Shown piece by piece: positions 1-64,000 of a DNA stretch of 64,000 bases. Source of the stretch: Sphingomonas parva (ex Maeng et al. 2020) (GTDB lineage: Bacteria > Pseudomonadota > Alphaproteobacteria > Sphingomonadales > Sphingomonadaceae); assembly GCF_004564275.1 (NCBI RefSeq), contig NZ_SPDV01000014.1, forward strand, positions 62,001 through 126,000, given 5' to 3'. The translations under genes and the position numbers were made by a program. Numbering within the stretch: the stretch's first letter is position 1; each line of letters begins with the position of its first letter. The notes under the pieces are model-generated. The model was given only the letters and a program-made list of their open reading frames with translations. It did no database searches and had not been told where the DNA came from.

Positions 1-49
1 AGTGGCCAAACGCGCCCTTGCCAACTCCGCCCCATGACCCTATTTCGGC

Positions 50-75
50 GTTCCATTGTATTAACACGTTGGAAC
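50..75. promoter_or_regulatory. TTAA-centred palindrome, putative operator of the his operon
   Basis: A 26-bp imperfect palindrome centred on TTAA (61-64). The outer arms GTTCCA (50-55) and TGGAAC (70-75) match perfectly, and 10 of 13 base pairs are symmetric overall. The right arm covers the GGAA that serves as ribosome binding site for the start at 79. TrpR operators are also palindromes with a TTAA centre, and the first gene encodes a TrpR-fold protein, so autoregulation of the his operon is a reasonable inference. Not tested. Confidence 0.5.
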
Positions 76-78
76 AAG

Positions 79-411
79 ATGGACGCTCCCGCCCCTCGCC
101 CAATCGATGTGACACGTGACGCACAGGCGCTTACCGACGACCTCTGCGCGGCGCTGCTCACCCCGCGCAACCGCGAGGAAATGGCGCGGCTGCTCACCGA
201 TCTGTGCACGCCGTCGGAGATCAGGACGTTGGCCGAGCGCTGGCACGTCGCACGGCTGCTCGACGGCTCCGACCTCTCCTATCGCGACATTCACGAGGCA
301 ACCGGGGTGAGCACGACAACCATCGTGCGCGTCGCCCGTTTCCTGCGCCAGGAGCCGAACCAGGGCTACCGCCGCGCCATCGATATGCTTGGAACCGAAA
401 ATGCTCGTTGA
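79..411 (+). CDS. TrpR-like YerC/YecD family regulator
   Basis: A 110-residue protein of the TrpR-like YerC/YecD family, a small DNA-binding helix-turn-helix fold. The typical LCTPSEI-R-LAERW block lies near residues 46-58, followed by the recognition-helix region with TGVSTTTIVRV near 80-90. The ATG at 79 is preferred over the upstream ATG at 34 because a GGAA sits just ahead of it and the family homology begins here. The gene overlaps hisG by 11 nt, so the two are co-transcribed. TrpR-family proteins placed ahead of hisG are thought to control histidine biosynthesis; a role as histidine-responsive repressor is inferred from position and from the palindrome over its own start. Confidence 0.82.
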   Translation: MDAPAPRPIDVTRDAQALTDDLCAALLTPRNREEMARLLTDLCTPSEIRTLAERWHVARLLDGSDLSYRDIHEATGVSTTTIVRVARFLRQEPNQGYRRAIDMLGTENAR

Positions 412-1291
412 CGAGACCCGCCTGCACATCGCCATCCAGAAGTCGGGCCGCCTCTCCGACTACAGCCGCGGCCTGCTCCGCGATGCGGGCCTGCGCATCC
501 AGAACGGCAAGAACGATCTCACCGCCCGGGTGGACAATGTCCCCGCCGACCTGATGTTCGTGCGGGACGACGACATTCCGACCTTCGTCAGCGACGGCGT
601 TTGCGAGTTCGGGATCGTCGGCGAGAACGTGCTTCGTGAATTCACCCTCGGCGAGGCCGAGCCGCGGATCGAGATCGTCGCCCAGCTCGGCTTCGGTCGC
701 TGCGCGCTCAAGATCGCGGCGCCCGAGAATGCGATCTACGAAGGTCCGCAGTCGCTGCAGGGCGGTCGGATCGCGACCTCCTATCCCTGTATCGTCCAGC
801 GCTTCCTGGACGACAATCGCATCCAGGCGACGGTGGTGAAGATGAACGGCGCCGTCGAGCTCGCGCCGCGCCTGCAGATCGCCGGCTTCATCTGCGATCT
901 CGTCTCGACCGGCGCAACGCTCGAGGCGAACGGCCTGAGGGCGGTGGAGACGGTGTTCGAGAGCGAGGCAGTGCTGATCCGCACGAGGAAGCCGATGGCG
1001 CCGGCGAAGATCGATCAGGGCGGCAAGCTGATGAGCCGCATCGAAGGCGTGCTCGCCACCAAGGAATCGAAATACATCATGCTCAATGCGCCGAGCGAGG
1101 CGCTGCGCGAGATCACCGCGATCCTGCCCGGCGCCGAGGCGCCGACCATCCTGCCGCTGCACCAGCGTCCGGGTCATTTCGCCGTCCATGCCGTCTGTCA
1201 GGAATCGGTCTTCTGGGAGACCCTCCAGAAGCTGAAGGACGCCGGCGCGTCCGCGATCCTCGTCCTCCCGATCGAAAAGATGATGCTGTGA
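401..1291 (+). CDS. hisG: ATP phosphoribosyltransferase, long form (HisG)
   Basis: Catalyses the first step of histidine synthesis, joining ATP and PRPP to give phosphoribosyl-ATP. At 296 residues it is the long form, with two periplasmic-binding-like catalytic lobes (IAIQKSGRLS at the start, the PRPP loop CDLVSTGATLEANG in the middle) and a C-terminal allosteric domain ending in VLPIEKMML. The long form is feedback-inhibited by histidine and needs no HisZ. Start 401 is preferred over 389 because it gives the normal family N terminus. The stop overlaps the GTG of the next gene by four bases (GTGA). The protein strongly resembles enterobacterial-type HisG. Confidence 0.95.
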   Translation: MLVDETRLHIAIQKSGRLSDYSRGLLRDAGLRIQNGKNDLTARVDNVPADLMFVRDDDIPTFVSDGVCEFGIVGENVLREFTLGEAEPRIEIVAQLGFGRCALKIAAPENAIYEGPQSLQGGRIATSYPCIVQRFLDDNRIQATVVKMNGAVELAPRLQIAGFICDLVSTGATLEANGLRAVETVFESEAVLIRTRKPMAPAKIDQGGKLMSRIEGVLATKESKYIMLNAPSEALREITAILPGAEAPTILPLHQRPGHFAVHAVCQESVFWETLQKLKDAGASAILVLPIEKMML

Positions 1292-4281
1292 AATTTCTCG
1301 ACTGGACCAGTCTCGACGCCGACGCCCGCAAGACGGCTCTCGCGCGCCCCGAGCAGCGCAGCGATCCCGCGCTGCAGGCGGCGGTACGCGCGATCGTCGA
1401 CGATGTTCGCACCGGCGGCTGGGACGCGCTCGTCGCCCAGGCAACGCGGCTCGACGGCGAGGCGCCGCGGCGCGTGCCCGTGGCGCCGATCGCCGCCGAG
1501 GCGCGCCGCAGCCTCGCACCCGAGCAGACCCAGGCAATCGCCCTCGCCGTCCGCAACGTCGAGGCCTTCCACCGGGGCAGCCTCCCTGCCGAGCATGAGG
1601 TGGAGACCGTCCCCGGCCTCAGCGTTCGCAAGGTCTGGCGATCGATCGATCGGGTCGGCCTCTACATTCCGGGCGGCAAGACCCCGCTCTTCTCGACCCT
1701 GCTGATGCTGGCGCTGCCTGCGAAAGCGGCGGGGGTGCGCGAGATCGTCGCGGTCACGCCGCCTCGCCCGGAAGGCGGGCTCGATCCGGTGATCGCGCTC
1801 GCCGCCGAGCTCTGCGGCATCGACGCCCTTTGGACCGTGGGCGGCGCCCAGGCGATCGCCGCTCTCGCCTTCGGCGCCGGCGACATCCCTGCCGTCGCGA
1901 AGATCTGCGGACCCGGCAATGCCTGGGTCGCGGAGGCCAAGAATTACGTCGCGTCGCTCCCGGGTGGAGTCGCGATCGACATGCCCGCCGGACCGAGCGA
2001 GCTGATGGTGATCGCCGACGAGACCGCCGACGTCGGCCTCGTCGCCGCCGACCTGCTCAGCCAGGCGGAGCATGATCCCTCGGCGCAGGTTCTTCTGGCG
2101 ACCCCGTCGCAGGACCTGATCGGCCGGATCGAGCGGGAGCTCCAGGGCCGCGCCGCCGCGCTGCCGCGCGCAACCATCGCCCAGGCGTCGCTTGCTCATG
2201 CGCGCATCCTGCGCACGGCCGATCTCGGCGAGGCGGCGGAGGTCGCCAACCTCTACGCGCCCGAGCATCTCTCGCTGGCCGTCGCCGAGCCCGCAGCCCT
2301 GGTCGGAGCGATCCGCAACGCCGGCGCCGTCTTCGCCGGGCCGCTCGCGGCCGAGACGTTCGGCGATTATCTCGCCGGCTCGAGCCACGTCCTCCCCACC
2401 GACGGCGCCGCTCGCGCCTGGAGCGGCGTCTCCGTCTACACATTCCTCAAGGCGATGAGCGTCCAGACCGTGACGCCGGAAGCAGCCGCCCGGATCGCGG
2501 CGCCGGCCGCGGCGCTGGCCCGGCTCGAGGGGCTCGAGGCACACGCACGCGCGGCGGACGCTCGGCTGGGCGCGGGCACTACGCCGCCCACGCGTCTGCC
2601 GGAGGGCCGAGGCGTTGGTTCCGGTCTTGCGGCCCGTCTCGCACGTCCGGAGATCCTCGCCCTCCCCGCCTTCGACATCGCGGCCGCAGCGAATGACGCA
2701 TTCGGGCCCGACGCGATCAAGCTGGATGCCAACGAAAATCCCTATGGGCCGCTCAGCGAGGGCGCGCTCGCCAAGGGACTCAACCGCTACCCCGAGCCGC
2801 AGCCGATGCGGCTCAAGCAGGCGATGGCGGCGCTGTACGGCGTCGGTCCCGAGAATCTGATCGTCACGCGCGGCGCCGACGATGCGATCGACATCCTGGT
2901 CCGCACCTTCTGCCGCGGACCCGAGGATGCGATCTCGATCTGCACGCCCACTTTCTCGGCCTATGCGCATTTCGCGCAGCTGCAGGGCGCGCGCGTGATC
3001 GACGCGAAGCTCGACGCCAATTTCGACTTCGATGCCGACGCTTTCATCGAGACCGTGCGGGGTGAGCGGTCGCTCAAGCTCGCTTTCCTCTGCTCGCCGA
3101 ACAACCCGACCGGCAATCCCGTCGATCCGGCCGACGTCCTTCGGGTCGCCGACGCGCTGCCGGAGACGATGATCGTCCTCGACGAGGCCTATCTCGAATT
3201 CTCGGAGACGCCGAGCCTGGCCGAGGAAGCGACGCGGCGGCCGAATTTGGTAGTGCTGAAGACGCTGTCCAAGGCCTATGGTCTCGCCGGCGCCCGGGTC
3301 GGCGCCCTGCTCGGCCCGGGCGAGACGATCGCCATCGCCGCCCGGGCGCTGCCGCCTTACCCTTTGCCGACCCTGTCGATCGAGGCCGCGCTCGCCGCTC
3401 TCGCCCCGTCCCGCCGTCCGATTCATCTCGAGCGCATCGCCCGGATCAAGGCCGATCGCGAGCGGCTCGCCGGCCTGTTCGCCGGATCGCCGATCGTTGA
3501 GACGGTGCGCAGCGGCGGCGGCAACTTCCTGTTCCTCGAGGTCGACGATCCGGCCGGCCTCGCCAGGAAGCTGAACGGGCTCGGCATCCGCGTCCGCTTC
3601 CGCCCCAACGCCGCGCCGGGCGGCGTCCGCCTGACGATCGGCACCGACGCCGAGAACGAAGCGGCGCTCGCCGCGTTCGGAGTCACGTCCAGCGACGCGC
3701 CCGCTCGCCGCGCCGAGGTCGTGCGCGACACCAAGGAGACGAAGATCGCGGTCGCGGTCGATCTCGATCGTTCGGCTCCGCGGCAGATCGAGACGGGGAT
3801 CCCATTCTACGACCACATGCTCGATCAGGTCGCCGCCCACGCCGGCTTCAGCCTCGTCCTCTCCTGCGACGGAGATCTCGACATCGACGGCCACCACAGC
3901 ATCGAGGATTGCGCGATCGCCTTCGGCACGGCGCTGTCGCGCGCGCTGGCCGACCGGCGCGGCATTGGTCGCTTCGGCTTCTCGCTGCCGATGGACGAGA
4001 CCGAGGCGCACGTGCTGATCGACCTCTCGGGGCGGCCCTACACGGTGTTCGAGGGAGAGTTCGAGGCCAGCCACATCGGCGCCTATCCGACCGAGATGAC
4101 GCGCCACGTCTTCCGCTCGCTCGCCGACAGCCTCGGCGCGGCGATCCACGTCCGGGTCGAGGGCGAGAACGACCATCACAAGACCGAGGCATGCTTCAAG
4201 GCGTTCGGCCGTGCGCTTCGCCAGGCCGTCGCCCGCGAAGGCGATCGCGACGCGATGCCCAGCACCAAGGGGGTCCTGTGA
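1288..4281 (+). CDS. hisD-hisC-hisB: Trifunctional fusion: histidinol dehydrogenase - histidinol-phosphate aminotransferase - imidazoleglycerol-phosphate dehydratase (HisD-HisC-HisB)
   Basis: One open frame of 997 codons carries three complete enzymes. Residues 1 to about 430 are HisD, with zinc ligands and catalytic residues in SQAEHDPSAQ (near 257), APEHLSL (near 325), GDYLAG, and the closing EGLEAH. Residues about 450-805 are HisC (LDANENPYG near 479, CSPNNPTG, DEAYLEF, PLP lysine K662 in LSKAYG). Residues about 810-997 are HisB without a phosphatase domain (DHMLDQ near 842, DGHHSIED, DHHKTEA near 962). No ATG, GTG or TTG lies in frame in the linker before HisC, and none at a plausible place before HisB, so separate translation is unlikely. 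The start is GTG, overlapping hisG; the end overlaps hisH (GTGA). Each half keeps its key residues, so all three activities are expected. Confidence 0.93.
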   Translation: MKFLDWTSLDADARKTALARPEQRSDPALQAAVRAIVDDVRTGGWDALVAQATRLDGEAPRRVPVAPIAAEARRSLAPEQTQAIALAVRNVEAFHRGSLPAEHEVETVPGLSVRKVWRSIDRVGLYIPGGKTPLFSTLLMLALPAKAAGVREIVAVTPPRPEGGLDPVIALAAELCGIDALWTVGGAQAIAALAFGAGDIPAVAKICGPGNAWVAEAKNYVASLPGGVAIDMPAGPSELMVIADETADVGLVAADLLSQAEHDPSAQVLLATPSQDLIGRIERELQGRAAALPRATIAQASLAHARILRTADLGEAAEVANLYAPEHLSLAVAEPAALVGAIRNAGAVFAGPLAAETFGDYLAGSSHVLPTDGAARAWSGVSVYTFLKAMSVQTVTPEAAARIAAPAAALARLEGLEAHARAADARLGAGTTPPTRLPEGRGVGSGLAARLARPEILALPAFDIAAAANDAFGPDAIKLDANENPYGPLSEGALAKGLNRYPEPQPMRLKQAMAALYGVGPENLIVTRGADDAIDILVRTFCRGPEDAISICTPTFSAYAHFAQLQGARVIDAKLDANFDFDADAFIETVRGERSLKLAFLCSPNNPTGNPVDPADVLRVADALPETMIVLDEAYLEFSETPSLAEEATRRPNLVVLKTLSKAYGLAGARVGALLGPGETIAIAARALPPYPLPTLSIEAALAALAPSRRPIHLERIARIKADRERLAGLFAGSPIVETVRSGGGNFLFLEVDDPAGLARKLNGLGIRVRFRPNAAPGGVRLTIGTDAENEAALAAFGVTSSDAPARRAEVVRDTKETKIAVAVDLDRSAPRQIETGIPFYDHMLDQVAAHAGFSLVLSCDGDLDIDGHHSIEDCAIAFGTALSRALADRRGIGRFGFSLPMDETEAHVLIDLSGRPYTVFEGEFEASHIGAYPTEMTRHVFRSLADSLGAAIHVRVEGENDHHKTEACFKAFGRALRQAVAREGDRDAMPSTKGVL

Positions 4282-4859
4282 ACCTCGTCATCGTCGACGT
4301 CGGCTGCGGCAACATCGGCTCGGTGGGAATCGCCTTCGAGCGCTTCGGACTCTCGCCCCGGATCACCGGCGATGGCGAGGCGATTTCGACGGCCGACAAG
4401 GTCATCCTCCCCGGAGTGGGCGCGGCCGGCTATGCGATGGGCGAGATCGCCAGGCGCGGCCTGGCGCCGGTCCTCCGTGCCCTGCGCCAGCCGGTGCTCG
4501 GCATCTGCCTCGGCATGCAGATCCTGTTCGAGCATAGCGAGGAGGAGGACACCGCCTGCCTCGGCATCATTCCGGGCGCGGTGCGCAGGCTCGATCCCGC
4601 CCCGGGGCGGCCGGTGCCGCACATGGGCTGGAGCCGGCTTCAGGTGCGGGACGAGGAGATCGGCCTCCGCTCCGGAGACTATGTCTATTTCGCCCACAGT
4701 TTCGCCTGTGACGAGGGCGCGGCGACGGTCGCCAGCGCCGATTACGGCCGCGAGATTCCGGCCGCCGTCCGCGCGGGCAATTTCCTCGGCGCCCAGTTCC
4801 ACCCCGAGCGCTCCGGCGAGGCCGGCGCGCGCTTCCTCGAAAGCTTCCTCGACGCATGA
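4278..4859 (+). CDS. hisH: Imidazole glycerol phosphate synthase, glutaminase subunit (HisH)
   Basis: A class I glutamine amidotransferase of 193 residues that supplies ammonia to HisF. The nucleophile elbow GICLGMQ (cysteine near residue 77) and the C-terminal triad region QFHPERSG are intact. Translation starts at a GTG that shares four bases with the stop of the HisD-HisC-HisB gene, and the stop overlaps the hisA ATG (ATGA), so the genes are translationally coupled. It acts in the cytoplasm as a complex with HisF, encoded one gene downstream. Confidence 0.95.
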   Translation: MNLVIVDVGCGNIGSVGIAFERFGLSPRITGDGEAISTADKVILPGVGAAGYAMGEIARRGLAPVLRALRQPVLGICLGMQILFEHSEEEDTACLGIIPGAVRRLDPAPGRPVPHMGWSRLQVRDEEIGLRSGDYVYFAHSFACDEGAATVASADYGREIPAAVRAGNFLGAQFHPERSGEAGARFLESFLDA

Positions 4860-5575
4860 TCCTCTACCCCGCCATGGACCTGATGGGCGGCAAGGTCGTC
4901 CGGCTCGCTCAGGGCCGCTTCGACGACGCCACCACCTACCCGGCCGATCCGATCGAGGCGCTGGCCCGCTTTGCTGCGGCGGGCGCGACCTGGGCGCACA
5001 TCGTCGATCTCGACGGAGCGCGCGCCGGCACGCCCGTCCAGCACGATCTCCTCGCCGCGCTCGCCGAGACGGCGCCGCTCCGCCTGCAGGTCGCCGGCGG
5101 CTTCCGCACCCGCGAGCAGATCGCGCGGATGTTTGAGGCGGGCGTGGGCCGGGTCGTGATCGGCAGCCTCGCCGTCAAGCAGCCCGATCTGGTTCGTGGA
5201 TTCCTGGACGAGTTCGGCGGCGACCGCATCACGCTTTCGCTCGACGTCCGGATCGTCGAGGGTACGCCGTTCGTCGCCACCGCGGGCTGGACTGAGGACA
5301 GCGGCCGCTCGCTGTGGGACGTCGCCGCACTCTATCCCGACGCGCGCCACCTGCTCCTCACTGACATCGGGCGCGACGGCATGCTCGCAGGGCCCAATTT
5401 CGAAGTGCTCGAGGAGGCAGGTGCGCGGCTGCCGCATCTGGCGATCCAGGCATCGGGCGGAGTCTCCTCGCTCGACGACCTGGAGCGCCTCACCACCGAC
5501 GGCGCGATCATCGGCAAGGCGCTCTGGGAGGGCCGCATCCGGCTCGAGGAGGCGGTCGCCCTTGCCCGCGCGTAG
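4856..5575 (+). CDS. hisA: Phosphoribosylformimino-AICAR phosphate isomerase (HisA)
   Basis: A 239-residue TIM-barrel isomerase that converts ProFAR to PRFAR, the fourth step of the pathway. The first-strand motif MILYPAMDLMGGKVVRL and the C-terminal half motif LTDIGRDGM carry the two catalytic aspartates expected for the family. Length is normal. The ATG overlaps the hisH stop by four bases, and the end overlaps the TTG start of hisF by 14 bases. Confidence 0.95.
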   Translation: MILYPAMDLMGGKVVRLAQGRFDDATTYPADPIEALARFAAAGATWAHIVDLDGARAGTPVQHDLLAALAETAPLRLQVAGGFRTREQIARMFEAGVGRVVIGSLAVKQPDLVRGFLDEFGGDRITLSLDVRIVEGTPFVATAGWTEDSGRSLWDVAALYPDARHLLLTDIGRDGMLAGPNFEVLEEAGARLPHLAIQASGGVSSLDDLERLTTDGAIIGKALWEGRIRLEEAVALARA

Positions 5576-6329
5576 GATCATCCCCTGCCTCGACGTCAAG
5601 GACGGACGGGTGGTCAAGGGCATCCAGTTCCGCGACCATCGCGACGTCGGCGACATCGTCGAGAGCGCGATGCGCTACCGCGAAGAAGGCGCGGACGAGC
5701 TCGTCTTCTACGATATCGCGGCCAGTGCGGAGCGGCGCAGCCTCGATCCCGAGTGGGTGCGGCGGATCGCCCGGGTGATCGACATTCCGTTTGCCGTCGC
5801 CGGCGGGGTGCGGACCCGCGACCAGGCGGCCGCATGCCTCGACGCGGGCGCCGACAAGGTCTCGATCAACTCGCCGGCGCTCGAGCGCCCCGCCCTGATC
5901 GAGGAGCTCGCCCGCGATTTCGGCAGCCAGTGCGTCGTGCTCGGGGTCGACAGCTTCGAGGCCGACGGAGACTATTGGGTGAAGCAATATACGGGATCGC
6001 CCGACGCCACGCGAGACACCGGCCGTCGCACCCTCGACTGGGTCAAGGAAGCCACGGATCGCGGCGTCGGCGAGGTGGTGCTCAACTGCATGCGCCGCGA
6101 CGGGGTGCGCACCGGCTACGATCTCGCCCATACCAGGGCCGTCGTCCAAACCGCGAGCGTGCCCGTGATCGCCTCGGGCGGCGCAGGTGCACCCGAGCAT
6201 TTCCGCGACGCCTTCGTCGAAGCCGGTGCGAGCGGCGCCCTGGCCGCGACCGTCTTCCACGATCGCCTCATCCCCATTCCCGATCTCAAGGAGTATCTCG
6301 CCGCATGCGGGATCGAAATGCGCCGCTGA
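5562..6329 (+). CDS. hisF: Imidazole glycerol phosphate synthase, cyclase subunit (HisF)
   Basis: A 255-residue TIM barrel that uses PRFAR plus ammonia from HisH to make imidazole glycerol phosphate and AICAR. It begins LPARRIIPCLDVKDG, where the aspartate of CLDV is catalytic, and the second catalytic aspartate lies in VLGVDSF. The only sensible initiator is a TTG at 5562, inside the end of hisA; no ATG or GTG precedes the conserved N terminus in this frame. The TTG may reduce translation or rely on coupling from hisA. The end overlaps hisIE by 25 bases. Confidence 0.93.
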   Translation: MPARRIIPCLDVKDGRVVKGIQFRDHRDVGDIVESAMRYREEGADELVFYDIAASAERRSLDPEWVRRIARVIDIPFAVAGGVRTRDQAAACLDAGADKVSINSPALERPALIEELARDFGSQCVVLGVDSFEADGDYWVKQYTGSPDATRDTGRRTLDWVKEATDRGVGEVVLNCMRRDGVRTGYDLAHTRAVVQTASVPVIASGGAGAPEHFRDAFVEAGASGALAATVFHDRLIPIPDLKEYLAACGIEMRR

Positions 6330-6940
6330 CCGAGGCGGATGCCTCCTCCCTCGCCTGGGACAAGATGGACGGCCTGCTGCCGGCCGCGGTGCAGGATGCC
6401 GCGACCGGGCGGCTGCTGATGCTCGGCTACATGGACCGGGATGCGCTCGCCGCAACCCTCTCCTCCGGCTTCGCCACCTTCTACAGCCGCTCGAAAGGCC
6501 GGCTGTGGATGAAGGGCGAGACCAGCGGCAACCGGCTGGCCGTGCGCTCGGTCCACGAGGATTGCGACGGAGACGCCCTGCTCGTGCGCGCGGCGCCGGA
6601 AGGTCCCACCTGCCATCTCGGCACGACCAGCTGCTTCGGCGGCGACGAGAACGGCCCAGCCTGGCTCGCCGAGCTCGCCGCAATCGTGCGGGATCGGGCC
6701 GCCTCGGGCGACGAGACCAGCTACACCCGCCGGCTGCTCGCCGAAGGGCCGGCGAAGATCGCCCAGAAGGTCGGCGAGGAAGGGGTCGAGGTCGCGCTCG
6801 CCGGGGTGACTCGCGACGCTGCCGGGTGCGTCGAGGAGACGGCGGATCTCCTCTATCACCTGACTGTTCTGATGGAGGCGCGCGGCTATGGCTGGGAGGA
6901 CGTAATCGCCGTGCTCAAGCGGCGGCATCAAGCCGGCTGA
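6305..6940 (+). CDS. hisI: Bifunctional phosphoribosyl-AMP cyclohydrolase / phosphoribosyl-ATP pyrophosphatase (HisIE)
   Basis: A 211-residue two-domain protein for the second and third steps of the pathway. The N-terminal HisI domain has YSRSKGRLWMKGETSGN and the metal-binding blocks HEDCDGDALL and TCHLGTTSCF. The C-terminal HisE domain is an all-helical MazG-like fold with KVGEEGVEVALA and the distal ETADLLYHL. The ATG lies inside the end of hisF. As the last gene of the operon it is followed within 36 bases by a strong hairpin. Confidence 0.95.
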   Translation: MRDRNAPLTEADASSLAWDKMDGLLPAAVQDAATGRLLMLGYMDRDALAATLSSGFATFYSRSKGRLWMKGETSGNRLAVRSVHEDCDGDALLVRAAPEGPTCHLGTTSCFGGDENGPAWLAELAAIVRDRAASGDETSYTRRLLAEGPAKIAQKVGEEGVEVALAGVTRDAAGCVEETADLLYHLTVLMEARGYGWEDVIAVLKRRHQAG

Positions 6941-6975
6941 GCTGCGGCGGCATCCCGCGGTCGAGGGCCGAGTTT

Positions 6976-7006
6976 CGGTTCGTCCGGCCGAAAACAGGAC
7001 GAACCG
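6976..7006 (+). terminator. 10-bp hairpin after the his operon
   Basis: A perfect inverted repeat, CGGTTCGTCC (6976-6985) and GGACGAACCG (6997-7006), separated by 11 nt, lies 36 bases after the hisIE stop. No run of T follows, so it is not a textbook intrinsic terminator; it could stabilise the mRNA end, act with Rho, or be an operator for the gene at 7129. Confidence 0.45.
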
Positions 7007-7128
7007 TGAATCCCGCGCGACCGGCAGCGGATCCTGGCAGCGTCCTGCAAGGAAGAGGCATGTAAGCTGCTCTACATTGGAGTGTGGCGCACCGGATCCT
7101 GGTGCGCAGGTCTGATCGGAGCGTGCGA

Positions 7129-8028
7129 ATGCGGTTCTCTTGGTTGCTTCTCCCCTTTGCGGCCCTGCTGGCGCAGCCGGCCGTCGGCCAGGTCTCGCCG
7201 AAGCTGCAGGTGCTCGAGCAGCGGCTCGGCTCGATGGCGAGCGAGAATCCGGGAGAGTTCGGCATCGCCGCGATGGATCTGTCCACCGGCCGCACCGTCA
7301 GCTTCAACGGCAACGAGCCGTTCCCGATGGCGAGCACGATGAAGATCGCCGTCGCCGCCGCCTATCTCACCGATGTCGACGCCGGCCGCCGGACCCTCGA
7401 CGATCCGATTGCCGGCACGACCGCCCGCGCGCTGATGGACGCGATGATCACGCGCAGCGACAATCGCGCGACCGACCTGCTGATCGGCGCGCTGGGCGGG
7501 CCGGCCTCGGTCGACCAGTGGCTGCGCGGCCACGGCCTGACCGGGATCCGGGTCGACCGGACCATCGCCCAGTTGCTCAGCGCGCGCCGCGACCTGCGCG
7601 ACGTGCGGGATTCGAGCACGCCGACGGCGATGCTCGGCCTGCTTCGCCTGCTCGACAGCGGCACCGCGCTGACTCCGCAGAGCCGCTCGATCCTGCTCGA
7701 CATGATGCGGCGCTGCCGCACCGGCTCCAACCGCATCCGCGGCATCCTTCCGCCGGGCGCCACGGTCGAGCACAAGACCGGTACGCTCAGCGGATATACC
7801 GGCGATGTCGGCTTCCTCACCACGCCGACCGGCCGCCGGATCGCCGTCGCCTTCTTCGCTCGCGGCGGCGAGAACCGCCCGGCGGTGATCGCGACCGCCG
7901 CGCGCATGATCTACGACGCGTTCGGCGCCGAGCAGAGCGCGGATGCCGCCGCCTCGATCGCCGAGGCCCAGGCGAGCCTCGCGCCAGCCCCCGTGCCGTC
8001 GCAGCGTACCCCCGCCTTCGCCCATTGA
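7129..8028 (+). CDS. Exported class A beta-lactamase-like serine hydrolase lacking Glu166
   Basis: A 299-residue penicillin-binding/serine-lactamase fold protein with a Sec signal peptide (MRFSWLLLPFAALLAQ, cut near QPAVGQ). The catalytic motifs STMK (SxxK), SDN and HKTGT are all present. In class A enzymes the deacylating glutamate lies 36 residues after the serine of SDN; here that position is isoleucine (VDRTIAQ), so a normal lactamase mechanism is doubtful. It may be a weak or non-classical hydrolase, or a peptidoglycan-related DD-peptidase-like protein. The start at 7129 is chosen over 7084 because it begins the signal peptide. Confidence 0.8.
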   Translation: MRFSWLLLPFAALLAQPAVGQVSPKLQVLEQRLGSMASENPGEFGIAAMDLSTGRTVSFNGNEPFPMASTMKIAVAAAYLTDVDAGRRTLDDPIAGTTARALMDAMITRSDNRATDLLIGALGGPASVDQWLRGHGLTGIRVDRTIAQLLSARRDLRDVRDSSTPTAMLGLLRLLDSGTALTPQSRSILLDMMRRCRTGSNRIRGILPPGATVEHKTGTLSGYTGDVGFLTTPTGRRIAVAFFARGGENRPAVIATAARMIYDAFGAEQSADAAASIAEAQASLAPAPVPSQRTPAFAH

Positions 8029-8173
8029 GACGGCTGCCGGCGATAGCCTTCCCCTGATCCGGCCTGACACGGCGCGCACCGCCGGCTGAGGCGGCGACGT
8101 TGCAGTGCGCAGCGTTTCGCGGGATGATGCGGCGGACCGCCGCCACGGTAGGCCGGCGCAGGGGGCGCGCGCG

Positions 8174-10078
8174 ATGACCGGGTTTCTGCGGCTCGTACTG
8201 GCGGTTCTCGCCTTCACCACACCGGCCATGGCGCGCTCGCAAGACAGCGCGCGCGAGCAGGCCGGAGACGAGCGGATCTCCAACGAGGCCGATTTCAACC
8301 GGAAGGCGCGCACCGAGACCGGAGGACGCTTCCTCGGCGCGCCGCGGGTGATGTTCGCGATCGATCGCAGCAAGGCGCCGCCGCGGATCCACTGGATCGA
8401 TACCAAGCGCTATCTCTACCATTTCTCCTATCTGCAGGCGCGCTACCTGACGCTCGCCGATGCCGACGCCTTCATCGACGCCAATTACTCGAAACCTGAC
8501 CGGCGCTTCGTCCTCGGCGCGGTGGTGCGCTACCCACTGATCGCCCGCTACGGCGTCGAGATGTGGGAAGGCGACAAGGTCGAGCCGGAGCTGCTCGCAG
8601 CGATGATGGCGACGCTCCAGGCCGGCTTCCACGCGCCGCTCACCTTCAAGCCCAATTCGACCCAGCAGCTGGAAGCTGCCCGCGCAGCCGGCCTGCCGGT
8701 GATAGGCATCGACGAGGCCTATGGCGCGCGCGAGCAACTGGTGCTGAACCGCGGGCGCGCCGTCGGGCGGCTGGTGCTGGTTGCGGACGGCGCGGAGGAC
8801 GATCTGCTGCCGGGCGACATCGCGCTGTTGAAGGCGATGCCGATCCGCCTTCCCCCGGTCGCCGGCATCCTCTCCTCGACTTTTACGACGCCGATCAACC
8901 ACGTCAGCCTGCTTGCCAAGACCTGGGGCATCCCCAATGCCTATCGCGCCGAGGCCGATCGACTCTGGGCAGGTCTCGCCGGAAAGCAGGTCGTGCTGGA
9001 TACGCGCGGGGCGAGCGTGACCTTGCGCCCCGCGACTGCGGCCGAGGTGCGGGCCGCCGAGCAATCGCGCGCGGTGCGCCGGATCCGCGCCCCGCGGGCC
9101 GATCTCACATACTCGGGCCTGCCCGCGCTGGCGGAGCAGGACAGCGGCTGGGCGTCGCGCACCGGCGCGAAGGCGGCGAACCTCGGCGAGGTTGCCCGTC
9201 TCGCGATGAAGCGCTCCGAGCTCGATTTCGTCGTGCCGCCCGGCTTCAGCATCCCCTTCGCCTTCTACGAGCGCTTCGTCGTCGCCAACGGTCTCGCGCC
9301 GGCGATCGAGGCGATTACCCGCGACGGACGGCGCAACGATCCGGCCTGGCGCCGCGACGCGCTGGCGGCGCTGCGCGCGCGCTTCGCCGCCGGCACCATC
9401 CCGCCCGGTGACCTCGATGCGATCGTCGCCCGCCGGCGGGCGCTGCTCGGGGACAAGGCGCTGTTCGTCCGTTCCTCGACCAATGCCGAAGACCTGCCCG
9501 GCTTCAACGGCGCCGGCCTCTACGATACCGTACCGAACGTCGTCGAGGAGGCGGCGCTGGCGGCGGCGGTGAAGACGGTGTGGGGCTCGCTGTGGAACGA
9601 GCGCGCCTTCGCCGCGCGTGAGCGCGCCGGGATCGACCATCTCGCCGTCCGCGCCGCCGTCCTCATGCAGGCCGGGATCGATGCGGATGCGGCCGGCGTC
9701 ATGACGACCATCGATCCTTTCGACGAGCAGGCGGACGAGCGGCGCATCTTCATCGCCGCCAAGCGCGGCATCGGCATCCGGGTCGTCGAGGGCAGGAAGA
9801 TCGCCGAGCAATTGATATATCGCCCGGAGTTGGACTCGATCCAGGTACTCACCCGCTCGCAGGACGACGTCATGCTCCATTTCGCGCCCGGCGGAGGAGT
9901 GGAGGAGGTGCGCATCGATCCCAACCGCGCCGTGCTCTCGGACGATCTCGTCCGCCGCTTGGGCACGATCGGCGGCGCGATTCAGCGCGCATTCGGGAGC
10001 CGGCCCCAGGACATCGAGTGGCTGGTCGTCGGCGACCGGATCATGATCGTCCAGTCGCGGGATTACGTGCGGGGCTGA
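8174..10078 (+). CDS. Exported PEP/pyruvate-binding (PEP-synthase-like) protein with swapped domain order
   Basis: A 634-residue protein with a probable signal peptide (LVLAVLAFTTPAMA). About residues 200-290 form a swivelling phosphohistidine-type domain with TPINHVSLLAKTWGIPNA, and about 330-630 form a PPDK/PEP-synthase N-terminal ATP-grasp domain (GAKAANLGEV, FVRSSTNAEDLPGFNGAG, final WLVVGDRIMIVQSRDY). In PEP synthase the ATP-grasp comes first, so the order is reversed here. An ATP-using fold outside the cytoplasm is odd; either the signal is retained as an anchor, or the fold binds another ligand. The reaction is unknown. Confidence 0.72.
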   Translation: MTGFLRLVLAVLAFTTPAMARSQDSAREQAGDERISNEADFNRKARTETGGRFLGAPRVMFAIDRSKAPPRIHWIDTKRYLYHFSYLQARYLTLADADAFIDANYSKPDRRFVLGAVVRYPLIARYGVEMWEGDKVEPELLAAMMATLQAGFHAPLTFKPNSTQQLEAARAAGLPVIGIDEAYGAREQLVLNRGRAVGRLVLVADGAEDDLLPGDIALLKAMPIRLPPVAGILSSTFTTPINHVSLLAKTWGIPNAYRAEADRLWAGLAGKQVVLDTRGASVTLRPATAAEVRAAEQSRAVRRIRAPRADLTYSGLPALAEQDSGWASRTGAKAANLGEVARLAMKRSELDFVVPPGFSIPFAFYERFVVANGLAPAIEAITRDGRRNDPAWRRDALAALRARFAAGTIPPGDLDAIVARRRALLGDKALFVRSSTNAEDLPGFNGAGLYDTVPNVVEEAALAAAVKTVWGSLWNERAFAARERAGIDHLAVRAAVLMQAGIDADAAGVMTTIDPFDEQADERRIFIAAKRGIGIRVVEGRKIAEQLIYRPELDSIQVLTRSQDDVMLHFAPGGGVEEVRIDPNRAVLSDDLVRRLGTIGGAIQRAFGSRPQDIEWLVVGDRIMIVQSRDYVRG

Positions 10079-10218
10079 TCAGCGCGGGTGGACCCGCCGG
10101 GCTGGTGGCGGCGGGCAAGGCGAATGTGCCGAATTTTCCTGAAGTGTCCGCTGCGCAGGAACCGTTTCGCGCGATAGGTTCGTACCCGGAACGAGCGCGT
10201 TTCGAGGGGACGGACGAG

Positions 10219-13131
10219 ATGATCATTGGTGCTTTGGCTGCACGGCCGTTGCGATCGGGAATGCTGTTGTCCGCCGCGACGGCGGCTCTCGCGTCCGGCT
10301 TGCTTCTTTCGGACCCGGCCGCAGCGCAGACTTGCGGATCCGGATCGGTGAGCGGGGTTGATTCCGTCGCCTGCGGGACCGGCGCGCAGGCAGGCGACCA
10401 GGCGACCGCCGTCGGCGATGACGCGCTGGCCGGCACGCACGGCAGCGCATTCGGCCAGAATTCGGAGGCGGCGACCAACGGGACCGCCGTGGGATGGAAC
10501 AGCTGGGCGGCGCAAAGCAGCGCGGTGCTCGGCAGCGAAGCCTTGTCGAGCAACCAGCGTGGCGTGGCGATCGGTGGCTGGTTCGACCTGGACAATGACG
10601 GCATCCGGGATTCGGGCGAATTCACCCGCAGCCTGAATGCCAACGGCGTGAGCATCGGCTTCGGCACGACCGTCAACGCCTTTTCCGGCACCGCGGTCGG
10701 GGCCAATGCCCGCGCCGGCGACGACAGCTTCGACCAATATTCATCGGCCTTCGGCGCAAATTCCTCCGCTTACGGCTCCAGCGGCTCGGCATTCGGTTAC
10801 TCGTCTCAGGCTTCCACCGAAGCCGTGAGCGTCGGCTCCTTCGCCAACGCCGGTGGCGCCGGCGCGATCTCGCTCGGCGCCAACAGCTCCGCCGGCGCTG
10901 ACCGCGCGATATCGCTCGGCTTCTCGGCGTTCGCCTCGACGCGGGGTGCGGTCGCGCTCGGTGAATCCGCCTCGTCGGGCGGCGGCATCGCCATCGGCAG
11001 GCTGGCGTCGGCGTCCGGGACCGCCTCGGTCGCCGTCGGCGGCTGGTACGACGGCAACGGCAACGGCGTGGTCGATCCGGACGAGACTGCGGCCACATCG
11101 ATCCACGGAATTGCGATCGGCGGCGCCGCGAGAGGGCTCGGCGACCGCGCCACGGCAGTCGGCACCTGGAGCCTGGGCACCGGTGACCTCGGCGCCGCCT
11201 TCGGCTTTCGCGCCGTCGCCAACCATGATTCCACCACGGCGATCGGCGCCGAGGCGGAAGCAGTCAACGACGGCGCCACCGCGCTCGGCCGCGTGTCCCA
11301 TGCTTACGGGCTCGGCTCGACGGCGATCGGAGTCGGGGCCCTGGCGACGGGAACCCAGGCGATCGCGCTGGGCAACGGCTCGGTCGCAGGGGCCGACTAT
11401 ACGGTCTCGATCGGCAATGCGGGCCTGCAAAGACGCATCGTCCAGGTTGCCGCCGGAACGCTCTCCACGACGAGCACCGACGCGGTCAACGGCACCCAGC
11501 TTCACACCACGAACCAGGCGGTCGCCACGGCCCAGACGACGGCGGACACGGCCCACGACGAGGCGATGGCGGCGCAGGACACCGCCGACGACGCGATCAT
11601 CGACGCCGCTGCGGCGCAGAACACCGCCAACACCGCGCTCACCAATGCGAACGACGCCCTCACCAACGCCGCCGCGGCGCAGGGCACCGCCAACACGGCG
11701 TTCACCAATGCGAACAACGCCCTCATCAACGCCGCCGCGGCGCAGGGCACGGCGAACACGGCGCTGATCAACGCGGCAGGCGCGCAGAACACCGCCAACA
11801 CGGCGGTGAACGATGCCGCGTCGGCGCAGAACACCGCCAACACCGCCCTCGCCAATGCCGCCACCGCGCAGGGCACTGCAAACACGGCGATGGCCAACGC
11901 CGCAGCGGCCCAGACCACGGCCGACACCGCGAGGACGGAGGCTGCCGCCGCTCAGCTGACGGCGAACACCGCCATCGCCAATGCGGCGACGGCAAGGCAG
12001 CGCGCCGACTTCGCCGCAGGAGAGGCCGCCGCGGCGCGCAACGAGGCTGCTGCAGCCCAGACGCGTGCCGACGAGGCGCGCGACATAGCCGAGCAGGCGG
12101 CGGCGAGCGGCGCGGTCACCGCCGTGACGGCCCAGACGGCCCTCGCCAACGCGGCCAATGCGCAGCAGTCCGCGGATACCGCCAAGGCACAGGCCGAGGC
12201 TGCCGAGCAGGCCGCAGGCGACGCCGCGATCGACGCACAGCTCGCCCAAGCCCTTGCCCGCAACGCGGTCGACAACGCCGCCGCGGCGCAGTCCACGGCC
12301 GACCGGGCGCTCGCCCGCACCGCCTATCTGGAGGTGAACGGCAGCGGCCCCGCCGCTCTCGCCTCCGGTAGCAATGCGATCGCGATAGGCAGCGGCGCCG
12401 TCGCGAGCGGCGATCGCTCGGTCGCCTTCGGTGCCGGCGCACGGGCGACCGGCGGCCCCTCCGTCTCGATCGGCGCCGGCAATATCGCGGATGGCCCGGG
12501 GGCGGTCGCGATCGGCGATCCCAACGTGGCGACCGGGCGCGGCGCGGTGGCGATCGGTGCCGACAATCGCGCGGCAGGACTCGGCGCGGTGGCGATCGGC
12601 GCCGACAGCGTCGCCGAGGGGCAATCGGCGGTCGCACTCGGACGGGCGGCGAACGCATCCGCTGCCGGCAGCGTGGCGATCGGCGACGGTGCCTCGGCAA
12701 GCCGCACAGGCCAGGTGGCGCTCGGCAACGCGGCCTCGACTTACACGCTTCCCGGCATCGGCTCTGCGGCGAGCACCGCAGCCCAGTCCGGCGATCTGCG
12801 CTTCGTCACCGCCGATCCGGGCGGCAATCTCGCGTTGTCGGATTTCGGCCCCGACGCCATCGGCCGGCTCGACGATCGCATGCGACGTGACCGGCGCGAG
12901 ATGCGTCAGGGCGTGGCGACGGCAATCGCGATCGGCACCGCGCCGATGCCCTCCGGTCCCGGCCGGACCGCCTACGTGCTGAACGGCGCCGCCTACCGGG
13001 GGGAGCAAGCGATCGGCGGCGCGCTCGCCCACCGGCTCGATACCGAGGAGCCGGTCGCGATCACCGCCGGCTTCTCCTACGGCGGCGGCCGCAGCACGGC
13101 CGTGAAGGTCGGGGTCGCCGGTGAGTTCTGA
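10219..13131 (+). CDS. YadA-like trimeric autotransporter adhesin
   Basis: A 970-residue surface protein. After a signal peptide come head repeats of the SxxAxGxxSxA type (about 40-415), a neck motif STDAVNGTQL (near 425), a long alanine-rich coiled stalk of 14-residue repeats (about 430-700), a second block of head repeats (about 708-840), and a C-terminal YadA-type membrane anchor ending in phenylalanine. Two acidic loops, DLDNDGIRDSGE (about 124-135) and DGNGNGVVDPDE (about 278-289), interrupt the first head and look like calcium-binding loops. Three copies should form one outer-membrane pore and stalk. The ATG at 10219 follows a GAGGGG and precedes a normal signal sequence. Confidence 0.85.
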   Translation: MIIGALAARPLRSGMLLSAATAALASGLLLSDPAAAQTCGSGSVSGVDSVACGTGAQAGDQATAVGDDALAGTHGSAFGQNSEAATNGTAVGWNSWAAQSSAVLGSEALSSNQRGVAIGGWFDLDNDGIRDSGEFTRSLNANGVSIGFGTTVNAFSGTAVGANARAGDDSFDQYSSAFGANSSAYGSSGSAFGYSSQASTEAVSVGSFANAGGAGAISLGANSSAGADRAISLGFSAFASTRGAVALGESASSGGGIAIGRLASASGTASVAVGGWYDGNGNGVVDPDETAATSIHGIAIGGAARGLGDRATAVGTWSLGTGDLGAAFGFRAVANHDSTTAIGAEAEAVNDGATALGRVSHAYGLGSTAIGVGALATGTQAIALGNGSVAGADYTVSIGNAGLQRRIVQVAAGTLSTTSTDAVNGTQLHTTNQAVATAQTTADTAHDEAMAAQDTADDAIIDAAAAQNTANTALTNANDALTNAAAAQGTANTAFTNANNALINAAAAQGTANTALINAAGAQNTANTAVNDAASAQNTANTALANAATAQGTANTAMANAAAAQTTADTARTEAAAAQLTANTAIANAATARQRADFAAGEAAAARNEAAAAQTRADEARDIAEQAAASGAVTAVTAQTALANAANAQQSADTAKAQAEAAEQAAGDAAIDAQLAQALARNAVDNAAAAQSTADRALARTAYLEVNGSGPAALASGSNAIAIGSGAVASGDRSVAFGAGARATGGPSVSIGAGNIADGPGAVAIGDPNVATGRGAVAIGADNRAAGLGAVAIGADSVAEGQSAVALGRAANASAAGSVAIGDGASASRTGQVALGNAASTYTLPGIGSAASTAAQSGDLRFVTADPGGNLALSDFGPDAIGRLDDRMRRDRREMRQGVATAIAIGTAPMPSGPGRTAYVLNGAAYRGEQAIGGALAHRLDTEEPVAITAGFSYGGGRSTAVKVGVAGEF
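11605..11990 (+). repeat. 42/63-bp coding tandem repeat (adhesin stalk)
   Basis: Degenerate tandem units encoding NAAxAQxTANTAxx. Spacing is 63 bp for the first two units and 42 bp for the following ones, that is 21- and 14-residue steps or whole heptads. Such repeats can lengthen or shorten by slippage, changing how far the adhesin head extends from the cell. Confidence 0.75.
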
Positions 13132-13148
13132 GCGCCGGCGCCGGTCGC

Positions 13149-13826
13149 TCAGCCGGCGAGTCGGTAGCCGACCCCCGGCTCGGTGACGAGGATCCGCGGT
13201 TCCGCCGGGTCCTCCTCCAGTTTCTGCCGGAGCAGGGCCACGTAGCTCCGCAGATATTGGGGATCCGCCGCCGGATCCCCCCAGCCGGCGAGGAGCAGCC
13301 GCCGGTGGGTGACCACCTGCCCGCAATGCTCGGCGAGCGCACGCAGCAGATCATATTCCTTCGGCGAGAGCTTGATCTCCTCGCCCATCAGCCGGACCTC
13401 GCGCGCGGCGAGATCGACGGTGAGCTCGCCGGCCCTGACCAGGCCGCCCCGCCGCGCCTCCGGCGCGACACGCCGCTCGGCGACGCGGATCCGCGCCATC
13501 AACTCCTCGATGTCGAACGGCTTGTCGACATAATCGTCCGCGCCCGCGTCGAGCGCGGCGACCTTTTCGGTACCCTGGTGCCGGGCCGAGATGACGATGA
13601 TCGCCATTTCGCCGAAGCCGCGGAGGCTTGAGATCAGCTCCTTCCCATCGGCGTCGGGCAGGCCGAGATCGAGGAGAACGAGATTGACGGCATTGTCCCT
13701 GGCGGCGCGGAGGCCCTCCTGGGCATTCGCAGCGGTGAAGACGGTCGATCCGGTCGCCTCGAGCACGGGTCGCAGCACCCGCGCGATCGCCGGCTCGTCG
13801 TCGAGGATGAGGATGCGGCTGCTCAC
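13149..13826 (-). CDS. kdpE: OmpR/KdpE-type response regulator
   Basis: A 225-residue response regulator. The receiver domain has DDEP at the start, the phospho-acceptor aspartate in LLDLGLPDADG (near 52) and the KPF lysine; the C-terminal winged helix contains KEYDLLRALAEHCGQVVTH and GVGYRLAG. Sequence fits KdpE best, and the gene lies 6 bp after a KdpD-like kinase. KdpE normally activates the potassium pump operon kdpFABC, but no such genes are in this window, so the target is open. Confidence 0.85.
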   Translation of the reverse strand: MSSRILILDDEPAIARVLRPVLEATGSTVFTAANAQEGLRAARDNAVNLVLLDLGLPDADGKELISSLRGFGEMAIIVISARHQGTEKVAALDAGADDYVDKPFDIEELMARIRVAERRVAPEARRGGLVRAGELTVDLAAREVRLMGEEIKLSPKEYDLLRALAEHCGQVVTHRRLLLAGWGDPAADPQYLRSYVALLRQKLEEDPAEPRILVTEPGVGYRLAG

Positions 13827-13832
13827 GATCCC

Positions 13833-15386
13833 TCACTCCATCCGTTCGGCCGGCAGGATGATCTCGACCGTCGTGCCCGGCGCATCGCCCGGTTCGGCAA
13901 GCCGGATCGTCCCGCCGAACGCCTCGGTGAAGCCCTTGGCGATCGACAGGCCGAGACCGCTGCCTTCTTGATGTGCGACTGTCGACGAGCGATAGAAGCG
14001 CTCGAAGATCCGCGCGCTGTCGCCCGCCGCGATACCGGGACCGCGATCCGAAACGGCGACGCGGAGCTGCCCGTCGGACGCCGAGGTGCTGACCTCGATC
14101 GGGGTATCCGCCGGGCTGTAGCGAATGGCGTTCTCCAGCACATTGTAGAAGACCTGCTCCAGCATCACCGGATCGGCTCGGACGATCGCTCCGGCCAACG
14201 CATAATGTTTCGCGATCTCGCGGCCGCCGGCCGTCGCGCGAGCGCGCGAGATCGCCGCGCCGAGCACTTCGAGCGCCTCGCACTCGGTGAACGCGGCCGC
14301 ATCGACTCCCGATTGCAGGCGAACCAGGCCGAGTAGATTGGCCGTGTAGCGGTTGAGGCGGCCGCATTGCTCCTCGATCGTGGCAATGAGATCGGCCCGC
14401 ACGTCCCCTGCGAGTGCGTCGCCATAGCGCCGGAGGCTGCTCGCCGAGGCCGAGATCGCGCCGAGCGGCGTGCGCATGTCGTGCGACACCGAGGACAAGA
14501 GCGTGGTCTTGAACATCTCGGAGCGTCGGACGAGCTCCGCTTCCGAGAGACGCTCGAGCAGCAGGCAGCGTTCGAGAGCGATGCCGAGAAGATTGAGAAA
14601 GGCGGCGAGGTCCTGCTGCTGGCCCGATCTCATGTCCGGCGCGAAGCCGATGAGGATGAGCACCCCAACCGCGCCGGCGCCGGTGGAGAGCAGCATCGCC
14701 CGATTGCCCGCCATTTCGAGATCGACCGTGCCGCGCGCCAGCAGCGTTTCTGCCAACGCCAGGCCGGTGGCACGATCGGCATCGATCGGGACGAGCTCGC
14801 CGTTCGTGTAGTGGTAAAGCTCGGACGATCTGCTCCCCCGCGCCGTGACGAAGCCATGAATGACGGCGGGGATCTGCTCGACCTGGGCGGCGGCCTGCAG
14901 GCCGCGGCTCACGTCCAGCAGCGCATTGACCCGGCGGTTGGCCGTCTCGGCCGCGACGGCGCGCTCGCGCAGCCGCCCGGCGAGGGCGGCCGAAGCCGCA
15001 GCGCTGAGGTTGAAGGCAAGCAAAGGCACAAGCTCTTCCGCCGAGGTGAGGCTGAAGCGAAACACCGGGTCGGAGATGAAGAAATTGTAGATCAGCGAGG
15101 CGGCGAGCGCGGCGGCAAGGCCGCCGCGCATTCCGTGCAGGCCACCGACGATCGTCACCCCCAGCAGATAGACGATCGCCGCGGTGATCGGCCGTCCGAT
15201 TTGCTGCGAGAAGACCGCCGTCGCCGTGACGAGGATGAAGATCGCGATCCCGATCCAAGCTGCGGGCGCGCGCTGCTCCTCGAGCGTGCGGAAGCCCCAC
15301 GTCTCGCGCTCGCCGCGCAGCCCCGCGGCCGGCACCTGCTCCGCCGGCACCGCCTGCTCTCGTGAGATCGTCGTTCTGCCGGTCAA
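13833..15386 (-). CDS. kdpD: KdpD-like sensor histidine kinase lacking the N-terminal KdpD/USP part
   Basis: A 517-residue membrane kinase. Four closely packed transmembrane helices of the KdpD type (DUF4118, about 45-150) are followed by a GAF-like region, a HisKA domain with SSVSHDMRTPLG (near 285), and an HATPase domain (NVLENAIRYSP, GPGIAAGD, GSGLGLSIAKG). Full KdpD is near 890 residues and starts with an ATP-binding KdpD domain and a universal-stress domain; both are absent. The predicted start is a TTG that overlaps the stop of the upstream lipoprotein gene (TTGA), with no better in-frame ATG upstream of the helices. Confidence 0.82.
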   Translation of the reverse strand: MTGRTTISREQAVPAEQVPAAGLRGERETWGFRTLEEQRAPAAWIGIAIFILVTATAVFSQQIGRPITAAIVYLLGVTIVGGLHGMRGGLAAALAASLIYNFFISDPVFRFSLTSAEELVPLLAFNLSAAASAALAGRLRERAVAAETANRRVNALLDVSRGLQAAAQVEQIPAVIHGFVTARGSRSSELYHYTNGELVPIDADRATGLALAETLLARGTVDLEMAGNRAMLLSTGAGAVGVLILIGFAPDMRSGQQQDLAAFLNLLGIALERCLLLERLSEAELVRRSEMFKTTLLSSVSHDMRTPLGAISASASSLRRYGDALAGDVRADLIATIEEQCGRLNRYTANLLGLVRLQSGVDAAAFTECEALEVLGAAISRARATAGGREIAKHYALAGAIVRADPVMLEQVFYNVLENAIRYSPADTPIEVSTSASDGQLRVAVSDRGPGIAAGDSARIFERFYRSSTVAHQEGSGLGLSIAKGFTEAFGGTIRLAEPGDAPGTTVEIILPAERME

Positions 15387-15691
15387 GCGGGGCCTGCTTT
15401 CTCCCTGCAGCTGCGATACGGCCCGCCCGGGGCGCCGACCAGGACGCCGCGATCGTCGTCGGCGATGAAGTAGACCGTTTCCGAGTGATACTTCCTGCCG
15501 ATCGACGAGCGACCGTGATCGAGCCGGTACGTCGTCCCGTCCGCCGTCACAAGCACGCTTCCGTCGAGATACTCCACGTCGAACGAGCGCCCCGCCTCAC
15601 ACGCGAAGGTGGCGATCGGTCCGCGCCCCACGTCGGGCTGGGCCGCGCACGCGCCCATAAGCGCGGCTGGGAGGATCATCGCGAGCTTCAC
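15383..15691 (-). CDS. MliC-like lipoprotein, putative lysozyme inhibitor
   Basis: A 102-residue lipoprotein with lipobox LMGAC and a small beta-barrel domain resembling MliC/PliC inhibitors of C-type lysozyme: ATFACEAG, VEYLDGS, then GRKYHSETVYFI and a final conserved cysteine. The GTG at 15691 has a strong GAGGAAG seven bases upstream, so it is preferred over more distal starts. The stop overlaps the start of the KdpD-like kinase gene, suggesting co-transcription. Family assignment is by pattern only. Confidence 0.65.
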   Translation of the reverse strand: MKLAMILPAALMGACAAQPDVGRGPIATFACEAGRSFDVEYLDGSVLVTADGTTYRLDHGRSSIGRKYHSETVYFIADDDRGVLVGAPGGPYRSCREKAGPA

Positions 15692-15853
15692 GGGCAGCTT
15701 CCTCTCGTCGCTAGAACGGTGATGGGGGCGACGTGGGGGCATGCCCCCATCACCGGCCGCGCCGATCGGGCTGGCGCGGCCGAGCCCTTCATGAAGGCTG
15801 CCGCCGCCGGCAGTTAGCACGGCTTTTTTATGCCGCCGCGCCGCGCGAGTTTT

Positions 15854-16246
15854 TCATCTCGGTCGCATGTAGTCGTCGCTGAGCTGATCGGACCAGATCA
15901 CGGCGCCGCCCGGCAAGGCGCCCTGCTCGACGGCGAAGCCGAGATGCTCGATGCGCGGCCGCCGTCCGGGAGCGCTGAGCAGCACCGTCGAGCCGGTCGG
16001 CAGCGTGGTGCAGCGGGCCGGAAGCGGGTGGGTCGGGTTGCCGTGGACGAACTGGGCGATGCTCGCCTCGAAGTCGGCCGCTTGCGGACAGGTCCGGATC
16101 GGGCTGCTGGCGACATAGGGGCGGATCGCCTCGTGCGCGGGTGCCGACGCCGCGAGTTCGACGCTCGCATTGCGATCGACCGGCTCGACGCCTCCGCAGC
16201 CGGCGGCGAACGCCAGGACGACGAGCGCGATCGCGCGCCCCGCCAT
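15854..16246 (-). CDS. Hypothetical lipoprotein
   Basis: A 130-residue protein with a lipoprotein signal (ALVVLAFAAGC). The mature part has two cysteines (TCPQ and RCTT) that could pair, and no domain I recognise. It follows the Pal gene on the same strand. A TTG at 16297 would overlap the Pal stop and is a possible start, but gives an unusually long n-region; the ATG at 16246 is chosen. Confidence 0.55.
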   Translation of the reverse strand: MAGRAIALVVLAFAAGCGGVEPVDRNASVELAASAPAHEAIRPYVASSPIRTCPQAADFEASIAQFVHGNPTHPLPARCTTLPTGSTVLLSAPGRRPRIEHLGFAVEQGALPGGAVIWSDQLSDDYMRPR

Positions 16247-16293
16247 GTCAGGCGCCCACGCGGCGTGGCGGTCCCGGCGACGCGCAATCCAGA

Positions 16294-16827
16294 TCAATAG
16301 CCCTGCACGACAACCGAGACGGCCCGCCGGTTCTGCGCCCAGGACGCCTCGTCAGAGCCGAGCGCGACCGGACGTTCCTTGCCCCAGCTGATCACGTTCA
16401 TCCGCGATGCGGCGATACCGCGCGCCGCGAGATAATTCTTGGCCGCATTGGCGCGCCGCTCGGCGAGCCCCAGATTGTACTCGCGCGTGCCGCGCTCGTC
16501 GGCATGGCCCTCGATCGTGACCCTGACGGTCGGCTGGCGAAGCAGCCAGGCTGCCTGAGCGTCGAGGATCTGCCGCGCCCGAGCGTCGAGCAAATGGCTG
16601 TCGGTCACGAAATGGACGGTGTCGGACCCGACTTGCGCGATGAAGTCGCGCCGCAGCCGCTCGGCCGCGTCCAGAATCCCCTCGGCCTGGAGTCCGTTCG
16701 CGGCCGTCGCGGCCCCGTCGCTTCCCACGGGCGCCGGCGGCAATTGCTCCGCCTGCTTGTTCGAGCAGGCCGCAGAAAATGCCAGCACGCCGGTGGCGAT
16801 CAGGATGCGCATGCGCCTCGCATTCAT
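16294..16827 (-). CDS. Pal/OmpA-family peptidoglycan-associated lipoprotein
   Basis: A 177-residue lipoprotein (lipobox LAFSAAC) with a C-terminal OmpA-like peptidoglycan-binding domain: VTIEGHADERGTREYNLGLAERRANAAKNYL, the residues that hold diaminopimelate. A GAGGAAG is placed just before the ATG at 16827. It resembles Pal but is not beside tolQRAB here, so it is probably an additional family member rather than the Tol-Pal component. It tethers the outer membrane to the wall. Confidence 0.85.
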   Translation of the reverse strand: MNARRMRILIATGVLAFSAACSNKQAEQLPPAPVGSDGAATAANGLQAEGILDAAERLRRDFIAQVGSDTVHFVTDSHLLDARARQILDAQAAWLLRQPTVRVTIEGHADERGTREYNLGLAERRANAAKNYLAARGIAASRMNVISWGKERPVALGSDEASWAQNRRAVSVVVQGY

Positions 16828-16951
16828 CGTCTTCCTCTCGTCTGCCGACACACGCCGGCCGTTCCGGACCCCGCTAGCCGCAAGCGCGGCCCAACCGTTA
16901 CCATGGGATTTTTATGCTGGTCGCGGCCCCGCCGGATTGTCCCTGCGTGTG

Positions 16952-16990
16952 AAAAACCCGTGCAAACGCTCCCGCGGCGGTGCGCGTAGA
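16952..16990 (+). promoter_or_regulatory. Promoter-like element A (shared with 17788)
   Basis: AAAAACCCGTGCAAACGCTC at 16952-16971 matches the element at 17788 in 19 of 20 bases. GTAGA follows 14 nt downstream (16986-16990). The pair looks like the -35 and -10 of an alternative (ECF-type) sigma factor. It is 32 bases ahead of the small membrane protein gene at 17022. Confidence 0.42.
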
Positions 16991-17021
16991 AAGACGTCGG
17001 ACCAAGGCCACGGAGACAGCA

Positions 17022-17354
17022 ATGCGACGCACCATCGCCGCGGATCGGCTCAACGACTGGGCCGATCTCGCCTGTCTCGTGGAAGCCGCGTGCTGGATCT
17101 CCGCCTGGCTGGTCCTGCCCGCCTGGCTCGGCTGGCGCGGCGCCGGGATAGGACAATATGCCATCTACGCCGCCGGCGCCGGCTCGATCCTCGCCGCCGG
17201 CGTGATCGGGACGAACCCGGGCCAGTTCCGCTCGGATCGGTGCTTCGCAGGGGAGTTTACCCTGGCCGCGGTGCTTGCGGTCACCCTGATCGGCGGCGCC
17301 GTGTTCGCGCTCGTCGGCTGGCTGGCACCATGGGCGGCGGGAACGAATTCTTGA
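17022..17354 (+). CDS. Small three-helix membrane protein, unknown
   Basis: A 110-residue protein with three hydrophobic stretches (about 17-38, 45-64 and 78-102) and no recognised domain. The ATG at 17022 follows GGAGAC. It overlaps the next gene by 25 bases, so the two are likely translated together. A promoter-like element lies just upstream. Function not known. Confidence 0.55.
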   Translation: MRRTIAADRLNDWADLACLVEAACWISAWLVLPAWLGWRGAGIGQYAIYAAGAGSILAAGVIGTNPGQFRSDRCFAGEFTLAAVLAVTLIGGAVFALVGWLAPWAAGTNS

Positions 17355-17761
17355 GCCGGCGCCGCAGGCGCGCCCGCGTGTGGGCGCCGGCGCTCGTGCT
17401 TGCCGCCGCCGGCGCGGGCCTCGCTGCACTGAAGGCGATCCCCTCTCGAGACGAGCGCAGCGGAAGCTGGGTCGAGATCGCCGTCGCCACCGATGGCACG
17501 GCCGCCTCAGTGGACGAGCAGTCCCTTGCCAGCGACCCGCGCGGCATTGCCCTCCGCCAGCGCTTCGTGCGCCGCGGCAAGCCGGCACGGATCGACCAGC
17601 GCGTCGTCTACGCCTGCAGCGAGCGAGCGGTCTACGTTCTCGAAAGCGAGGAGCGAGACGCGAACGGAGAGCTGCTCGGGCGCCGCAGGCTCGACGCGCC
17701 CGAGCGCAACGGGGTGCCGCCCGATTCCCTCGCCGATGCGATCTTCGACGCCGTCTGCTGA
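17330..17761 (+). CDS. Membrane-anchored small protein, surface-adhesin-E-like fold possible
   Basis: A 143-residue protein with an N-terminal hydrophobic anchor (about 15-32) and an exported domain. The pattern (a tryptophan-valine strand SWVEIA, an aspartate-serine turn VDEQSL, a central VVYACSERAVYV, a late cysteine at the C terminus) recalls small Surface-adhesin-protein-E-like domains, but the match is only by eye. The ATG at 17330 lies inside the end of the preceding gene. Confidence 0.5.
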   Translation: MGGGNEFLSRRRRRARVWAPALVLAAAGAGLAALKAIPSRDERSGSWVEIAVATDGTAASVDEQSLASDPRGIALRQRFVRRGKPARIDQRVVYACSERAVYVLESEERDANGELLGRRRLDAPERNGVPPDSLADAIFDAVC

Positions 17762-17787
17762 AAGCGCGGGCGGTCGCGCCCCACCTC

Positions 17788-17826
17788 AAAAACCCGTGGA
17801 AACGCTCGCCGCCCACTTCGGTTAGA
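17788..17826 (+). promoter_or_regulatory. Promoter-like element B (shared with 16952)
   Basis: AAAAACCCGTGGAAACGCTC at 17788-17807 differs by one base from the element at 16952. GTTAGA follows 13 nt later (17821-17826). It lies 15 bases before the ATG of the gene at 17842, so the leader would be very short. Confidence 0.42.
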
Positions 17827-17841
17827 GTTCGAAATTCTGGG

Positions 17842-18219
17842 ATGATCGAGGAGCGAGTGACGGTGGCTGGAAGGACGGATCGGACGGACAGAGCGATGCC
17901 GCTTGCGGCGCTCCTCGTCCTGTTCTGCCTGCTTCTCGGCGTGAGCCCGCAGCTTGGCGGCACCGTCCGCGACACTTCCGCGCGTCTGGGCGCCGTACGC
18001 CCCGGCGCCTCGCCCTCGCTCCTCCGAACCGCGGAGCGCGCGACACTCTCCGATCAGGCGGCACCCGACCAAGCCAAGGCATTCCTGCCGCCGTCGCCGC
18101 CGCAGATCGCCACCCGCACCGTCGCTTATCCGACCAGCGCGTGCATCGTCTCGGCCGCGTCGCCGCCGGCGACGCCGGCCCCCGCAGCCTATCGCGCGCG
18201 AGCCCCTCCGGCAGCCTGA
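17842..18219 (+). CDS. Small membrane-anchored Pro/Ala-rich protein, unknown
   Basis: A 125-residue protein with one hydrophobic segment (about 19-37, PLAALLVLFCLLLGV) followed by a proline- and alanine-rich, probably unstructured periplasmic tail. No family recognised. It stands behind the shared promoter-like element and ahead of a hairpin at 18249, so it is likely a single-gene unit. The low-complexity tail leaves some doubt that it is a real protein. Confidence 0.42.
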   Translation: MIEERVTVAGRTDRTDRAMPLAALLVLFCLLLGVSPQLGGTVRDTSARLGAVRPGASPSLLRTAERATLSDQAAPDQAKAFLPPSPPQIATRTVAYPTSACIVSAASPPATPAPAAYRARAPPAA

Positions 18220-18248
18220 GCACCGCTTCGGCGGCATCTGGAAACGAA

Positions 18249-18264
18249 CCCGCCCTTCGGCGGG
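18249..18264 (+). terminator. GC-rich hairpin
   Basis: CCCGCC and GGCGGG with a CTTC loop, 30 bases after the stop at 18219. No T run follows. A possible terminator or mRNA boundary before the DUF465 gene. Confidence 0.35.
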
Positions 18265-18285
18265 CCCCTCATGCTGGAGATCACC

Positions 18286-18459
18286 ATGTCATCCGCAACC
18301 TATCGCCTTACCCGCATCCACCGCAGGGTGGACGACGCCATCTTGCGCGAAATGAGCCGTCGGCTGCCCGACAGCCTCAGACTGCTGCGCCTCAAGAAGC
18401 TTCGCCTGGCGGTGAAGGACCGCCTCGCATCACTGATGCGCAAGCCCCGCGCGTCGTGA
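18286..18459 (+). CDS. YdcH family (DUF465) protein
   Basis: A 57-residue basic helical protein. The core RRVDDAILREMSRRLPDSLRLLRLKK followed by LAVKDRL is the pattern of short DUF465/YdcH proteins common in sphingomonads. The ATG at 18286 is preceded by GGAGA. Function of the family is unknown. Confidence 0.7.
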   Translation: MSSATYRLTRIHRRVDDAILREMSRRLPDSLRLLRLKKLRLAVKDRLASLMRKPRAS

Positions 18460-18564
18460 CGTCTTCCCGGTCGACGTCCGCGAGGCGCCGGCCCTCCCCC
18501 CCTCACAGCCTGCCAGGCAGCGCCCCTGCGCGCCCGGCAGGCGCACAAGCAAGGATCATGATTC

Positions 18565-18879
18565 ATGGACATGTCGAACCACCCGTCCCACACGCGCGCC
18601 ATCGGCACTCGGGGCCGCCGCGTGGAATCCCTTCTGCGAAGGTATCCGAACGTTTCGGCCGACGAAGCAACCGAAATCGCGCGTTTTCTCAAGAGCGGCC
18701 GCTCGCTCGAGGTCGGCCTCGTGACCGCGAACGAGGAGTTGGAGGCGCAGCTCGCGCTTTTCAGGGAGGACCACGGCTCCGACGTCGCCCTTTCGACCAA
18801 GGACTGGCTGATCATCCTGGCGCTGCTCGGCATCGTGGCCGTTACCTGCCTCCTCCTTTGGGATGCAGGGCTTTCGTGA
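18565..18879 (+). CDS. Small tail-anchored protein, unknown
   Basis: A 104-residue protein: a soluble N-terminal region with a helical segment containing LRRYPNVSADEATEIARFLKSGRS, then a single C-terminal transmembrane helix (about 79-100, WLIILALLGIVAVTCLLL). No family recognised. An alternative ATG lies two codons downstream. Confidence 0.5.
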   Translation: MDMSNHPSHTRAIGTRGRRVESLLRRYPNVSADEATEIARFLKSGRSLEVGLVTANEELEAQLALFREDHGSDVALSTKDWLIILALLGIVAVTCLLLWDAGLS

Positions 18880-18914
18880 GTGCAGGGCGCGGGTCTCCGC
18901 CCGCGCCCGCCATC

Positions 18915-19094
18915 TCACTCGGGATCGCGCTTCGCCCCGTCGACCACCGCCTCGGAGCGCTCCCGCTCGCGCTGGGCGGCGCGCTTTTCGGCCTTGCTCC
19001 GTCCGAAGGCATGGCGGTTGCGCTCTGCCTGCTCCGCCGCCTGCGCCCGTGCTCTGACCTTGCGCGCCGACCGCAGGTTGACGATCTCCGCCAT
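18915..19094 (-). CDS. DUF4169 family protein
   Basis: A 59-residue, very basic helical protein beginning MAEIVNLRSARKVRARA and carrying GRSKAEKRA, the pattern of DUF4169. The start ATG is 2 bp after the hisN-like stop, so it shares that transcript. Function unknown. Confidence 0.72.
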   Translation of the reverse strand: MAEIVNLRSARKVRARAQAAEQAERNRHAFGRSKAEKRAAQRERERSEAVVDGAKRDPE

Positions 19095-19096
19095 CG

Positions 19097-19906
19097 TCAG
19101 GCGGCGTCCCGCATCAGCGCGACGGCCTGATCGAACAAGCGCGGCGTCGCGGCAGCGATCACCTTGCCCGGGGAGAAATCCTCGCCGCCGGTCCAATCGC
19201 CGATCACGCCGCCGCCGGCGCGGACCACCGGGATCAGCGCATTGTAATCGTGCGGCTTCAGCAGCGATTCGATGACCAAGTCGATCGTTCCTGCGGCGAG
19301 ACGCGCATAGGCATAGCCGTCATGGCCGTAGCGGGTGGTGCGAACCGAGGCGCGGACTCGCTCGAACGCCTCACGCTCCGCACCCTGGAACAGGTAGGGG
19401 TCGGTGGTCGACAGGCGCGCCTCGGCGAGGTCGGTGCGCCCGCTGGTGCGGAGCGGCGCCTCCCGCCCCGCCCGCACGAACGCGCCCCCGCCTTCATCGC
19501 CCCAATAACACTCACCGAGGGACGGCACGTCGATCACGCCGGCGATCGCGCGCCCTTCGTCCAGCAGGCCGATCAGGGTCACCCAATTGGGGAGACCGCA
19601 GGTGAAGGAGCGGGTGCCGTCAACCGGATCGAGGCTCCAGGTGAACGGCCCGCGCGCCGGGCGATCGGGGAATTCCTCTCCGGCAATGCCATGGTCGGGA
19701 AAGGCGGCCTCGATCGCGGCGCGCATCGCGCGCTCCGCCTCGCGATCCGCGTCGGTCACGGGATCGAAGTCGGGACCGCCCCCGCCCTTGTCCTCGACGT
19801 CGGCGGCGCCGATCCCCTCGTGCCAGCGGTGCATCGTCTCGCCACGGGCGATCTCGGCCAGCCTCAGGGCAAAAGGCGTCAGCGCGGCGCGATCCTGGTT
19901 CGTCAT
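19097..19906 (-). CDS. hisN: Inositol-monophosphatase-family phosphatase, probable histidinol-phosphatase (HisN)
   Basis: A 269-residue Mg-dependent phosphatase of the IMPase fold. Metal-binding motifs are intact: DPVTDADREAE (about 48-58), GEEFP, the central DPVDGTRSF (about 93-101), and the C-terminal PHDYNALIPVV. The GTRSF and PHDYNAL wording fits the HisN branch, which removes phosphate from L-histidinol phosphate. The his operon at the window start has no phosphatase domain in its HisB part, so this protein would close the pathway. Other IMPase substrates (inositol or nucleotide phosphates) are not excluded. Confidence 0.8.
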   Translation of the reverse strand: MTNQDRAALTPFALRLAEIARGETMHRWHEGIGAADVEDKGGGGPDFDPVTDADREAERAMRAAIEAAFPDHGIAGEEFPDRPARGPFTWSLDPVDGTRSFTCGLPNWVTLIGLLDEGRAIAGVIDVPSLGECYWGDEGGGAFVRAGREAPLRTSGRTDLAEARLSTTDPYLFQGAEREAFERVRASVRTTRYGHDGYAYARLAAGTIDLVIESLLKPHDYNALIPVVRAGGGVIGDWTGGEDFSPGKVIAAATPRLFDQAVALMRDAA

Positions 19907-20026
19907 CCCCCCCGCGTGCGGCCTCCCGCCGGGCGGGTCAAGCCTGCGCGGGCGGGGCTCGTTCGGGTGGGCAGTCGAACGCGCCGGCGTCGCGCCCCCC
20001 GTCTCGCGGCGAGAGGCGCTTCGTGC

Positions 20027-23000
20027 CTAGAAGCCGATCTGCAGCGCCACCCGGCCGGAGACGGCGGCGCGGCCCTGCTGCTCCTCGGCGCCGACCTCCG
20101 CGGCGATCGAGAAATCGTCGCTGCCGCCGGCCAGCCGGAGCCGCCCCATCCAGCCGTCGCTGCGATGCTCCGGGAGAAGGGTGAAGTCCGTGCCGCTGCC
20201 GATCCGCGCCGTGGTCGCGCCGATCTCGCCGCCGAGGATCTGCCGCCGGCCGCCCTCGATCTCCGTGCGCAGCCAGCCGCTTTCACCGTCTCGCGGCGAA
20301 ATCAGCGCATAGCCGAGGCTCAGCGAGGCCTCCCCGGCGAATTCGTCGCTGGTCCGCGCGTCGACGACCAGGTTCATGGCGTCACCGCCGCCGGTCTCGG
20401 CATAACCGTCTTCCTTCAGGCGGTAATAATCGACGGCGAGCAGCGGCCTGACGCTGAGCCGGCCGAATGCGGCCTCGTAGGCGACTCCCGCGGCGGCCGA
20501 ATAGAGGCGGCCGTCCCACGTTCCGGCGGCGGTGCGGGTGATCGTCTCGCTGCTTGTCGTGCCGGTGAAGTTGCGCGTCCCGTCGAAGCTGAGCATCGCC
20601 GCAGAGCCGCGCGCATAGGTGCGAAGGCCGCCCCACTGGCCGCGCCAGTGCGCCGCCAGCTCATATTGGTCGGCGCGCACCTCGTTGCCGTTCACGCCCT
20701 CGTCGCGGCCGTTGAGATAGGCGATCGAGGCGCCGATCCGCCCGGCGCCGCCGAGCGCGATCTCGGCGCCGCCGGAGGCGCCCCAGCCGGCGATGTCGTA
20801 AGCGGACGTGTCGCCCAGATCCTTCGACGTGCCCCAGGCGGCCTGCTGCAGCCAAAAGCCCCAGCTTCCGCCGTCGACATAGGGCGCGCCGGGGTCGCGC
20901 AGGATCCGCGCCGTCGCCCGCGAGCCCTGGGTCACCGTCTCGAACACCCCGCCGGCATGCTCCGGGAGCATCTGCTGGATCGCGTCGCGCAACGTCTCGG
21001 CGTCGGCCATCTGGAGGAAGGCGCCGGCGACCTTCGTGTCCTTGTCGAGCGCCGAGTAGATGGCATTCCAGCCGCCCGCCTCCGATCCGTTCAGGCCCAT
21101 CTCCGCCGCAGTCTTGCGTGCGATCTCGACCTTGATCTCGCCGGCCGCTTCGTTCGCGGCGACGCTGCTCTTGAGGAAGGCGGGCAGCAGGACTGCGCTG
21201 GAGGACAGGCCCGCCGTGCCGGTGAGGGTCCCGGCCTTGAGCACGGTATAGCTGCCCAGCGACCCGGAGACGCTGGCGAGGCGAAGCTGCAGCTTCGAGC
21301 CCTGGGCGAAGGCGGCCGTGCCGGCGACCTGATAGAGGCTCGTCTTGCCCGCGGCGGGATCGACCGTCACCCCGAGGACGCCGCCGTTGCCGACGCTCAG
21401 CGCGCCGATCGCGGCGCTGCCGGTGCTGCCCAGCTCCAGCGTACCCCCGGCCACATCGACCGCGAGCGCGCCGGCGTTGACCAGGCTGCCGCTGAACCGC
21501 GCGCTGCCGGAGAGCGAGAGCGTGTCCGCTCCGCCGCCGAAATCGGCGGTGCCGCTGAAGACGGAGGTGCCGGCGAGGATCATCCGGTCGGCGCCCGCGC
21601 CGAACGTCACATTGCCCGCATAGTCCGCGTCGCCGCCGAGGACGAGCCGATTGGCGCCGGCACCGAACTGCGTATTGCCCTTCACCGTGCCGTCGGCGAG
21701 GTCGAGCAGGTCGTTGCCGGCGCCGAACAGGATGTTGCCCGAAATCGAGGGGGCGGCAACACCCTGTCCAACCAAGGTCTGGCGCACGATGGCGCCCGTG
21801 GCGTTGGCGCGCAGATCGATCGCGATCGCGCGCTCGACGGCACCAGCGCCGCTGGTGATCGTGCCGCTGTTCTCGACCAGCGAAAGCCCGCCGCTGTTGT
21901 CGACGATCGCCGCCGCCGTACCGGTCGCGGTGGCGGTCGCGCCGATCCTTCCACTGTTGCGGATCGCGAGGACGTTCGCGCCGGCATCGAGGACGATGGC
22001 GCGCGACGACGTGGCGCCGGTCGACGCGCCCTCGGCCGAGACGATCCCGACCACGCGGATCTCGCCGACGCTGGCGCCGCCGCCCACACGGATGGCAGTC
22101 GCATTGCCGGCGTTGGCGATTGCGCCGACGCTGCCGTTGACGGTGATGCCGCCGGCGACGGTCACCGCCTGGCCGAGCCCGCCCACGAGCAGCGCATTGG
22201 CGTCGATCCCGGCATAGACGCCGCGGCCGGCGATGCCGCCGTTGATCACCATGCCATGGCCGTTCGCATTGCCCGTCACTGCGCCGATCGCGACGCTGCG
22301 GGTGGAGGAGCCGACCAGCACCGCAGGGGCCGCGCCATAGGAGACGACGGCGGCGCTGCCTTCCTTCGCATCCTCGATCCCGTCCTTGTCCTCGTCCTTG
22401 TCGGTCTCGCTGGCGTCCTTGGGCGGAACGTCGAACACCATGCCCTTGGCGACGTCGGCCGAGACACGGATCGCCGGGCCGCCCTGGAGCAGATCGTCGG
22501 CGTCGAGCTTCGAGACGTCGGCCGGCGGCGTCACCGAGCGATAGCCGGTGGCCGAGACGGTGGCCTGGACGAGCAAGGCGCCGCCGACGTCGCCGTCCAG
22601 TGTGACGGCGCTCGAGTTCAGCCCGAGCACGCTGGTCGCGCCGGTGATGCGCACGTCGCCCGTCACCTCTCCGGCGCGCACGCCGATCGCACGATCCCCG
22701 ACCACGGCGACGGTGCCGCTCTGGGTGAGCGACCCCGCGAGACGCCCATCGGAGGCGATACCGATGGAATCGTTCCCCTCGATGCTGATCGTGCCGCTGT
22801 TGACCACGCTGCCGGTGAAGGTGCCGCCAGGCGCCAGCCGGATGCCGATCCGGCGGGCGCCGGTGGCGAATGCGCCGTCATTGTCGCCGTCCTTGTCGGC
22901 ATCCGCCGGCGTATAGCCTTCGAGCAACTCGATCCGACCGCTGTTGGTGATCGTGCCGGAATTGTTGGCGAGCGCCAGGATGCCGGTCACGTCGCTGAGG

Positions 23001-23254
23001 TCGGTCGTCTGGATCACGCCTTCGTTGGTGACCTTGTGGTTGCTGTCCAGTGTCACCGCGGCGCCGGAAGCGGTGGGCACTACCGAGCCGGCGCTGGTGA
23101 TACGCAGATCGTCCGCGGCACCGGCCTTGATGGTCGACGTCCTCTGGGCGGTGGTGACCTTGCTGGCGATCGTCGTTTCTGCATGCGCATCGGTGGCGAC
23201 GACAGCGAGCAGGGCGATCGGAGTCAGGCAGGTGCAGGCGAGCAGGTGACGCAT
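20027..23254 (-). CDS. Autotransporter (type Va) with C-terminal beta-barrel
   Basis: A 1075-residue protein. Signal peptide MRHLLACTCLTPIALLAVVATDAHA; passenger of beta-helix type with repeated SGTITNSG-like turns (about 25-690); autotransporter beta-domain over roughly the last 290 residues, ending in the outer-membrane signature VALQIGF. The passenger has two aspartate-rich loops, DADKDGDNDG and DKDEDKDGIEDAKEG, that could bind calcium. The ATG at 23254 has AAGGA upstream and sits 104 bp after the TonB receptor stop, so the gene is probably the last of the sigma-fecR-receptor unit. Cargo role (adhesion, enzyme) cannot be told. Confidence 0.85.
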   Translation of the reverse strand: MRHLLACTCLTPIALLAVVATDAHAETTIASKVTTAQRTSTIKAGAADDLRITSAGSVVPTASGAAVTLDSNHKVTNEGVIQTTDLSDVTGILALANNSGTITNSGRIELLEGYTPADADKDGDNDGAFATGARRIGIRLAPGGTFTGSVVNSGTISIEGNDSIGIASDGRLAGSLTQSGTVAVVGDRAIGVRAGEVTGDVRITGATSVLGLNSSAVTLDGDVGGALLVQATVSATGYRSVTPPADVSKLDADDLLQGGPAIRVSADVAKGMVFDVPPKDASETDKDEDKDGIEDAKEGSAAVVSYGAAPAVLVGSSTRSVAIGAVTGNANGHGMVINGGIAGRGVYAGIDANALLVGGLGQAVTVAGGITVNGSVGAIANAGNATAIRVGGGASVGEIRVVGIVSAEGASTGATSSRAIVLDAGANVLAIRNSGRIGATATATGTAAAIVDNSGGLSLVENSGTITSGAGAVERAIAIDLRANATGAIVRQTLVGQGVAAPSISGNILFGAGNDLLDLADGTVKGNTQFGAGANRLVLGGDADYAGNVTFGAGADRMILAGTSVFSGTADFGGGADTLSLSGSARFSGSLVNAGALAVDVAGGTLELGSTGSAAIGALSVGNGGVLGVTVDPAAGKTSLYQVAGTAAFAQGSKLQLRLASVSGSLGSYTVLKAGTLTGTAGLSSSAVLLPAFLKSSVAANEAAGEIKVEIARKTAAEMGLNGSEAGGWNAIYSALDKDTKVAGAFLQMADAETLRDAIQQMLPEHAGGVFETVTQGSRATARILRDPGAPYVDGGSWGFWLQQAAWGTSKDLGDTSAYDIAGWGASGGAEIALGGAGRIGASIAYLNGRDEGVNGNEVRADQYELAAHWRGQWGGLRTYARGSAAMLSFDGTRNFTGTTSSETITRTAAGTWDGRLYSAAAGVAYEAAFGRLSVRPLLAVDYYRLKEDGYAETGGGDAMNLVVDARTSDEFAGEASLSLGYALISPRDGESGWLRTEIEGGRRQILGGEIGATTARIGSGTDFTLLPEHRSDGWMGRLRLAGGSDDFSIAAEVGAEEQQGRAAVSGRVALQIGF

Positions 23255-23358
23255 GATGATCCTTCTTGTCGGTGAGGGCGCCGCCCCCGGCGGACCGCCC
23301 TTTCGAAGGACATGACGATGTGGCCACGGCGGACCCGCACCGCCCGCTCGCGTTTTTT

Positions 23359-25740
23359 TTAGAAGCGCAGATCCCAGCCCAGACGCAGGCTGCGCGGCCG
23401 AAGCGGCGTGATCTGCCGCGTGTCGACCAGGGTGAAGGGCGAACCGAAAGCGAAGCGGTTCCCTTCCTCGTCGAGGAGGTTGGAGATTGCGAGCGTCCAG
23501 GCGTGGCGTCCGCTCTCCAGCCGCGCGCCAAACCGCGTGTCGAGCCAGTCTCCCTGCGGTTCGCCGAGGATCGGCCCGATGCCGAGCCGGGACTTGCCGA
23601 CATAGCGGGCGGACGCGGTCAGCCTGAGATCCAGGTCGTCGGCCAGCGCCATGCGATATTCGGCGCCGAAACGGGCGTTGACCCGCGCCACGTTCGGCAA
23701 TGGCGCGGACGGGGTGAGGATCACGGTCGGCACCGGATTGGTCACGCGACTGTCGTTGAGCACCGCTCCGGCGTCGAGGCCGAGGCCTGGCAGCGGCCGC
23801 CACGCCGCCCGCAGGTCGAGCGTGTAGATCCGGCCGTCGCCGATGTTGGTCGTCGTGGGCAGGCCGGCGAAGTCGATGACGTCTGCCTGGATGTCGCTCC
23901 AGCGTGTGTAGGCGAGCGACGCCGCCGCCTCGAACGGACGGACCCCGTCGTGCCGCAGGCGCGCCCCGCCTTCGACCGTCGCCACCTTGTCGTTGCGGAA
24001 GCGCTGGACCAACTCGCCCGTGACCGAGAGCCCGCCGGGACGGAAGCCCCCCTGATAGCGCAGGAAGAGGGTGAGGTCCGGCGTCACCCGCCCCGAGATC
24101 GATGCCGAGGGCAGGAACGAGGTCTCGCTGCGGCTCGCCTGGATCGAGCGCAGCAGCGGCATGAACGTCAGCGGCACGTCGAGCGCCGCGCCGGACAGCC
24201 GCGAATGCGACAGACGGCCACCGCCGGTGAGCACGACCCCGTCCAGCAGCCCGATGCTCGCCTCTCCGAACAGCGTTGCCTCGTCGATCACGTTGCGCAC
24301 TCCGGTGATCGGACGGAGCGCGCCGGGCGCGCCGATCGCGCGCGTCTGCTCGGATCGGTTGCTGATCAGGCTGGCGCCGACCAGCCAGCCGCGCCCCTCG
24401 CCGGCGTCGCGGGTCAGGCGGGTCTCGGCGGAGAGCATGGAGACCTCGGTGCGCTGCTCGAACTGGGTGGCGGGACCGTCCGGCCGACTGGAGTCGTAAT
24501 GCTCGGTCAGCGTCTGACGGACGAGGCCGGTCGCCGTGACGAGGCGCAGATCGCCCCAGTCGCGGCTCACGACCAGATCGGCGAGGCCATAGGAATTGCG
24601 GAAATCCTGCGGCACGCGGCTGCGCCGGGTGAGCGGCGGACCATCGCGGTCGGCGAATTGGGCATCCTCGCCGCGGATCCGCTGGCCGGTGAGGCCGAGG
24701 TCGATCGTCCAGCCGTTCGCCGAGGCGGCGCGGAGCGCGGCGCGGCCGCCGACCGTGCGGGTGCGGTTGACGTCGTCCAGGCCGCGCGCGAGGTCGTCGA
24801 TATAGCCGGCCTCGCTCTCGCCATAAGCGGAGAGGCGGAGGCCGAGGCGATCCTCGACCAGCGGCAAGTTGACGAACCCGGAGAGGTCCGCGCCGAGGCC
24901 GCCGTGCTGCGTCGCCGAGGCGCCGCCGCCCATCTCCGCCTGCATGTCGAGAAGGTCGGGCGCGTTCGGAAGGACGCGGATGATCCCGCCGACCGATCCG
25001 GCTCCGTAGAGCGTCCCCTGCGGGCCCGGCAGGATCTCGATGCGCTGCACGTCGTGGAGGCGCAGGTCCGGATCGGGCGCGTTGTAGGTCAGCCTGGTCT
25101 CGCCGAGATACTGGCCGACCGTGGCCTGGGTGGGGCCGTTGAAGCTGGAATCGGCGACCCCGCGCAGGAACAATTTGTTGCGGCCGGGGCCGAGATGGGT
25201 CGAGGTGACCGAAGCGACCCGCTCGACCAGCCCCTCCGATCCGCGCGGTCCTTCGAACGCCGGGTCGCTGCCGTCGATCAGGGTGGCGACGCCCGGGTAG
25301 AAGGCGAGCCGCAAGCGGCGCTTGCTGCCGGTGACGATGATCTCCTGCTCCGCCACCTCGACGGGCGGCAGGACGGTCCGCGGCAGCGGCCTGGCCCTGG
25401 GCGGCGCGACGCGCCTGGGCTTCGCCGGCCGCGCGGGCGGCGGCGCGGCGACGATCAGCCAGGTGCGCGGTCCGAGCGGCACCGCCCGCGCGCCGGCCCC
25501 GGCAAGCATCCGCCGCAGCGCTTCGTCGACCGAGAGATTGCCGCGGACCGCCTTGACCCTTCGCGCGGCAAGCTGCGGATCGCGGATGCCGATGCTGATC
25601 CCGGACTGGCGGCCAAGCGCGACCGCGGTATCGCCGAGGCGCCCGCCAGGCAGATCGAGCCGGTGGCGCTGGCCCGCCTGTGCGGCGGAGCCCAGCGAGA
25701 CCAGACATATCGCGGCGACGAGAGTCTCAGCGAGGCGCAC
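23359..25740 (-). CDS. TonB-dependent outer-membrane receptor with STN signalling domain
   Basis: A 793-residue receptor. Order: signal peptide, STN domain (about 27-97, with SISIGIRDPQL and SVDEALRRMLAGAG-like text), a proline-rich linker, plug domain with a TonB box region near EQEIIVTG, LFLRGVADSSFNG and RIEILPGPQGTLYG, and a 22-strand barrel ending LRLGWDLRF. The STN domain marks it as a signal-transducing receptor of FecA type. The start overlaps the fecR stop by 14 bases. The ligand, perhaps a siderophore or carbohydrate, is not evident. Confidence 0.9.
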   Translation of the reverse strand: MRLAETLVAAICLVSLGSAAQAGQRHRLDLPGGRLGDTAVALGRQSGISIGIRDPQLAARRVKAVRGNLSVDEALRRMLAGAGARAVPLGPRTWLIVAAPPPARPAKPRRVAPPRARPLPRTVLPPVEVAEQEIIVTGSKRRLRLAFYPGVATLIDGSDPAFEGPRGSEGLVERVASVTSTHLGPGRNKLFLRGVADSSFNGPTQATVGQYLGETRLTYNAPDPDLRLHDVQRIEILPGPQGTLYGAGSVGGIIRVLPNAPDLLDMQAEMGGGASATQHGGLGADLSGFVNLPLVEDRLGLRLSAYGESEAGYIDDLARGLDDVNRTRTVGGRAALRAASANGWTIDLGLTGQRIRGEDAQFADRDGPPLTRRSRVPQDFRNSYGLADLVVSRDWGDLRLVTATGLVRQTLTEHYDSSRPDGPATQFEQRTEVSMLSAETRLTRDAGEGRGWLVGASLISNRSEQTRAIGAPGALRPITGVRNVIDEATLFGEASIGLLDGVVLTGGGRLSHSRLSGAALDVPLTFMPLLRSIQASRSETSFLPSASISGRVTPDLTLFLRYQGGFRPGGLSVTGELVQRFRNDKVATVEGGARLRHDGVRPFEAAASLAYTRWSDIQADVIDFAGLPTTTNIGDGRIYTLDLRAAWRPLPGLGLDAGAVLNDSRVTNPVPTVILTPSAPLPNVARVNARFGAEYRMALADDLDLRLTASARYVGKSRLGIGPILGEPQGDWLDTRFGARLESGRHAWTLAISNLLDEEGNRFAFGSPFTLVDTRQITPLRPRSLRLGWDLRF

Positions 25741-26665
25741 CGGTCCCCGTCTGCATAGTCCAGCCTTCGCCTTGGCGGGCGAGCCGGAGCCCGAGCAGGG
25801 CCGCCGTGCGGCCGAGCACTTCCTGGTCGCTGCCGTCGAGCACGATCACGCCGCTGAACGGGCGGCTTCCTGCGACGGTGACCGGGACGCCGAGGTTGCG
25901 CGAAAGATCGGCCGCAATCCGCGACGCGTCGGCCCCGGCATAGACCAGCCGCCCGTCGCGCCACGCGCCCACCGCGTCCGGCGCGACCCGCGTCACACGC
26001 GCGGGTTCGCCCGCGGCCTTGCTGATCGCCATGCCAGGCTGCAGAATCTTCTTCTCTCCCTCCGGCTCGAACAGCACCGCGCCCTCCGACACGGCAACCT
26101 CGAGGACGCGATCGCTCCGCACCACGTTGAAGACGGTGCCGAGATCGCGGAGCACGGACTCGCCGGCATCGACCTCGAAGGGCCGCGTCTCGTCGTGCAC
26201 GATCCGGAACAGGGCCTCGCCGCGATCCAGTGCCGCGTAGCGCGGCCGATCCCGGTCGAGCGTCACGCGGCTGGCGCCGTTGATTTCGATGCGGCTGCCG
26301 TCGTCGAGCGCGATCGTTCGGCTCTCTCCCGGCCTGGTCTCGATGCTGTAGACGTCTCCGGCATCGATGCTGATCCAGGCACCGAACAGCGCGATCCCGG
26401 CCGCGACCGCGGTCCCGAACAGCATGCGGCGGGGGAGCCGCGGCGCCGCGCGTTCCGCAGACACGTCTTGCGGGATCTCGGGGACCGCGGCGGCCGGAGA
26501 GAGCATGCCGGCATCGGCATCGGCCAGCTCGGCCGCTTCATAAGCGGCGAGGTTGGCCGGATCCGCCTCGAGCCAGGCGGTGAACGCCTCCCAATCCTCG
26601 GCAGAGCCGTGCTTCAGCCGGATCACCCAGCCGATCGCCTCATCGTCTTGTCGTCGCGTCAGCAT
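25727..26665 (-). CDS. FecR-family anti-sigma / sigma regulator
   Basis: A 312-residue inner-membrane protein. The N-terminal DUF4880-like cytoplasmic segment (AIGWVIRLKHGSAEDWEAFTAWLEADPANLAAYE) precedes one transmembrane helix (about 92-110) and the periplasmic FecR domain (ETRPGESRTIALDDGSRIEINGAS) plus a C-terminal STN-contact domain (GVPVTVAGSRPFSGVI). It passes the receptor signal to the ECF sigma factor. The ATG at 26665 has AGGTGG upstream; a GTG at 26698 is an alternative. Confidence 0.88.
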   Translation of the reverse strand: MLTRRQDDEAIGWVIRLKHGSAEDWEAFTAWLEADPANLAAYEAAELADADAGMLSPAAAVPEIPQDVSAERAAPRLPRRMLFGTAVAAGIALFGAWISIDAGDVYSIETRPGESRTIALDDGSRIEINGASRVTLDRDRPRYAALDRGEALFRIVHDETRPFEVDAGESVLRDLGTVFNVVRSDRVLEVAVSEGAVLFEPEGEKKILQPGMAISKAAGEPARVTRVAPDAVGAWRDGRLVYAGADASRIAADLSRNLGVPVTVAGSRPFSGVIVLDGSDQEVLGRTAALLGLRLARQGEGWTMQTGTGAPR

Positions 26666-26701
26666 CGGGACCACCTCAATGCCGAGACGCCGCGGCACGG
26701 C

Positions 26702-27250
26702 TCAATCCGCATCGCGCCGCCTCCGATAGTCGATCAGCGCGCGATACGCCTTCTGGAGGTGCTTCTCGACGGCGCTGAGGCTGATGCCCAGATCGGCGGC
26801 AATCTCCCGCTGGTTCTGGCCGCGCAGCCGAAACCGGCGGAAGATCGCATCGGTGCGCTCGCCGAGGCCGGTGAGAACCGCCTCGGCCTGGGCCAGTTCG
26901 CTGCGCGCCACGGCCTGCTGTTCGGCGTTGGGACGGTCGTCGGGACGCTCGACGCCCGGCTCGACACCGGCCCATTCGGTATCGCGCTTCGCCTGCCGCA
27001 GACCGGCGCGGCGGCGATCGAGCATCAGATTGCTGGCGGTGCGATAGAGATAGGGAACGGGATCGCGGATCGGCCCCGAAACCCCGGCGGAGGCCTTGAT
27101 CCACATCTCCTGGAGCAGGTCTTCGGCGTCGTCGCCGGCACCTCGCGCGCGCAGGAAGCGGAGCAGCGCCTCCCTGTGGACCAGGTAGACCTGCTCGAGC
27201 CCGCTCGGGCTGCCCTCCCCTGTATCGCGAGCGCGTTCCGCTGCACCCAC
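26702..27250 (-). CDS. ECF sigma factor, FecI-like
   Basis: A 182-residue sigma factor with region 2 (LVHREALLRFLRARGAGDDAEDLLQEMWIK, then YLYRTASNLMLDRRR) and region 4 (LRGQNQREIAADLGISLSAVEKHLQKAYRAL). It precedes the fecR gene by 36 bp. The GTG at 27250 is chosen because GGAGGAG lies nine bases upstream; upstream in-frame codons give no homology. Expected to direct transcription of the receptor and autotransporter genes that follow. Confidence 0.87.
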   Translation of the reverse strand: MGAAERARDTGEGSPSGLEQVYLVHREALLRFLRARGAGDDAEDLLQEMWIKASAGVSGPIRDPVPYLYRTASNLMLDRRRAGLRQAKRDTEWAGVEPGVERPDDRPNAEQQAVARSELAQAEAVLTGLGERTDAIFRRFRLRGQNQREIAADLGISLSAVEKHLQKAYRALIDYRRRRDAD

Positions 27251-27428
27251 TGACCCGATCTCCTCCCGTGGCGGCGCCGTTTCCAACCCGCGGATGAACG
27301 GGAGATGACCAGCCTCTCCCCCGGTCGGCCGCACGAGATCAGACCCGACGACCACTGCGCGCGCTATGTGTTTGTGACCGGGATGCTTCTTTCTGCGACA
27401 AGCCAGCATTGGCGCGCCGCGTGATTTT

Positions 27429-28031
27429 TTAGCGATAGTTGAAGCTGATGCTGATCCGCGGATTCTTCCCGCTGCCGGGCACCACCTCATGCCGCAACCA
27501 GCTCTCCCACAGGAAGACGCTGCCGGGTTGCGGGGCGGCGGTGACGAAGGTCCGCAGCATCTCGGGCGCATCGTCCTGCCGGGTCGGCGCGGCCATCATC
27601 ATCGGCAGCCGCGGGTCTTCCAGCTTGAGCGGCCCGGCGCCGGGCGGCACGGCGACGTAGACGGTGCCGGAAACGATGCTGTGCGGATGGATATGGGCAC
27701 TGTGCGCCCCGCCCGGCTTCAGCACGTTGACCCAGAGGCTGTCGAGCTTCAGCCTGCGTCCGCCGAGATCGAATGCCGCATCGGCGGCGAACGCGGCGAC
27801 GTGGCGGTTCAGCAGCCGCACCAGATCGGCGAAGCGCGGATCGCGCACCGGAAGATCATTCAGCGACGCATAAGAGGTATAGCCGCGATAGCCGTGGTCG
27901 CGCGACCAGCGCCGCCCCGCCTGGTCCTCCTCGGCGAGCGCGCGGCAGGCCTCGTCGAGCTCGGCGATGAGGTCGGGCGCAGCGAGCGCGGCTTCGTAGA
28001 AGAGCGTGGCGAAGAGCGGACGGGTCGGCAT
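27429..28031 (-). CDS. Putative 2-oxoglutarate-Fe(II) oxygenase (TIGR02466-like)
   Basis: A 200-residue cupin-type oxygenase. The iron-binding HxH-type segment HPHSIVSGTVYVAVPPGAGPLKLEDPR, a central WVNVLKPGGAHSAHIHPH and a distal SWLRHEVVPGSG with a second histidine and the arginine for 2-oxoglutarate (NPRISISFNYR) are visible. This matches the TIGR02466 group, whose substrates are unknown. It lies upstream of the sigma gene on the same strand, 178 bp away, so it may be an independent unit. Confidence 0.75.
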   Translation of the reverse strand: MPTRPLFATLFYEAALAAPDLIAELDEACRALAEEDQAGRRWSRDHGYRGYTSYASLNDLPVRDPRFADLVRLLNRHVAAFAADAAFDLGGRRLKLDSLWVNVLKPGGAHSAHIHPHSIVSGTVYVAVPPGAGPLKLEDPRLPMMMAAPTRQDDAPEMLRTFVTAAPQPGSVFLWESWLRHEVVPGSGKNPRISISFNYR

Positions 28032-28069
28032 CCCGTCGCGTTAGAGGAAGGGGAGCCGCCCGAACAGGG

Positions 28070-29137
28070 CTAACGCCCGCTGGCGCGCCACAGCGGCCCG
28101 AGCAGGGCGGCCGGAATGGGGCGCCGGACGAACAGCACGTCGACCAGGTCCGGACCCGGCTCGGCACCGATCGTGCGCTTGTAGCCGCTGTCCCCGGCGC
28201 CCCAGTCGACGGTCTCGATGCCCCGATCGAGCGCCTCGACGAGATTGCGATAGTAGAGGCACTTGCCTGGACTGTGCTTGGCGAGGCGCGGATCGTAGCT
28301 GTTCGCGATCGCGTATTTCAGCGCGCCGGCATCGAGGTCGAACGAGAACGCCGCCGGGGTACCGTCGACCGACAGGATCGCCGCCCGCATCGCGCGGGCC
28401 AGCACCGGGTCCCGCGCCGCGCCCTCCCATATCCGGCGATGCTGCGGCGCCATGAACTTGGCGTCGGAGCCGTCGGTCTCGGACGCGATCCAGCTCTTCC
28501 GCTCGACCTCGGCGAGCGCCTCGAACAGCGCCGGCGTCCAGTCGCTGCCGGAGACGAAGCGCCACTCCAGCGCGCCGTGGCTGGCGAGGTGCTTCTCGTG
28601 GAACCGGTTCTTCTTCAGCGTCGAGCCGCGCGGCCACGTGCCCTCGCGCCGCAGCGCCGCCATGTCGAGCCGGAACGAAGGCGCGATCCGCCGCGGCAGC
28701 GCGGTCCAGCCCGCCCCGCGGCAGACGCGGAGCAACCGCACCAGCGTCGGATCGTCCGCATAGACCGGACCGATCCGCCACACCGGTCCAAGGACGCGGC
28801 GCGCCGGAGGAGAGGCGAGCAAGGCGCCGAGCTCGTCGTCGCCGAGATCGGACGCGATCGGAAAGCTCCGGAACGGCCAATAGCCGCCGGGCACCTCGCG
28901 CAGCGCGCCGGCGAGGCCCGGCAGCGTCGGCAAGGCCGCGACGATGCTGCCGTCGGCGCGGCACGCGATCAGGGTTCGCGCTCCGGGCCGTTCGCTCGCG
29001 GCGTACCATGCGCGACGCAGGAACAGGTGCCGCGAATCGGCGCGCGCGGCCGCAGCATCGATCTCGGCGCCGAACCCTTCGACCGCGCGTACGTCGATGG
29101 CAGCGCCCGCCGGGGTGAGGCGCCGAACCTGCTGCAT
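28070..29137 (-). CDS. GNAT-family acyltransferase (FemAB/CelD-like)
   Basis: A 355-residue protein of the double-GNAT type. The C-terminal half shows KFMAPQHRRIWEGAAR, then the acyl-CoA-binding strand region AFSFDLDAGALKYAIANSYDPRLAKHSPGKCLYYR and DWGAGDSGYKRTIG. Such proteins modify cell-surface polymers, peptidoglycan or small aminoacyl substrates. 38 bp separate it from the oxygenase gene downstream, so the two may be an operon. Substrate unknown. Confidence 0.7.
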   Translation of the reverse strand: MQQVRRLTPAGAAIDVRAVEGFGAEIDAAAARADSRHLFLRRAWYAASERPGARTLIACRADGSIVAALPTLPGLAGALREVPGGYWPFRSFPIASDLGDDELGALLASPPARRVLGPVWRIGPVYADDPTLVRLLRVCRGAGWTALPRRIAPSFRLDMAALRREGTWPRGSTLKKNRFHEKHLASHGALEWRFVSGSDWTPALFEALAEVERKSWIASETDGSDAKFMAPQHRRIWEGAARDPVLARAMRAAILSVDGTPAAFSFDLDAGALKYAIANSYDPRLAKHSPGKCLYYRNLVEALDRGIETVDWGAGDSGYKRTIGAEPGPDLVDVLFVRRPIPAALLGPLWRASGR

Positions 29138-29253
29138 TCTCCGTCCTCCTGCCCCGCTCCTAGGACGAAAAAGCCTACCAACAGGCTAACCATTCGCGCG
29201 CAGTCCCATCGCAGATCGGACCGGCTAGACCGCGCCCGGGGCAGGAGGGGCGC

Positions 29254-29832
29254 ATGCAGGCTTATGTCGATTTCGTGCTGGAGCTCGATCGGCTGAAGGC
29301 GGTCACCCGCAAGGTGAAGCCGGTCGGCATCGATCGCTATGAGAACAGCGCAGAGCATAGCTGGCAGATCGCGCTTCTCGCCGCCTCGCTGGCGCATCTT
29401 GCCGATACGCCGGTGGACGTGAACCGCGTCGTCCTGATGCTTTTGGTTCACGACATCGGCGAGATCGACACCGGCGACACCATCGTCTTCGAGGAACACG
29501 GCTGGGAAGAGCGCAAGGCCGCCGAGCTCGCCGCCGTCAGCCGCATCTTCGGGGCGCTGCCGGACGGGCGCGGTGAACACTTCCTGGCGCTCTGGCGGGA
29601 ATTCGAGACGGGCGAGACCGCCGAGGCCCGTTTCGCCAACGCCGTCGACCGCGCCATGCCGGCCCTGCTCAACCTCGCCAACGAGGGCCAAAGCTGGCGC
29701 GAGAATGGCATCGCCCATCAGCGCGTCGTCGATCGCATCGGCCCGCCGATCGCCGCCGGCTGCCCCGCGCTCTGGGCCTATATGGCGCCGCAGCTCGAGG
29801 CGGCGCAGGCGAAGGGCTGGTTCGGCGCCTGA
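29254..29832 (+). CDS. HD-domain hydrolase (YfbR/HDDC2-like)
   Basis: A 192-residue HD-superfamily protein. Metal ligands are in AEHSWQ (His near 34), the HD pair of LVHDIGEIDTGD (near 67-68), and the late aspartate in NAVDRAMPAL. The arrangement and length fit HDDC2/YfbR 5'-deoxynucleotidases, which dephosphorylate deoxynucleoside monophosphates. It is transcribed divergently from the GNAT gene. Confidence 0.8.
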   Translation: MQAYVDFVLELDRLKAVTRKVKPVGIDRYENSAEHSWQIALLAASLAHLADTPVDVNRVVLMLLVHDIGEIDTGDTIVFEEHGWEERKAAELAAVSRIFGALPDGRGEHFLALWREFETGETAEARFANAVDRAMPALLNLANEGQSWRENGIAHQRVVDRIGPPIAAGCPALWAYMAPQLEAAQAKGWFGA

Positions 29833-29979
29833 TCGGCCGGAGCCGAACCTGCTCCATCGGACGTAAAGCCGCACCCCGGCCTTTCTACCGCATCCCGGCT
29901 CCAGCCGCGGCGTGACCGCGACGCGGGCGACCGCGCTCCGCGCTTGACTGGGCAGGCCGCTGCACCGACACGCATCGTT

Positions 29980-30000
29980 GCGAAGCCGTCGCGGCTTCGC
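29980..30000 (+). promoter_or_regulatory. 9-bp hairpin directly ahead of a Shine-Dalgarno
   Basis: GCGAAGCCG (29980-29988) and CGGCTTCGC (29992-30000) form a perfect stem with a TCG loop. The stem ends two bases before GGAGGG, the ribosome binding site of the kinase gene at 30018. It could shield or present the site, or be an upstream transcription end. Confidence 0.4.
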
Positions 30001-30017
30001 TGGGAGGGCGTACAAGA

Positions 30018-32996
30018 GTGGCCGACGGACTTGCCTCACCTCTCCGGGCGGGAAGACCCGCGGTCCTGCGCTCGATCCGCACCTACATCCTCGGCTTGGC
30101 GGCGCTGTTTGCGATCCTGCTTACCGCCGCTGCGGCAGTGCTGGTCCGCGAGGCTGATGCCTGGGGGCGCGCGCAGACCGAAGCCCAGCTGGTCGACACA
30201 ACCCGCGCGCTCTCGCAAGTGGTCGACGCCAGGCTCGGCGCCTACCAGCGGCTGCTCGGCGCGCTCGCCGCCTCGCCGTCGCTGCGCGCCGGCGATTTCG
30301 CCGCCCTCGACCGCCAGGCCCGGACGGCGCTGAACGAGCCCGACGCTTGGGTTATGCTGAGCGACCGCAACGGCAAGCAGCTGGTCAACACGCGGCTGGC
30401 ACCGGGATCGCCTCTCCCCACGGGCCAATATCCTCCGAACGTGCTGGCGGCGCTCGACACCGGCGAGCCGCGGGTTTGCAACCTCGCCACGGGCGTGGTC
30501 GAGAAACGGATCCTCTGCGTCGACTGGCCGATCATGGCGGACGGCCGGGCCGAATACGTCCTGTCGGTCATCTATCGGCCGCGGCTTCTCCAGGGGATCA
30601 TCGACGCCCAGCGCGTGTCGGAGGGCCGCTATGCGACGATCCTCGATCGCAACGGCGTAGTGGTTTGGCGGAACGTCCGCCCGGACCGCTTCGTCGGCAC
30701 GCCCGGCACGCCCGATCTGTTGCGCCTGCTGTCGGCTCGTCGCGAGGGCACGACCGAGAGCCGGTCGCTCGAAGGCACGCCCACGGTGGTGGCTTTCAGC
30801 CGCTCGGAGCGCAACGGCTGGACCTTCATCGTCGCGGTGCCGCGGGCGGAGCTCGCCGCCGGCTCGCGGCGGGCGCTGCTCGGCGGCGCGCTGGTCTCCG
30901 GGCTTCTGCTCGCCGGAGCCCTGCTCACCGCGTTCGCGGCGGCGCGCGCCGTGCGGCGCGAGATCGCGATCCTCGGCGACGGCGCGCAACGGATCAAGGA
31001 CGGCGAAGCGCCCGCATTCGCGCCGAGCCGGTTCGCCGAATTCCAGACGCTGAGCCAGCTCCTCACCAGCGCAATCGCCGAGCGGGACGAGAGCCGCGAA
31101 CGCTTTGCGCTGGCGCAGGAGGTCGGCGGGATCGGCTCCTGGAGCTGGGATTCGCTGCGCGACCAGGGCCATGTTTCGGACACCTACAAGGAGATGCACG
31201 GCCTCTCCCACGTCCGCGGGCCGCTCCGCTTTTCGCAGGTCGTCGAGACCGTCCACCCGGAAGACCGTGCCGATTACCTCGCGCGCGTCGACACCGCACT
31301 GGCGGCGGGGGATCCGGCCAGCATCGAATATCGGGTGCTGCGGCCCGACGGATCGGTCCGCTGGATCGTGGCCAAGGGGCGGCCCATTTTCAGCGAGGAC
31401 GGGCGCAGGATCGGCTCGGTCGGTATCGTTCGCGACCGGACGATCGAATATGAGGCCGAGGACACGCTGCACCGGCTGAACGAGCTTCTCGAGCGGCAGG
31501 TGCAGGAACGGACGCTCGAGCGCGACCGGCTCTGGAATTTGGCCCGCGACCCGTTCGTCGTCGCCGACGACAAGGGCGTCTGGCTGGCGGCAAGCCCGGC
31601 CTGGACCAGCCTGCTCGGCTATCCGCTCGAGGACTTTCTCGGCCGAACGTCCGAATGGCTCGAGCATCCGGACGACGCCGCCAAGACTCGTGCGGAGAAC
31701 GAGTCGCTCGCGGCCGGGAACGTGACGGAGCGCTTCGAGAACCGCTTCCGCGCCAGCGACGGCCGCTACAAATGGCTGTCCTGGAACTCCGTGCCCGAGG
31801 GCAACCGCTTCTACAGCGTCGCCCGCGACATTACCCGCGAGAAAGAGCAGGCGGAGGCGCTGCGCAAGGCCGAGGAAACCCTGCGCCAGACCCAGAAGAT
31901 GGAGTCGATCGGGCAGATCACCGGCGGCGTCGCGCACGATTTCAACAATCTGCTGGTTCCGATCGTCGGGACGCTCGATCTGCTACGCCAGCGCGGCCTC
32001 CCCGATTCGCGCGCCGAGCGGATGGTCGGTAACGCCATCGAAGCGGCCGAGCGCGCCCGCGTCCTCGTCCAGCGCCTGCTCGCCTTTGCTCGCCGCCAGC
32101 CGCTGAAGGCCGGTGCGGTCGATCTTGCCGAATGCTTCGGAAATCTCGAGCCATTGCTCGCGACCACCCTCGGCCCGCGTGTCGCGCTGGAGATCGACGT
32201 GCCCGCCGGGCTGCGGCCGGTCCATGCCGACTGCAACCAGCTTGAGCTCGCCATCCTCAACCTGGCGGTGAATGCCAAGGATGCGATGCCCGACGGTGGA
32301 AGGATCCGCATCGCGGCGCGCTTGACCACGTTCGTTCCGAATGATCGCGAGGGCCCGGAACCAGGTCGCTACGTCGAGGTCGCCGTCACCGATAATGGCA
32401 CCGGCATGCCGCCGCAGGTCGTTGAACGGGCGATCGAGCCCTTTTTCTCGACCAAAGGGCTCGGCCGCGGCACCGGCCTCGGCCTCTCGATGGTGCACGG
32501 CCTGCTGGCGCAGCTCGGCGGCGGCCTGAGGATCGAGAGCACCCTTGGCGAGGGCACGACAATCCGCCTGTTTCTGCGCGAGGCCGGCGAGGCCGCGGCC
32601 ACGCCGGCAGTCGAGGCGGCGCCGCCGGTCGGCGCGGCCGGTGCGGGACGCGCGCTGGTGGTCGATGACGAGCCGCTGGTGCTCGAGGGCACGGCCGAGA
32701 TCGTCGCCGGGCTCGGTTATGAGGTGGTTCAGGCTGGTTCCGCGGCCGAGGCGCTCGACCTGCTCGCCGAAGGATCGTTCGATCTCCTGATCACCGATCA
32801 CCTGATGCCCGGCATGTCGGGAACCGAGCTGGCGCGCGCCGCCCGCACCCGCTGGCCCGCGATGCACCTGCTGATCGTCTCCGGCTATGCCGATGTCGAC
32901 GACATCGCGCCCGATCTCCCGCGCCTCGCCAAGCCGTTCCGCGCGGCCGAGCTGGCCGAGGCGCTCGGCCGCGACCTGCGCTCCCCAGCGCCCTGA
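30018..32996 (+). CDS. Hybrid sensor histidine kinase / response regulator
   Basis: A 992-residue two-component protein. Transmembrane helix 1 (about 22-45), an extracellular Cache-type sensor domain, transmembrane helix 2 (about 292-316), two PAS domains (about 360-480 and 510-625), HisKA with GGVAHDFNNLL (His 640), HATPase with NAKDAMPDGG and GTGLGLSMVHG, and a C-terminal receiver with Asp 927 in LLITDHLMPGMSG. This is the large one-protein phosphorelay class. The start is GTG with GGAGGG upstream. No dedicated output gene is next to it; the ligand is unknown. Confidence 0.88.
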   Translation: MADGLASPLRAGRPAVLRSIRTYILGLAALFAILLTAAAAVLVREADAWGRAQTEAQLVDTTRALSQVVDARLGAYQRLLGALAASPSLRAGDFAALDRQARTALNEPDAWVMLSDRNGKQLVNTRLAPGSPLPTGQYPPNVLAALDTGEPRVCNLATGVVEKRILCVDWPIMADGRAEYVLSVIYRPRLLQGIIDAQRVSEGRYATILDRNGVVVWRNVRPDRFVGTPGTPDLLRLLSARREGTTESRSLEGTPTVVAFSRSERNGWTFIVAVPRAELAAGSRRALLGGALVSGLLLAGALLTAFAAARAVRREIAILGDGAQRIKDGEAPAFAPSRFAEFQTLSQLLTSAIAERDESRERFALAQEVGGIGSWSWDSLRDQGHVSDTYKEMHGLSHVRGPLRFSQVVETVHPEDRADYLARVDTALAAGDPASIEYRVLRPDGSVRWIVAKGRPIFSEDGRRIGSVGIVRDRTIEYEAEDTLHRLNELLERQVQERTLERDRLWNLARDPFVVADDKGVWLAASPAWTSLLGYPLEDFLGRTSEWLEHPDDAAKTRAENESLAAGNVTERFENRFRASDGRYKWLSWNSVPEGNRFYSVARDITREKEQAEALRKAEETLRQTQKMESIGQITGGVAHDFNNLLVPIVGTLDLLRQRGLPDSRAERMVGNAIEAAERARVLVQRLLAFARRQPLKAGAVDLAECFGNLEPLLATTLGPRVALEIDVPAGLRPVHADCNQLELAILNLAVNAKDAMPDGGRIRIAARLTTFVPNDREGPEPGRYVEVAVTDNGTGMPPQVVERAIEPFFSTKGLGRGTGLGLSMVHGLLAQLGGGLRIESTLGEGTTIRLFLREAGEAAATPAVEAAPPVGAAGAGRALVVDDEPLVLEGTAEIVAGLGYEVVQAGSAAEALDLLAEGSFDLLITDHLMPGMSGTELARAARTRWPAMHLLIVSGYADVDDIAPDLPRLAKPFRAAELAEALGRDLRSPAP

Positions 32997-33006
32997 CGAT
33001 CGTCAC

Positions 33007-33030
33007 CGTCATGGCCTTTGGGCCGTGACG
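33007..33030 (+). terminator. Hairpin after hybrid kinase
   Basis: CGTCATGGCC and GGCCGTGACG pair over 10 bp with one G-U, loop TTTG, 10 bases after the kinase stop. No T run. It separates the kinase from the next promoter. Confidence 0.45.
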
Positions 33031-33044
33031 CATAGAAAGGCGCA

Positions 33045-33070
33045 GGAACCGTTCCGTGCCGACGCCTGTT
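33045..33070 (+). promoter_or_regulatory. EcfG-type general-stress promoter (candidate)
   Basis: GGAAC (33045-33049) then 17 nt then TGTT (33067-33070). The alphaproteobacterial EcfG/SigT consensus is GGAAC-N16/17-CGTT; only the first base of the -10 differs. It lies 26 bases before the DUF2945 gene. Confidence 0.5.
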
Positions 33071-33096
33071 CCTCCGACGCACCGAGAGGAGGCGAC

Positions 33097-33303
33097 ATGG
33101 CGAAGGATCTCAAGGCGGGCGACCGCGTCCGCTGGAACAGTCACGGCGGCCAGGCGCACGGCGTCGTCGAGAAGAAGCAGACCAGCGAGACCCACATCAA
33201 GGGTCACAAGGTCGCGGCCTCGAAGGACGCGCCCCAGTTCATCGTCAAGACCGACGAAGGCAAGCGCGCCGCTCACAAGTCGGAGGCGCTCACCCGCGAG
33301 TGA
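33097..33303 (+). CDS. DUF2945 (hypervirulence-associated TUDOR-like) protein
   Basis: A 68-residue protein beginning MAKDLKAGDRVRWNSHGGQAHGVVEKK, the DUF2945 pattern: a small SH3/TUDOR-like barrel. A GAGAGGAGG Shine-Dalgarno lies just upstream. With an EcfG-like promoter it is probably induced by stress. Its molecular role is not established. Confidence 0.82.
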   Translation: MAKDLKAGDRVRWNSHGGQAHGVVEKKQTSETHIKGHKVAASKDAPQFIVKTDEGKRAAHKSEALTRE

Positions 33304-33315
33304 GGCTTCGCCGGG

Positions 33316-34155
33316 TCAGCGCGCCAGCGCCCAGCGAGTGACGGCCGCGACGCCGGAAAGTCCGAGCCGGATCGCCGGTCGCTGCGGCACGGGCACGGAG
33401 AGACCGTGCATCGCCGCGGCCCAATCCGGCAGCAGGTCGATCGCGGCACGGATCACCAGCTGCCGGAACGGCAACAGGGCGAGGCTCGGCGCCGGCTCCT
33501 CGAACAGGGCCGCCGCGACCTCGCGAGTGCGTTCGTCGCAGCGCAGGCTCGGCCGCAGCGCTCGCAGATAGGTCGCAGCCGCGCGCCGGCTCTCCGGCAC
33601 GTCGTTGGCGCCGAGCGCGCGCGCGACCTCTGCCGTCTCGGCGAAATACCGATCCTGATCCCTGGCGCTCATGCCGGGCGCGCGGTAGCGGCGATAGGCT
33701 TCGAGGAAGCTGCTTGCGCCGGCGATGTGCACCCAGGTGAGCAACGCCGGATCGTTCGCCGAATAGAGCGTGCCGTCGGGGAGCCGGCCGTGGACCCGAT
33801 CGTGGATCGTTCGCACCCGGCCGATCAGCCGCGCCGCGTCGTCCTGGCTGCCATAGGTGGTCGCGGAGATGAATTGCGCCGTCCTTCGCAGGCGCCCGGC
33901 CATGTCGGCGCGGAAGTTGCTGTGGTCCCAGACCCCCGCCAGCGCGCCCGGGTGCAGCATCTGGACGAGGAGGCCCGACATGCCGCCGACGAGCATGGTG
34001 GTGAAATCGGCATGGACGGCGCGGCAGACCGCGGTCGGCGGGAACAGCGGCGGCGAGGTCGAGGCACGGACGGGGACGCGTACCGCGTCCCCCGCCTCCC
34101 CTTCGCCGAGCAGCCGATGCACCTGCCGTTCGATCGCGCGCTGGAGACTGAGCAT
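33316..34155 (-). CDS. MpaB/rubber-oxygenase-like (DUF2236) protein
   Basis: A 279-residue helical protein of the DUF2236 family, which includes latex-clearing and MpaB-type oxygenases. The family heme or metal region is marked by VGGMSGLLVQMLHPGALAGVWDHS and the later TWVHIAGASSFLEAYRRY. The start at 34155 (AAGGGTGG upstream) gives the usual family N terminus; a distal start at 34263 would add unsupported residues. Its gene converges on DUF2945 with 12 bp between stops. Confidence 0.75.
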   Translation of the reverse strand: MLSLQRAIERQVHRLLGEGEAGDAVRVPVRASTSPPLFPPTAVCRAVHADFTTMLVGGMSGLLVQMLHPGALAGVWDHSNFRADMAGRLRRTAQFISATTYGSQDDAARLIGRVRTIHDRVHGRLPDGTLYSANDPALLTWVHIAGASSFLEAYRRYRAPGMSARDQDRYFAETAEVARALGANDVPESRRAAATYLRALRPSLRCDERTREVAAALFEEPAPSLALLPFRQLVIRAAIDLLPDWAAAMHGLSVPVPQRPAIRLGLSGVAAVTRWALAR

Positions 34156-34193
34156 GGCCACCCTTGCCGGAGCAGGATGCGCTCCGTTGATGG

Positions 34194-34218
34194 GGAACCG
34201 ACCAGCGCGCGCTTGGTT
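34194..34218 (+). promoter_or_regulatory. EcfG-type general-stress promoter (candidate)
   Basis: GGAAC (34194-34198), 16 nt, GGTT (34215-34218), against the consensus GGAAC-N16/17-CGTT. It points at the SRPBCC-ADH-SDR operon and lies between that operon and the divergent MpaB-like gene. The leader would be about 90 bases. Confidence 0.5.
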
Positions 34219-34313
34219 CACCGGCAAGAACAGCGACAGATCAGCGCGACAGCGCGAAAGCATACCGGATTAGGACCAGGGTCGCGGCCAAGCTGAGCCG
34301 CCAAGGAGGAGCA

Positions 34314-35009
34314 ATGGCGCCCTTTATGCTCAATGATGAAGACGATGAACGCAACGGCAGCGTCGAGCGTGCCCTGATCGGCGCGGCGGCGGTCGCGGCG
34401 ACGGCCGGCCTCGCCTATCTCGTCGCCCGGACGCTGGGCGGCGGCGGCGGCGACAAAGCGCCGATCAGCGACGCGCCGCCTTCGGCGCTTCGGCGCGGCT
34501 ACAAGCCGTCAGACGCCCTGGTCAGTCGGACGGTGACGATCGCCCGGCCTGCCCGGGAGCTGTACGATTTCTGGCGCCGGTTCGAGAATCTCGCGGGCTT
34601 CATGGACAATGTGAAATCGGTGGAGACGCTGGACGACAAGCGCTCGCGCTGGACGATCGCCGCGCCCGGCGGGACGGAGATCCAGTTCGTCAGCCGGATC
34701 ACCGAGGATCAGCCCGGCCGCGTCATCGCCTGGGAATCGGAGGAGGACGCGCCGGTCCGCAACAGCGGGCGCGTGGAGTTCCTCGACGCCGCGCCGGGCC
34801 GCGGCACGATGGTGCGCGCCACCGTCGATTACGATCCGCCGTTCGGCACGCTCGGCCGCGGCGTCGCCAAGCTGCTGCAGCGCGAGCCCAACGTCCAGGC
34901 GCGGCGCGACCTTCGCCGCTTCAAGCAGCTGATGGAGACCGGCGAGATCACCAGCTCCGCCAGCCCGTCCGGCCGTCGCTCGGAAGAGCCGACCCGCCAG
35001 TATCTTTAA
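34314..35009 (+). CDS. SRPBCC (START-like) membrane-anchored protein
   Basis: A 231-residue protein with a hydrophobic N-terminal segment (about 20-42) followed by a SRPBCC/cyclase-dehydrase domain (about 68-205: [53 protein letters not shown]). The cavity fold binds hydrophobic ligands. It has a perfect AAGGAGG ribosome site. It is the first gene of the cluster with an alcohol dehydrogenase and an SDR (7 bp spacing, then 14 bp overlap), a combination typical of alphaproteobacterial stress operons. Confidence 0.8.
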
Positions 35010-35016
35010 GGAGACC

Positions 35017-36243
35017 ATGATGCGCGCACTCACCTGGCACGGGCGGCACGACGTCCGCGTCGACACCGTTCCCGATCCCGAGATCGTCAACCCCCGCGAT
35101 GCGATCATCAAGGTCACCTCGACCGCGATCTGCGGCTCCGATCTCCATCTCTACGACGGCTACATCCCGACGATGCGAGCCGGCGACATCCTCGGCCACG
35201 AGAACATGGGCGAGGTGGTCGAGGTCGGCTCCAAGAGCACGCTGAAGGTCGGCCAGCGGGTCGTCATCCCCTTCACGATCAGCTGCGGCAGCTGCTTCCA
35301 TTGCTCGAAGCAGCAATATTCGGCCTGCGACAATTCCAATCCGGCGACCACCTCGGACATGTCGGAGACGCTCTACGGCTATCCAATGGGCGGCGCCTTC
35401 GGCTACGCCCACCTCACCGGCGGCTATGCCGGCGGCCAGGCCGAATATCTGCGCGTGCCCTATTCGGACGTCGGCCCGGTGGTGATCCCCGACGGACTCG
35501 AGGACGATCAGGTCCTCTTCCTCTCGGACATCCTGCCGACCGGATGGATGGGCGCGGTCAACGCCGAGATCGAGCAGGGCGACACCGTCGCCGTCTGGGG
35601 CTGCGGGCCGGTCGGGCTGTTCGCCATCCAGTCGGCCTTCCAACTCGGGGCGCACCGGGTGATCGCGATCGATCATTATCCCCGCCGCCTCCAGCTCGCG
35701 AAGCAGATGGGCGCCGAAATCCTCGATTTCCGCGAGGTGGACGTCCGCGACGCCTTGTTCGAGATGACGGGCGGCATCGGCCCCGACGCCTGCATCGAAT
35801 GCGTCGGCATGGAGACCCACGGCCTCGGCATCGACAATCTCGCCGATCATGCCAAGGTCTGGCTGAAACTCGGCACTGATCGTCCCGCCGCCTTCCGCCA
35901 GGCGATCCTCTCCTGTCGCAAGGGCGGCCGGGTCTCCGTGCCCGGCGTCTATGGCGGGATGATGGACAAGTTCCCGATCGGCGCCTTCATGGAGAAGGGG
36001 CTGACGATGAAGACCGGCCAGACCCACGTCCAGAAGTACACCAGGCAGCTGCTCGAGATGATCCAGGAGGGCAAGCTCGATACGACCTGGTTCATCTCGC
36101 ACCACGCCAGCCTGGAGGACGGGCCGGACATGTACCGGCACTGGCACGACGAGCAGGACAGCTACACCAAAATCGTTCTCAAACCCGGCCTCGCCAAGGG
36201 CGAGGTCAAGGCCAAGCAGGAGAAGCAGCATGAGCCAGCGTAA
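35017..36243 (+). CDS. Zinc-dependent alcohol/formaldehyde dehydrogenase
   Basis: A 408-residue medium-chain dehydrogenase. Catalytic zinc cysteine in [20 protein letters not shown] with the zinc histidine-glutamate pair, the four structural-zinc cysteines in [15 protein letters not shown], and the nucleotide-binding [14 protein letters not shown]. This fits the glutathione-independent or glutathione-linked aldehyde group of PDH-type dehydrogenases. It is preceded by AAGGAG and linked to the SRPBCC and SDR genes. Likely a detoxification enzyme; substrate unproved. Confidence 0.85.
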
Positions 36244-37009
36244 GCTCGCCATCGTCACCGGCGCGTCGACCGGCATCGGCCTGGAACTCGCCAAGCTCGC
36301 CGCGCAGGACGGCTACGATCTGGTCATCGCCGCCGACACCCCGCTGGTCGACGCCTCGGCGTCGCTCAAGGGCATGGGCGTCGAGGTCACCAACGTCGAG
36401 GCCGATCTCTCGACGTTCGAGGGCGTCGACCAGCTGCTGTCGGCGGCGGGCGGCCGGCAGGTCGACGCGCTGTTGGCCAATGCCGGCCACGGCCTCGGCC
36501 GCGCCTTCCTCGAGCAGGATCCGGCCGAGTGGCGCCATGTGATCGACACCAACATCACCGGCACCCTTTATCTGATTCAGAAGGTCGCGCAGCAGATGGT
36601 GGCGCGCGACGAGGGGCGGATCCTGATCACCGGTTCGATCGCCGGCCACATCGCCGGCGCCTTCCAGGCGGTCTACAACGGCTCCAAGGCCTTCATCGAC
36701 AGCTTCTCCGACGCGCTCGGCAACGAGCTCAAGGAGACCAATGTGACGGTCACCTGCCTCAAGCCCGGCGCGACCGAGACCGAGTTCTTCGAGCGCGCCG
36801 GCATGGAGGACACGAAGGTCGGCACGTCCAAGAAGGACGATCCGGCCGACGTGGCGAAGACCGGCTACGAGGCGATGATGAAGGGCGAGCGCAGCGTCGT
36901 CCACGGCCTGATGAACAAGCTGCAGGTCGCCGGCGCGAAGGTGCTCGGCGGCGGCGTCGCGGCCGAGATGCACCGCGATATGGCGGAGCCCGGTAGCGGC
37001 AAGGAGTAA
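36230..37009 (+). CDS. Short-chain dehydrogenase/reductase
   Basis: A 259-residue classical SDR: nucleotide motif [16 protein letters not shown], catalytic serine in TGSIAGH, and tyrosine-lysine YNGSKAF. It overlaps the dehydrogenase by 14 bases and ends the operon, with a hairpin just downstream. Probably reduces a carbonyl product of the upstream enzyme. Confidence 0.86.
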
Positions 37010-37016
37010 CCGCGGC

Positions 37017-37042
37017 GGCGGCGTCTCGCCGGCGACGCCGCC
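37017..37042 (+). terminator. GC-rich hairpin after the SDR gene
   Basis: GGCGGCGTC and GACGCCGCC with an 8-nt loop, 8 bases after the SDR stop. No T run, as usual in this window. A probable terminator between the stress operon and the surface cluster. Confidence 0.5.
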
Positions 37043-37104
37043 CTCGCGCCTAGTCGCCTCCCGCTCGCTGGGTTAGGCTCTCGTCTTCGCGAGGATCGGG
37101 GACG

Positions 37105-39120
37105 ATGTCGCAGGGCGAGCCAGAGGCGGCGGGAAGCCGGCATTTTGTCATCGCCTTGCGCCTGGCGGCGAGCGGCTGGCTCGGCTGCCTTGTCCTGCAG
37201 GCGTTCCTCTATGCGCGGCCGGGGCCGTATGGCGGTCCGTTCCTGCTCGAGTGGCGACGCTATGCCTTCCTCGCGGCCTATTACGACCTGCTCGGCGTAT
37301 GGCTGCTCTCGGCACCGTTCCTGCTCCTCTGGCTGATGTGGTATCGCCGCACCGGCAATTGGCGCGGCGCGCGCCTGGTCCATCGGATCCAGGCCGCCCT
37401 CCTGACCTTCAACCTGCTGCTCAGTCAGCTCGACCACGAGGTCCTCCGCTTCCTCGGCATACGCCTCGGTCTGTCGTTCCTCGCCACCTACGCTCGCTCG
37501 CATACGCTGGGCGACAGCCTGTTCGCCGATGTCCTGCTCGCCGACGCCGGCGGAGCTCTGCTCCCACTCGTGCTGCTGATCCTCGTGCCCGGCCTCTACG
37601 CTTCATGGGCGATGCGGCTGATCGCACGCGCGCCGGGCGCGCGGTGTCGGCCCGCGGCAATCCCGTACGGCATCGCCGTGCTGCTGCTGCTGGTGCCGCT
37701 CGCGGCGCCCGCCAACGGCTGGCGGATGGCGACGAGCCAGTTCCGCCTGCGCAAGGTCGAGCCGGTCGTCCTCGCACTTGCGACCGACGCCGCGCTCGGC
37801 TTTGGCGACGTGTCGGCGCCCGACGATCTTCGGAGCCTCGTCACCGCCTATCAGGCCCGGTGGCTGGACGAGAGCGACGACAAGGCCTGGCGCTTCGCCG
37901 ACCCCGCTTACCCGTATCTGCGCGAGCCGACCGGGGGCGCGACCGGCCCCGCGCAACCGCCCTGGAACGTGATCCTGATCCAGCTGGAGACGCTGCGCGG
38001 CGTGGACGTCGGCTTTCTAGGGTCCCGCGCGCGTCCCTCCGCGACTCCCTATCTCGATTCGCTCGCCACGAGCGGCCGTGCCGCCGCCTTTTCCCGTGCG
38101 CTCAGCTTCGGACCGCCGAGCATCAACGGCATCTTTGCCGGCCATTGCTCGGTGGCGCCGCACAGCCGCCGCTACGTCACTGCCTTCGTGGCGACCGAGT
38201 TCCACTGCCTTCCCGGGATGCTCCGCCGTTACGGCTACCGCGCGGAGATGTTCAACGCCGGCGACACCGACTGGGACGGCGCCACCTACTGGCTGACGCG
38301 CTGGTACGATCGCCTGTGGCGCTATCCGGAAGCGAAGGAGCATGACCGTCCGGTGTTCCGCGCGGCTGCCCGTCGTATCCGGGCGCTCGGCCGCTCCGGC
38401 CGGCCGTTCCTCGCTACGATCGTTTCGGTCAGCAACCACACGCCGTTCTTGAGCCGCGAGACGCGCCTCGACATCGCCGAGCACGACACGCCGCAGCACC
38501 GCATCCGCAACACCACCCGCTATACCGACGACGTCGTGGCCGAGCTGCTCGGTACGCTCGAGAAGGAGCCCTGGTTCGCGCACACAATCGTGGTCATCTT
38601 CGGCGACCACGGCTTCAATCTCGGCGAGCACGATCAACGCCCGGGGCAGCAGAACCTGTACCGGGAGTCGGTGTGGGTGCCCCTGCTCTTCCTCGGGGCC
38701 CATCCCCGCCTGCCCAGGGGAGTACATCATGGCCATGCCAGCCTGCTCGACATCACACCGACCGTCGCCGATCTGCTCGGCATCCGGGAGGCAAATCCCT
38801 GGCAAGGGCACAGCCTGCTCGCCGCCGATCCGAACCGCGCGTTCCATATGGTCGCCCGCGATCTGGTCCTTGCCGAAGACGAAGGCGTCTCGGGAGTCAC
38901 CGATCCGGTGAGCGACGCCTTCCGCCTGTTCGATCGCCGGCACGACTGGCTGCAGAACCGGCCGCTTCCCCAGGGCCGGTCGGCGGCGGCTATCGAGCAA
39001 TGGGCGCGGCGATCGGCCCGTCTCAACGATCATTTGCTGCGCAGCGGCGCGATCTGGCCGGCCGCCGGAGGCCGGCGGACCGGCAGAGGTTCGGCCCCGC
39101 CCTCCGCGCCTCGCCGCTAG
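37105..39120 (+). CDS. Membrane-anchored LtaS/sulfatase-family transferase, copy A
   Basis: A 671-residue protein of the alkaline-phosphatase/sulfatase superfamily with about five N-terminal transmembrane helices and a periplasmic catalytic domain. Metal ligand E295 in IQLETLRGVD, probable nucleophile S339 in GPPSINGIF, D501/H502 in FGDHGFNLGEH. This is the layout of lipoteichoic-acid synthase and phosphoethanolamine or phosphoglycerol transferases, which move a lipid headgroup onto a surface acceptor. LtaS uses threonine; here it is serine. It is paralogous to the protein at 51479 and starts the surface cluster. Confidence 0.82.
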   Translation: MSQGEPEAAGSRHFVIALRLAASGWLGCLVLQAFLYARPGPYGGPFLLEWRRYAFLAAYYDLLGVWLLSAPFLLLWLMWYRRTGNWRGARLVHRIQAALLTFNLLLSQLDHEVLRFLGIRLGLSFLATYARSHTLGDSLFADVLLADAGGALLPLVLLILVPGLYASWAMRLIARAPGARCRPAAIPYGIAVLLLLVPLAAPANGWRMATSQFRLRKVEPVVLALATDAALGFGDVSAPDDLRSLVTAYQARWLDESDDKAWRFADPAYPYLREPTGGATGPAQPPWNVILIQLETLRGVDVGFLGSRARPSATPYLDSLATSGRAAAFSRALSFGPPSINGIFAGHCSVAPHSRRYVTAFVATEFHCLPGMLRRYGYRAEMFNAGDTDWDGATYWLTRWYDRLWRYPEAKEHDRPVFRAAARRIRALGRSGRPFLATIVSVSNHTPFLSRETRLDIAEHDTPQHRIRNTTRYTDDVVAELLGTLEKEPWFAHTIVVIFGDHGFNLGEHDQRPGQQNLYRESVWVPLLFLGAHPRLPRGVHHGHASLLDITPTVADLLGIREANPWQGHSLLAADPNRAFHMVARDLVLAEDEGVSGVTDPVSDAFRLFDRRHDWLQNRPLPQGRSAAAIEQWARRSARLNDHLLRSGAIWPAAGGRRTGRGSAPPSAPRR

Positions 39121-39178
39121 TCATTGGCGCTGCGGCCGTTCTCTTGATAGGCTGGCGGCGGCGACGAAGGAGCGGCTG

Positions 39179-40696
39179 GTGCGGATCACCGTGATCGACT
39201 TTGCCGAGCGGGGCCCGACGCGGGACCTGTTCAAGCGCAAGATGAGCCCCAGCTTCGCCAGCGTGATGCCGCAGGCAGTGGCGGTGTGGTGCGAAGAGCT
39301 CGGCCACCAGGTCCATTATCTCTGCTACACCGGCTATGAGGACGTCGCCGCTCCGGCCCGCGACACCGACATGCTGATCGTCGGCGCGTTCACCCTCTCC
39401 GCCTTCACGGCTTACGCGGTCAGCAACATCTATCGCCGCCATGGCGCCGTCACCGCGCTCGGCGGCCCACATGCCCGTTGCTATCCCGAGGACGCGGCAC
39501 GCCATTTCGATTATGTCCTCGGCTTCACCACCAAGGCCGAGATCGCCGAGATGCTGGAGGAGCGGGCGCCGCGCCGGCCGATCGGCCGGCTGCTCGGTGC
39601 CGAACGTCAGCCCCGCGCGCTGCCGAGCCTCCGGCAACGCTGGAAGTTCGTCGAGCCGACCCTGGCCAAAGCGGGTCCGATCAAGATCATCCCGATGATC
39701 GGCAGCTTCGGCTGCCCCTATAGCTGCAGCTTCTGCATCGACGCGACGATCGCCTATCAGCCGCTCGATTTCGACCAGCTGCAGGACGATCTGCGCTTCG
39801 CCGTCAGCCGCGTGAAAAGGCCGCTGCTCGGCTGGCACGATCCGAATTTCGGCGTGCGCTTCAAGGACTATATGGACGCGATCGAGGCGGCGGTGCCGCC
39901 CGGATCAACCCGCTCGATCGCAGAGATGAGCATGTCCCTGCTCGGCGACGCCAATCTCGAGAGGCTGCGCCGCAACGGCTTCGTCGGCATGCTGCCGGGC
40001 ATCGAATCCTGGTACGAATATGGCAACAAGACCCGCACGACTCGCGTCTCCGGCGCGGAGCGCGTCCGCCAGGTGGCCGATCACGTCAATCGCGTGCTTG
40101 CCCGGATCCCGTTCGTCCAGACCAACTTCATCCTCGGCCTCGATTCCGATCTCGGACGCGAGCCGTTCGAGCTGACTAAGCGGTTCATCGATCTCACGCC
40201 AGGCGCCTATCCGGCCTTTTCGCTGTTCACCTGTTACGGCCGGGCCTCGCCGCTCAACCTCGAACTGCAGCGGGCGGGGCGGATCAACGCAATGCCGTTC
40301 CACTTCCTCGACAGCAATCACGGCATGAACATCGTCCCGAAGAACTACGGCTGGGCGGAATTCTACGATCACGTCGCCGATCTCACCCAGCACGCGCTCG
40401 GCGCGCGCGGTACGATGCGGCGCTTCGCAGCCAATCCGGGAGTCACGGCGCGCCTGTTCAACCTGTTGCGCGGAGTGACCACCGGCCGTCCCAAATACCA
40501 GGCCGGAATGGCGCGCAGGCTCCGCGAGGAGCCGGACCTGCTCGCCTTCCTGAACGGCGAGACGCGGGTCCTCCCCGCCTTCTTCACCGGGCGCATTCGC
40601 AAGGACCTGGGGACGTTCTGGGACGCTCTGCCTCCCAATTCGCTCGATCACGACCAGAATGCCTATCGGGCGGCGCAACCGGCGGCCGCAGCATGA
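39179..40696 (+). CDS. B12-binding-type radical SAM protein, copy A
   Basis: A 505-residue protein. The N-terminal part resembles a B12-binding Rossmann domain (about 1-135), followed by a radical SAM core with GCPYSCSFC (Cys 179, 183, 186) and a C-terminal helical extension. Such enzymes methylate or link unactivated carbons in lipids and natural products. The GTG start at 39179 follows AAGGAG. The end overlaps the next gene (ATGA). Its place between the transferase and the permease suggests it modifies the lipid handled here. Confidence 0.82.
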   Translation: MRITVIDFAERGPTRDLFKRKMSPSFASVMPQAVAVWCEELGHQVHYLCYTGYEDVAAPARDTDMLIVGAFTLSAFTAYAVSNIYRRHGAVTALGGPHARCYPEDAARHFDYVLGFTTKAEIAEMLEERAPRRPIGRLLGAERQPRALPSLRQRWKFVEPTLAKAGPIKIIPMIGSFGCPYSCSFCIDATIAYQPLDFDQLQDDLRFAVSRVKRPLLGWHDPNFGVRFKDYMDAIEAAVPPGSTRSIAEMSMSLLGDANLERLRRNGFVGMLPGIESWYEYGNKTRTTRVSGAERVRQVADHVNRVLARIPFVQTNFILGLDSDLGREPFELTKRFIDLTPGAYPAFSLFTCYGRASPLNLELQRAGRINAMPFHFLDSNHGMNIVPKNYGWAEFYDHVADLTQHALGARGTMRRFAANPGVTARLFNLLRGVTTGRPKYQAGMARRLREEPDLLAFLNGETRVLPAFFTGRIRKDLGTFWDALPPNSLDHDQNAYRAAQPAAAA

Positions 40697-41181
40697 CTCC
40701 CGGCGGGTGGAGAGGCGCCGGGATCGGACGGGCGGCCGCCGGCCTGGGCCTGATCGGCGCCCCGCTGCCGCTGCTCGCGGCCGAGACGGATTGCACCGGC
40801 CCCGAGAGCCAGGTGCGGCTGCTCGTCACCGTCGAAGGGGTGCGCGCCGCGGAGGGCCTGATTGCCGTGACTCTCTACGCCGACGACCCCAAGCGCTTTC
40901 TCGCCAAGCGCGGCGCGCTCTATGTCGGGCGGGTGCCGGCGAGGCAGGGACGCACCCGGGTCTGCATCCATCTTCCCAGCACGGGGATCTACGGCCTTGC
41001 CGTCTACCATGACGCCGATGGCGACCGCGGCTTCGATCGCAACGCCCTCGGTCTGCCCAAGGAAGGCTACGGCTTCTCCAACAATGCGCCGACCGTCTTC
41101 GGCCTCCCGCGCTTCGGCGCGGTCCGGTTCAGCGTGCCGCACAGCGGGTTCGAGACGCGGGTGACGCTGCGCTACCCCTGA
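40693..41181 (+). CDS. DUF2141 exported protein
   Basis: A 162-residue exported protein. After a signal segment, the conserved DUF2141 core is VEGVRAAEGLIAVTLYADDPKRFL, then GIYGLAVYHDADGDRGFDRNALGLPKEGYGFSNN. The family is periplasmic and of unknown role, sometimes found with carotenoid or lipid genes. ATGA overlap with the radical SAM gene indicates one transcript. Confidence 0.82.
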   Translation: MTPGGWRGAGIGRAAAGLGLIGAPLPLLAAETDCTGPESQVRLLVTVEGVRAAEGLIAVTLYADDPKRFLAKRGALYVGRVPARQGRTRVCIHLPSTGIYGLAVYHDADGDRGFDRNALGLPKEGYGFSNNAPTVFGLPRFGAVRFSVPHSGFETRVTLRYP

Positions 41182-41269
41182 GCGGTCCGCATCATGCGCC
41201 CTGAGTCGGGGCGTAGCCGATTTGCCGCATCGCTATCCGGGACGCGGCCACGACGGGGAATTCGTCGCC

Positions 41270-43579
41270 ATGGCGCATGCTGCCGGTCCCGCACCCGAAA
41301 TATCCGCGCGTCGGCCGCGCTTCGTTCCCCCGTGCCGGATCGACCTTTACCTGCTCCGCAACCTTGCTGGACCGTTCGTCGTCGCTTTGCTGCTCACCGC
41401 CACGGTCATGATGCTGGAGCGTGCGCTCAGGCTCGCCCAGGACCTCGCCGCGACCGGCTCCGACCTTTCCTATTTTCTGCCGCTGCTCGGCCTGCTGACG
41501 CCATATTATCTGGGGCTGGCGATGCCGATGGCGTTGATGATCGCCCTGGTCTTCATGATCGCGCGGCTCGACGAGATGCTGGAGCTCGAAGCGATGCTGG
41601 CGGCGGGGCTCACTCTGCCGCGAATCGCGCTGCCGCTGATCGCTTTCGCCCTGCTCGTCGCCGGCGCCACCTTCGTCACCAACGGCTTCCTCGAGCCGCT
41701 CGGACGCCACCATTTCCGTCTGATGCGGGCCGAGGCGCAGGCGTCGGCGCGGATCGGCGCGCTCCAGCCGATTTCCTTCTACCGGCCGACAGAGAGCCTG
41801 ACCCTGAGCTTCGACGCGGCCGGCGCACAGCGGGGGCGTGTGTCGGGTCTGTTCGTGCACCGGCAGCGGGAAGACGGCGGCGAGACTCTGCTGACAGCGC
41901 GCCATGCGCAGCTCGCGACCAGTTCCGACCGACGACTGATCCGGCTCGGCCTGGAGGACGGGCTGAGCTATCAGGATGCCGATCCGGCGCGGCGGCAGCA
42001 GGCATTCGTGCTCGTCTTCGACGCCTATCAGATCGATCAGACTGCGGCCGGCGCAGTCGTCGGCCGCCGCCGCAGCAGCGATCAGAAGGAGCTGACCATC
42101 GCCGAGCTGCTCGTCGAGCGGGCAAGCGGCGCGCGGCGCCTGCCGCCGGCCGCGGTGACGGCCGAGCTCTACGCCCGCCTCGCCCGCTCGATCAGCATCG
42201 TCCTGCTGCCGCCGCTCGCCATACCGCTGGCCTTTGCGGCGAAGAGGACCCGGCGCGGCATCGGCATCGCCCTCGGCGGCACGCTGCTGATGGCCTTCCA
42301 CCACGGTGTCAATTTCGCCCGGAACGTCTCCCGGGACGCCGACCCCGATCCCGCCTTGCTGTTCGGCCTGCTCTGCGGCGGCTATGCTTCGTTCGTCGTC
42401 GCCTTGTTCTGGGCGAGCCGCAGGCTGCCGAGCCACAGTCCTCTCTCGGCCCTGCTCGACCGGCTCCGGCTGGCGGCGCCGCGGCCGCGCGTTCGACGGA
42501 GCCGCCTGCTTCCGCTCCCGGGTGGAACGATCGGCGCCTACGTCGCCGGGAGCCTGGCATTCTGGACGCTCGTCGCCGCCGCGGCGGTGATCCTGCTGCT
42601 GCAGATGGTCGATCTGATCGAGCGCAGCGACGATTTCGTCGATCGCCGGCTCGGTCTCGCCAATGTCGGCCGCTATGCCCTGTTGCGCCTGCCGATCCTG
42701 CTACAGCAGGCGATCGGCGTCTCGGCCCTCGCTGGTGCGGTGTTCGGCCTGCTCCGTCTCACCCGGTTCAGCGAGATGGTGGCGATCCGCGCCGCCGGAA
42801 TCTCGCTGCCGCGGCTGCTGCTGATGCTGCTGCCGCTGGCCGCCACCATGGCGATGGCGAACGCGCTGCTCGCCGATCGCGCGGTTCCTCCGCGGCAGGT
42901 CGATGTTGCGACCTGGTGGCGCGGCACCGATCCGGCGCCGCGCCAGGCGGAAGGCCGCTGGTTCAGGATCGGCGGCGACATCGTCCATATCGACGGCGCA
43001 TCACCGCGCGGCGACGAGATCGTCGGCCTGTCGCTCTACCGGCGCGGGCCGGATGGGCTGCTGTCGGCGCGGATCGCGGCGTCGCGTGCCGTCGCGCGGC
43101 CGGGTGGCTGGCGTCTCAGCGACGTCAGGATCGTCACCGTCGCCGACGCAAGGATAGGGCGGCGCCGTGACGCATCGGCGCATTGGACGACCGCGCTCGT
43201 CCCGACGGACCTTCGCGCGCTGCTCGCATCACCGTCGCACATCTCGATCGCCGAGGCCCGGCGGGCGCTCGCCGGAGTCGCCCCGGTCGAGCAGGGGCCG
43301 CCGCGGTTCGAGACGCGCCTGCAGCGTCGCTTCGCCGAGCCGCTGGTGCCGGTGATCATGCTGCTGATGGCGCTGCCGCTGGCGCTGGGATCGAGCCGCG
43401 GGCCGAGCTGGCCGCGGCTGCTCTATCCCGTGCTCGGCGGCGTCGTCTTCCTCGTTTGCGACGGTGTGCTGACGCTCGCCGCCGAAGCCGGCCTGATCCT
43501 GCCCTGGATCGGTGCATGGGCAGCACCGTGCCTGTTCGGGCTGATCGCGACGACCGTCCTCGTCTATTGCGAGGCCTGA
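41270..43579 (+). CDS. Fused LptF-LptG-like ABC permease
   Basis: A 769-residue protein with two LptF/LptG-type halves in one chain. Half one (about 20-385) and half two (about 415-769) each have three helices, a periplasmic jelly-roll, and three helices; the coupling-helix segments LDEMLELEAMLAAGL and FSEMVAIRAAGIS are each in place. In the normal LPS exporter LptF and LptG are separate and bind two LptB ATPases. No LptB is seen here, so it would borrow a general one. ATG at 41270 preferred over a TTG at 41222. Its stop overlaps the convergent glycosyltransferase by 16 bases. Confidence 0.85.
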   Translation: MAHAAGPAPEISARRPRFVPPCRIDLYLLRNLAGPFVVALLLTATVMMLERALRLAQDLAATGSDLSYFLPLLGLLTPYYLGLAMPMALMIALVFMIARLDEMLELEAMLAAGLTLPRIALPLIAFALLVAGATFVTNGFLEPLGRHHFRLMRAEAQASARIGALQPISFYRPTESLTLSFDAAGAQRGRVSGLFVHRQREDGGETLLTARHAQLATSSDRRLIRLGLEDGLSYQDADPARRQQAFVLVFDAYQIDQTAAGAVVGRRRSSDQKELTIAELLVERASGARRLPPAAVTAELYARLARSISIVLLPPLAIPLAFAAKRTRRGIGIALGGTLLMAFHHGVNFARNVSRDADPDPALLFGLLCGGYASFVVALFWASRRLPSHSPLSALLDRLRLAAPRPRVRRSRLLPLPGGTIGAYVAGSLAFWTLVAAAAVILLLQMVDLIERSDDFVDRRLGLANVGRYALLRLPILLQQAIGVSALAGAVFGLLRLTRFSEMVAIRAAGISLPRLLLMLLPLAATMAMANALLADRAVPPRQVDVATWWRGTDPAPRQAEGRWFRIGGDIVHIDGASPRGDEIVGLSLYRRGPDGLLSARIAASRAVARPGGWRLSDVRIVTVADARIGRRRDASAHWTTALVPTDLRALLASPSHISIAEARRALAGVAPVEQGPPRFETRLQRRFAEPLVPVIMLLMALPLALGSSRGPSWPRLLYPVLGGVVFLVCDGVLTLAAEAGLILPWIGAWAAPCLFGLIATTVLVYCEA

Positions 43580-44709
43580 GGCGTCGCGAGCCGCGCTTCC
43601 AGGAACTCCGCGATCCGAGCGGCGCGGGCATCCCAGCTGAGCCCCGTCGCCCGGGCCGCTGCACCAGCGGCGAGTCGGGCCGCCAGGGCGGGATCGGCAA
43701 GCAGGCGGTCGAGCCCCGCCGCGGCCTCCTCCGGCCGATCCGGCTCGACCAGAAGGGCAGTGTCGCCGTCGGCCAGCAGCTCGGCCGTATCGGGCGCACG
43801 CGGCGCAAGGATCGGCCGGGCGGCGGCAAGGTAGGCGAAGATCTTGATCGGCAGCACGGTGGTGCGGTGACGGCGCAGCGGCGCGCTGGCGGCGGGTACG
43901 AGCAGCACGTCGCCGGCGCCTAGATAGGGCGGCAGCGCCGCAGGCGCCTGCCACGGCACCAGCCGCACATTGGGTCGCGCCCGCGCCAACGCCTGTCGGT
44001 CCTCGGCGCCGACGAGCAGGAACAGCCAGGACGGCCTGAGATCGGCGAGCGCGAGCAGCTGGTCGAGGCCCTTTCGCGCATTGACCCGGCCCGCATAGAC
44101 GGCGATCGGCCGCTTCATGGGGAGGCCCAGCGCTGCGCGCGCCGCGTCCCGGGCGGGGACGGCGCGCATTCGCTCGGGGTCGACACCATTGTGCGCGACC
44201 AGCAATTTCGTGTCGGGCACGTCGGATCGGCGGTAGCTCTCCGCGGCATAATGCGAGTGCAGGATCAGGCCCAAGCAGGAGGGATGCCGCGCCGTCCGCC
44301 GGAACAGCGGCCGCAGCGCGGGAAGCTCGTCGGGCCAGGCGCGATAATGGTCCGTCGCGAAGGGCCGCGGCGATCGGGCCCCCATCGCCAGCATCGCCGG
44401 GATGCGCGAATAGAGGCAGTCGGCGTTGCGCACCTCCGGATCCTCGAACACCTGCCTCAGCCACAGCAGCGAGAGCAGCAGCCGCTCGCCGGCCCAGCGG
44501 CTCGGCCGCTGGACCAAAGCGAAGTCCCCGCGAACGTCGAACCAGCGGCGCAGGTCGTCGGCGGAGAGATCGGGATCACCCCGCCCCTGCGGCGCGATCA
44601 GGGTAATGTCCGCGCCGCCCCGCGCCAGCGCCGCGACGGTGTTGATCGTCTGCTCCTGGCAGGCGGCGCGCGACGGCCGCGCCCACAGCAGCGGATAGGC
44701 TATCCGCAT
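43564..44709 (-). CDS. Glycosyltransferase, GT4-like, copy 1
   Basis: A 381-residue GT-B protein. The C-terminal donor domain shows VYAGRVNARKGLDQLLAL, the VLLVPAASAPLRRHRTTVLPIKIFAYLAAARPILAP segment and a late glutamate in DTAELLADGD. N-terminal acceptor domain begins MRIAYPLLWARPSRAACQEQTI. The gene is followed (downstream, in overlap) by the end of the permease gene and shares 10 bases with copy 2 upstream. Probable role: adds a sugar to the cluster's lipid or polymer. Confidence 0.82.
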   Translation of the reverse strand: MRIAYPLLWARPSRAACQEQTINTVAALARGGADITLIAPQGRGDPDLSADDLRRWFDVRGDFALVQRPSRWAGERLLLSLLWLRQVFEDPEVRNADCLYSRIPAMLAMGARSPRPFATDHYRAWPDELPALRPLFRRTARHPSCLGLILHSHYAAESYRRSDVPDTKLLVAHNGVDPERMRAVPARDAARAALGLPMKRPIAVYAGRVNARKGLDQLLALADLRPSWLFLLVGAEDRQALARARPNVRLVPWQAPAALPPYLGAGDVLLVPAASAPLRRHRTTVLPIKIFAYLAAARPILAPRAPDTAELLADGDTALLVEPDRPEEAAAGLDRLLADPALAARLAAGAAARATGLSWDARAARIAEFLEARLATPQASQ

Positions 44710-45872
44710 CGCGCCGTCGCCGCGCCGGTGCCGAGCGCTTCATCGTACAGGGTTTCGAGACGCTCGATCTGCCTGGCGGCGTCGAAGCGCACCCCGGCAA
44801 GCGCCCGCGCCTTGCTCGCCAGCCGCGCCCGCAGCGGCGGATTTCCGAGCAATGCGACGATCGCCGCCGCGAGCGGACCTGGCGTCCGCTCCGGCACGAG
44901 CAGCCCCGTCTCGCCGTCGACGACGCCCTCCGGAATGCCGGAATGGCGACTCGCCACCACCGGGAGGCCGCTGGCTGCGGCTTCGCAGATCACCATCGGC
45001 AGGCCTTCGCTGTCGCCGTCCCGCGCGCGGTGGCTCGGCACCGCGAGAAGCCAGGCGCGGCGCATCCAAGCCGCCACCGCCGCCGGTGCGAGCGCGCCCG
45101 TGAAACAGACCGTTCCGGCGAGTCCCAGGGCGGCGGCGCGCCGCTCGAGCGTCGCGCGCAGCGGCCCCTCCCCAATCACGACCAGCGAGGCGGCCGGCAC
45201 TCGAGCCTTCACCGCGGCGAAAGCATCGAGCAGCACGGCCGTGCCCTTCTTCTCGACCAGCCGGCCGACATGAAGCACCAGCTCGGCCTCGGGCGCGCTG
45301 CCGTCGGCCCGGAAGCGGTCGAGATCGACGCCATTGTAATGGACCAGTGTCCGCGCGGCGGGAAAGCCGGCGGCGAGCGCCTCGGTGCGCAGCGCCTCCG
45401 AGACCGCCAGGAACAGCCGCCCACGCATCGCCAGCTGCCGCTTCAGCAGCGCGTAGCGGATCCAAGACAGACGGCCGGAGAGCAGCATCCGTCCGGGCGA
45501 GCGGCCGATCTCGTAGCCGTGCAGCGTCGTCACCAGCGGCACACCGAGCCGTTCGGCGAGCGGCAGGGCAAGCACGCCGTCGGTGCCGAAATGGGCGTGG
45601 ACGAGGCACGGCCGTTCGGCGGTCAGCCGCGCAGCCATCGCGCCCGCACGGCCGAACAAGGTGAGGCCGAGCCGCTCGCGCAGGCCGAGGGGAACGATCG
45701 CGCCCGCGCCGCCGCCGCGATCGTGCAGGCCGACGAGGACCGGCCGATAGCGGCGCAGCCCGTCGGCATGATCGCGGACGAACGTCTCCGACGCGTTGAA
45801 CAGCGGCGATCGGAAGATCGCGACCGCCGGTCTGTCCTCGCGGGGAACGCCGTCCATCTCTCCCTTGGTCAT
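44700..45872 (-). CDS. Glycosyltransferase, GT4 family (WcaL-like), copy 2
   Basis: A 390-residue GT4 enzyme. Donor domain: VLHVGRLVEKKGTAVLLDAF, VVIGEGPLRATLE, SEGLPMVICEAAASGLPVVAS with EX7E catalytic glutamates. N-terminal HAHFGTDG and TTLHGYEIG fit colanic-acid WcaL-like enzymes. The ATG at 45872 is preferred. It forms an operon with copy 1 and is divergent from the flippase, only 35 bp away, so promoters overlap. Confidence 0.85.
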   Translation of the reverse strand: MTKGEMDGVPREDRPAVAIFRSPLFNASETFVRDHADGLRRYRPVLVGLHDRGGGAGAIVPLGLRERLGLTLFGRAGAMAARLTAERPCLVHAHFGTDGVLALPLAERLGVPLVTTLHGYEIGRSPGRMLLSGRLSWIRYALLKRQLAMRGRLFLAVSEALRTEALAAGFPAARTLVHYNGVDLDRFRADGSAPEAELVLHVGRLVEKKGTAVLLDAFAAVKARVPAASLVVIGEGPLRATLERRAAALGLAGTVCFTGALAPAAVAAWMRRAWLLAVPSHRARDGDSEGLPMVICEAAASGLPVVASRHSGIPEGVVDGETGLLVPERTPGPLAAAIVALLGNPPLRARLASKARALAGVRFDAARQIERLETLYDEALGTGAATARCG

Positions 45873-45907
45873 CGCTCCCCGCGCGCGATACAAGCGAAAC
45901 TTGCGCA

Positions 45908-47407
45908 ATGCGTGGTGAGACACAGCGAAACGAAGGCGGGAGGGTGAACGAAGACAGCGGTCGGCTCATCCTGCACGGCGCCCGGGCCACCGGCTTCGGT
46001 TTTGCCGTCCGGCTCGCCGCGCGTCTCCTGTTCCTGTTCGTCGCCGGCCGCCTCTACGGCGCAGCCGTGTTCGGCAGCTACGCGCTGGCGCTGGCGGCGG
46101 TCGAGCTCGCCGTCAGCGTCGGCAGCCTCGGCACCAAGAAGACGCTCTTCCAGTTGCTCGATCGCCACCGCGGCGGCGCGGCACGGCCGGCCGCCCACGC
46201 CCTGCTCGACTCCGCGCTGCTCGTCCTCGCCGCGAGCCTCGCGCTGGGCGGCGTCATCGCCCTTTTCGCGGCGATGCTTCCGCCGGAGACAATCGCGGCC
46301 GGCACCGCAACCGCCTTGCTGCTGCTCGCGCCGGCGGTGGCCGGCCAGGCGCTGCTCGATCTCTTCCTCGCCGCCACCCGCTGGACCCATGTCATCCGCG
46401 ACGAGATCGTCGCCCGCAGCATCGTCGAGCCCTGGGCGCTGCTCGCCGGCTGCGTCGCCGGCTGGGGGCTCGGCTGGCGAGTCGAGGGGCTGGCATTCGG
46501 CTACGGCTGCGGGACCCTGGCCGCGCTGCTCTATGCGGCGAGCGCCGCGCGGCGGCGGCTCGGCGGATTGCGTCTCCGCACCTACCGCCCCATCCGGCGC
46601 GAGCTCTCGGCCGCCCTGCGCGGCGCCGCCGACAATACCGGCACCGACCTGCTCAACGCCCTCTACCTGCGCGTCGATCTCTACTTGGTCGGCGTGCTGC
46701 TCGGTGAGGCTGCGGCCGGAATCTACAACATGGCCCGCCAGATCGCCGCGCCGCTCCGCCAGATCCGTCAGAGCTTCGACGGCCTGCTCATTCCCCTGGT
46801 CGCGCGCAGCCTTGCCGTGCGCGGCGGCGGCGCCACGAGCGCGGCGCTCGCGTCGGCGACCAGGCTGGTGCTGGTGCTTCAGCTGCCTCTCCTGCTCTTC
46901 CTGTTCACCGCCGGCGGTACCCTGCTCGCCTGGCTCGGCCCGACCTTCACCGGCGGCTATTGGGCGCTGGTCGCGCTCGCCGCGGCCGAGACGATCCAGG
47001 CCGCCTTCAGCATCGGCGATCTTGTGTTCGTCTATCTGCGGCCGCGGCTGGGGCTGGGGCTGACGGCGATCAGCATCGCCCTCGGCATCGCCGCTGCTCT
47101 GCTGCTGATCCCGCAATTCGGCACCGCCGGCGCCGGCCTGGCCGTCCTGCTCGCTTATGGGGTTCGCGCCCTGCTGCGCGGCTGGGCGCTGCGCGCGCGC
47201 TTCGCATTCGCGGTCGGCCGCGCCCATCATGCTGGCCCGGTCGGCGCCGCTGCGCTCGGGGCCGCCGCGAGCCTGGCGCTCGGCTGGGAGCGCGGACCGT
47301 GGTGGCCGACCCTGGCGGCGCTCGCCGTCTATGCGGCGGCGCTGCAAATGTGGATGCATCTGACCGGGCAGCGCCTGGGCCTGACCGGGCTCGCCAGCGA
47401 GGACTAG
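45908..47407 (+). CDS. Polysaccharide/lipid flippase (Wzx/MATE-like)
   Basis: A 499-residue integral membrane protein with 12 to 14 predicted helices and the oligosaccharide flippase (PST) pattern, for example DLLNALYLRVDLYLVGVLLGEAAAGIYNMARQIAAPLRQIRQSFDGLLIPLVAR. It would turn a lipid-linked sugar unit from the cytoplasmic to the periplasmic face. Start 45908 (ATG) or a GTG at 45944. Divergent from the glycosyltransferase pair. Confidence 0.85.
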   Translation: MRGETQRNEGGRVNEDSGRLILHGARATGFGFAVRLAARLLFLFVAGRLYGAAVFGSYALALAAVELAVSVGSLGTKKTLFQLLDRHRGGAARPAAHALLDSALLVLAASLALGGVIALFAAMLPPETIAAGTATALLLLAPAVAGQALLDLFLAATRWTHVIRDEIVARSIVEPWALLAGCVAGWGLGWRVEGLAFGYGCGTLAALLYAASAARRRLGGLRLRTYRPIRRELSAALRGAADNTGTDLLNALYLRVDLYLVGVLLGEAAAGIYNMARQIAAPLRQIRQSFDGLLIPLVARSLAVRGGGATSAALASATRLVLVLQLPLLLFLFTAGGTLLAWLGPTFTGGYWALVALAAAETIQAAFSIGDLVFVYLRPRLGLGLTAISIALGIAAALLLIPQFGTAGAGLAVLLAYGVRALLRGWALRARFAFAVGRAHHAGPVGAAALGAAASLALGWERGPWWPTLAALAVYAAALQMWMHLTGQRLGLTGLASED

Positions 47408-47419
47408 CCAGCCGCCGGT

Positions 47420-48361
47420 TCAGGCGTGCGGCGCGGCGGCCCGCGCCAGCCGATCGAAGCGGCGGGCGAGCGCGCGGTCGCGCCGCGCATGCTGGCGGAC
47501 CGAGAGCACGAGCAGAAGGTTGAGCAGGATCGTCTCGGCGAGGAAGTAGAAAAGCGGGCTTCCCATCGACATGCTGAGGCCGAGGATGATGGTGCGCGGG
47601 TTCGGGCCGACCGCTTTCTCCAGCGCCAGGGAGCGGCGCGAGGCGCGGCGGACCAGCCGCCGCATCCGCGCCAGCCGCCGCGGGTCGGCGGCTGCGGCGT
47701 CCAGCCGCGCTTCGATCCGCGTCGACCACGGGCTCATCAGCTGCGCGAGCCGCAGATAGTCGCGCGCCATCCAGCCGAAGGTGAGGCTGAACCAATTTCC
47801 GCCGCGGAACACGTCGTCACCCGCGGCCTGAGCATGCTTCAGCCACGGCACGCCATAGGCCCACCACAAATAGGTTCGCCGCTGGGTCTCGGCATGGTTG
47901 GTCTGGACGATGTGCGAGGCTCCGGCGGCGGCGGCCAGCCCCCACGCCCAGCCGCCGAGCCGATCGTCGAGCGCGGCCGCCAGCGCGATGTAGAGCACGA
48001 CATGGCCGGCATAGTCGCAGACGCCGTCGACCAGCTCGCCGGTGGCCGAGCTCTTGCCGTTCAGCCGGGCGAGATCGCCGTCGGCGCCGTCGACCACGTG
48101 CCAGAGCGCGTGCAGCGAGAAGCCGACCAGCGCCGACGCCGGCCAGACGAGCGCGGTATAGGCCCAGGCCGCCGCCCAGACCAGCAGCAGGCCAGCGACC
48201 GAAACCGCGTTCGGCGTGACGCCGGTCGGCTGCAGGGCGCGGGCCAGCGCCGCCGCCAGCGGATGGTAGAGATGAAGGTTGAGCCGGTCCTCGAGCTCAC
48301 GCGGCCGCTGGCGGGGCGCCTGCATCCCGGTTTCGGCGGAGGTGGACAGGGAAACGGGCAT
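47420..48361 (-). CDS. CDP-alcohol phosphatidyltransferase
   Basis: A 313-residue enzyme with the complete CDP-alcohol motif: DGADGDLARLNGKSSATG then ELVDGVCD (four aspartates in the exact spacing). Such enzymes join a CDP-activated head group to an alcohol, producing phospholipids such as phosphatidylinositol phosphate, archaetidyl lipids or phosphodiester polyols. The predicted start has GAGAGA upstream. Third gene of a minus-strand operon after the radical SAM and the other CDP-alcohol enzyme. Confidence 0.85.
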   Translation of the reverse strand: MPVSLSTSAETGMQAPRQRPRELEDRLNLHLYHPLAAALARALQPTGVTPNAVSVAGLLLVWAAAWAYTALVWPASALVGFSLHALWHVVDGADGDLARLNGKSSATGELVDGVCDYAGHVVLYIALAAALDDRLGGWAWGLAAAAGASHIVQTNHAETQRRTYLWWAYGVPWLKHAQAAGDDVFRGGNWFSLTFGWMARDYLRLAQLMSPWSTRIEARLDAAAADPRRLARMRRLVRRASRRSLALEKAVGPNPRTIILGLSMSMGSPLFYFLAETILLNLLLVLSVRQHARRDRALARRFDRLARAAAPHA

Positions 48362-48394
48362 TTCGGTCTCTCGCGCCGCGGCTGGAGGAAGCGG

Positions 48395-49510
48395 TCAGCT
48401 CTGCACGCGGCGGAGCGGGGATCCGCGTGCGCGCGGTCGGGCCGAGGCCGGCGCGGCGAGCGCGGCAAGCACGAACAGGATCCAGATCGTCGCCGCCGCA
48501 GCGAAGATCAGCAGCACCGCCATCGGCCGGCCGATCAGGATCAGCACCAGGAACAGCAGAGCGTAGAAGTCGCGGCAGGTGACGATGGTCAGGAAGCGCA
48601 TCAGTCGCGCCGGCGCCGCGCCGGTGCAGCGGCGCCGGTAATGATGCTTGACCAGATCGAAGCTGAACGGCCCGGCGCTGCGCGCCGCCCGCCACGCAAT
48701 CACGGCTAGGCCGCAGGCGAACAGGCCAAGCCCCCACAGGCCGAGGAACACAGCGAGCCGCGCGCCGGCGAGGCCGAGATTGATGGTGACGCCGAGGACG
48801 AACAGCAGGTTGGTGGCCTCGTCGATCAAGCTGTCGAGCAGGGCGCCCGCCTTCGAGGTGCGGAAGGTCGCGCGGGCGATCTCGCCGTCCACCCCGTCGA
48901 ACACGGAGGCCGCGTGGAACAACAGCGCGCCGGCAAGCAGCCCGGCCTCTCCGCCGGCGAGCAGCGCAGCCACCATCAGCAAGGCGAGCAGGGCGGTGCC
49001 GGCGGTGGCGTGGACCGGCCGGATCCACTCCAGGCGCAACAGCCGCGCCGAGATCCACCGCGAGATCGGCCGGTTCAGCGATCGCGAGACCGGTCCATCG
49101 CTCGCCTTGCCGGTGCCGCGGAGGATCTCCGCCGCCGCGCTCGGCGCCGCCAGCCGGAGCGCGCCGGACGCGCCGGTCGTCGCTTTGCCGGCCAGCGCGG
49201 CCGCCGGCACCAGCCACGCTCCGTCGAGCCGCAGGCCCTCCGCCTCCGACACCGCGGGAGCGGTCTGCACGCAGAGCGGCCCGGCGAGGCGCTCGACGTC
49301 GGCGGCCGCCGCCGCATCCAGCGCGCCGCCGCCGCGAAACTCGAGCCGGGCCTCGGCGAAACCAGCCTCCGCCAGCGCCCGGACGATCCGCGCCGCGGCG
49401 GCCACTCCGGCGACCCGCGCATTGGCCTCGGCGGCACCGGCGAAGACGACGGTCGCGATCCGGCCTCGCCGGCAGCCGGTCTCGCCGTCGATGCCATCAG
49501 TCCACGGCAT
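48395..49510 (-). CDS. CDP-alcohol phosphatidyltransferase with unusual N-terminal domain
   Basis: A 371-residue enzyme. The C-terminal half carries DGVDGEIARATFRTSKAG and LLDSLID, a full CDP-alcohol motif. The segment before it (VSRSLNRPISRWISARLLRLEWIRP) resembles bifunctional inositol-phosphate transferases, which have an N-terminal nucleotidyltransferase. Here the N-terminal ~150 residues lack the GGxGTR signature, so the first domain looks reduced or altered. The product may be inositol- or glycerol-phosphate containing; uncertain. ATG at 49510 preferred. Confidence 0.78.
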   Translation of the reverse strand: MPWTDGIDGETGCRRGRIATVVFAGAAEANARVAGVAAAARIVRALAEAGFAEARLEFRGGGALDAAAAADVERLAGPLCVQTAPAVSEAEGLRLDGAWLVPAAALAGKATTGASGALRLAAPSAAAEILRGTGKASDGPVSRSLNRPISRWISARLLRLEWIRPVHATAGTALLALLMVAALLAGGEAGLLAGALLFHAASVFDGVDGEIARATFRTSKAGALLDSLIDEATNLLFVLGVTINLGLAGARLAVFLGLWGLGLFACGLAVIAWRAARSAGPFSFDLVKHHYRRRCTGAAPARLMRFLTIVTCRDFYALLFLVLILIGRPMAVLLIFAAAATIWILFVLAALAAPASARPRARGSPLRRVQS

Positions 49511-49547
49511 GGCAATGGGCGCGAAACGCCCCGGGGCTGAGACGTCC

Positions 49548-51338
49548 TCAGGCTGCGGGTTGGTGCGGTGCGTGGACCGCCTCCATGATCGCGTCCTGCC
49601 TCTGCTTCCTCGCGACGAACGCCTCGCCGCCGGCCGTTTGGTGGAACAGGTCGAGCGTCTCGAGCTCGTCGGGGCTGACCGGCTGGATGGCGATGTCGCT
49701 ATAGGCATAGCGGGCCGGGTCGCTCTCCACCCGGCGCACGATCCGCGCGGCCTTGGCGTACATCCGCCAGTAGCGCCAGGCCTTGGCGGCAGTGCCGAGC
49801 GCGTAGCGCGGGTAGAAGGTCACAGGCGATTCCCGCCGGAAGCCGGGACGGCGCGACTTGCGGCGCTTCCGGCGCAGCACGCCGCCCTCCATCGCATGCA
49901 GGCCCTCGACCTCCCACAGCATCTTGAACTCGTTCATGTATTGGACGGCCTTCTTCGGCCGACCGCCCGGCCGCACCGCGTGGCGCCGCGCCACCGTCTC
50001 CATATGCTCGTCGGCGAACCACAGCCGCCAGCAGTCCGCATAAGCCGCCTCCCACTCGGCGTCGGACATGGTCGGATGATGGCTGACGCGGTGGTGGAGA
50101 TTGTACTTGTTGAGGTCCGGATCCATCCATGCGCCCCGCTCGAGCAGGGTCCTGTGGTCCTCCGAGCCCGGCAGCGGCGTCAGGAAGGCGATCTGCAGCA
50201 CGTCGATCGGCAACTCGCGCTTGATGATGTCGATGTCGCGGAGGATCGATTCCCTCGTGTCGCCGGGGAAGCCGAGAATGTAGCCCGCGAACAGGAACAC
50301 CCCGCGGTCGCGCCACGCCTGCAGCATGTGGCGATAGTCGGTGATCTTGTTCTGGTTCTTCTTCGCGGCGACGAGATTGTCCGGATTGATGTTCTCGAGC
50401 CCGATGAACACCCGCATCGCCCCGGCGCGGGCCGCCTTGTCGATGAAGTTCGGGATCTTGTGGCAGAGAGTGTCGACCTGGATGGTGAGGTTGGCCTTGA
50501 TGCCCTCCTCCTCCCGCAGGCGGATCAGCCGGTCGAAGAACTCCTCCCAGCGGCGGTTGCGGGCGAGATTGTCGTCGGTGATGAAGAACGCCTTGATGCC
50601 CTGAGCGTGGTTCTCGCGCATGATCGCCTCGAGATCGTCGGCGGTGCGGAACCGGCTCTTCCTGCCCTGGACGTTGATGATCGTGCAGAAGCTGCACTGG
50701 AAGGGGCAGCCGCGACCGAGATCGAAGCTCGACCAGCTCTGCGAGTTGCGCCGCAGCGCGTCGCGCGGCAGCACCGGCAGCGGCGCGCCTTCGAGGTCGG
50801 GAAGGTCCTTCAGATAGTTGTAGATCGGCTTGAGCGCGCCGCGCCACGCATCGCGCAGCACCTCGTCGAGCCGGCCTTCCTCGCATTCGCCGGCGAACAG
50901 CGAGCAGCCGATGTCGAGCGCGGCCTGGATCTCGGCCGGGATCGCCTTGAGCATCGCCAGGCAGCCCGAGACGTGGAACCCGCCGATCGCCACCGGCAGG
51001 CCGGCCGCGCGGAACTCGCGCGCGAGGTCGAGCGTGCGGTCGAACTGGTTCGATTGCACCCCGATCAGCCCGATCAGCGCGCGCGCGCCGCGCCTGCGCA
51101 GGTCGCGGATGATCCGCGCCGGCACGATGTGGGTATTGGTCTCGTCGAGCGTGACCAGATTGATCCGAACCTCGGGCCCGAGCACCTGCCGCGCCGCGCA
51201 ATCGCGCGCGATACCGTTCACCGCCGCCAGCGAGTTGGACGGTATCAGGGTCCGCCACCAGACGATGGGATAGCCGTCGTCGTCGTAATGCGACGGCTTG
51301 ATCATCACGAAGTCGAACTCTTCCGGTTCCTTCGTCAT
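49548..51338 (-). CDS. B12-binding-type radical SAM protein, copy B
   Basis: A 596-residue enzyme: N-terminal B12-binding-like domain (about 10-190), radical SAM core with GCPFQCSFC (Cys 211, 215, 218), a middle TIM-barrel segment with LTIQVDTLC and FIGLENINPDNL, and a long C-terminal extension rich in helices (RVSHHPTMSDAEWEAAYADCWRLWF). The extended C terminus recalls HpnJ and tetraether-lipid enzymes, which act on hydrocarbon chains. The gene heads the minus-strand operon with the two CDP-alcohol enzymes. Confidence 0.82.
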   Translation of the reverse strand: MTKEPEEFDFVMIKPSHYDDDGYPIVWWRTLIPSNSLAAVNGIARDCAARQVLGPEVRINLVTLDETNTHIVPARIIRDLRRRGARALIGLIGVQSNQFDRTLDLAREFRAAGLPVAIGGFHVSGCLAMLKAIPAEIQAALDIGCSLFAGECEEGRLDEVLRDAWRGALKPIYNYLKDLPDLEGAPLPVLPRDALRRNSQSWSSFDLGRGCPFQCSFCTIINVQGRKSRFRTADDLEAIMRENHAQGIKAFFITDDNLARNRRWEEFFDRLIRLREEEGIKANLTIQVDTLCHKIPNFIDKAARAGAMRVFIGLENINPDNLVAAKKNQNKITDYRHMLQAWRDRGVFLFAGYILGFPGDTRESILRDIDIIKRELPIDVLQIAFLTPLPGSEDHRTLLERGAWMDPDLNKYNLHHRVSHHPTMSDAEWEAAYADCWRLWFADEHMETVARRHAVRPGGRPKKAVQYMNEFKMLWEVEGLHAMEGGVLRRKRRKSRRPGFRRESPVTFYPRYALGTAAKAWRYWRMYAKAARIVRRVESDPARYAYSDIAIQPVSPDELETLDLFHQTAGGEAFVARKQRQDAIMEAVHAPHQPAA

Positions 51339-51478
51339 GCCCGCATCCTATGCCTCATCCGGCAAGGGCGCCAGCGGAGATGTTCATCTTCGGCCCGGCC
51401 GCGCCTCGGCCTCGTTCGCGCCGTCCTGACGCCGGCGCCCCGTCGTGCTACACCGGGGCGTCTGATCGGGGAACGCGC

Positions 51479-53437
51479 TTGCTCCAGGTCGCGGAGGATC
51501 GACGCGGGGCGGACCATTTCGAGACCGCCTGGCGGCTGGCCGCGGCCGGCTGGATCGGCTGCGCATTGCTCCAGCTCCTCCTCTACCTGCGGCCCTCGCC
51601 GTACGGCGGTCCGTTCCTGCTGCAGTGGAAGACGTTCATCATCCGGCCGCTGGTCTACGAGCTGCTCGCGGTCTGGCTGCTCGCCGGCCCGTTCCTTCTG
51701 CTCTGGCTGCTGCTGCGCGATCGGCCGCTGCGCTCGCCCTGGTGGCGGGCCGGCGACTGGCTGCTCGTGGCGCTGCTCTCCGCCAACCTGCTGATCACCG
51801 CGTTCGACCACGAGCTCTACCGTTTCCTCGGCCTGCGCCTCGGGCCGAACTTCCTCGCGGTCTACGCCGATCCGTCGACGCTCGCCGACGGCCTGTTCCT
51901 CAACATCCTCGTCCGCGACCGGGGCGGACCCTTGCTGTCGCCGCTGATCTGCGTAGCCGCGCCCTTGCTCTATCTGCTCTGGGCCATCCGCCTCGTCCGG
52001 CGCCGGTTGCCTCGGCGTCGCCGGCCGCTCGGATTCGGCGCCGCGATCCTCGTCCTGCCGCTCGCCACCGGCGCGATCGGCTATTCGCTCGCGCACGCCA
52101 AATTCCGCCTGTCGCGTCTCGAGCCGGCGCTCTTCGCGGCAATCCGGGATTTCTCCTGGCGCTACCAGGACGATCGGCTGCCCGGTGATCCGCAGGCGCT
52201 GGCGCGCGCCTGGCAAAGCGAGTGGTTCGCCGGCAGCGAAGACCGGGGCTGGCGCTTCGTCGATCCGGAGCATCCCTTCCTGCGGGTGCCCGAACGCCCC
52301 AGCGTGCCGGCGGCGGCCGACAAGTGGAACGTGATCATCATCCAGCTCGAGGCGGTGCGCGGCGTCGATACCGGCCACCTGCGCCCGGACCGTGCGCCCT
52401 CGGCGACGCCCTATCTCGACTGGCTCGCGGCGCGGCCGGAGACGGCGAGCTGGAGCCGCGGCCTCAGCTTCGGGCCGCCGAGCATCAACGGCCGCTTCGC
52501 CACCCAATGCTCGATCACGCCCTCATCCCGGCGGTTCATCACCAGCCAGACCCGCGCGACCTTCTACTGCCTGCCCGATGCGCTGCGCCGGCAAGGCTAT
52601 CGCGCCGAGATGTTCAGCGCCGGCGACATCGACATGGACAACAGCACGGTCTGGGTGCAGCGCATGTACGACCAGCTCTGGCGCTACCCCGCGCTCGGCC
52701 AGCGCGACCGCGAGATCTTCCGGGAAGCGGCGGCCCGAATCCGCCGGCTCGGCCGCGACGGGCCCTTTCTCGCGACCCTGATCTCGGCCAGCAACCACCA
52801 TCCGTTCCGATCGCTCGAGCCCCGCCTCGACCTCAACCGCGGCGACCGCGCCGACCAGCGCATCCTCAACACCACCCGCTACACCGACGACGTGGTGCGC
52901 GAGCTGATCGAGGGCCTGCGCCGCGAGCCCTGGTTCGGTCGGACGCTGTTCGTGATCAACAGCGATCACGGCTACAATCTGGGCGAGCACGGCGGGCAGG
53001 TCGGCGCCTACAGCCTCTACCACGAATCGACCTGGATCCCGTTCCTGATCGTCGGCAACCACCCGCGCCTGCCCAAGGGGCGCCATGACCGCCTCGCCAG
53101 CCTGCTCGACGTCGCGCCGACGATCGCCGATTTGATCGGCCTCAGGGAAGCCAATCCCTGGCAGGGGCACAGCCTGCTCTCGGCCGCAGCGCAGCGCCGC
53201 CTGCTGTTCGCCTTTCGCGACACGGCGGCAGCCGAGATCCCGGGGTGGAGCGCGGTGAGCGATCCCCAGGACGGACGCCCGCGGCTCTACGCCGGCAGCG
53301 ACTGGCTGGAGAGGCGGGATCTCGCCGCCCGCCAGGGGGGCCTCGCGCGGACCCTGCTCGAGGAGGCCGATCGCCGCCGCCGCTTCAACGATTACATCAT
53401 CCGCCACGGCAAGGTCTGGCCGGCGGCGCGGCGCTGA
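51479..53437 (+). CDS. Membrane-anchored LtaS/sulfatase-family transferase, copy B
   Basis: A 652-residue paralogue of the protein at 37105, with the same N-terminal membrane part (HFETAWRLAAAGWIG against HFVIALRLAASGWLG) and the same metal and nucleophile motifs: IQLEAVRGVD, FGPPSINGRF and NSDHGYNLGEHG. The TTG at 51479 is chosen because it aligns with the start of copy A and follows GGGGAA; further upstream codons lack homology. It probably acts on a similar acceptor, perhaps a different head group. Confidence 0.8.
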   Translation: MLQVAEDRRGADHFETAWRLAAAGWIGCALLQLLLYLRPSPYGGPFLLQWKTFIIRPLVYELLAVWLLAGPFLLLWLLLRDRPLRSPWWRAGDWLLVALLSANLLITAFDHELYRFLGLRLGPNFLAVYADPSTLADGLFLNILVRDRGGPLLSPLICVAAPLLYLLWAIRLVRRRLPRRRRPLGFGAAILVLPLATGAIGYSLAHAKFRLSRLEPALFAAIRDFSWRYQDDRLPGDPQALARAWQSEWFAGSEDRGWRFVDPEHPFLRVPERPSVPAAADKWNVIIIQLEAVRGVDTGHLRPDRAPSATPYLDWLAARPETASWSRGLSFGPPSINGRFATQCSITPSSRRFITSQTRATFYCLPDALRRQGYRAEMFSAGDIDMDNSTVWVQRMYDQLWRYPALGQRDREIFREAAARIRRLGRDGPFLATLISASNHHPFRSLEPRLDLNRGDRADQRILNTTRYTDDVVRELIEGLRREPWFGRTLFVINSDHGYNLGEHGGQVGAYSLYHESTWIPFLIVGNHPRLPKGRHDRLASLLDVAPTIADLIGLREANPWQGHSLLSAAAQRRLLFAFRDTAAAEIPGWSAVSDPQDGRPRLYAGSDWLERRDLAARQGGLARTLLEEADRRRRFNDYIIRHGKVWPAARR

Positions 53438-53443
53438 ACCGGC

Positions 53444-53683
53444 TCAGCCGTCGCTCGGCCGCACCGCGGCGAACGGCACCGCCATGATCGCATTGTCGTT
53501 CTCGTCGGCGATGACGATGCGGTCGCCCGCTTTCCCCGCGTCGCCGGCAAGGATCTCGCGGGCTGCGTCGAGGGCCGCCGCGCGCGCTTCCTCGACGTCG
53601 TTGAAGAACAGCCGCTCGCGGCCGTAGATCCTCTCCCCGTCCTCCAGGTGGAAGTAAAAGCGCGGCATTTCGAAGGAGCGCAT
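53444..53683 (-). CDS. DUF6894 family protein
   Basis: A 79-residue small protein with the DUF6894 opening MPRFYFHLEDGE, the middle EARAAALDAAREIL and the closing DENDNAIMAVPFAAV. Two starts are possible (53683 with GGAG close by, or 53668). Seven bases separate it from the convergent transferase gene. Function unknown. Confidence 0.7.
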   Translation of the reverse strand: MRSFEMPRFYFHLEDGERIYGRERLFFNDVEEARAAALDAAREILAGDAGKAGDRIVIADENDNAIMAVPFAAVRPSDG

Positions 53684-53800
53684 TGCTCCAGATTAGGTTC
53701 CGGTGCGTCGGGTCTCGCCACGACCGTTCGAGCGATCGTTGCCGCGAGTCGCCGAAGCCGCGTTCCGACGCCGGCGCCTTGCGCTCTATTCAGATAGTTG

Positions 53801-53847
53801 AGACCAAGATCGCCTCAGGCTGACTCAGCCTGAGGCGATCTTGGTCT
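53801..53847. repeat. Perfect 23-bp inverted repeat (47-bp palindrome)
   Basis: AGACCAAGATCGCCTCAGGC with TGA (53801-53823) and its exact reverse complement (53825-53847) are parted by one base. It overlaps the last base pair of the S41 peptidase stop on the minus strand. As RNA it makes a long stem with almost no loop. It may end transcription or form a cruciform; a footprint of a mobile element is also possible. Confidence 0.85.
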
Positions 53848-55321
53848 AGGCCAGGCGCGCAAGCGCCAGCGCGAGCGCACGGTCCCGCCCATGGACGATG
53901 TCGTGGCGGGCGACGCGGCCCGGATCGTGCGGTACGACGCCGCGATCGGGGCGCGGGCCCGCCGGGAAATAGCCGACGATCGGCAGATCGACTTCCAGCC
54001 CGGTCGCCGGCAGCCGGACGAAAAAATAGCCGCCGCCGTTGATGCCCCGAAGATTGCCGCCGGTCGGCTCGCCGATCAGCCGGGCGAGGCCGGTCTCGCG
54101 CACCGCGTTGGCGAACTGGAAGGTCGCCGAGGAGCAGGCGGCGTCGACCAGCACCGCGACCTGCCCGGCGAAGCGGCGACCGCGCGGGCGCACCAGATCC
54201 CCCTCCTCGTCGCCGTCGTCCAGCGCGAACCAGCCGTGCTCGTCCGGCCCCGCTGCCGTTTCGCCCCAGTCGCGGAAGCGCGCGTCCCAAGTGTCCAGCG
54301 GCGGCCGCAACGCGTCGGGCAGGCGGCGGTAGCGGGTGCGGCGCGCGAAGCGGGGCAATGGCGTATCCCGCTCGACGAGCCGCGCGAGCAGGTGCCAGCC
54401 GCACTCGGTGCCGCCCTCGTTGCCGCGCAGGTCGACGACCAGCCCGCGCGCGCGCTCGTCGACGAGCCGATCGACCGCCGCGTCGAGATAGGCGCGCCAG
54501 TTCCATTTGCTCCGATAGGTCACCCAGTCCGGCATGGTCAGCCGGCCGACGCCGTCCCTATCGATCTCGAAGCGCCAGCCGAGTCCGGTCTCCCGGCGGC
54601 TCTCCTGCAACGCCGCCTCGGTACGGCCGGGAAGCTCCAAGGTTCGCTCGCGGCCGTCGGGCATCCGGACCCGCAGCGGGATCACGCCGCCCGTGGCCGG
54701 CGACCACAGCGACCGCAGCACGTCGAACGTCGCCATCCGCTCATGCGCCCCCAGCCCGAGCTGCGACAGCCGCTTGCCGTCGTTGCCGCCGTCGGCGCGC
54801 GACAGGGGCAGCATGCGCGCGAGCAGCTGCTGCGAGGGAACGCCGTCGATCGCAAGCAGCTCGCTTCCCGGCGGAAGGGGCGCCGCGCCGCCGCGGCCGC
54901 CGGTCACGATCGCGCGCCCGCCGATCCAGCGGAAGGCGAGCGGCAGCCGGTCGGGTCGGCCGAACAGCGCCGCCTGGACCCGCTCGGTCTGGTTGTTCGG
55001 ATTGGCATAGGTATGGCCGCAGCGGACGGCGGCGGTCAGCCGCGTCAGCATCAGGAACATCTCCGCGAGGCTGCGCTCCCGCGCCGCCCAGGCGCCGGCA
55101 GCCGCCACATGCGGCTTGAATCCGCCCGGCGGCAGGTATCGCCCGAGCCCGGGGTGGACCGCCTCGAAGGCGTGGAGCAGCAGATCGAGGTCGCTCCGCA
55201 TCGCCCCCGTCGCCAGCAGCTCCGGCGCCGAGGCGGCGGAGGCGCGGGCGGCGGCCGCGGCAACGGAGGTGACCGCGGCGGCGGCGGCCGTGCGGAGCAT
55301 GGAGCGGCGGGTCAGCATCAT
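53846..55321 (-). CDS. S41 (C-terminal processing-like) peptidase with Tat signal
   Basis: A 491-residue protein beginning MMLTRRSMLRTAAAAAVTSVAAAAARASA, a twin-arginine signal. The S41 tail-specific protease core is visible: DDLRGNEGGTECGW-like substrate strand (VVDLRGNEGG), the nucleophile serine in DAACSSATFQFANAV, and GEPTGGNLRGINGGG. No PDZ domain is obvious, which is common in this branch. The gene is 86 bp from the AraC-like regulator upstream on the same strand. A perfect palindrome follows the stop. Confidence 0.82.
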   Translation of the reverse strand: MMLTRRSMLRTAAAAAVTSVAAAAARASAASAPELLATGAMRSDLDLLLHAFEAVHPGLGRYLPPGGFKPHVAAAGAWAARERSLAEMFLMLTRLTAAVRCGHTYANPNNQTERVQAALFGRPDRLPLAFRWIGGRAIVTGGRGGAAPLPPGSELLAIDGVPSQQLLARMLPLSRADGGNDGKRLSQLGLGAHERMATFDVLRSLWSPATGGVIPLRVRMPDGRERTLELPGRTEAALQESRRETGLGWRFEIDRDGVGRLTMPDWVTYRSKWNWRAYLDAAVDRLVDERARGLVVDLRGNEGGTECGWHLLARLVERDTPLPRFARRTRYRRLPDALRPPLDTWDARFRDWGETAAGPDEHGWFALDDGDEEGDLVRPRGRRFAGQVAVLVDAACSSATFQFANAVRETGLARLIGEPTGGNLRGINGGGYFFVRLPATGLEVDLPIVGYFPAGPRPDRGVVPHDPGRVARHDIVHGRDRALALALARLA

Positions 55322-55407
55322 CGGTCACTCTCCGGTTCGGACGGGTGGCCAGGGATGCGCGCGACGGCGTCGGCGTGCGCGTCAGGACCGCCTGCAGCCG
55401 CGATGAT

Positions 55408-56478
55408 TCACTCGCTGAGGCGCCGGCGCCGCGCCCGATAGGCGCTCGGCGAGACGCCGTAGCGGGCGCGGAAGGCGCGATTGAAGCTCGCCTTCGATCC
55501 GAAGCCGGCGTCGAGCGCCAGCGCGAGCAGGTCCGCCTCGGCGCCGGCGTCGATCGCCGCGGCGACCGCCTCGGCGCGGATCGCGGCGAGCTCGGCCGCG
55601 AAGCCGGCGCCGGCGGCGTTCAGCGCGCGCGACAGATGGCTGGTGTTGGTGCCGAGCAGCCGCGCGAGCCTTGCCAGGTCCAGCGACGGCTCGCGCCACC
55701 AGCCGCCGTCGCGCAACCGCTGCAGCCATTCGGCGCCCTGCGCCGGCCAGTTCCGTTCCGCCGGCTCGGCGATGGCCGGCGCCGGATCGGCCGCGTGGCG
55801 CCAGCCGTTGACGCCAACGAACAGGCCCAGGGCGCCGAGCAGCAGGTAGAAGCCGAACAGGTCGAAATAGTCGATCGGCCGCACCATTGCGTCGAACAGC
55901 TCGTAGCCCGCCCGCGCGCAGAGCAGGATCGCCAGCAGCAGCACCGCCGTGCGCAACCGCCGCGCCGGCGCCGGGCTGCGGCGGCGCTCCGCCAGCCACT
56001 GTTCGTAGCGGCGCAGCGCCCGCTGCGAGACGAGGGAATAGGCCGCCATCGACACCAGGATCGCGGCGGCGAGCGGCGCGGCGACGAACGGCGCGTGGAC
56101 CTGCTCGTCCCACCAGGTCTTGCTCGCCACCGGGAAAGGGAACAGCGCCAGCTGATAGGCGAACTGCGCCGCCGGTGCGGCGACGTGGATCGCGCGGAGC
56201 GGCCGGTCCTCGGCGAGCGCGACGACGTGCGCGTAGACCAGCGGCCCCACCGCCAGGGGGATGGAGAACGGCGCCGCCGTCAGCCACGGATAAGCGTCGT
56301 AGAAGCCGGCATAGCCGAGCACGAACGGAATCATCATCCCGGCCATCACCAGCAGCAGCGCGGCGAGCAGCCGGTTGGCGAGGCGGTTGGCGCGCATCGC
56401 CGCCAGCGCCGCCGCGAGGACCAAAAGCTGCACCGCCAGCACCGCGAGCACGGTGCTCCAGGCTCCGAAGCGGATCAT
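55408..56478 (-). CDS. Membrane-bound AraC-family transcription regulator
   Basis: A 356-residue protein. About seven transmembrane helices fill the N-terminal 230 residues, followed by a cytoplasmic AraC-type double helix-turn-helix: LARLARLLGTNTSHLSRALN and ALDAGFGSKASFNRAFRARYGVSPSAYR. This is the 7TM-AraC class. It likely controls the S41 peptidase gene downstream. ATG at 56478. Confidence 0.82.
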   Translation of the reverse strand: MIRFGAWSTVLAVLAVQLLVLAAALAAMRANRLANRLLAALLLVMAGMMIPFVLGYAGFYDAYPWLTAAPFSIPLAVGPLVYAHVVALAEDRPLRAIHVAAPAAQFAYQLALFPFPVASKTWWDEQVHAPFVAAPLAAAILVSMAAYSLVSQRALRRYEQWLAERRRSPAPARRLRTAVLLLAILLCARAGYELFDAMVRPIDYFDLFGFYLLLGALGLFVGVNGWRHAADPAPAIAEPAERNWPAQGAEWLQRLRDGGWWREPSLDLARLARLLGTNTSHLSRALNAAGAGFAAELAAIRAEAVAAAIDAGAEADLLALALDAGFGSKASFNRAFRARYGVSPSAYRARRRRLSE

Positions 56479-56567
56479 CGCGCGACAAAGCCAGCCGCGA
56501 CGCGCGCAGGTCAAGGCCTCCGCCCCGCTGCCGCACCTTCACCACAATTGCGGCGGAGAACCGGTCC

Positions 56568-57008
56568 ATGTCCGCTTTCCCTCCTCCCCCGCCGGCCCCG
56601 GGCCTGCGGACCGTGCGCGCGCTCGCTTTCCCGCTCGCCTCGGCTGCGCTCCTTCTCGGTTTCACCCCCCTGGCGGCGCAAGAGCCCGACGCGCACGACC
56701 GTGCCTCGACGCTGGTGGTCTATGGCGACGATCCCTGCCCGCAATCGACCGACGAGGAAATCGTGGTCTGCGCCCGCCGCCCGGAGAGCGAGCGCTATCG
56801 AATCCCCGAGGAGTTCCGCGAAAACAAGGAGAAGCGCGGCTCGGTCGCCTGGGGCGCGCGTGTCGAGGAGATGGAGGAAGCGACCCGCTTCACCCGCCCG
56901 AACAGCTGCTCGGTGGTCGGCAGCTGGGGCCAGACCGGCTGCCTCGCCGACGCCATTCGCCAGTGGAGCCAGCAGCGGCGGGCGGCGCGATCCGCCCGAA
57001 GGCCCTGA
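56568..57008 (+). CDS. Exported small protein, unknown
   Basis: A 146-residue protein with a signal region (ALAFPLASAALLLGFTPLAAQ) and a mature part containing VVYGDDPCPQSTDEEIVVCARRPESERYRIPEEFRENK, a wording shared by many sphingomonad exported proteins. GGAGAA lies before the ATG. Cysteines near both ends may pair. Function unknown. Confidence 0.65.
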   Translation: MSAFPPPPPAPGLRTVRALAFPLASAALLLGFTPLAAQEPDAHDRASTLVVYGDDPCPQSTDEEIVVCARRPESERYRIPEEFRENKEKRGSVAWGARVEEMEEATRFTRPNSCSVVGSWGQTGCLADAIRQWSQQRRAARSARRP

Positions 57009-57033
57009 GCAGGGCCGACGAAAGGCAGCGGCA

Positions 57034-57285
57034 ATGGACTTTCGCAATCGGGACTTCCTGGAGCTGGTCAAGCTCACCCGCGTCCGGTTCGACGTCTCGA
57101 TCGACGAGGCCCACGACCTGATCTTCGCCGACGCGGCGATGCGCCGGCTCGTCGCCTGGCGGGTCAATCACGATCCGGACTGCCGCCGCCAGGCGCTCGA
57201 CGACATCCGGCGCCACGGCCCGCGCGCGCGCTTCGTCCGCGACGGCGATCGGCTCGCTTTCCGCAAGGCCGACGGCGGGCGCTAG
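57034..57285 (+). CDS. Small unknown protein
   Basis: An 83-residue mixed-charge protein (MDFRNRDFLELVKLTRVRFDVSIDEAHDLIFADAAMRRLVAWRVNHDPDCRR), no family recognised. It follows the previous gene by 25 bases, so both may be co-transcribed. A strong hairpin lies 7 bases after its stop. Confidence 0.5.
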   Translation: MDFRNRDFLELVKLTRVRFDVSIDEAHDLIFADAAMRRLVAWRVNHDPDCRRQALDDIRRHGPRARFVRDGDRLAFRKADGGR

Positions 57286-57291
57286 CCGCGT

Positions 57292-57330
57292 GGCCGGAGC
57301 ACGAGCGCGCGGTGGCGCGCACCTCCGGCC
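57292..57330 (+). terminator. Long hairpin before the tRNA-Ser fragment
   Basis: GGCCGGAG and CTCCGGCC enclose GCGCGC-GGTG-GCGCGC, two nested stems. It closes the chromosomal side before the att-like site at 57355. Confidence 0.5.
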
Positions 57331-57354
57331 GGACTATTCAGGAGGTTGGGAAAG

Positions 57355-57378
57355 TGGCGGAGAGGGTGGGATTCGAAC
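57355..57378 (-). other. 3' fragment of tRNA-Ser, putative attachment site
   Basis: On the minus strand these 24 bases read as the T-loop and 3' acceptor arm of a bacterial tRNA-Ser, ending CTCTCCGCCA with the CCA encoded. Directly 5' of the TTCGAAT loop the sequence no longer pairs as a T stem, so the homology stops there. This is the usual size and place of a recombination core left by a tRNA-integrating element. The intact tRNA gene is outside the window. Confidence 0.6.
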
Positions 57379-57764
57379 GCAGGCAAGTCGCCCCAGAGAA
57401 GTAGCTCTCGCATCAAAGGTAAGATCCTCGGCGTGCCCCCGCTAGTGCCCCCGCACGGCTCCGGTGCGACTACGACGCATTCGCCCACTCGGGATGGTCG
57501 TCATGTCCGCGGCTCAATTGAGCCTTGTTGTGGATGGCCGCAGGAGCACGATTTGACCTTTGCAGAACGCGTTCTCCGCTACCGGATCATGCCATCGTCC
57601 CGGTCAAGCTGCCTCCGTCAGACCGGGTTGGGCGGTCAGCGGTCTAGCAGTATACAGGCCGAATTGAGGAGATGGGCGCCTCCCATCTGTGCGAGCAAGA
57701 ACAGCACGGTTCTTGCCAATGCGGTGCGAAGCGGATCGAATGTGCAAAGAGGAAGGAGCCTGAT
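57379..57764. other. Gene-free stretch at island edge
   Basis: No supported gene. Reading frames in it lack homology and ribosome sites. It may hold the promoter of the gene at 57765 and decayed element DNA. Confidence 0.5.
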
Positions 57765-58121
57765 TTGAAACTGGAATGGAATGGGCCGGATGAGGAGGGG
57801 ATCATCTCTGCCGATGGCATAAAGCGACTGCCGTTTGAGTATCTCGGACGCCAGCTCGAGGTTCGTGCGGTGTATGACCCGAGTCATGTCGACTGGATCG
57901 TCGCCGTCATCGAAGGCGATCGCTTCGTCGCTCCCACTGCGGCGTTCACGGTGTCGTACGAGAAAATCTTCGATGCCCACATGCAGGGTGGCGTCTTCGC
58001 AAATCTGCTGCCGATTTCCATCGCGATGCTGCGAGACGAAGTCATGGCCGGGAACATCGCCCTTTTGGACAAGGCCGAAGCACCGGAACGGTTACGCCGC
58101 GCTGCTCGGGGCACCGGGTGA
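57765..58121 (+). CDS. Island protein, unknown
   Basis: A 118-residue protein starting at a TTG with GGAAGGAG six bases upstream, a strong ribosome site that decides the start. The sequence LKLEWNGPDEEGIISADGIKRLPFEYLG and EVRAVYDPSHVDWIVAVIEGDRFV is well formed but matches no family I know. The region up to 58382 is otherwise without a supported gene. Confidence 0.45.
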   Translation: MKLEWNGPDEEGIISADGIKRLPFEYLGRQLEVRAVYDPSHVDWIVAVIEGDRFVAPTAAFTVSYEKIFDAHMQGGVFANLLPISIAMLRDEVMAGNIALLDKAEAPERLRRAARGTG

Positions 58122-58382
58122 GGTTGGCTATGGACTCTGAGCCTGATCCGTACGGGAACTCCGATGAGGGGAGCATCACGTCTCCGCCACTGGCGTGGAT
58201 GTTTGTCAATGAAGATGCAGGGCGTCTTTAGCTGCATCGAGGCCATCTCACGAGTGTCTAGCGGTGCAACTAGTGCTCAGTCGCGTCGCGATCCGAGCCA
58301 GATCGCCTTGAGAGTCGCTGCGATTGTTGGCCGCATTCCAGCTGCAGCTTGATCTAGGGCCTGAAACTGGCAGAACGACCTA

Positions 58383-60572
58383 GTGAATGGGAGGGCGGCC
58401 TTGGCTGCGGGTAAACGAAAGCGTAGCGAGGTCCGGGGGCGTGGCCGCGGCGGGAACTCCGATGCTCAGGCACGGCTTAAGCAGCATCAGATCGCCGACC
58501 GTCCGCCGATCTATGCGATCGGAAATTTTGACGATCGCGTGACGGTGCTCACCCAGCAGCACCGCGCGCTCAACCTCGCTTGGGCACTGATCGAAAGCGG
58601 TCGCCTGCCGATGGCTCCGGACCAGGAGCGCTGCCGCATTGCTGTCCTTGGCGGCGGTTTTGCCGGACTTACCTTTGCCGCCGCTTTGATCAATAAGAAC
58701 GCACGATGCACCATTAGCATCTTCGAGGAGCGAGACACTCTACTGCCGCTGCAGCAAGGCAGCGACACACGCTGGCTCCACCCTCACATCTATGACTGGC
58801 CCGCCCCCGGTAGCGAGGCGGTCGCCGCTATGCTCCCAATCCTCAATTGGACTGCGGGTCGGGCCTCCGATGTCGTGGTGGAGGCCCTCGCCGGCTGGTC
58901 TGATGTCGTCGAAGGACGCACTGGAGGGACCAAAGTCGAACTATGGTGCAATACGCGCCACATTCAGCTGCGCGAGCGCGATAATGGTAACGCGCTCATC
59001 GAATGGGTCGGAGAGTCGCGCGACGTCGCGACGGGACGCGCCGCTGCGCGGCCGACGACGGTCGGCCGCTCTGCTGAGTTCGATGTCGTCATCGTTGCCG
59101 TGGGGTTCGGGATTGAACCCGGGGGACGCTCCTATTGGCGCAATGAGGTTCTTGCCCAGCCGGGCCTCGAGCATCATGCTTCAACTTACCTCGTTTCTGG
59201 CCAAGGCGATGGCGCCATGATCGATCTGTTGCGCCTGAAAATCTCGCAGTTCCGGCAGGACCGGATCCTGAGCGAGTTGTTTGGCAAACGTGCCGAGTTG
59301 GTGGCCGAACTGCGGGGCTTGCGCACGCGCTTCCTCAACGATCCCAGTCTTTCCCTCTATGAAGCATTCGATGATCTTACAGGCCGGCGGACAGTCGCGG
59401 GCAGACAGATGGTTGACGCGAGACGAGCGCTCACGCTCCGACTGCGCCGAGATACGCAAGTCATCTTGCAGACAAAACCAACTGTTCGAAGCATCGGCGA
59501 CCTGCTCGGCCCCGACGTTGTGCGAACATCCTTCCAGAACGCGTTGCTGGTATATCTGCTTTATCGCTGCGGGGGCTTTACGCCGGCCGCGGGCGATACA
59601 GATGAGGTAGCTGAGCGCTTCAAGGTCGCCGAACCATTTATCATCCGCCGGCACGGCGTCGATCGGCTCGGCCAACTCAAGCGGCTGTTGCCCGAGCGGC
59701 TGTTCGCGCCAATCCAAGAGGCCTGGGAGGCCGACGGGTGCAGGGCGTGGCGGCAGCCATCGAATATTGCCTGGCAAGGTGGCTATTTCGGCACGCCCGG
59801 TCGCGCGAGCGATTTTGACAAGCTCAATAGCGCAGACAAAGCTGTAGCTCGGAAGGAGTATCTGCCGGGCCCGACCGCGCTGATGGCGGCCTCGATCGCC
59901 GGTGCTATTGCCGGCCATCTGCTTGCGCTCCGCCCAGGGACGTCCCATCTACGACTTACCATCCATCGCGTGATTGAGATCCATGGCGAAGCGCTCCTTC
60001 AGCAGGCGTGCAATTACGTCGGAGTCGGCCCCTTAGATCAGGCTCGAACGATCGCGCGCACCTTCCCCGCGGATAATGCTACGATTGGTCAAGCTTATCG
60101 GACTCGCCGCACAATCCGGATCGGTCCAGAGGTTCCGCGCCGCGAGCTCGATGCCGCGATGCGCAAGCTTAGACTAAACAACGCCTCGCGAGCCATGGCA
60201 CGCGATGTGCGGTTCGTCGCAGCGATGCCACTCCTCCAGCCGAGCCAGGAATTCTTCGCCCCCAGCCCTGTCTGCGCCATTCTTTATTTCGACAGCCGCG
60301 ACGAAAACTTCAACTTGACCGAGCATGAATTCGTGCAACTGGGCCACTTGCTCGCTCAAACCTTCGAAGCGGCGCGGGACGCGAGGGAAACGGGACTGCA
60401 CCGCGTCGACAACACGCCGCTCCACGGGCTCATGACCGCCGCACCCCCGGCCCTCGCCCTCGACCCCGGCGTCGCGCGCGAACTGACCCTAGTGGCTGCC
60501 CCGCCACCGGAGCTCAAACGGCGCTTCGTCCTCAACTTCGATCATTCCGATCTGACGCCGCTGGCAAACTGA
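58383..60572 (+). CDS. FAD/NAD(P)-binding protein with C-terminal GAF-like domain
   Basis: A 729-residue two-part protein. Part one has a dinucleotide-binding start RIAVLGGGFAGLTFAAALI (about 85-103) and a second Rossmann strand EFDVVIVAVGFGIEPGG (about 234-250), as in FAD_binding_9/NAD_binding_9 proteins. Part two (about 530-690) reads as a GAF domain: IHRVIEIHGEALLQQACNYVGVG, RFVAAMPLLQP and AILYFDSRDENFNLTEHEF. GAF domains bind small molecules such as cyclic nucleotides. The pairing is unusual. Start (GTG at 58383) is uncertain. Two small genes follow closely. Confidence 0.65.
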   Translation: MNGRAALAAGKRKRSEVRGRGRGGNSDAQARLKQHQIADRPPIYAIGNFDDRVTVLTQQHRALNLAWALIESGRLPMAPDQERCRIAVLGGGFAGLTFAAALINKNARCTISIFEERDTLLPLQQGSDTRWLHPHIYDWPAPGSEAVAAMLPILNWTAGRASDVVVEALAGWSDVVEGRTGGTKVELWCNTRHIQLRERDNGNALIEWVGESRDVATGRAAARPTTVGRSAEFDVVIVAVGFGIEPGGRSYWRNEVLAQPGLEHHASTYLVSGQGDGAMIDLLRLKISQFRQDRILSELFGKRAELVAELRGLRTRFLNDPSLSLYEAFDDLTGRRTVAGRQMVDARRALTLRLRRDTQVILQTKPTVRSIGDLLGPDVVRTSFQNALLVYLLYRCGGFTPAAGDTDEVAERFKVAEPFIIRRHGVDRLGQLKRLLPERLFAPIQEAWEADGCRAWRQPSNIAWQGGYFGTPGRASDFDKLNSADKAVARKEYLPGPTALMAASIAGAIAGHLLALRPGTSHLRLTIHRVIEIHGEALLQQACNYVGVGPLDQARTIARTFPADNATIGQAYRTRRTIRIGPEVPRRELDAAMRKLRLNNASRAMARDVRFVAAMPLLQPSQEFFAPSPVCAILYFDSRDENFNLTEHEFVQLGHLLAQTFEAARDARETGLHRVDNTPLHGLMTAAPPALALDPGVARELTLVAAPPPELKRRFVLNFDHSDLTPLAN

Positions 60573-60603
60573 CGCGATTTGCCCTATCTAGCGAGAACAG
60601 ACC

Positions 60604-60936
60604 ATGACTCAGACCATTCCCCACGAACGCTTGAACGGCCTCCGCGGCGCGCGCGCGCCCATCGTTCACGAACTCAAATGCTGGCCGAAATTTTTTGAGC
60701 CAATTGCCCAAGGCCGAAAGCGGCACGATCTGCGCCGCGTCGGTGATCGCGATTTCCAGGTCGGCGATCGCATGATCCTGCGCGAATTTTCCCCTGAGAC
60801 GGGCAGCTATACCGGTCGGCGACAGACGGTTGAGATCAGCTATATCACCTCTGCGACCGAGCCTTGCGCGCTCTCGGATCAGGCGCTGCACGAGGATTTC
60901 TGTATCCTTTCCATCCTGCTCGTTCCTGACGCCTGA
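60604..60936 (+). CDS. DUF3850 (ASCH-like) domain protein
   Basis: A 110-residue protein with the DUF3850 pattern HELKCWPKFFEPIAQGRKRHDLRR, DRDFQVGDRMILREFSPETGSYTGR. DUF3850 is an ASCH-like small RNA- or nucleic-acid-binding fold, common in phages and islands. It follows the FAD-GAF gene by 31 bases and precedes the P-loop kinase by 9 bases, so these three are probably one transcript. Confidence 0.82.
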   Translation: MTQTIPHERLNGLRGARAPIVHELKCWPKFFEPIAQGRKRHDLRRVGDRDFQVGDRMILREFSPETGSYTGRRQTVEISYITSATEPCALSDQALHEDFCILSILLVPDA

Positions 60937-60945
60937 GCTGCGCGC

Positions 60946-61497
60946 GTGCTGATCGCGGCGACCGGCTTTGCGGGCGCTGGGAAAACCACCGCCTTGCGCT
61001 ATCTCGCCACGCTCGGCGTCGGTAACTACTTCTACGCTGGCGGCATCGTCACTCGAGCGGTCGCACGGCGTGGACTCCCGCCTGGACCTGCCAGTGAACG
61101 CCTCGTACGAGACGCGCTGCGGGCCGAGGGTGGGATGGCGGCGCTCGCCGTGTGCGCCGAGCCAGAGCTACGTGCGTTACTAACATCAGCTCCAGCGGTG
61201 TTGATTGACGCGATCTGCAATGCTGAGGAAGCCGACTTCTATCGTGAACACTTCGGCGGCGAAATCTTTCTGCTCGCACTTGACGCCCCATTCGCGCAGC
61301 GCGCGGCTCGCCTCGCTGAACGACCGCTCCGGCCAATGTCAGCGCGTGAGTTGGAGGCGCGCGATCACTATGAGACTGAGAAGCTGCGGCTAGACACAGT
61401 CATCGCCCGAGCGGATTTCACTCTCTCCAACACGGCGGGAATGGATGAGCTCAAGCTCGGTCTACGCAATTTGGCCGCACAGCACCTGTCTCGCTAA
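60946..61497 (+). CDS. P-loop nucleotide kinase-like protein
   Basis: A 183-residue P-loop protein: Walker A GFAGAGKTT at residues 7-15, a YFYAGGIVTRAVARRG nucleotide-binding segment, and LIDAICNAEEADFYREHF. This resembles small dNMP or dephospho-CoA-like kinases found in phages. GTG start at 60946. Its end overlaps the convergent NUDIX gene by 47 bases. Substrate unknown. Confidence 0.7.
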   Translation: MLIAATGFAGAGKTTALRYLATLGVGNYFYAGGIVTRAVARRGLPPGPASERLVRDALRAEGGMAALAVCAEPELRALLTSAPAVLIDAICNAEEADFYREHFGGEIFLLALDAPFAQRAARLAERPLRPMSARELEARDHYETEKLRLDTVIARADFTLSNTAGMDELKLGLRNLAAQHLSR

Positions 61498-61906
61498 ACC
61501 CCAAGTGAGGAGCGCGCTGCCGCAAATAAGGTAGTATATGATTCGTTATGCTCGGCGCCAGCTGCATGTCGCCCGGCGCTGCAAGGTCCACCCACGCAAA
61601 TTCTTCGATTTCCGCGCGCGGCTCTGGCTTGCCTGCGAGAGTGCCCGAATAAAGCAGGACCACCACGTCTGTGTTAGGTAGGTCGGCCGCGCGGTCGGCG
61701 AAGCTTCCTTCGTATGCAGGCTGGATCACGCCGCAGCCGAGCTCCTCGGAGAGTTCGCGCAGCAGCGTATCGAGCAGATCTTCACCAAGTTCAGGTTTGC
61801 CCCCCGGCAGAATGAACGAGGGCGCGCCGCGCTTGCGTACCACCAGCAGTCGCCCGCACTCTACCGCGGCAAGGCCAACCTTGGTAATCTGTTTGTGCAC
61901 GTTCAT
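61451..61906 (-). CDS. NUDIX hydrolase
   Basis: A 151-residue hydrolase with the complete NUDIX box GGKPELGEDLLDTLLRELSEELG (residues about 35-57) that binds Mg and cleaves nucleoside diphosphate derivatives. It converges with the P-loop kinase gene. The product could remove modified or signalling nucleotides. Confidence 0.85.
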   Translation of the reverse strand: MNVHKQITKVGLAAVECGRLLVVRKRGAPSFILPGGKPELGEDLLDTLLRELSEELGCGVIQPAYEGSFADRAADLPNTDVVVLLYSGTLAGKPEPRAEIEEFAWVDLAAPGDMQLAPSITNHILPYLRQRAPHLGFSETGAVRPNCVDRA

Positions 61907-62241
61907 CCGCCGTTCTCCCTCGTGCCGCCGGATGATGATGGCGACCGGGTTCGGGGCCGGAAAGAGCTGGTTGTGGACAACTCAGCGAAGCATGTGGAGA
62001 AGCTGTGCACTGATCCAAGTTTTCTCCGGATATCTTTCGCACTCCTCGGAACCCGGCAGGCCGGCTCCATTGATCGGGACGGTTGGCACCCAAAAAGAGT
62101 TGGCGCCGCGCTCTTCACATACCGGTAGGTGCTCGCCGCTTCCTGGTGGCGGGATTGGCATGACGCCCTGAACTCGGCGCTGCGCTGGAGCGGTTGGACG
62201 CTTTCTCGAGGGAAGGCGTCCTCATCTCCGATCGCCTAACC
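61907..62241. other. No supported gene
   Basis: 335 bases between the NUDIX and DUF1643 genes. A 77-codon plus-strand frame is open but has no homology or ribosome site I can defend. Probably promoter DNA for the minus-strand NUDIX gene. Confidence 0.5.
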
Positions 62242-62823
62242 TCAGTATGCCGGCATCGTGAATGGCTGCGGGGTTGTGGCGTACGAAATGTAGAGCGGAT
62301 GGCCGGGGAAGCCCTTTTTGGTCTTCCGCAATGCCATGACCTCGCGTCCGGAGAGTACACGAGCCAGTAGCCGGTCTCCTCCGAACTTGATCGCGTCGGC
62401 GCCGTAGGCCACGACGATGTGGTCTGCCTCCTCGACGAGCGGGCGCGCGAGCGCCTCGTTTTCAGGGCCGATCGGGTCGGGGTGCCCAATCGCCTTCTTT
62501 CTGTTGGTCTCCACGAGTCCTCCGGCGTTGATGACTATGATGCCGCCGCCATCCAGCGCCTTCACTCTGTTGACCTGCCTGTCGACGGTGTTGTCCCCGT
62601 CGCACTCGCTGGCCGTGCTCGGGTTGAGCATGGCAAAGAGCCATTTGGGCTTGGTTTGATCCCAGATGCGTACCAGCCCATATCTGTATCTGCCGCACGG
62701 CGAGAATATCGCCGCGGATGAGTCACCCTTGTATGTGCCGACCCGGATCTCCGGCATGCGCACACCAGCAAAGTGCCGCGCGTACGCTGCGAGCGTCCAG
62801 AGCAGGATCTCCTCTTCCGTCAA
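62242..62823 (-). CDS. DUF1643 protein
   Basis: A 193-residue protein with the DUF1643 core FSPCGRYRYGLVRIWD, WLFAMLNPSTASECDGDNTVDR and VINAGGLVETN. The family is found in phages and mobile islands and is of unknown activity, possibly nucleic-acid related. It has the same orientation as the helicase beyond it. Confidence 0.82.
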   Translation of the reverse strand: MTEEEILLWTLAAYARHFAGVRMPEIRVGTYKGDSSAAIFSPCGRYRYGLVRIWDQTKPKWLFAMLNPSTASECDGDNTVDRQVNRVKALDGGGIIVINAGGLVETNRKKAIGHPDPIGPENEALARPLVEEADHIVVAYGADAIKFGGDRLLARVLSGREVMALRKTKKGFPGHPLYISYATTPQPFTMPAY

Positions 62824-62988
62824 GTTGCCTGGTCTCCTTCCAACCTAGATGGGATGCAGCAAATCGTGCGGAGTTGGGCGAGATTCAACCGGCTGTGGGA
62901 AACTAGGCCAGGAAAGCCGCTTCTACTGGGTGATTCCCGAACTCCAACGCGAAGCAAGCCGAAAAGATGAATTGAAGGCCTCCGGGAG

Positions 62989-64000
62989 CTAGCGGGGAGT
63001 GGGCGGCGGAGAGAGGTCGATGCGCCAATTCCAGGCCTGCTCGGCCGTCACACCGTTGCGTTCAAGCGTTCCTAGCAGATCCTCCTGGCGTGGGAGGCCT
63101 AGAACCAGCCTATACGTGGCAAGACGCTCCCGGAGTCGCGGCAACGCCTCATACTCGCGGCTGCAGGTCAGGATTGGTAGGACCCGCCTAACGCTGATTG
63201 GATTGGTTACGTCGTCGTAGACCCAGAAGGGAGCGAGTGGGTTACCGTGATCGCGCTTGGACGCGACCCCGAACATCGCTGCCCATGGATCGGATCGGGC
63301 AGGCTCGAACCCCAGCGGCAACCCTGACAAGCCGATACCCCGTGCGAGGTTGAGGCGAACGGCATGCCCCTTGTAGCGTAGTACCCGCCCCTCACGCTGC
63401 TCCAGGTCAACGGGAGAGCGCGGCAGGTTCCAATGAACAACGGCATGGCACCACCCATGGAAGTCCAATCCTTCCTGCCCTACTGTGGTGGAGGCGAGGA
63501 CAAATGGCCTAAACGGCGAATTAAACGCATCGCGAACTGCGTCGAGGCGGCTGACAGCTCCGTCGACATCTTTGATCTCGGCGAAGCGTAGGCCGTGCCG
63601 GCAGCGTAATCGAACCAGCTTCTCTCGCGAGCCCCCGCTGCGGGAGCCCCGCTCCAGATTGTTCGCCTCAACGGATGCCCGGCGAAGCGTGATGCACCCG
63701 TGGATCGTCGAGACAGCCTTCGAGAGCTTCTCGTCAGGCGTCCCCTCGTAAAGGGCGAGCGCGTCCGCGATGAGGTGCATCTGCTCGTCGAGAACGGACT
63801 GCAAGTTCCCATCGACACAGTATTCGAGTACCTGGCGCCAATAGGAGAGCTTTGGTGCCAAGCAATGCAGCTGGACAGCCATGGCGGCATCGCCAAGATT
63901 GAACAGGGATTGGAAACCGCGGGCGACCCTCAACGACGCGGCTCGAAGCGCGGAATCCTCGATCCCATCAGCGACAGTGCGGGTGATAGCCCGAAGCGCA
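62989..64000 (-). CDS. SF2 (SNF2-like) helicase, C-terminal part, runs off the window
   Basis: The frame is open to the window end, so the N-terminal part with the DExx motif is missing. The visible ~337 residues include helicase motif V (STTVGQEGLDFHGW) and motif VI (EQREGRVLRYKG). This is the C-terminal domain of an SNF2/DEAD-type helicase as found in many mobile islands and defence loci. The true start cannot be given. Confidence 0.8.
   Translation of the reverse strand, partial: ALRAITRTVADGIEDSALRAASLRVARGFQSLFNLGDAAMAVQLHCLAPKLSYWRQVLEYCVDGNLQSVLDEQMHLIADALALYEGTPDEKLSKAVSTIHGCITLRRASVEANNLERGSRSGGSREKLVRLRCRHGLRFAEIKDVDGAVSRLDAVRDAFNSPFRPFVLASTTVGQEGLDFHGWCHAVVHWNLPRSPVDLEQREGRVLRYKGHAVRLNLARGIGLSGLPLGFEPARSDPWAAMFGVASKRDHGNPLAPFWVYDDVTNPISVRRVLPILTCSREYEALPRLRERLATYRLVLGLPRQEDLLGTLERNGVTAEQAWNWRIDLSPPPTPR

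Follow-up and report, generated by a model that had tools for sequence, protein, structure and literature searches.

Fused Enzymes of Histidine Biosynthesis

Histidine biosynthesis is a standard model of how gene fusion shapes pathways, and several of its enzymes are known as fusions. In HisNB of gammaproteobacteria (phosphatase-IGPD), HisB makes up the C-terminal half of the fusion, which a compact his operon encodes. Fungal HIS4 (HisI-HisE-HisD) is a multifunctional histidine enzyme that includes HisD, and excerpts of one paper report no HIS4-like protein from its prokaryotic search (PMC1963479). HisIE, in which neighbouring steps are fused within one operon, occurs in several lineages according to the same excerpts (PMC1963479).

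The hisDCB gene described here, which holds HisD, HisC and HisB in a single frame, shares features with each of these systems. As in HisNB, HisB is the C-terminal part of a fused enzyme from a compact his operon, and it groups with HisB of the HisNB type. However, the N-terminal partner in HisNB is a HAD phosphatase, whereas here it is HisC (and HisD), without a phosphatase module. Like HIS4, hisDCB is multifunctional and includes HisD, but HIS4 carries HisD C-terminally on HisIE, while in hisDCB it is N-terminal and joined to HisC-HisB. HisIE likewise unites neighbouring steps and is present in this operon too, although it consists of other enzymes. Finally, the HisC-HisB proteins of other Alphaproteobacteria, found in this analysis, also lie in one frame, but there HisD is a separate gene. 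The initial annotation had considered the HisD-HisC-HisB arrangement undescribed; targeted literature searches turned up no account of it, and the fused his genes listed in excerpts of two papers (PMC1963479; PMC10138114) do not include hisC, which is fused in many of the genomes studied here.

A Single Frame for Three Enzymes

The window is a 64,000-nucleotide stretch of Sphingomonas parva DNA from a draft assembly in 111 contigs (genome G000). One open frame of 997 codons (hisDCB, 1288-4281, + strand) opens with a GTG that overlaps the stop codon of hisG (GTGA) and ends with TGA. It is the sole match in G000 at E<=0.001. Searching with the HisC model brings up two weaker paralogues in that genome, scoring 98.6 and 65.4 bits.

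All three domains, encoded on the + strand, are recognized by profiles far or narrowly above their cut-offs. HisD spans residues 1-427 (1288-2568), as placed by Pfam PF00815 (Histidinol_dh, residues 22-427, 464 bits, far above cut-off) and alignment to 1k75; NCBIfam TIGR00069 covers its model completely (1-393 of 393, 447.4 bits, cut-off 243.8), identifying a full-length HisD. A linker (residues 428-448, 2569-2631) free of in-frame ATG, GTG or TTG leads to HisC, residues 449-797 (2632-3678), placed by TIGR01141 (residues 454-797) and alignment to 1fg3. TIGR01141 matches from 2 to 346 of 349 model positions at 281.9 bits, barely above its cut-off of 276.55, which assigns the domain to HisC, and Pfam Aminotran_1_2 matches residues 475-796 at 149 bits, far above cut-off. 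The second linker (residues 798-806, 3679-3705) also lacks ATG, GTG and TTG. HisB, an IGPD domain, occupies residues 807-997 (3706-4278); Pfam PF00475 (IGPD) matches residues 836-977 over model positions 1-144 of 144 at 189.5 bits, far above cut-off, and NF002111 scores 236.5 bits (cut-off 231).

A HAD phosphatase module was not found in frame directly before HisB, where HisC occupies the region. The HisNB test NF003937 aligns only from its position 166 and scores 275.2 bits, below its cut-off of 443. A HIS4-type chain of HisIE and HisD is also absent from the operon, in which HisIE is a gene of its own.

HisD carries Q259, H262, E326, H327, D360 and H419, which we take to be its Zn ligands and catalytic Glu-His. 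In HisC, K662 lies in an SKA(Y)GLAG motif and is presumably the PLP Schiff-base lysine. HisB has H843, H869, H870, E873, H940, H963, H964 and E967, presumably its metal-binding motifs.

Three further genomes of the same genus (G001, G007 and G014) contain the same single HisD-HisC-HisB frame with all three Pfam domains, the very proteins for which the initial annotation had advised a search. Among cultured members, Sphingomonas deserti (locus L059) has the fusion. That annotation had described a fusion in one 997-codon frame, with the catalytic motifs of all three enzymes kept and a product of about 105 kDa. The frame, the three complete domains and the further genomes bear out the fusion, every residue checked is there, and the mass computed from the 997 amino acids is 104.6 kDa. 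It is scarcely conceivable that an assembly or sequencing error joined the three genes: G000 is a draft, but one of the three other genomes, G007, is assembled in two contigs, and all 25 genomes of the order that match at 1e-100 (396 searched) have HisC and HisB in a single frame. Because three other genomes of the genus carry the same frame, it is no assembly error, and chance is excluded as well.

Purifying selection acts on each of the three domains, with dN/dS of about 0.03-0.3 across the fused genomes. Between G000 and G001, NG86 dN and dS are 0.125 and 0.759 for HisD, 0.091 and 0.762 for HisC, and 0.052 and 0.643 for HisB. The HisD-HisC linker of this pair is near saturation yet intact in frame; it has turned over.

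One Chain or Two

Judged from sequence, hisDCB quite likely encodes one 105-kDa chain, translated and working as such, with HisD (steps 9-10), HisC (step 7) and HisB (step 6). A fusion on paper only, in which HisCB arises also or mainly by internal initiation or linker cleavage and the joined form is neutral, is improbable. The HisD-HisC linker does change fast and is modelled with low confidence (mean pLDDT 29 over residues 431-440), and cleavage within it could part the fused domains. Candidate starts differ between genomes. The G007 linker holds in-frame GTG codons behind a G-rich stretch, and G001 has an in-frame ATG at codon 466, roughly 17 residues past the start of HisC and ahead of DANENP; a separate HisCB is therefore possible in these two genomes. 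In the window, where HisC begins near codon 449, in-frame CTG codons at 427 and 437 might act as weak starts. Against this, no in-frame ATG, GTG or TTG lies between codons 395 and 507 of the window gene, or between 395 and 514 in G014, and the frame is preserved in three linkers of different length within one clade. The initial annotation's statement that no usable start precedes HisC thus holds for the window genome, the two CTG codons aside. Across the HisC-HisB joint (codons 781-840), the sole ATG, GTG or TTG is GTG 812, a few codons into HisB.

The his Operon and Its Phosphatase

Upstream of hisDCB lies hisG (401-1291, +), a long form with the C-terminal domain (TIGR00070 and TIGR03455 above cut-off), preceded by a TrpR-related gene of the YerC/YecD family (34-411, +; TIGR02531, 63 bits, cut-off 42.2), a possible his regulator. 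Downstream, hisH (4278-4859, +; TIGR01855, 196.4 bits, cut-off 105.4) overlaps hisDCB by GTGA. It is followed by hisA (4856-5575, +), with a best match to TIGR00007 at 210.7 bits, below the cut-off of 228.95, and by hisF (5568-6329, +; TIGR00735, 316.3 bits, cut-off 294.55), whose bounds mark the start of homology at residue 125 of the ORF at 5196-6329 rather than a start codon. The second fused gene of the operon, hisIE (6305-6940, +), matches NF002747 (HisIE) at 250.8 bits (cut-off 187).

HisD acts on histidinol, not on histidinol phosphate, and a phosphatase (step 8) acts between HisC and HisD. This separate enzyme is likely the probable hisN at 19097-19906 (- strand), an IMPase-type histidinol-phosphate phosphatase that matches TIGR02067 at 252.6 bits, below the cut-off of 275.15. 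In all four fused genomes the best TIGR02067 match is found within a distance of about 3-15 kb of the fusion, and it exceeds the cut-off in none of them. The initial annotation had the fused steps sharing two intermediates. Imidazole acetol phosphate does pass from HisB to HisC; histidinol phosphate drops out, since the separate phosphatase acts between HisC and HisD, and only the former passes directly between fused parts.

The HisC-HisB Joint

HisC-HisB is a single frame in every genome of the genus with a readable junction and is found in one frame in other alphaproteobacterial families as well. Junctions were read in 18 genomes, with the HisC-HisB junction of G020 falling in N. Among the genus genomes searched, G010, G017 and G025 gave no hisDCB match, and the matches of G004 and G006 were weak and confined to the HisC region. 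HisC-HisB is the older layer of the fusion, which HisD joined afterwards; neither this older, wider joint nor the repeated later gain of HisD is visible from the window alone.

In a HisB tree, 35 fused and 36 HisNB-type sequences separate from 34 separate HisB (split support 98.9/100), HisNB being labelled by length and a short motif (DRDG and similar) rather than by profile. Fused HisB and gamma-type HisNB fall together (88.5/95), and Bacteroidota HisNB is set apart (99.6/100). Support for the clade of fused HisB is weak (47.8/78), and the direction of change, module lost rather than never gained, depends on rooting with separate HisB. Both HisB trees omit L079, whose match figures equal those of L142, the short L153 at a contig end (kept in another HisB tree), and loci without a sufficiently long HisB match; six loci added to the larger tree are labelled fused by length, consistent with their single-frame matches.

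Since fused HisB falls with the HisB domains of HisNB rather than with free-standing HisB, HisC probably met HisB through loss of the hisNB phosphatase module. An ancestral operon of the order hisGDC[NB]HAF[IE] would have lost this module, which would be dispensable because an IMPase-type HisN exists, and the loss would have put hisC in frame with hisB. Trees and junctions together tip the balance slightly towards this course, followed at least twice by hisD coming into frame. The alternative, that separate hisC and hisB were joined by simple stop loss and that fused HisB resembles HisNB only because the latter took its HisB from the same lineage, is rather doubtful. It would suit the low support for the fused HisB clade, the inferred rooting and the HisC tree, in which the fused sequences are not monophyletic (the largest pure group holds 19 of 28) and which does not confirm a single HisC-HisB origin. 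However, HisNB sequences do not make up a clade of their own that excludes fused HisB, given the separate positions of its gamma-type and Bacteroidota forms, and the present gene order is hisGDC[NB]HAF[IE] minus N.

The HisD-HisC Joint

HisD-HisC fusion is found in the clade (G000,(G001,G007)), which has support 100. It also occurs in G014, the sister (support 99) of the unfused G018. The count excludes G013 and G016 (HisD only) and G019 (no HisD sequence), and G009 is not counted as a complete fusion, as a 9-N scaffold gap interrupts its HisC. On these sequences the HisD-HisC fusion appears young, with at least two origins inside the genus. Each time, hisD would have come into frame through small insertions or indels where it overlaps hisC by ATGA. 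Stages coexist: separate hisD with hisCB, boundary repeat insertions with hisD still separate, and full hisDCB.

The G007 linker contains a dispersed palindromic repeat: the genome holds nine further matches to this linker at E<0.03, eight of them over one 35-54-base core. Such a repeat was seen by eye in the G001 linker. Junction RNA folds better than shuffles in the G007 linker (z -2.4) and in the insertions of unfused G015 (z -4.3) and G024 (z -4.1), and no better in the window (z -1.0), G001 (-0.2), G014 (+0.4) and G009 (0.0), seven junctions in all.

For the linker of the window gene itself, an origin from a repeat is suggested by its clade mates only and was not demonstrated. Searched against its genome, this linker had no clear second copy (best further match E=0.03), a 13-base core is no commoner in the window than in shuffled sequence (10 versus a mean of 16), and none of three palindrome patterns occurs in the window. 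Rfam at gathering scores has no match in the window.

A Possible Shell of Three Enzymes

IGPD is a 24-mer with its N-terminal sheet outside, as stated in excerpts of one paper (PMC10978614). In the most likely assembly, the HisB part of the fusion would build the 24-subunit shell typical of the enzyme, its N-terminal side facing out, and HisC and HisD dimers would hang outside on linkers. HisC, tethered next to HisB, would receive imidazole acetol phosphate from it. HisD would ride along for fixed stoichiometry, because its substrate comes from the separate phosphatase HisN. Unfused sister species permit a direct test of whether HisD joining HisCB alters flux or only stoichiometry.

An AlphaFold model of the fusion has a mean pLDDT of 83.8 and a pTM of 0.55, at which relative domain placement is unreliable. 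Its input alignment kept 21 of the 49 rows of a first alignment, which mixed HisD-only and HisCB-only rows and looked misaligned; HisD-only rows were left out. Among the best 50 of 1746 Foldseek matches are HisD- and HisC-family chains and no IGPD; the HisB domain was matched by sequence.

Taken as a whole, an unrecognised alphaproteobacterial lineage of fusions is a reading we hold evenly balanced. Loss of the hisNB module would have paired HisC with HisB, palindromic repeats or indels would repeatedly have added HisD, and the product would be a shell of 2.5 MDa in which each of the three enzymes is present 24 times. Elsewhere, a second hisC would have let the fused HisC decay to a lysine-less domain still on HisB.

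In one genus, the HisC half of the fused protein is lysine-less. Such a half suggests a cost of fusion, in that a domain may be hard to drop once it is unneeded.

A Three-Domain Histidine Biosynthesis Gene

The frame at 1288-4281 (+) of the window, here called hisDCB, encodes 997 residues without a stop. Its HisD, HisC and HisB domains are complete, each scoring above a curated cut-off (Pfam, NCBIfam), and all are covered by alignments to solved chains (1k75 for HisD, 1fg3 and 7szp for HisC, 4mu0 for IGPD). The checked residues, which we take to be catalytic, are all present. The initial annotation had described a single-frame HisD-C-B fusion that keeps the catalytic motifs of all three enzymes, and both points hold, with the same frame found in three genus relatives (G001, G007 and G014). 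The window genome (G000) contains one match to the hisDCB protein. The initial annotation also knew of no description of such a fusion; in agreement, full-text literature searches aimed at such fusions, judged from listings and with subscription papers mostly outside their scope, gave no description of HisC-HisB or HisD-HisC-HisB. Automatic annotations of such fused proteins may exist. Overall, the fusion itself is confirmed and its first interpretation partly supported: hisDCB is a further his gene fusion, and its stepwise history is readable from living relatives.

Distribution of the Two Junctions

HisC and HisB share one frame in every genus genome with a readable junction, namely 17 of the 18 read, the eighteenth having its junction in N, plus G019. 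The same holds for 25 of 25 genomes of the order matching at 1e-100 (396 searched). Across the class, HisC-HisB is full-length in 9 of 385 genomes, G000 included, from families f109, f161, f117, f115 and f133 besides f1.

Of the 18 genus genomes read, 5 have HisD and HisC in a single frame. The remaining 13 keep the two genes in different frames, with the stop of hisD overlapping the start of hisC as ATGA or, in G018, GTGA. Some match to hisDCB occurs in 23 of the 26 genus genomes searched, and all three parts lie in one stop-free frame in four of these 26 (G000, G001, G007, G014). In G009, HisD and HisC share a frame, but 20-odd residues are missing from the start of HisC, which is interrupted further on by a scaffold gap. 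Five of the 26 (G004, G006, G010, G017, G025) are without a strong match to the his locus. Among the matches listed (best first) from 398 phylum genomes, a stop-free 1-997 alignment is found only in G000, and HisD-HisC matches running through stops represent separate genes. Outside the genus, two-domain HisD-HisC frames with a separate HisB are found in a Thermoflexales MAG (L094, 2863-5502 (+)) and a Pelotomaculum MAG (L100, 2836-5298 (+)), the latter with an in-frame ATG in the linker. These are either independent fusions or open frames with an internal start codon.

Origin of HisC-HisB

A tree of 105 HisB domains divides without exception into the 34 separate HisB on one side and the 35 fused plus 36 HisNB-type (bifunctional phosphatase-IGPD) sequences on the other (98.9/100), a first split also recovered in an earlier tree of 93 sequences (99.1/100). 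In the larger tree, fused HisB clusters with gamma-type HisNB (88.5/95) and Bacteroidota HisNB is set apart (99.6/100), while a clade of fused HisB alone is weakly supported (47.8/78). The window gene order equals hisGDC[NB]HAF[IE] minus N, and PMC5516325 describes IMPase-type HisN as generally present in Sphingomonadales. Together, these observations suggest that the phosphatase module N became dispensable and that its loss joined hisC to hisB. The HisC tree speaks against a single, simple origin: there, fused sequences are scattered among separate HisC, and the largest pure clade holds 19 of 28. HisC domains may therefore have been exchanged, fusion may have occurred several times, or the tree is not resolved.

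The HisC half of HisC-HisB is shortened in genus g158, its match starting only at query residue ~611-621 (L149 1501-2997 (-); L148 1501-4131 (-); L224-L227). In its SKAYGLAG motif, leucine replaces the PLP lysine in all five species found (G282, G495, G1156, G1165, G1220), each of which has a separate HisC above the model cut-off. Among the loci in which this motif and HisB share a frame, K occupies the position in 69 and L in 6, a tally of loci rather than species that includes overlapping loci and that more distant fused loci may escape. These shortened halves fit the idea that the HisC-HisB joint is hard to undo. In G305 (L151, 691-2367 (+)), the region before HisB resembles a HisC remnant unrecognised by Pfam, and the score of a separate HisC, 272 bits, falls slightly short of the 276.55 cut-off.

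Joining of HisD

In a HisD plus HisCB protein tree, G000 groups with G001 and G007 (support 100) and, apart from these, the fused G014 groups with the unfused G018 (99); G009 is placed with the unfused G020 at a support of only 65. This topology suggests a minimum of two separate joinings of HisD, with a third possible. One early HisD fusion followed by repeated return to the exact hisD/hisC overlap would be a less likely account of the same tree, and we favor repeated joining.

Within its own genome, the G007 linker matches nine other sites at E<0.03; eight of these matches cover a shared core of 35-54 bases that includes a palindrome. By eye, the G001 linker holds an inverted repeat two bases off this palindrome, and the G009 linker resembles a related palindromic repeat. 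Each of 10 genomes contains the general palindrome, at 16-89 copies versus 0-2 for a backward control. A linker repeat is thus seen in G007 and, by eye, in G001; none is demonstrated in the G000 and G014 linkers. Palindromic repeat insertions are also present at the hisD/hisC boundary of the unfused G015 and G024 (L006, L012), where they are read as a HisD tail of several dozen residues.

Codon comparison of G000 and G001 gives dN/dS pairs of 0.125/0.759 for D, 0.091/0.762 for C and 0.052/0.643 for B; each domain is under strong purifying selection. The HisD-HisC linker is near saturation and varies in length, yet stays open and in frame. As initially proposed, the linker of the window gene has no usable in-frame start codon before HisC: the stretch separating codons 395 and 507 holds no in-frame ATG, GTG or TTG, and neither does that between codons 395 and 514 in G014. 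The G007 linker contains GTG codons, whereas in G001 codon 466, some 17 residues inside HisC, is an ATG. The window genome and G014 therefore offer the strongest case for the fused chain as the sole product.

Possible Working of the Fused Enzyme

Both HisC and HisD occur as homodimers. According to PMC10978614, IGP dehydratases assemble into shells of 24 subunits whose N-terminal sheet faces outward, and structure entries matching the HisB part (6ezm, 7oj5) contain 24 chains. At 105 kDa per chain, the fused particle would approach 2.5 MDa. The fusion had been proposed to co-localize steps that share histidinol phosphate and imidazole acetol phosphate, which fits HisB and HisC: a hand-over at their joint is plausible because the HisB product is the HisC substrate. 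Sharing of histidinol phosphate does not hold for HisD, which would gain at most proximity and a fixed ratio, since the HisC product must first be dephosphorylated.

Genes Around hisDCB

The operon comprises, in order, a TrpR-like gene, hisG, hisDCB, hisH, hisA, hisF and hisIE, with overlaps at hisG/hisD, hisDCB/hisH and hisH/hisA; hisA is identified only below its model's cut-off. A probable hisN (19097-19906 (-)), which would encode the separate phosphatase, lies 15 kb downstream of the fusion within the window. The top-scoring hisN-like match sits ~3-15 kb away from the fusion in all four genomes searched, each time below the model cut-off. The TrpR-related gene directly upstream of hisG, at 34-411 (+), is of the YerC/YecD family; HisR, a DNA-binding his regulator, has reportedly been described for Gram-positive bacteria (PMC9413887). 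Downstream of hisIE, the frame at 7084-8028 (+) probably encodes a secreted serine hydrolase, class A beta-lactamase-like by eye.
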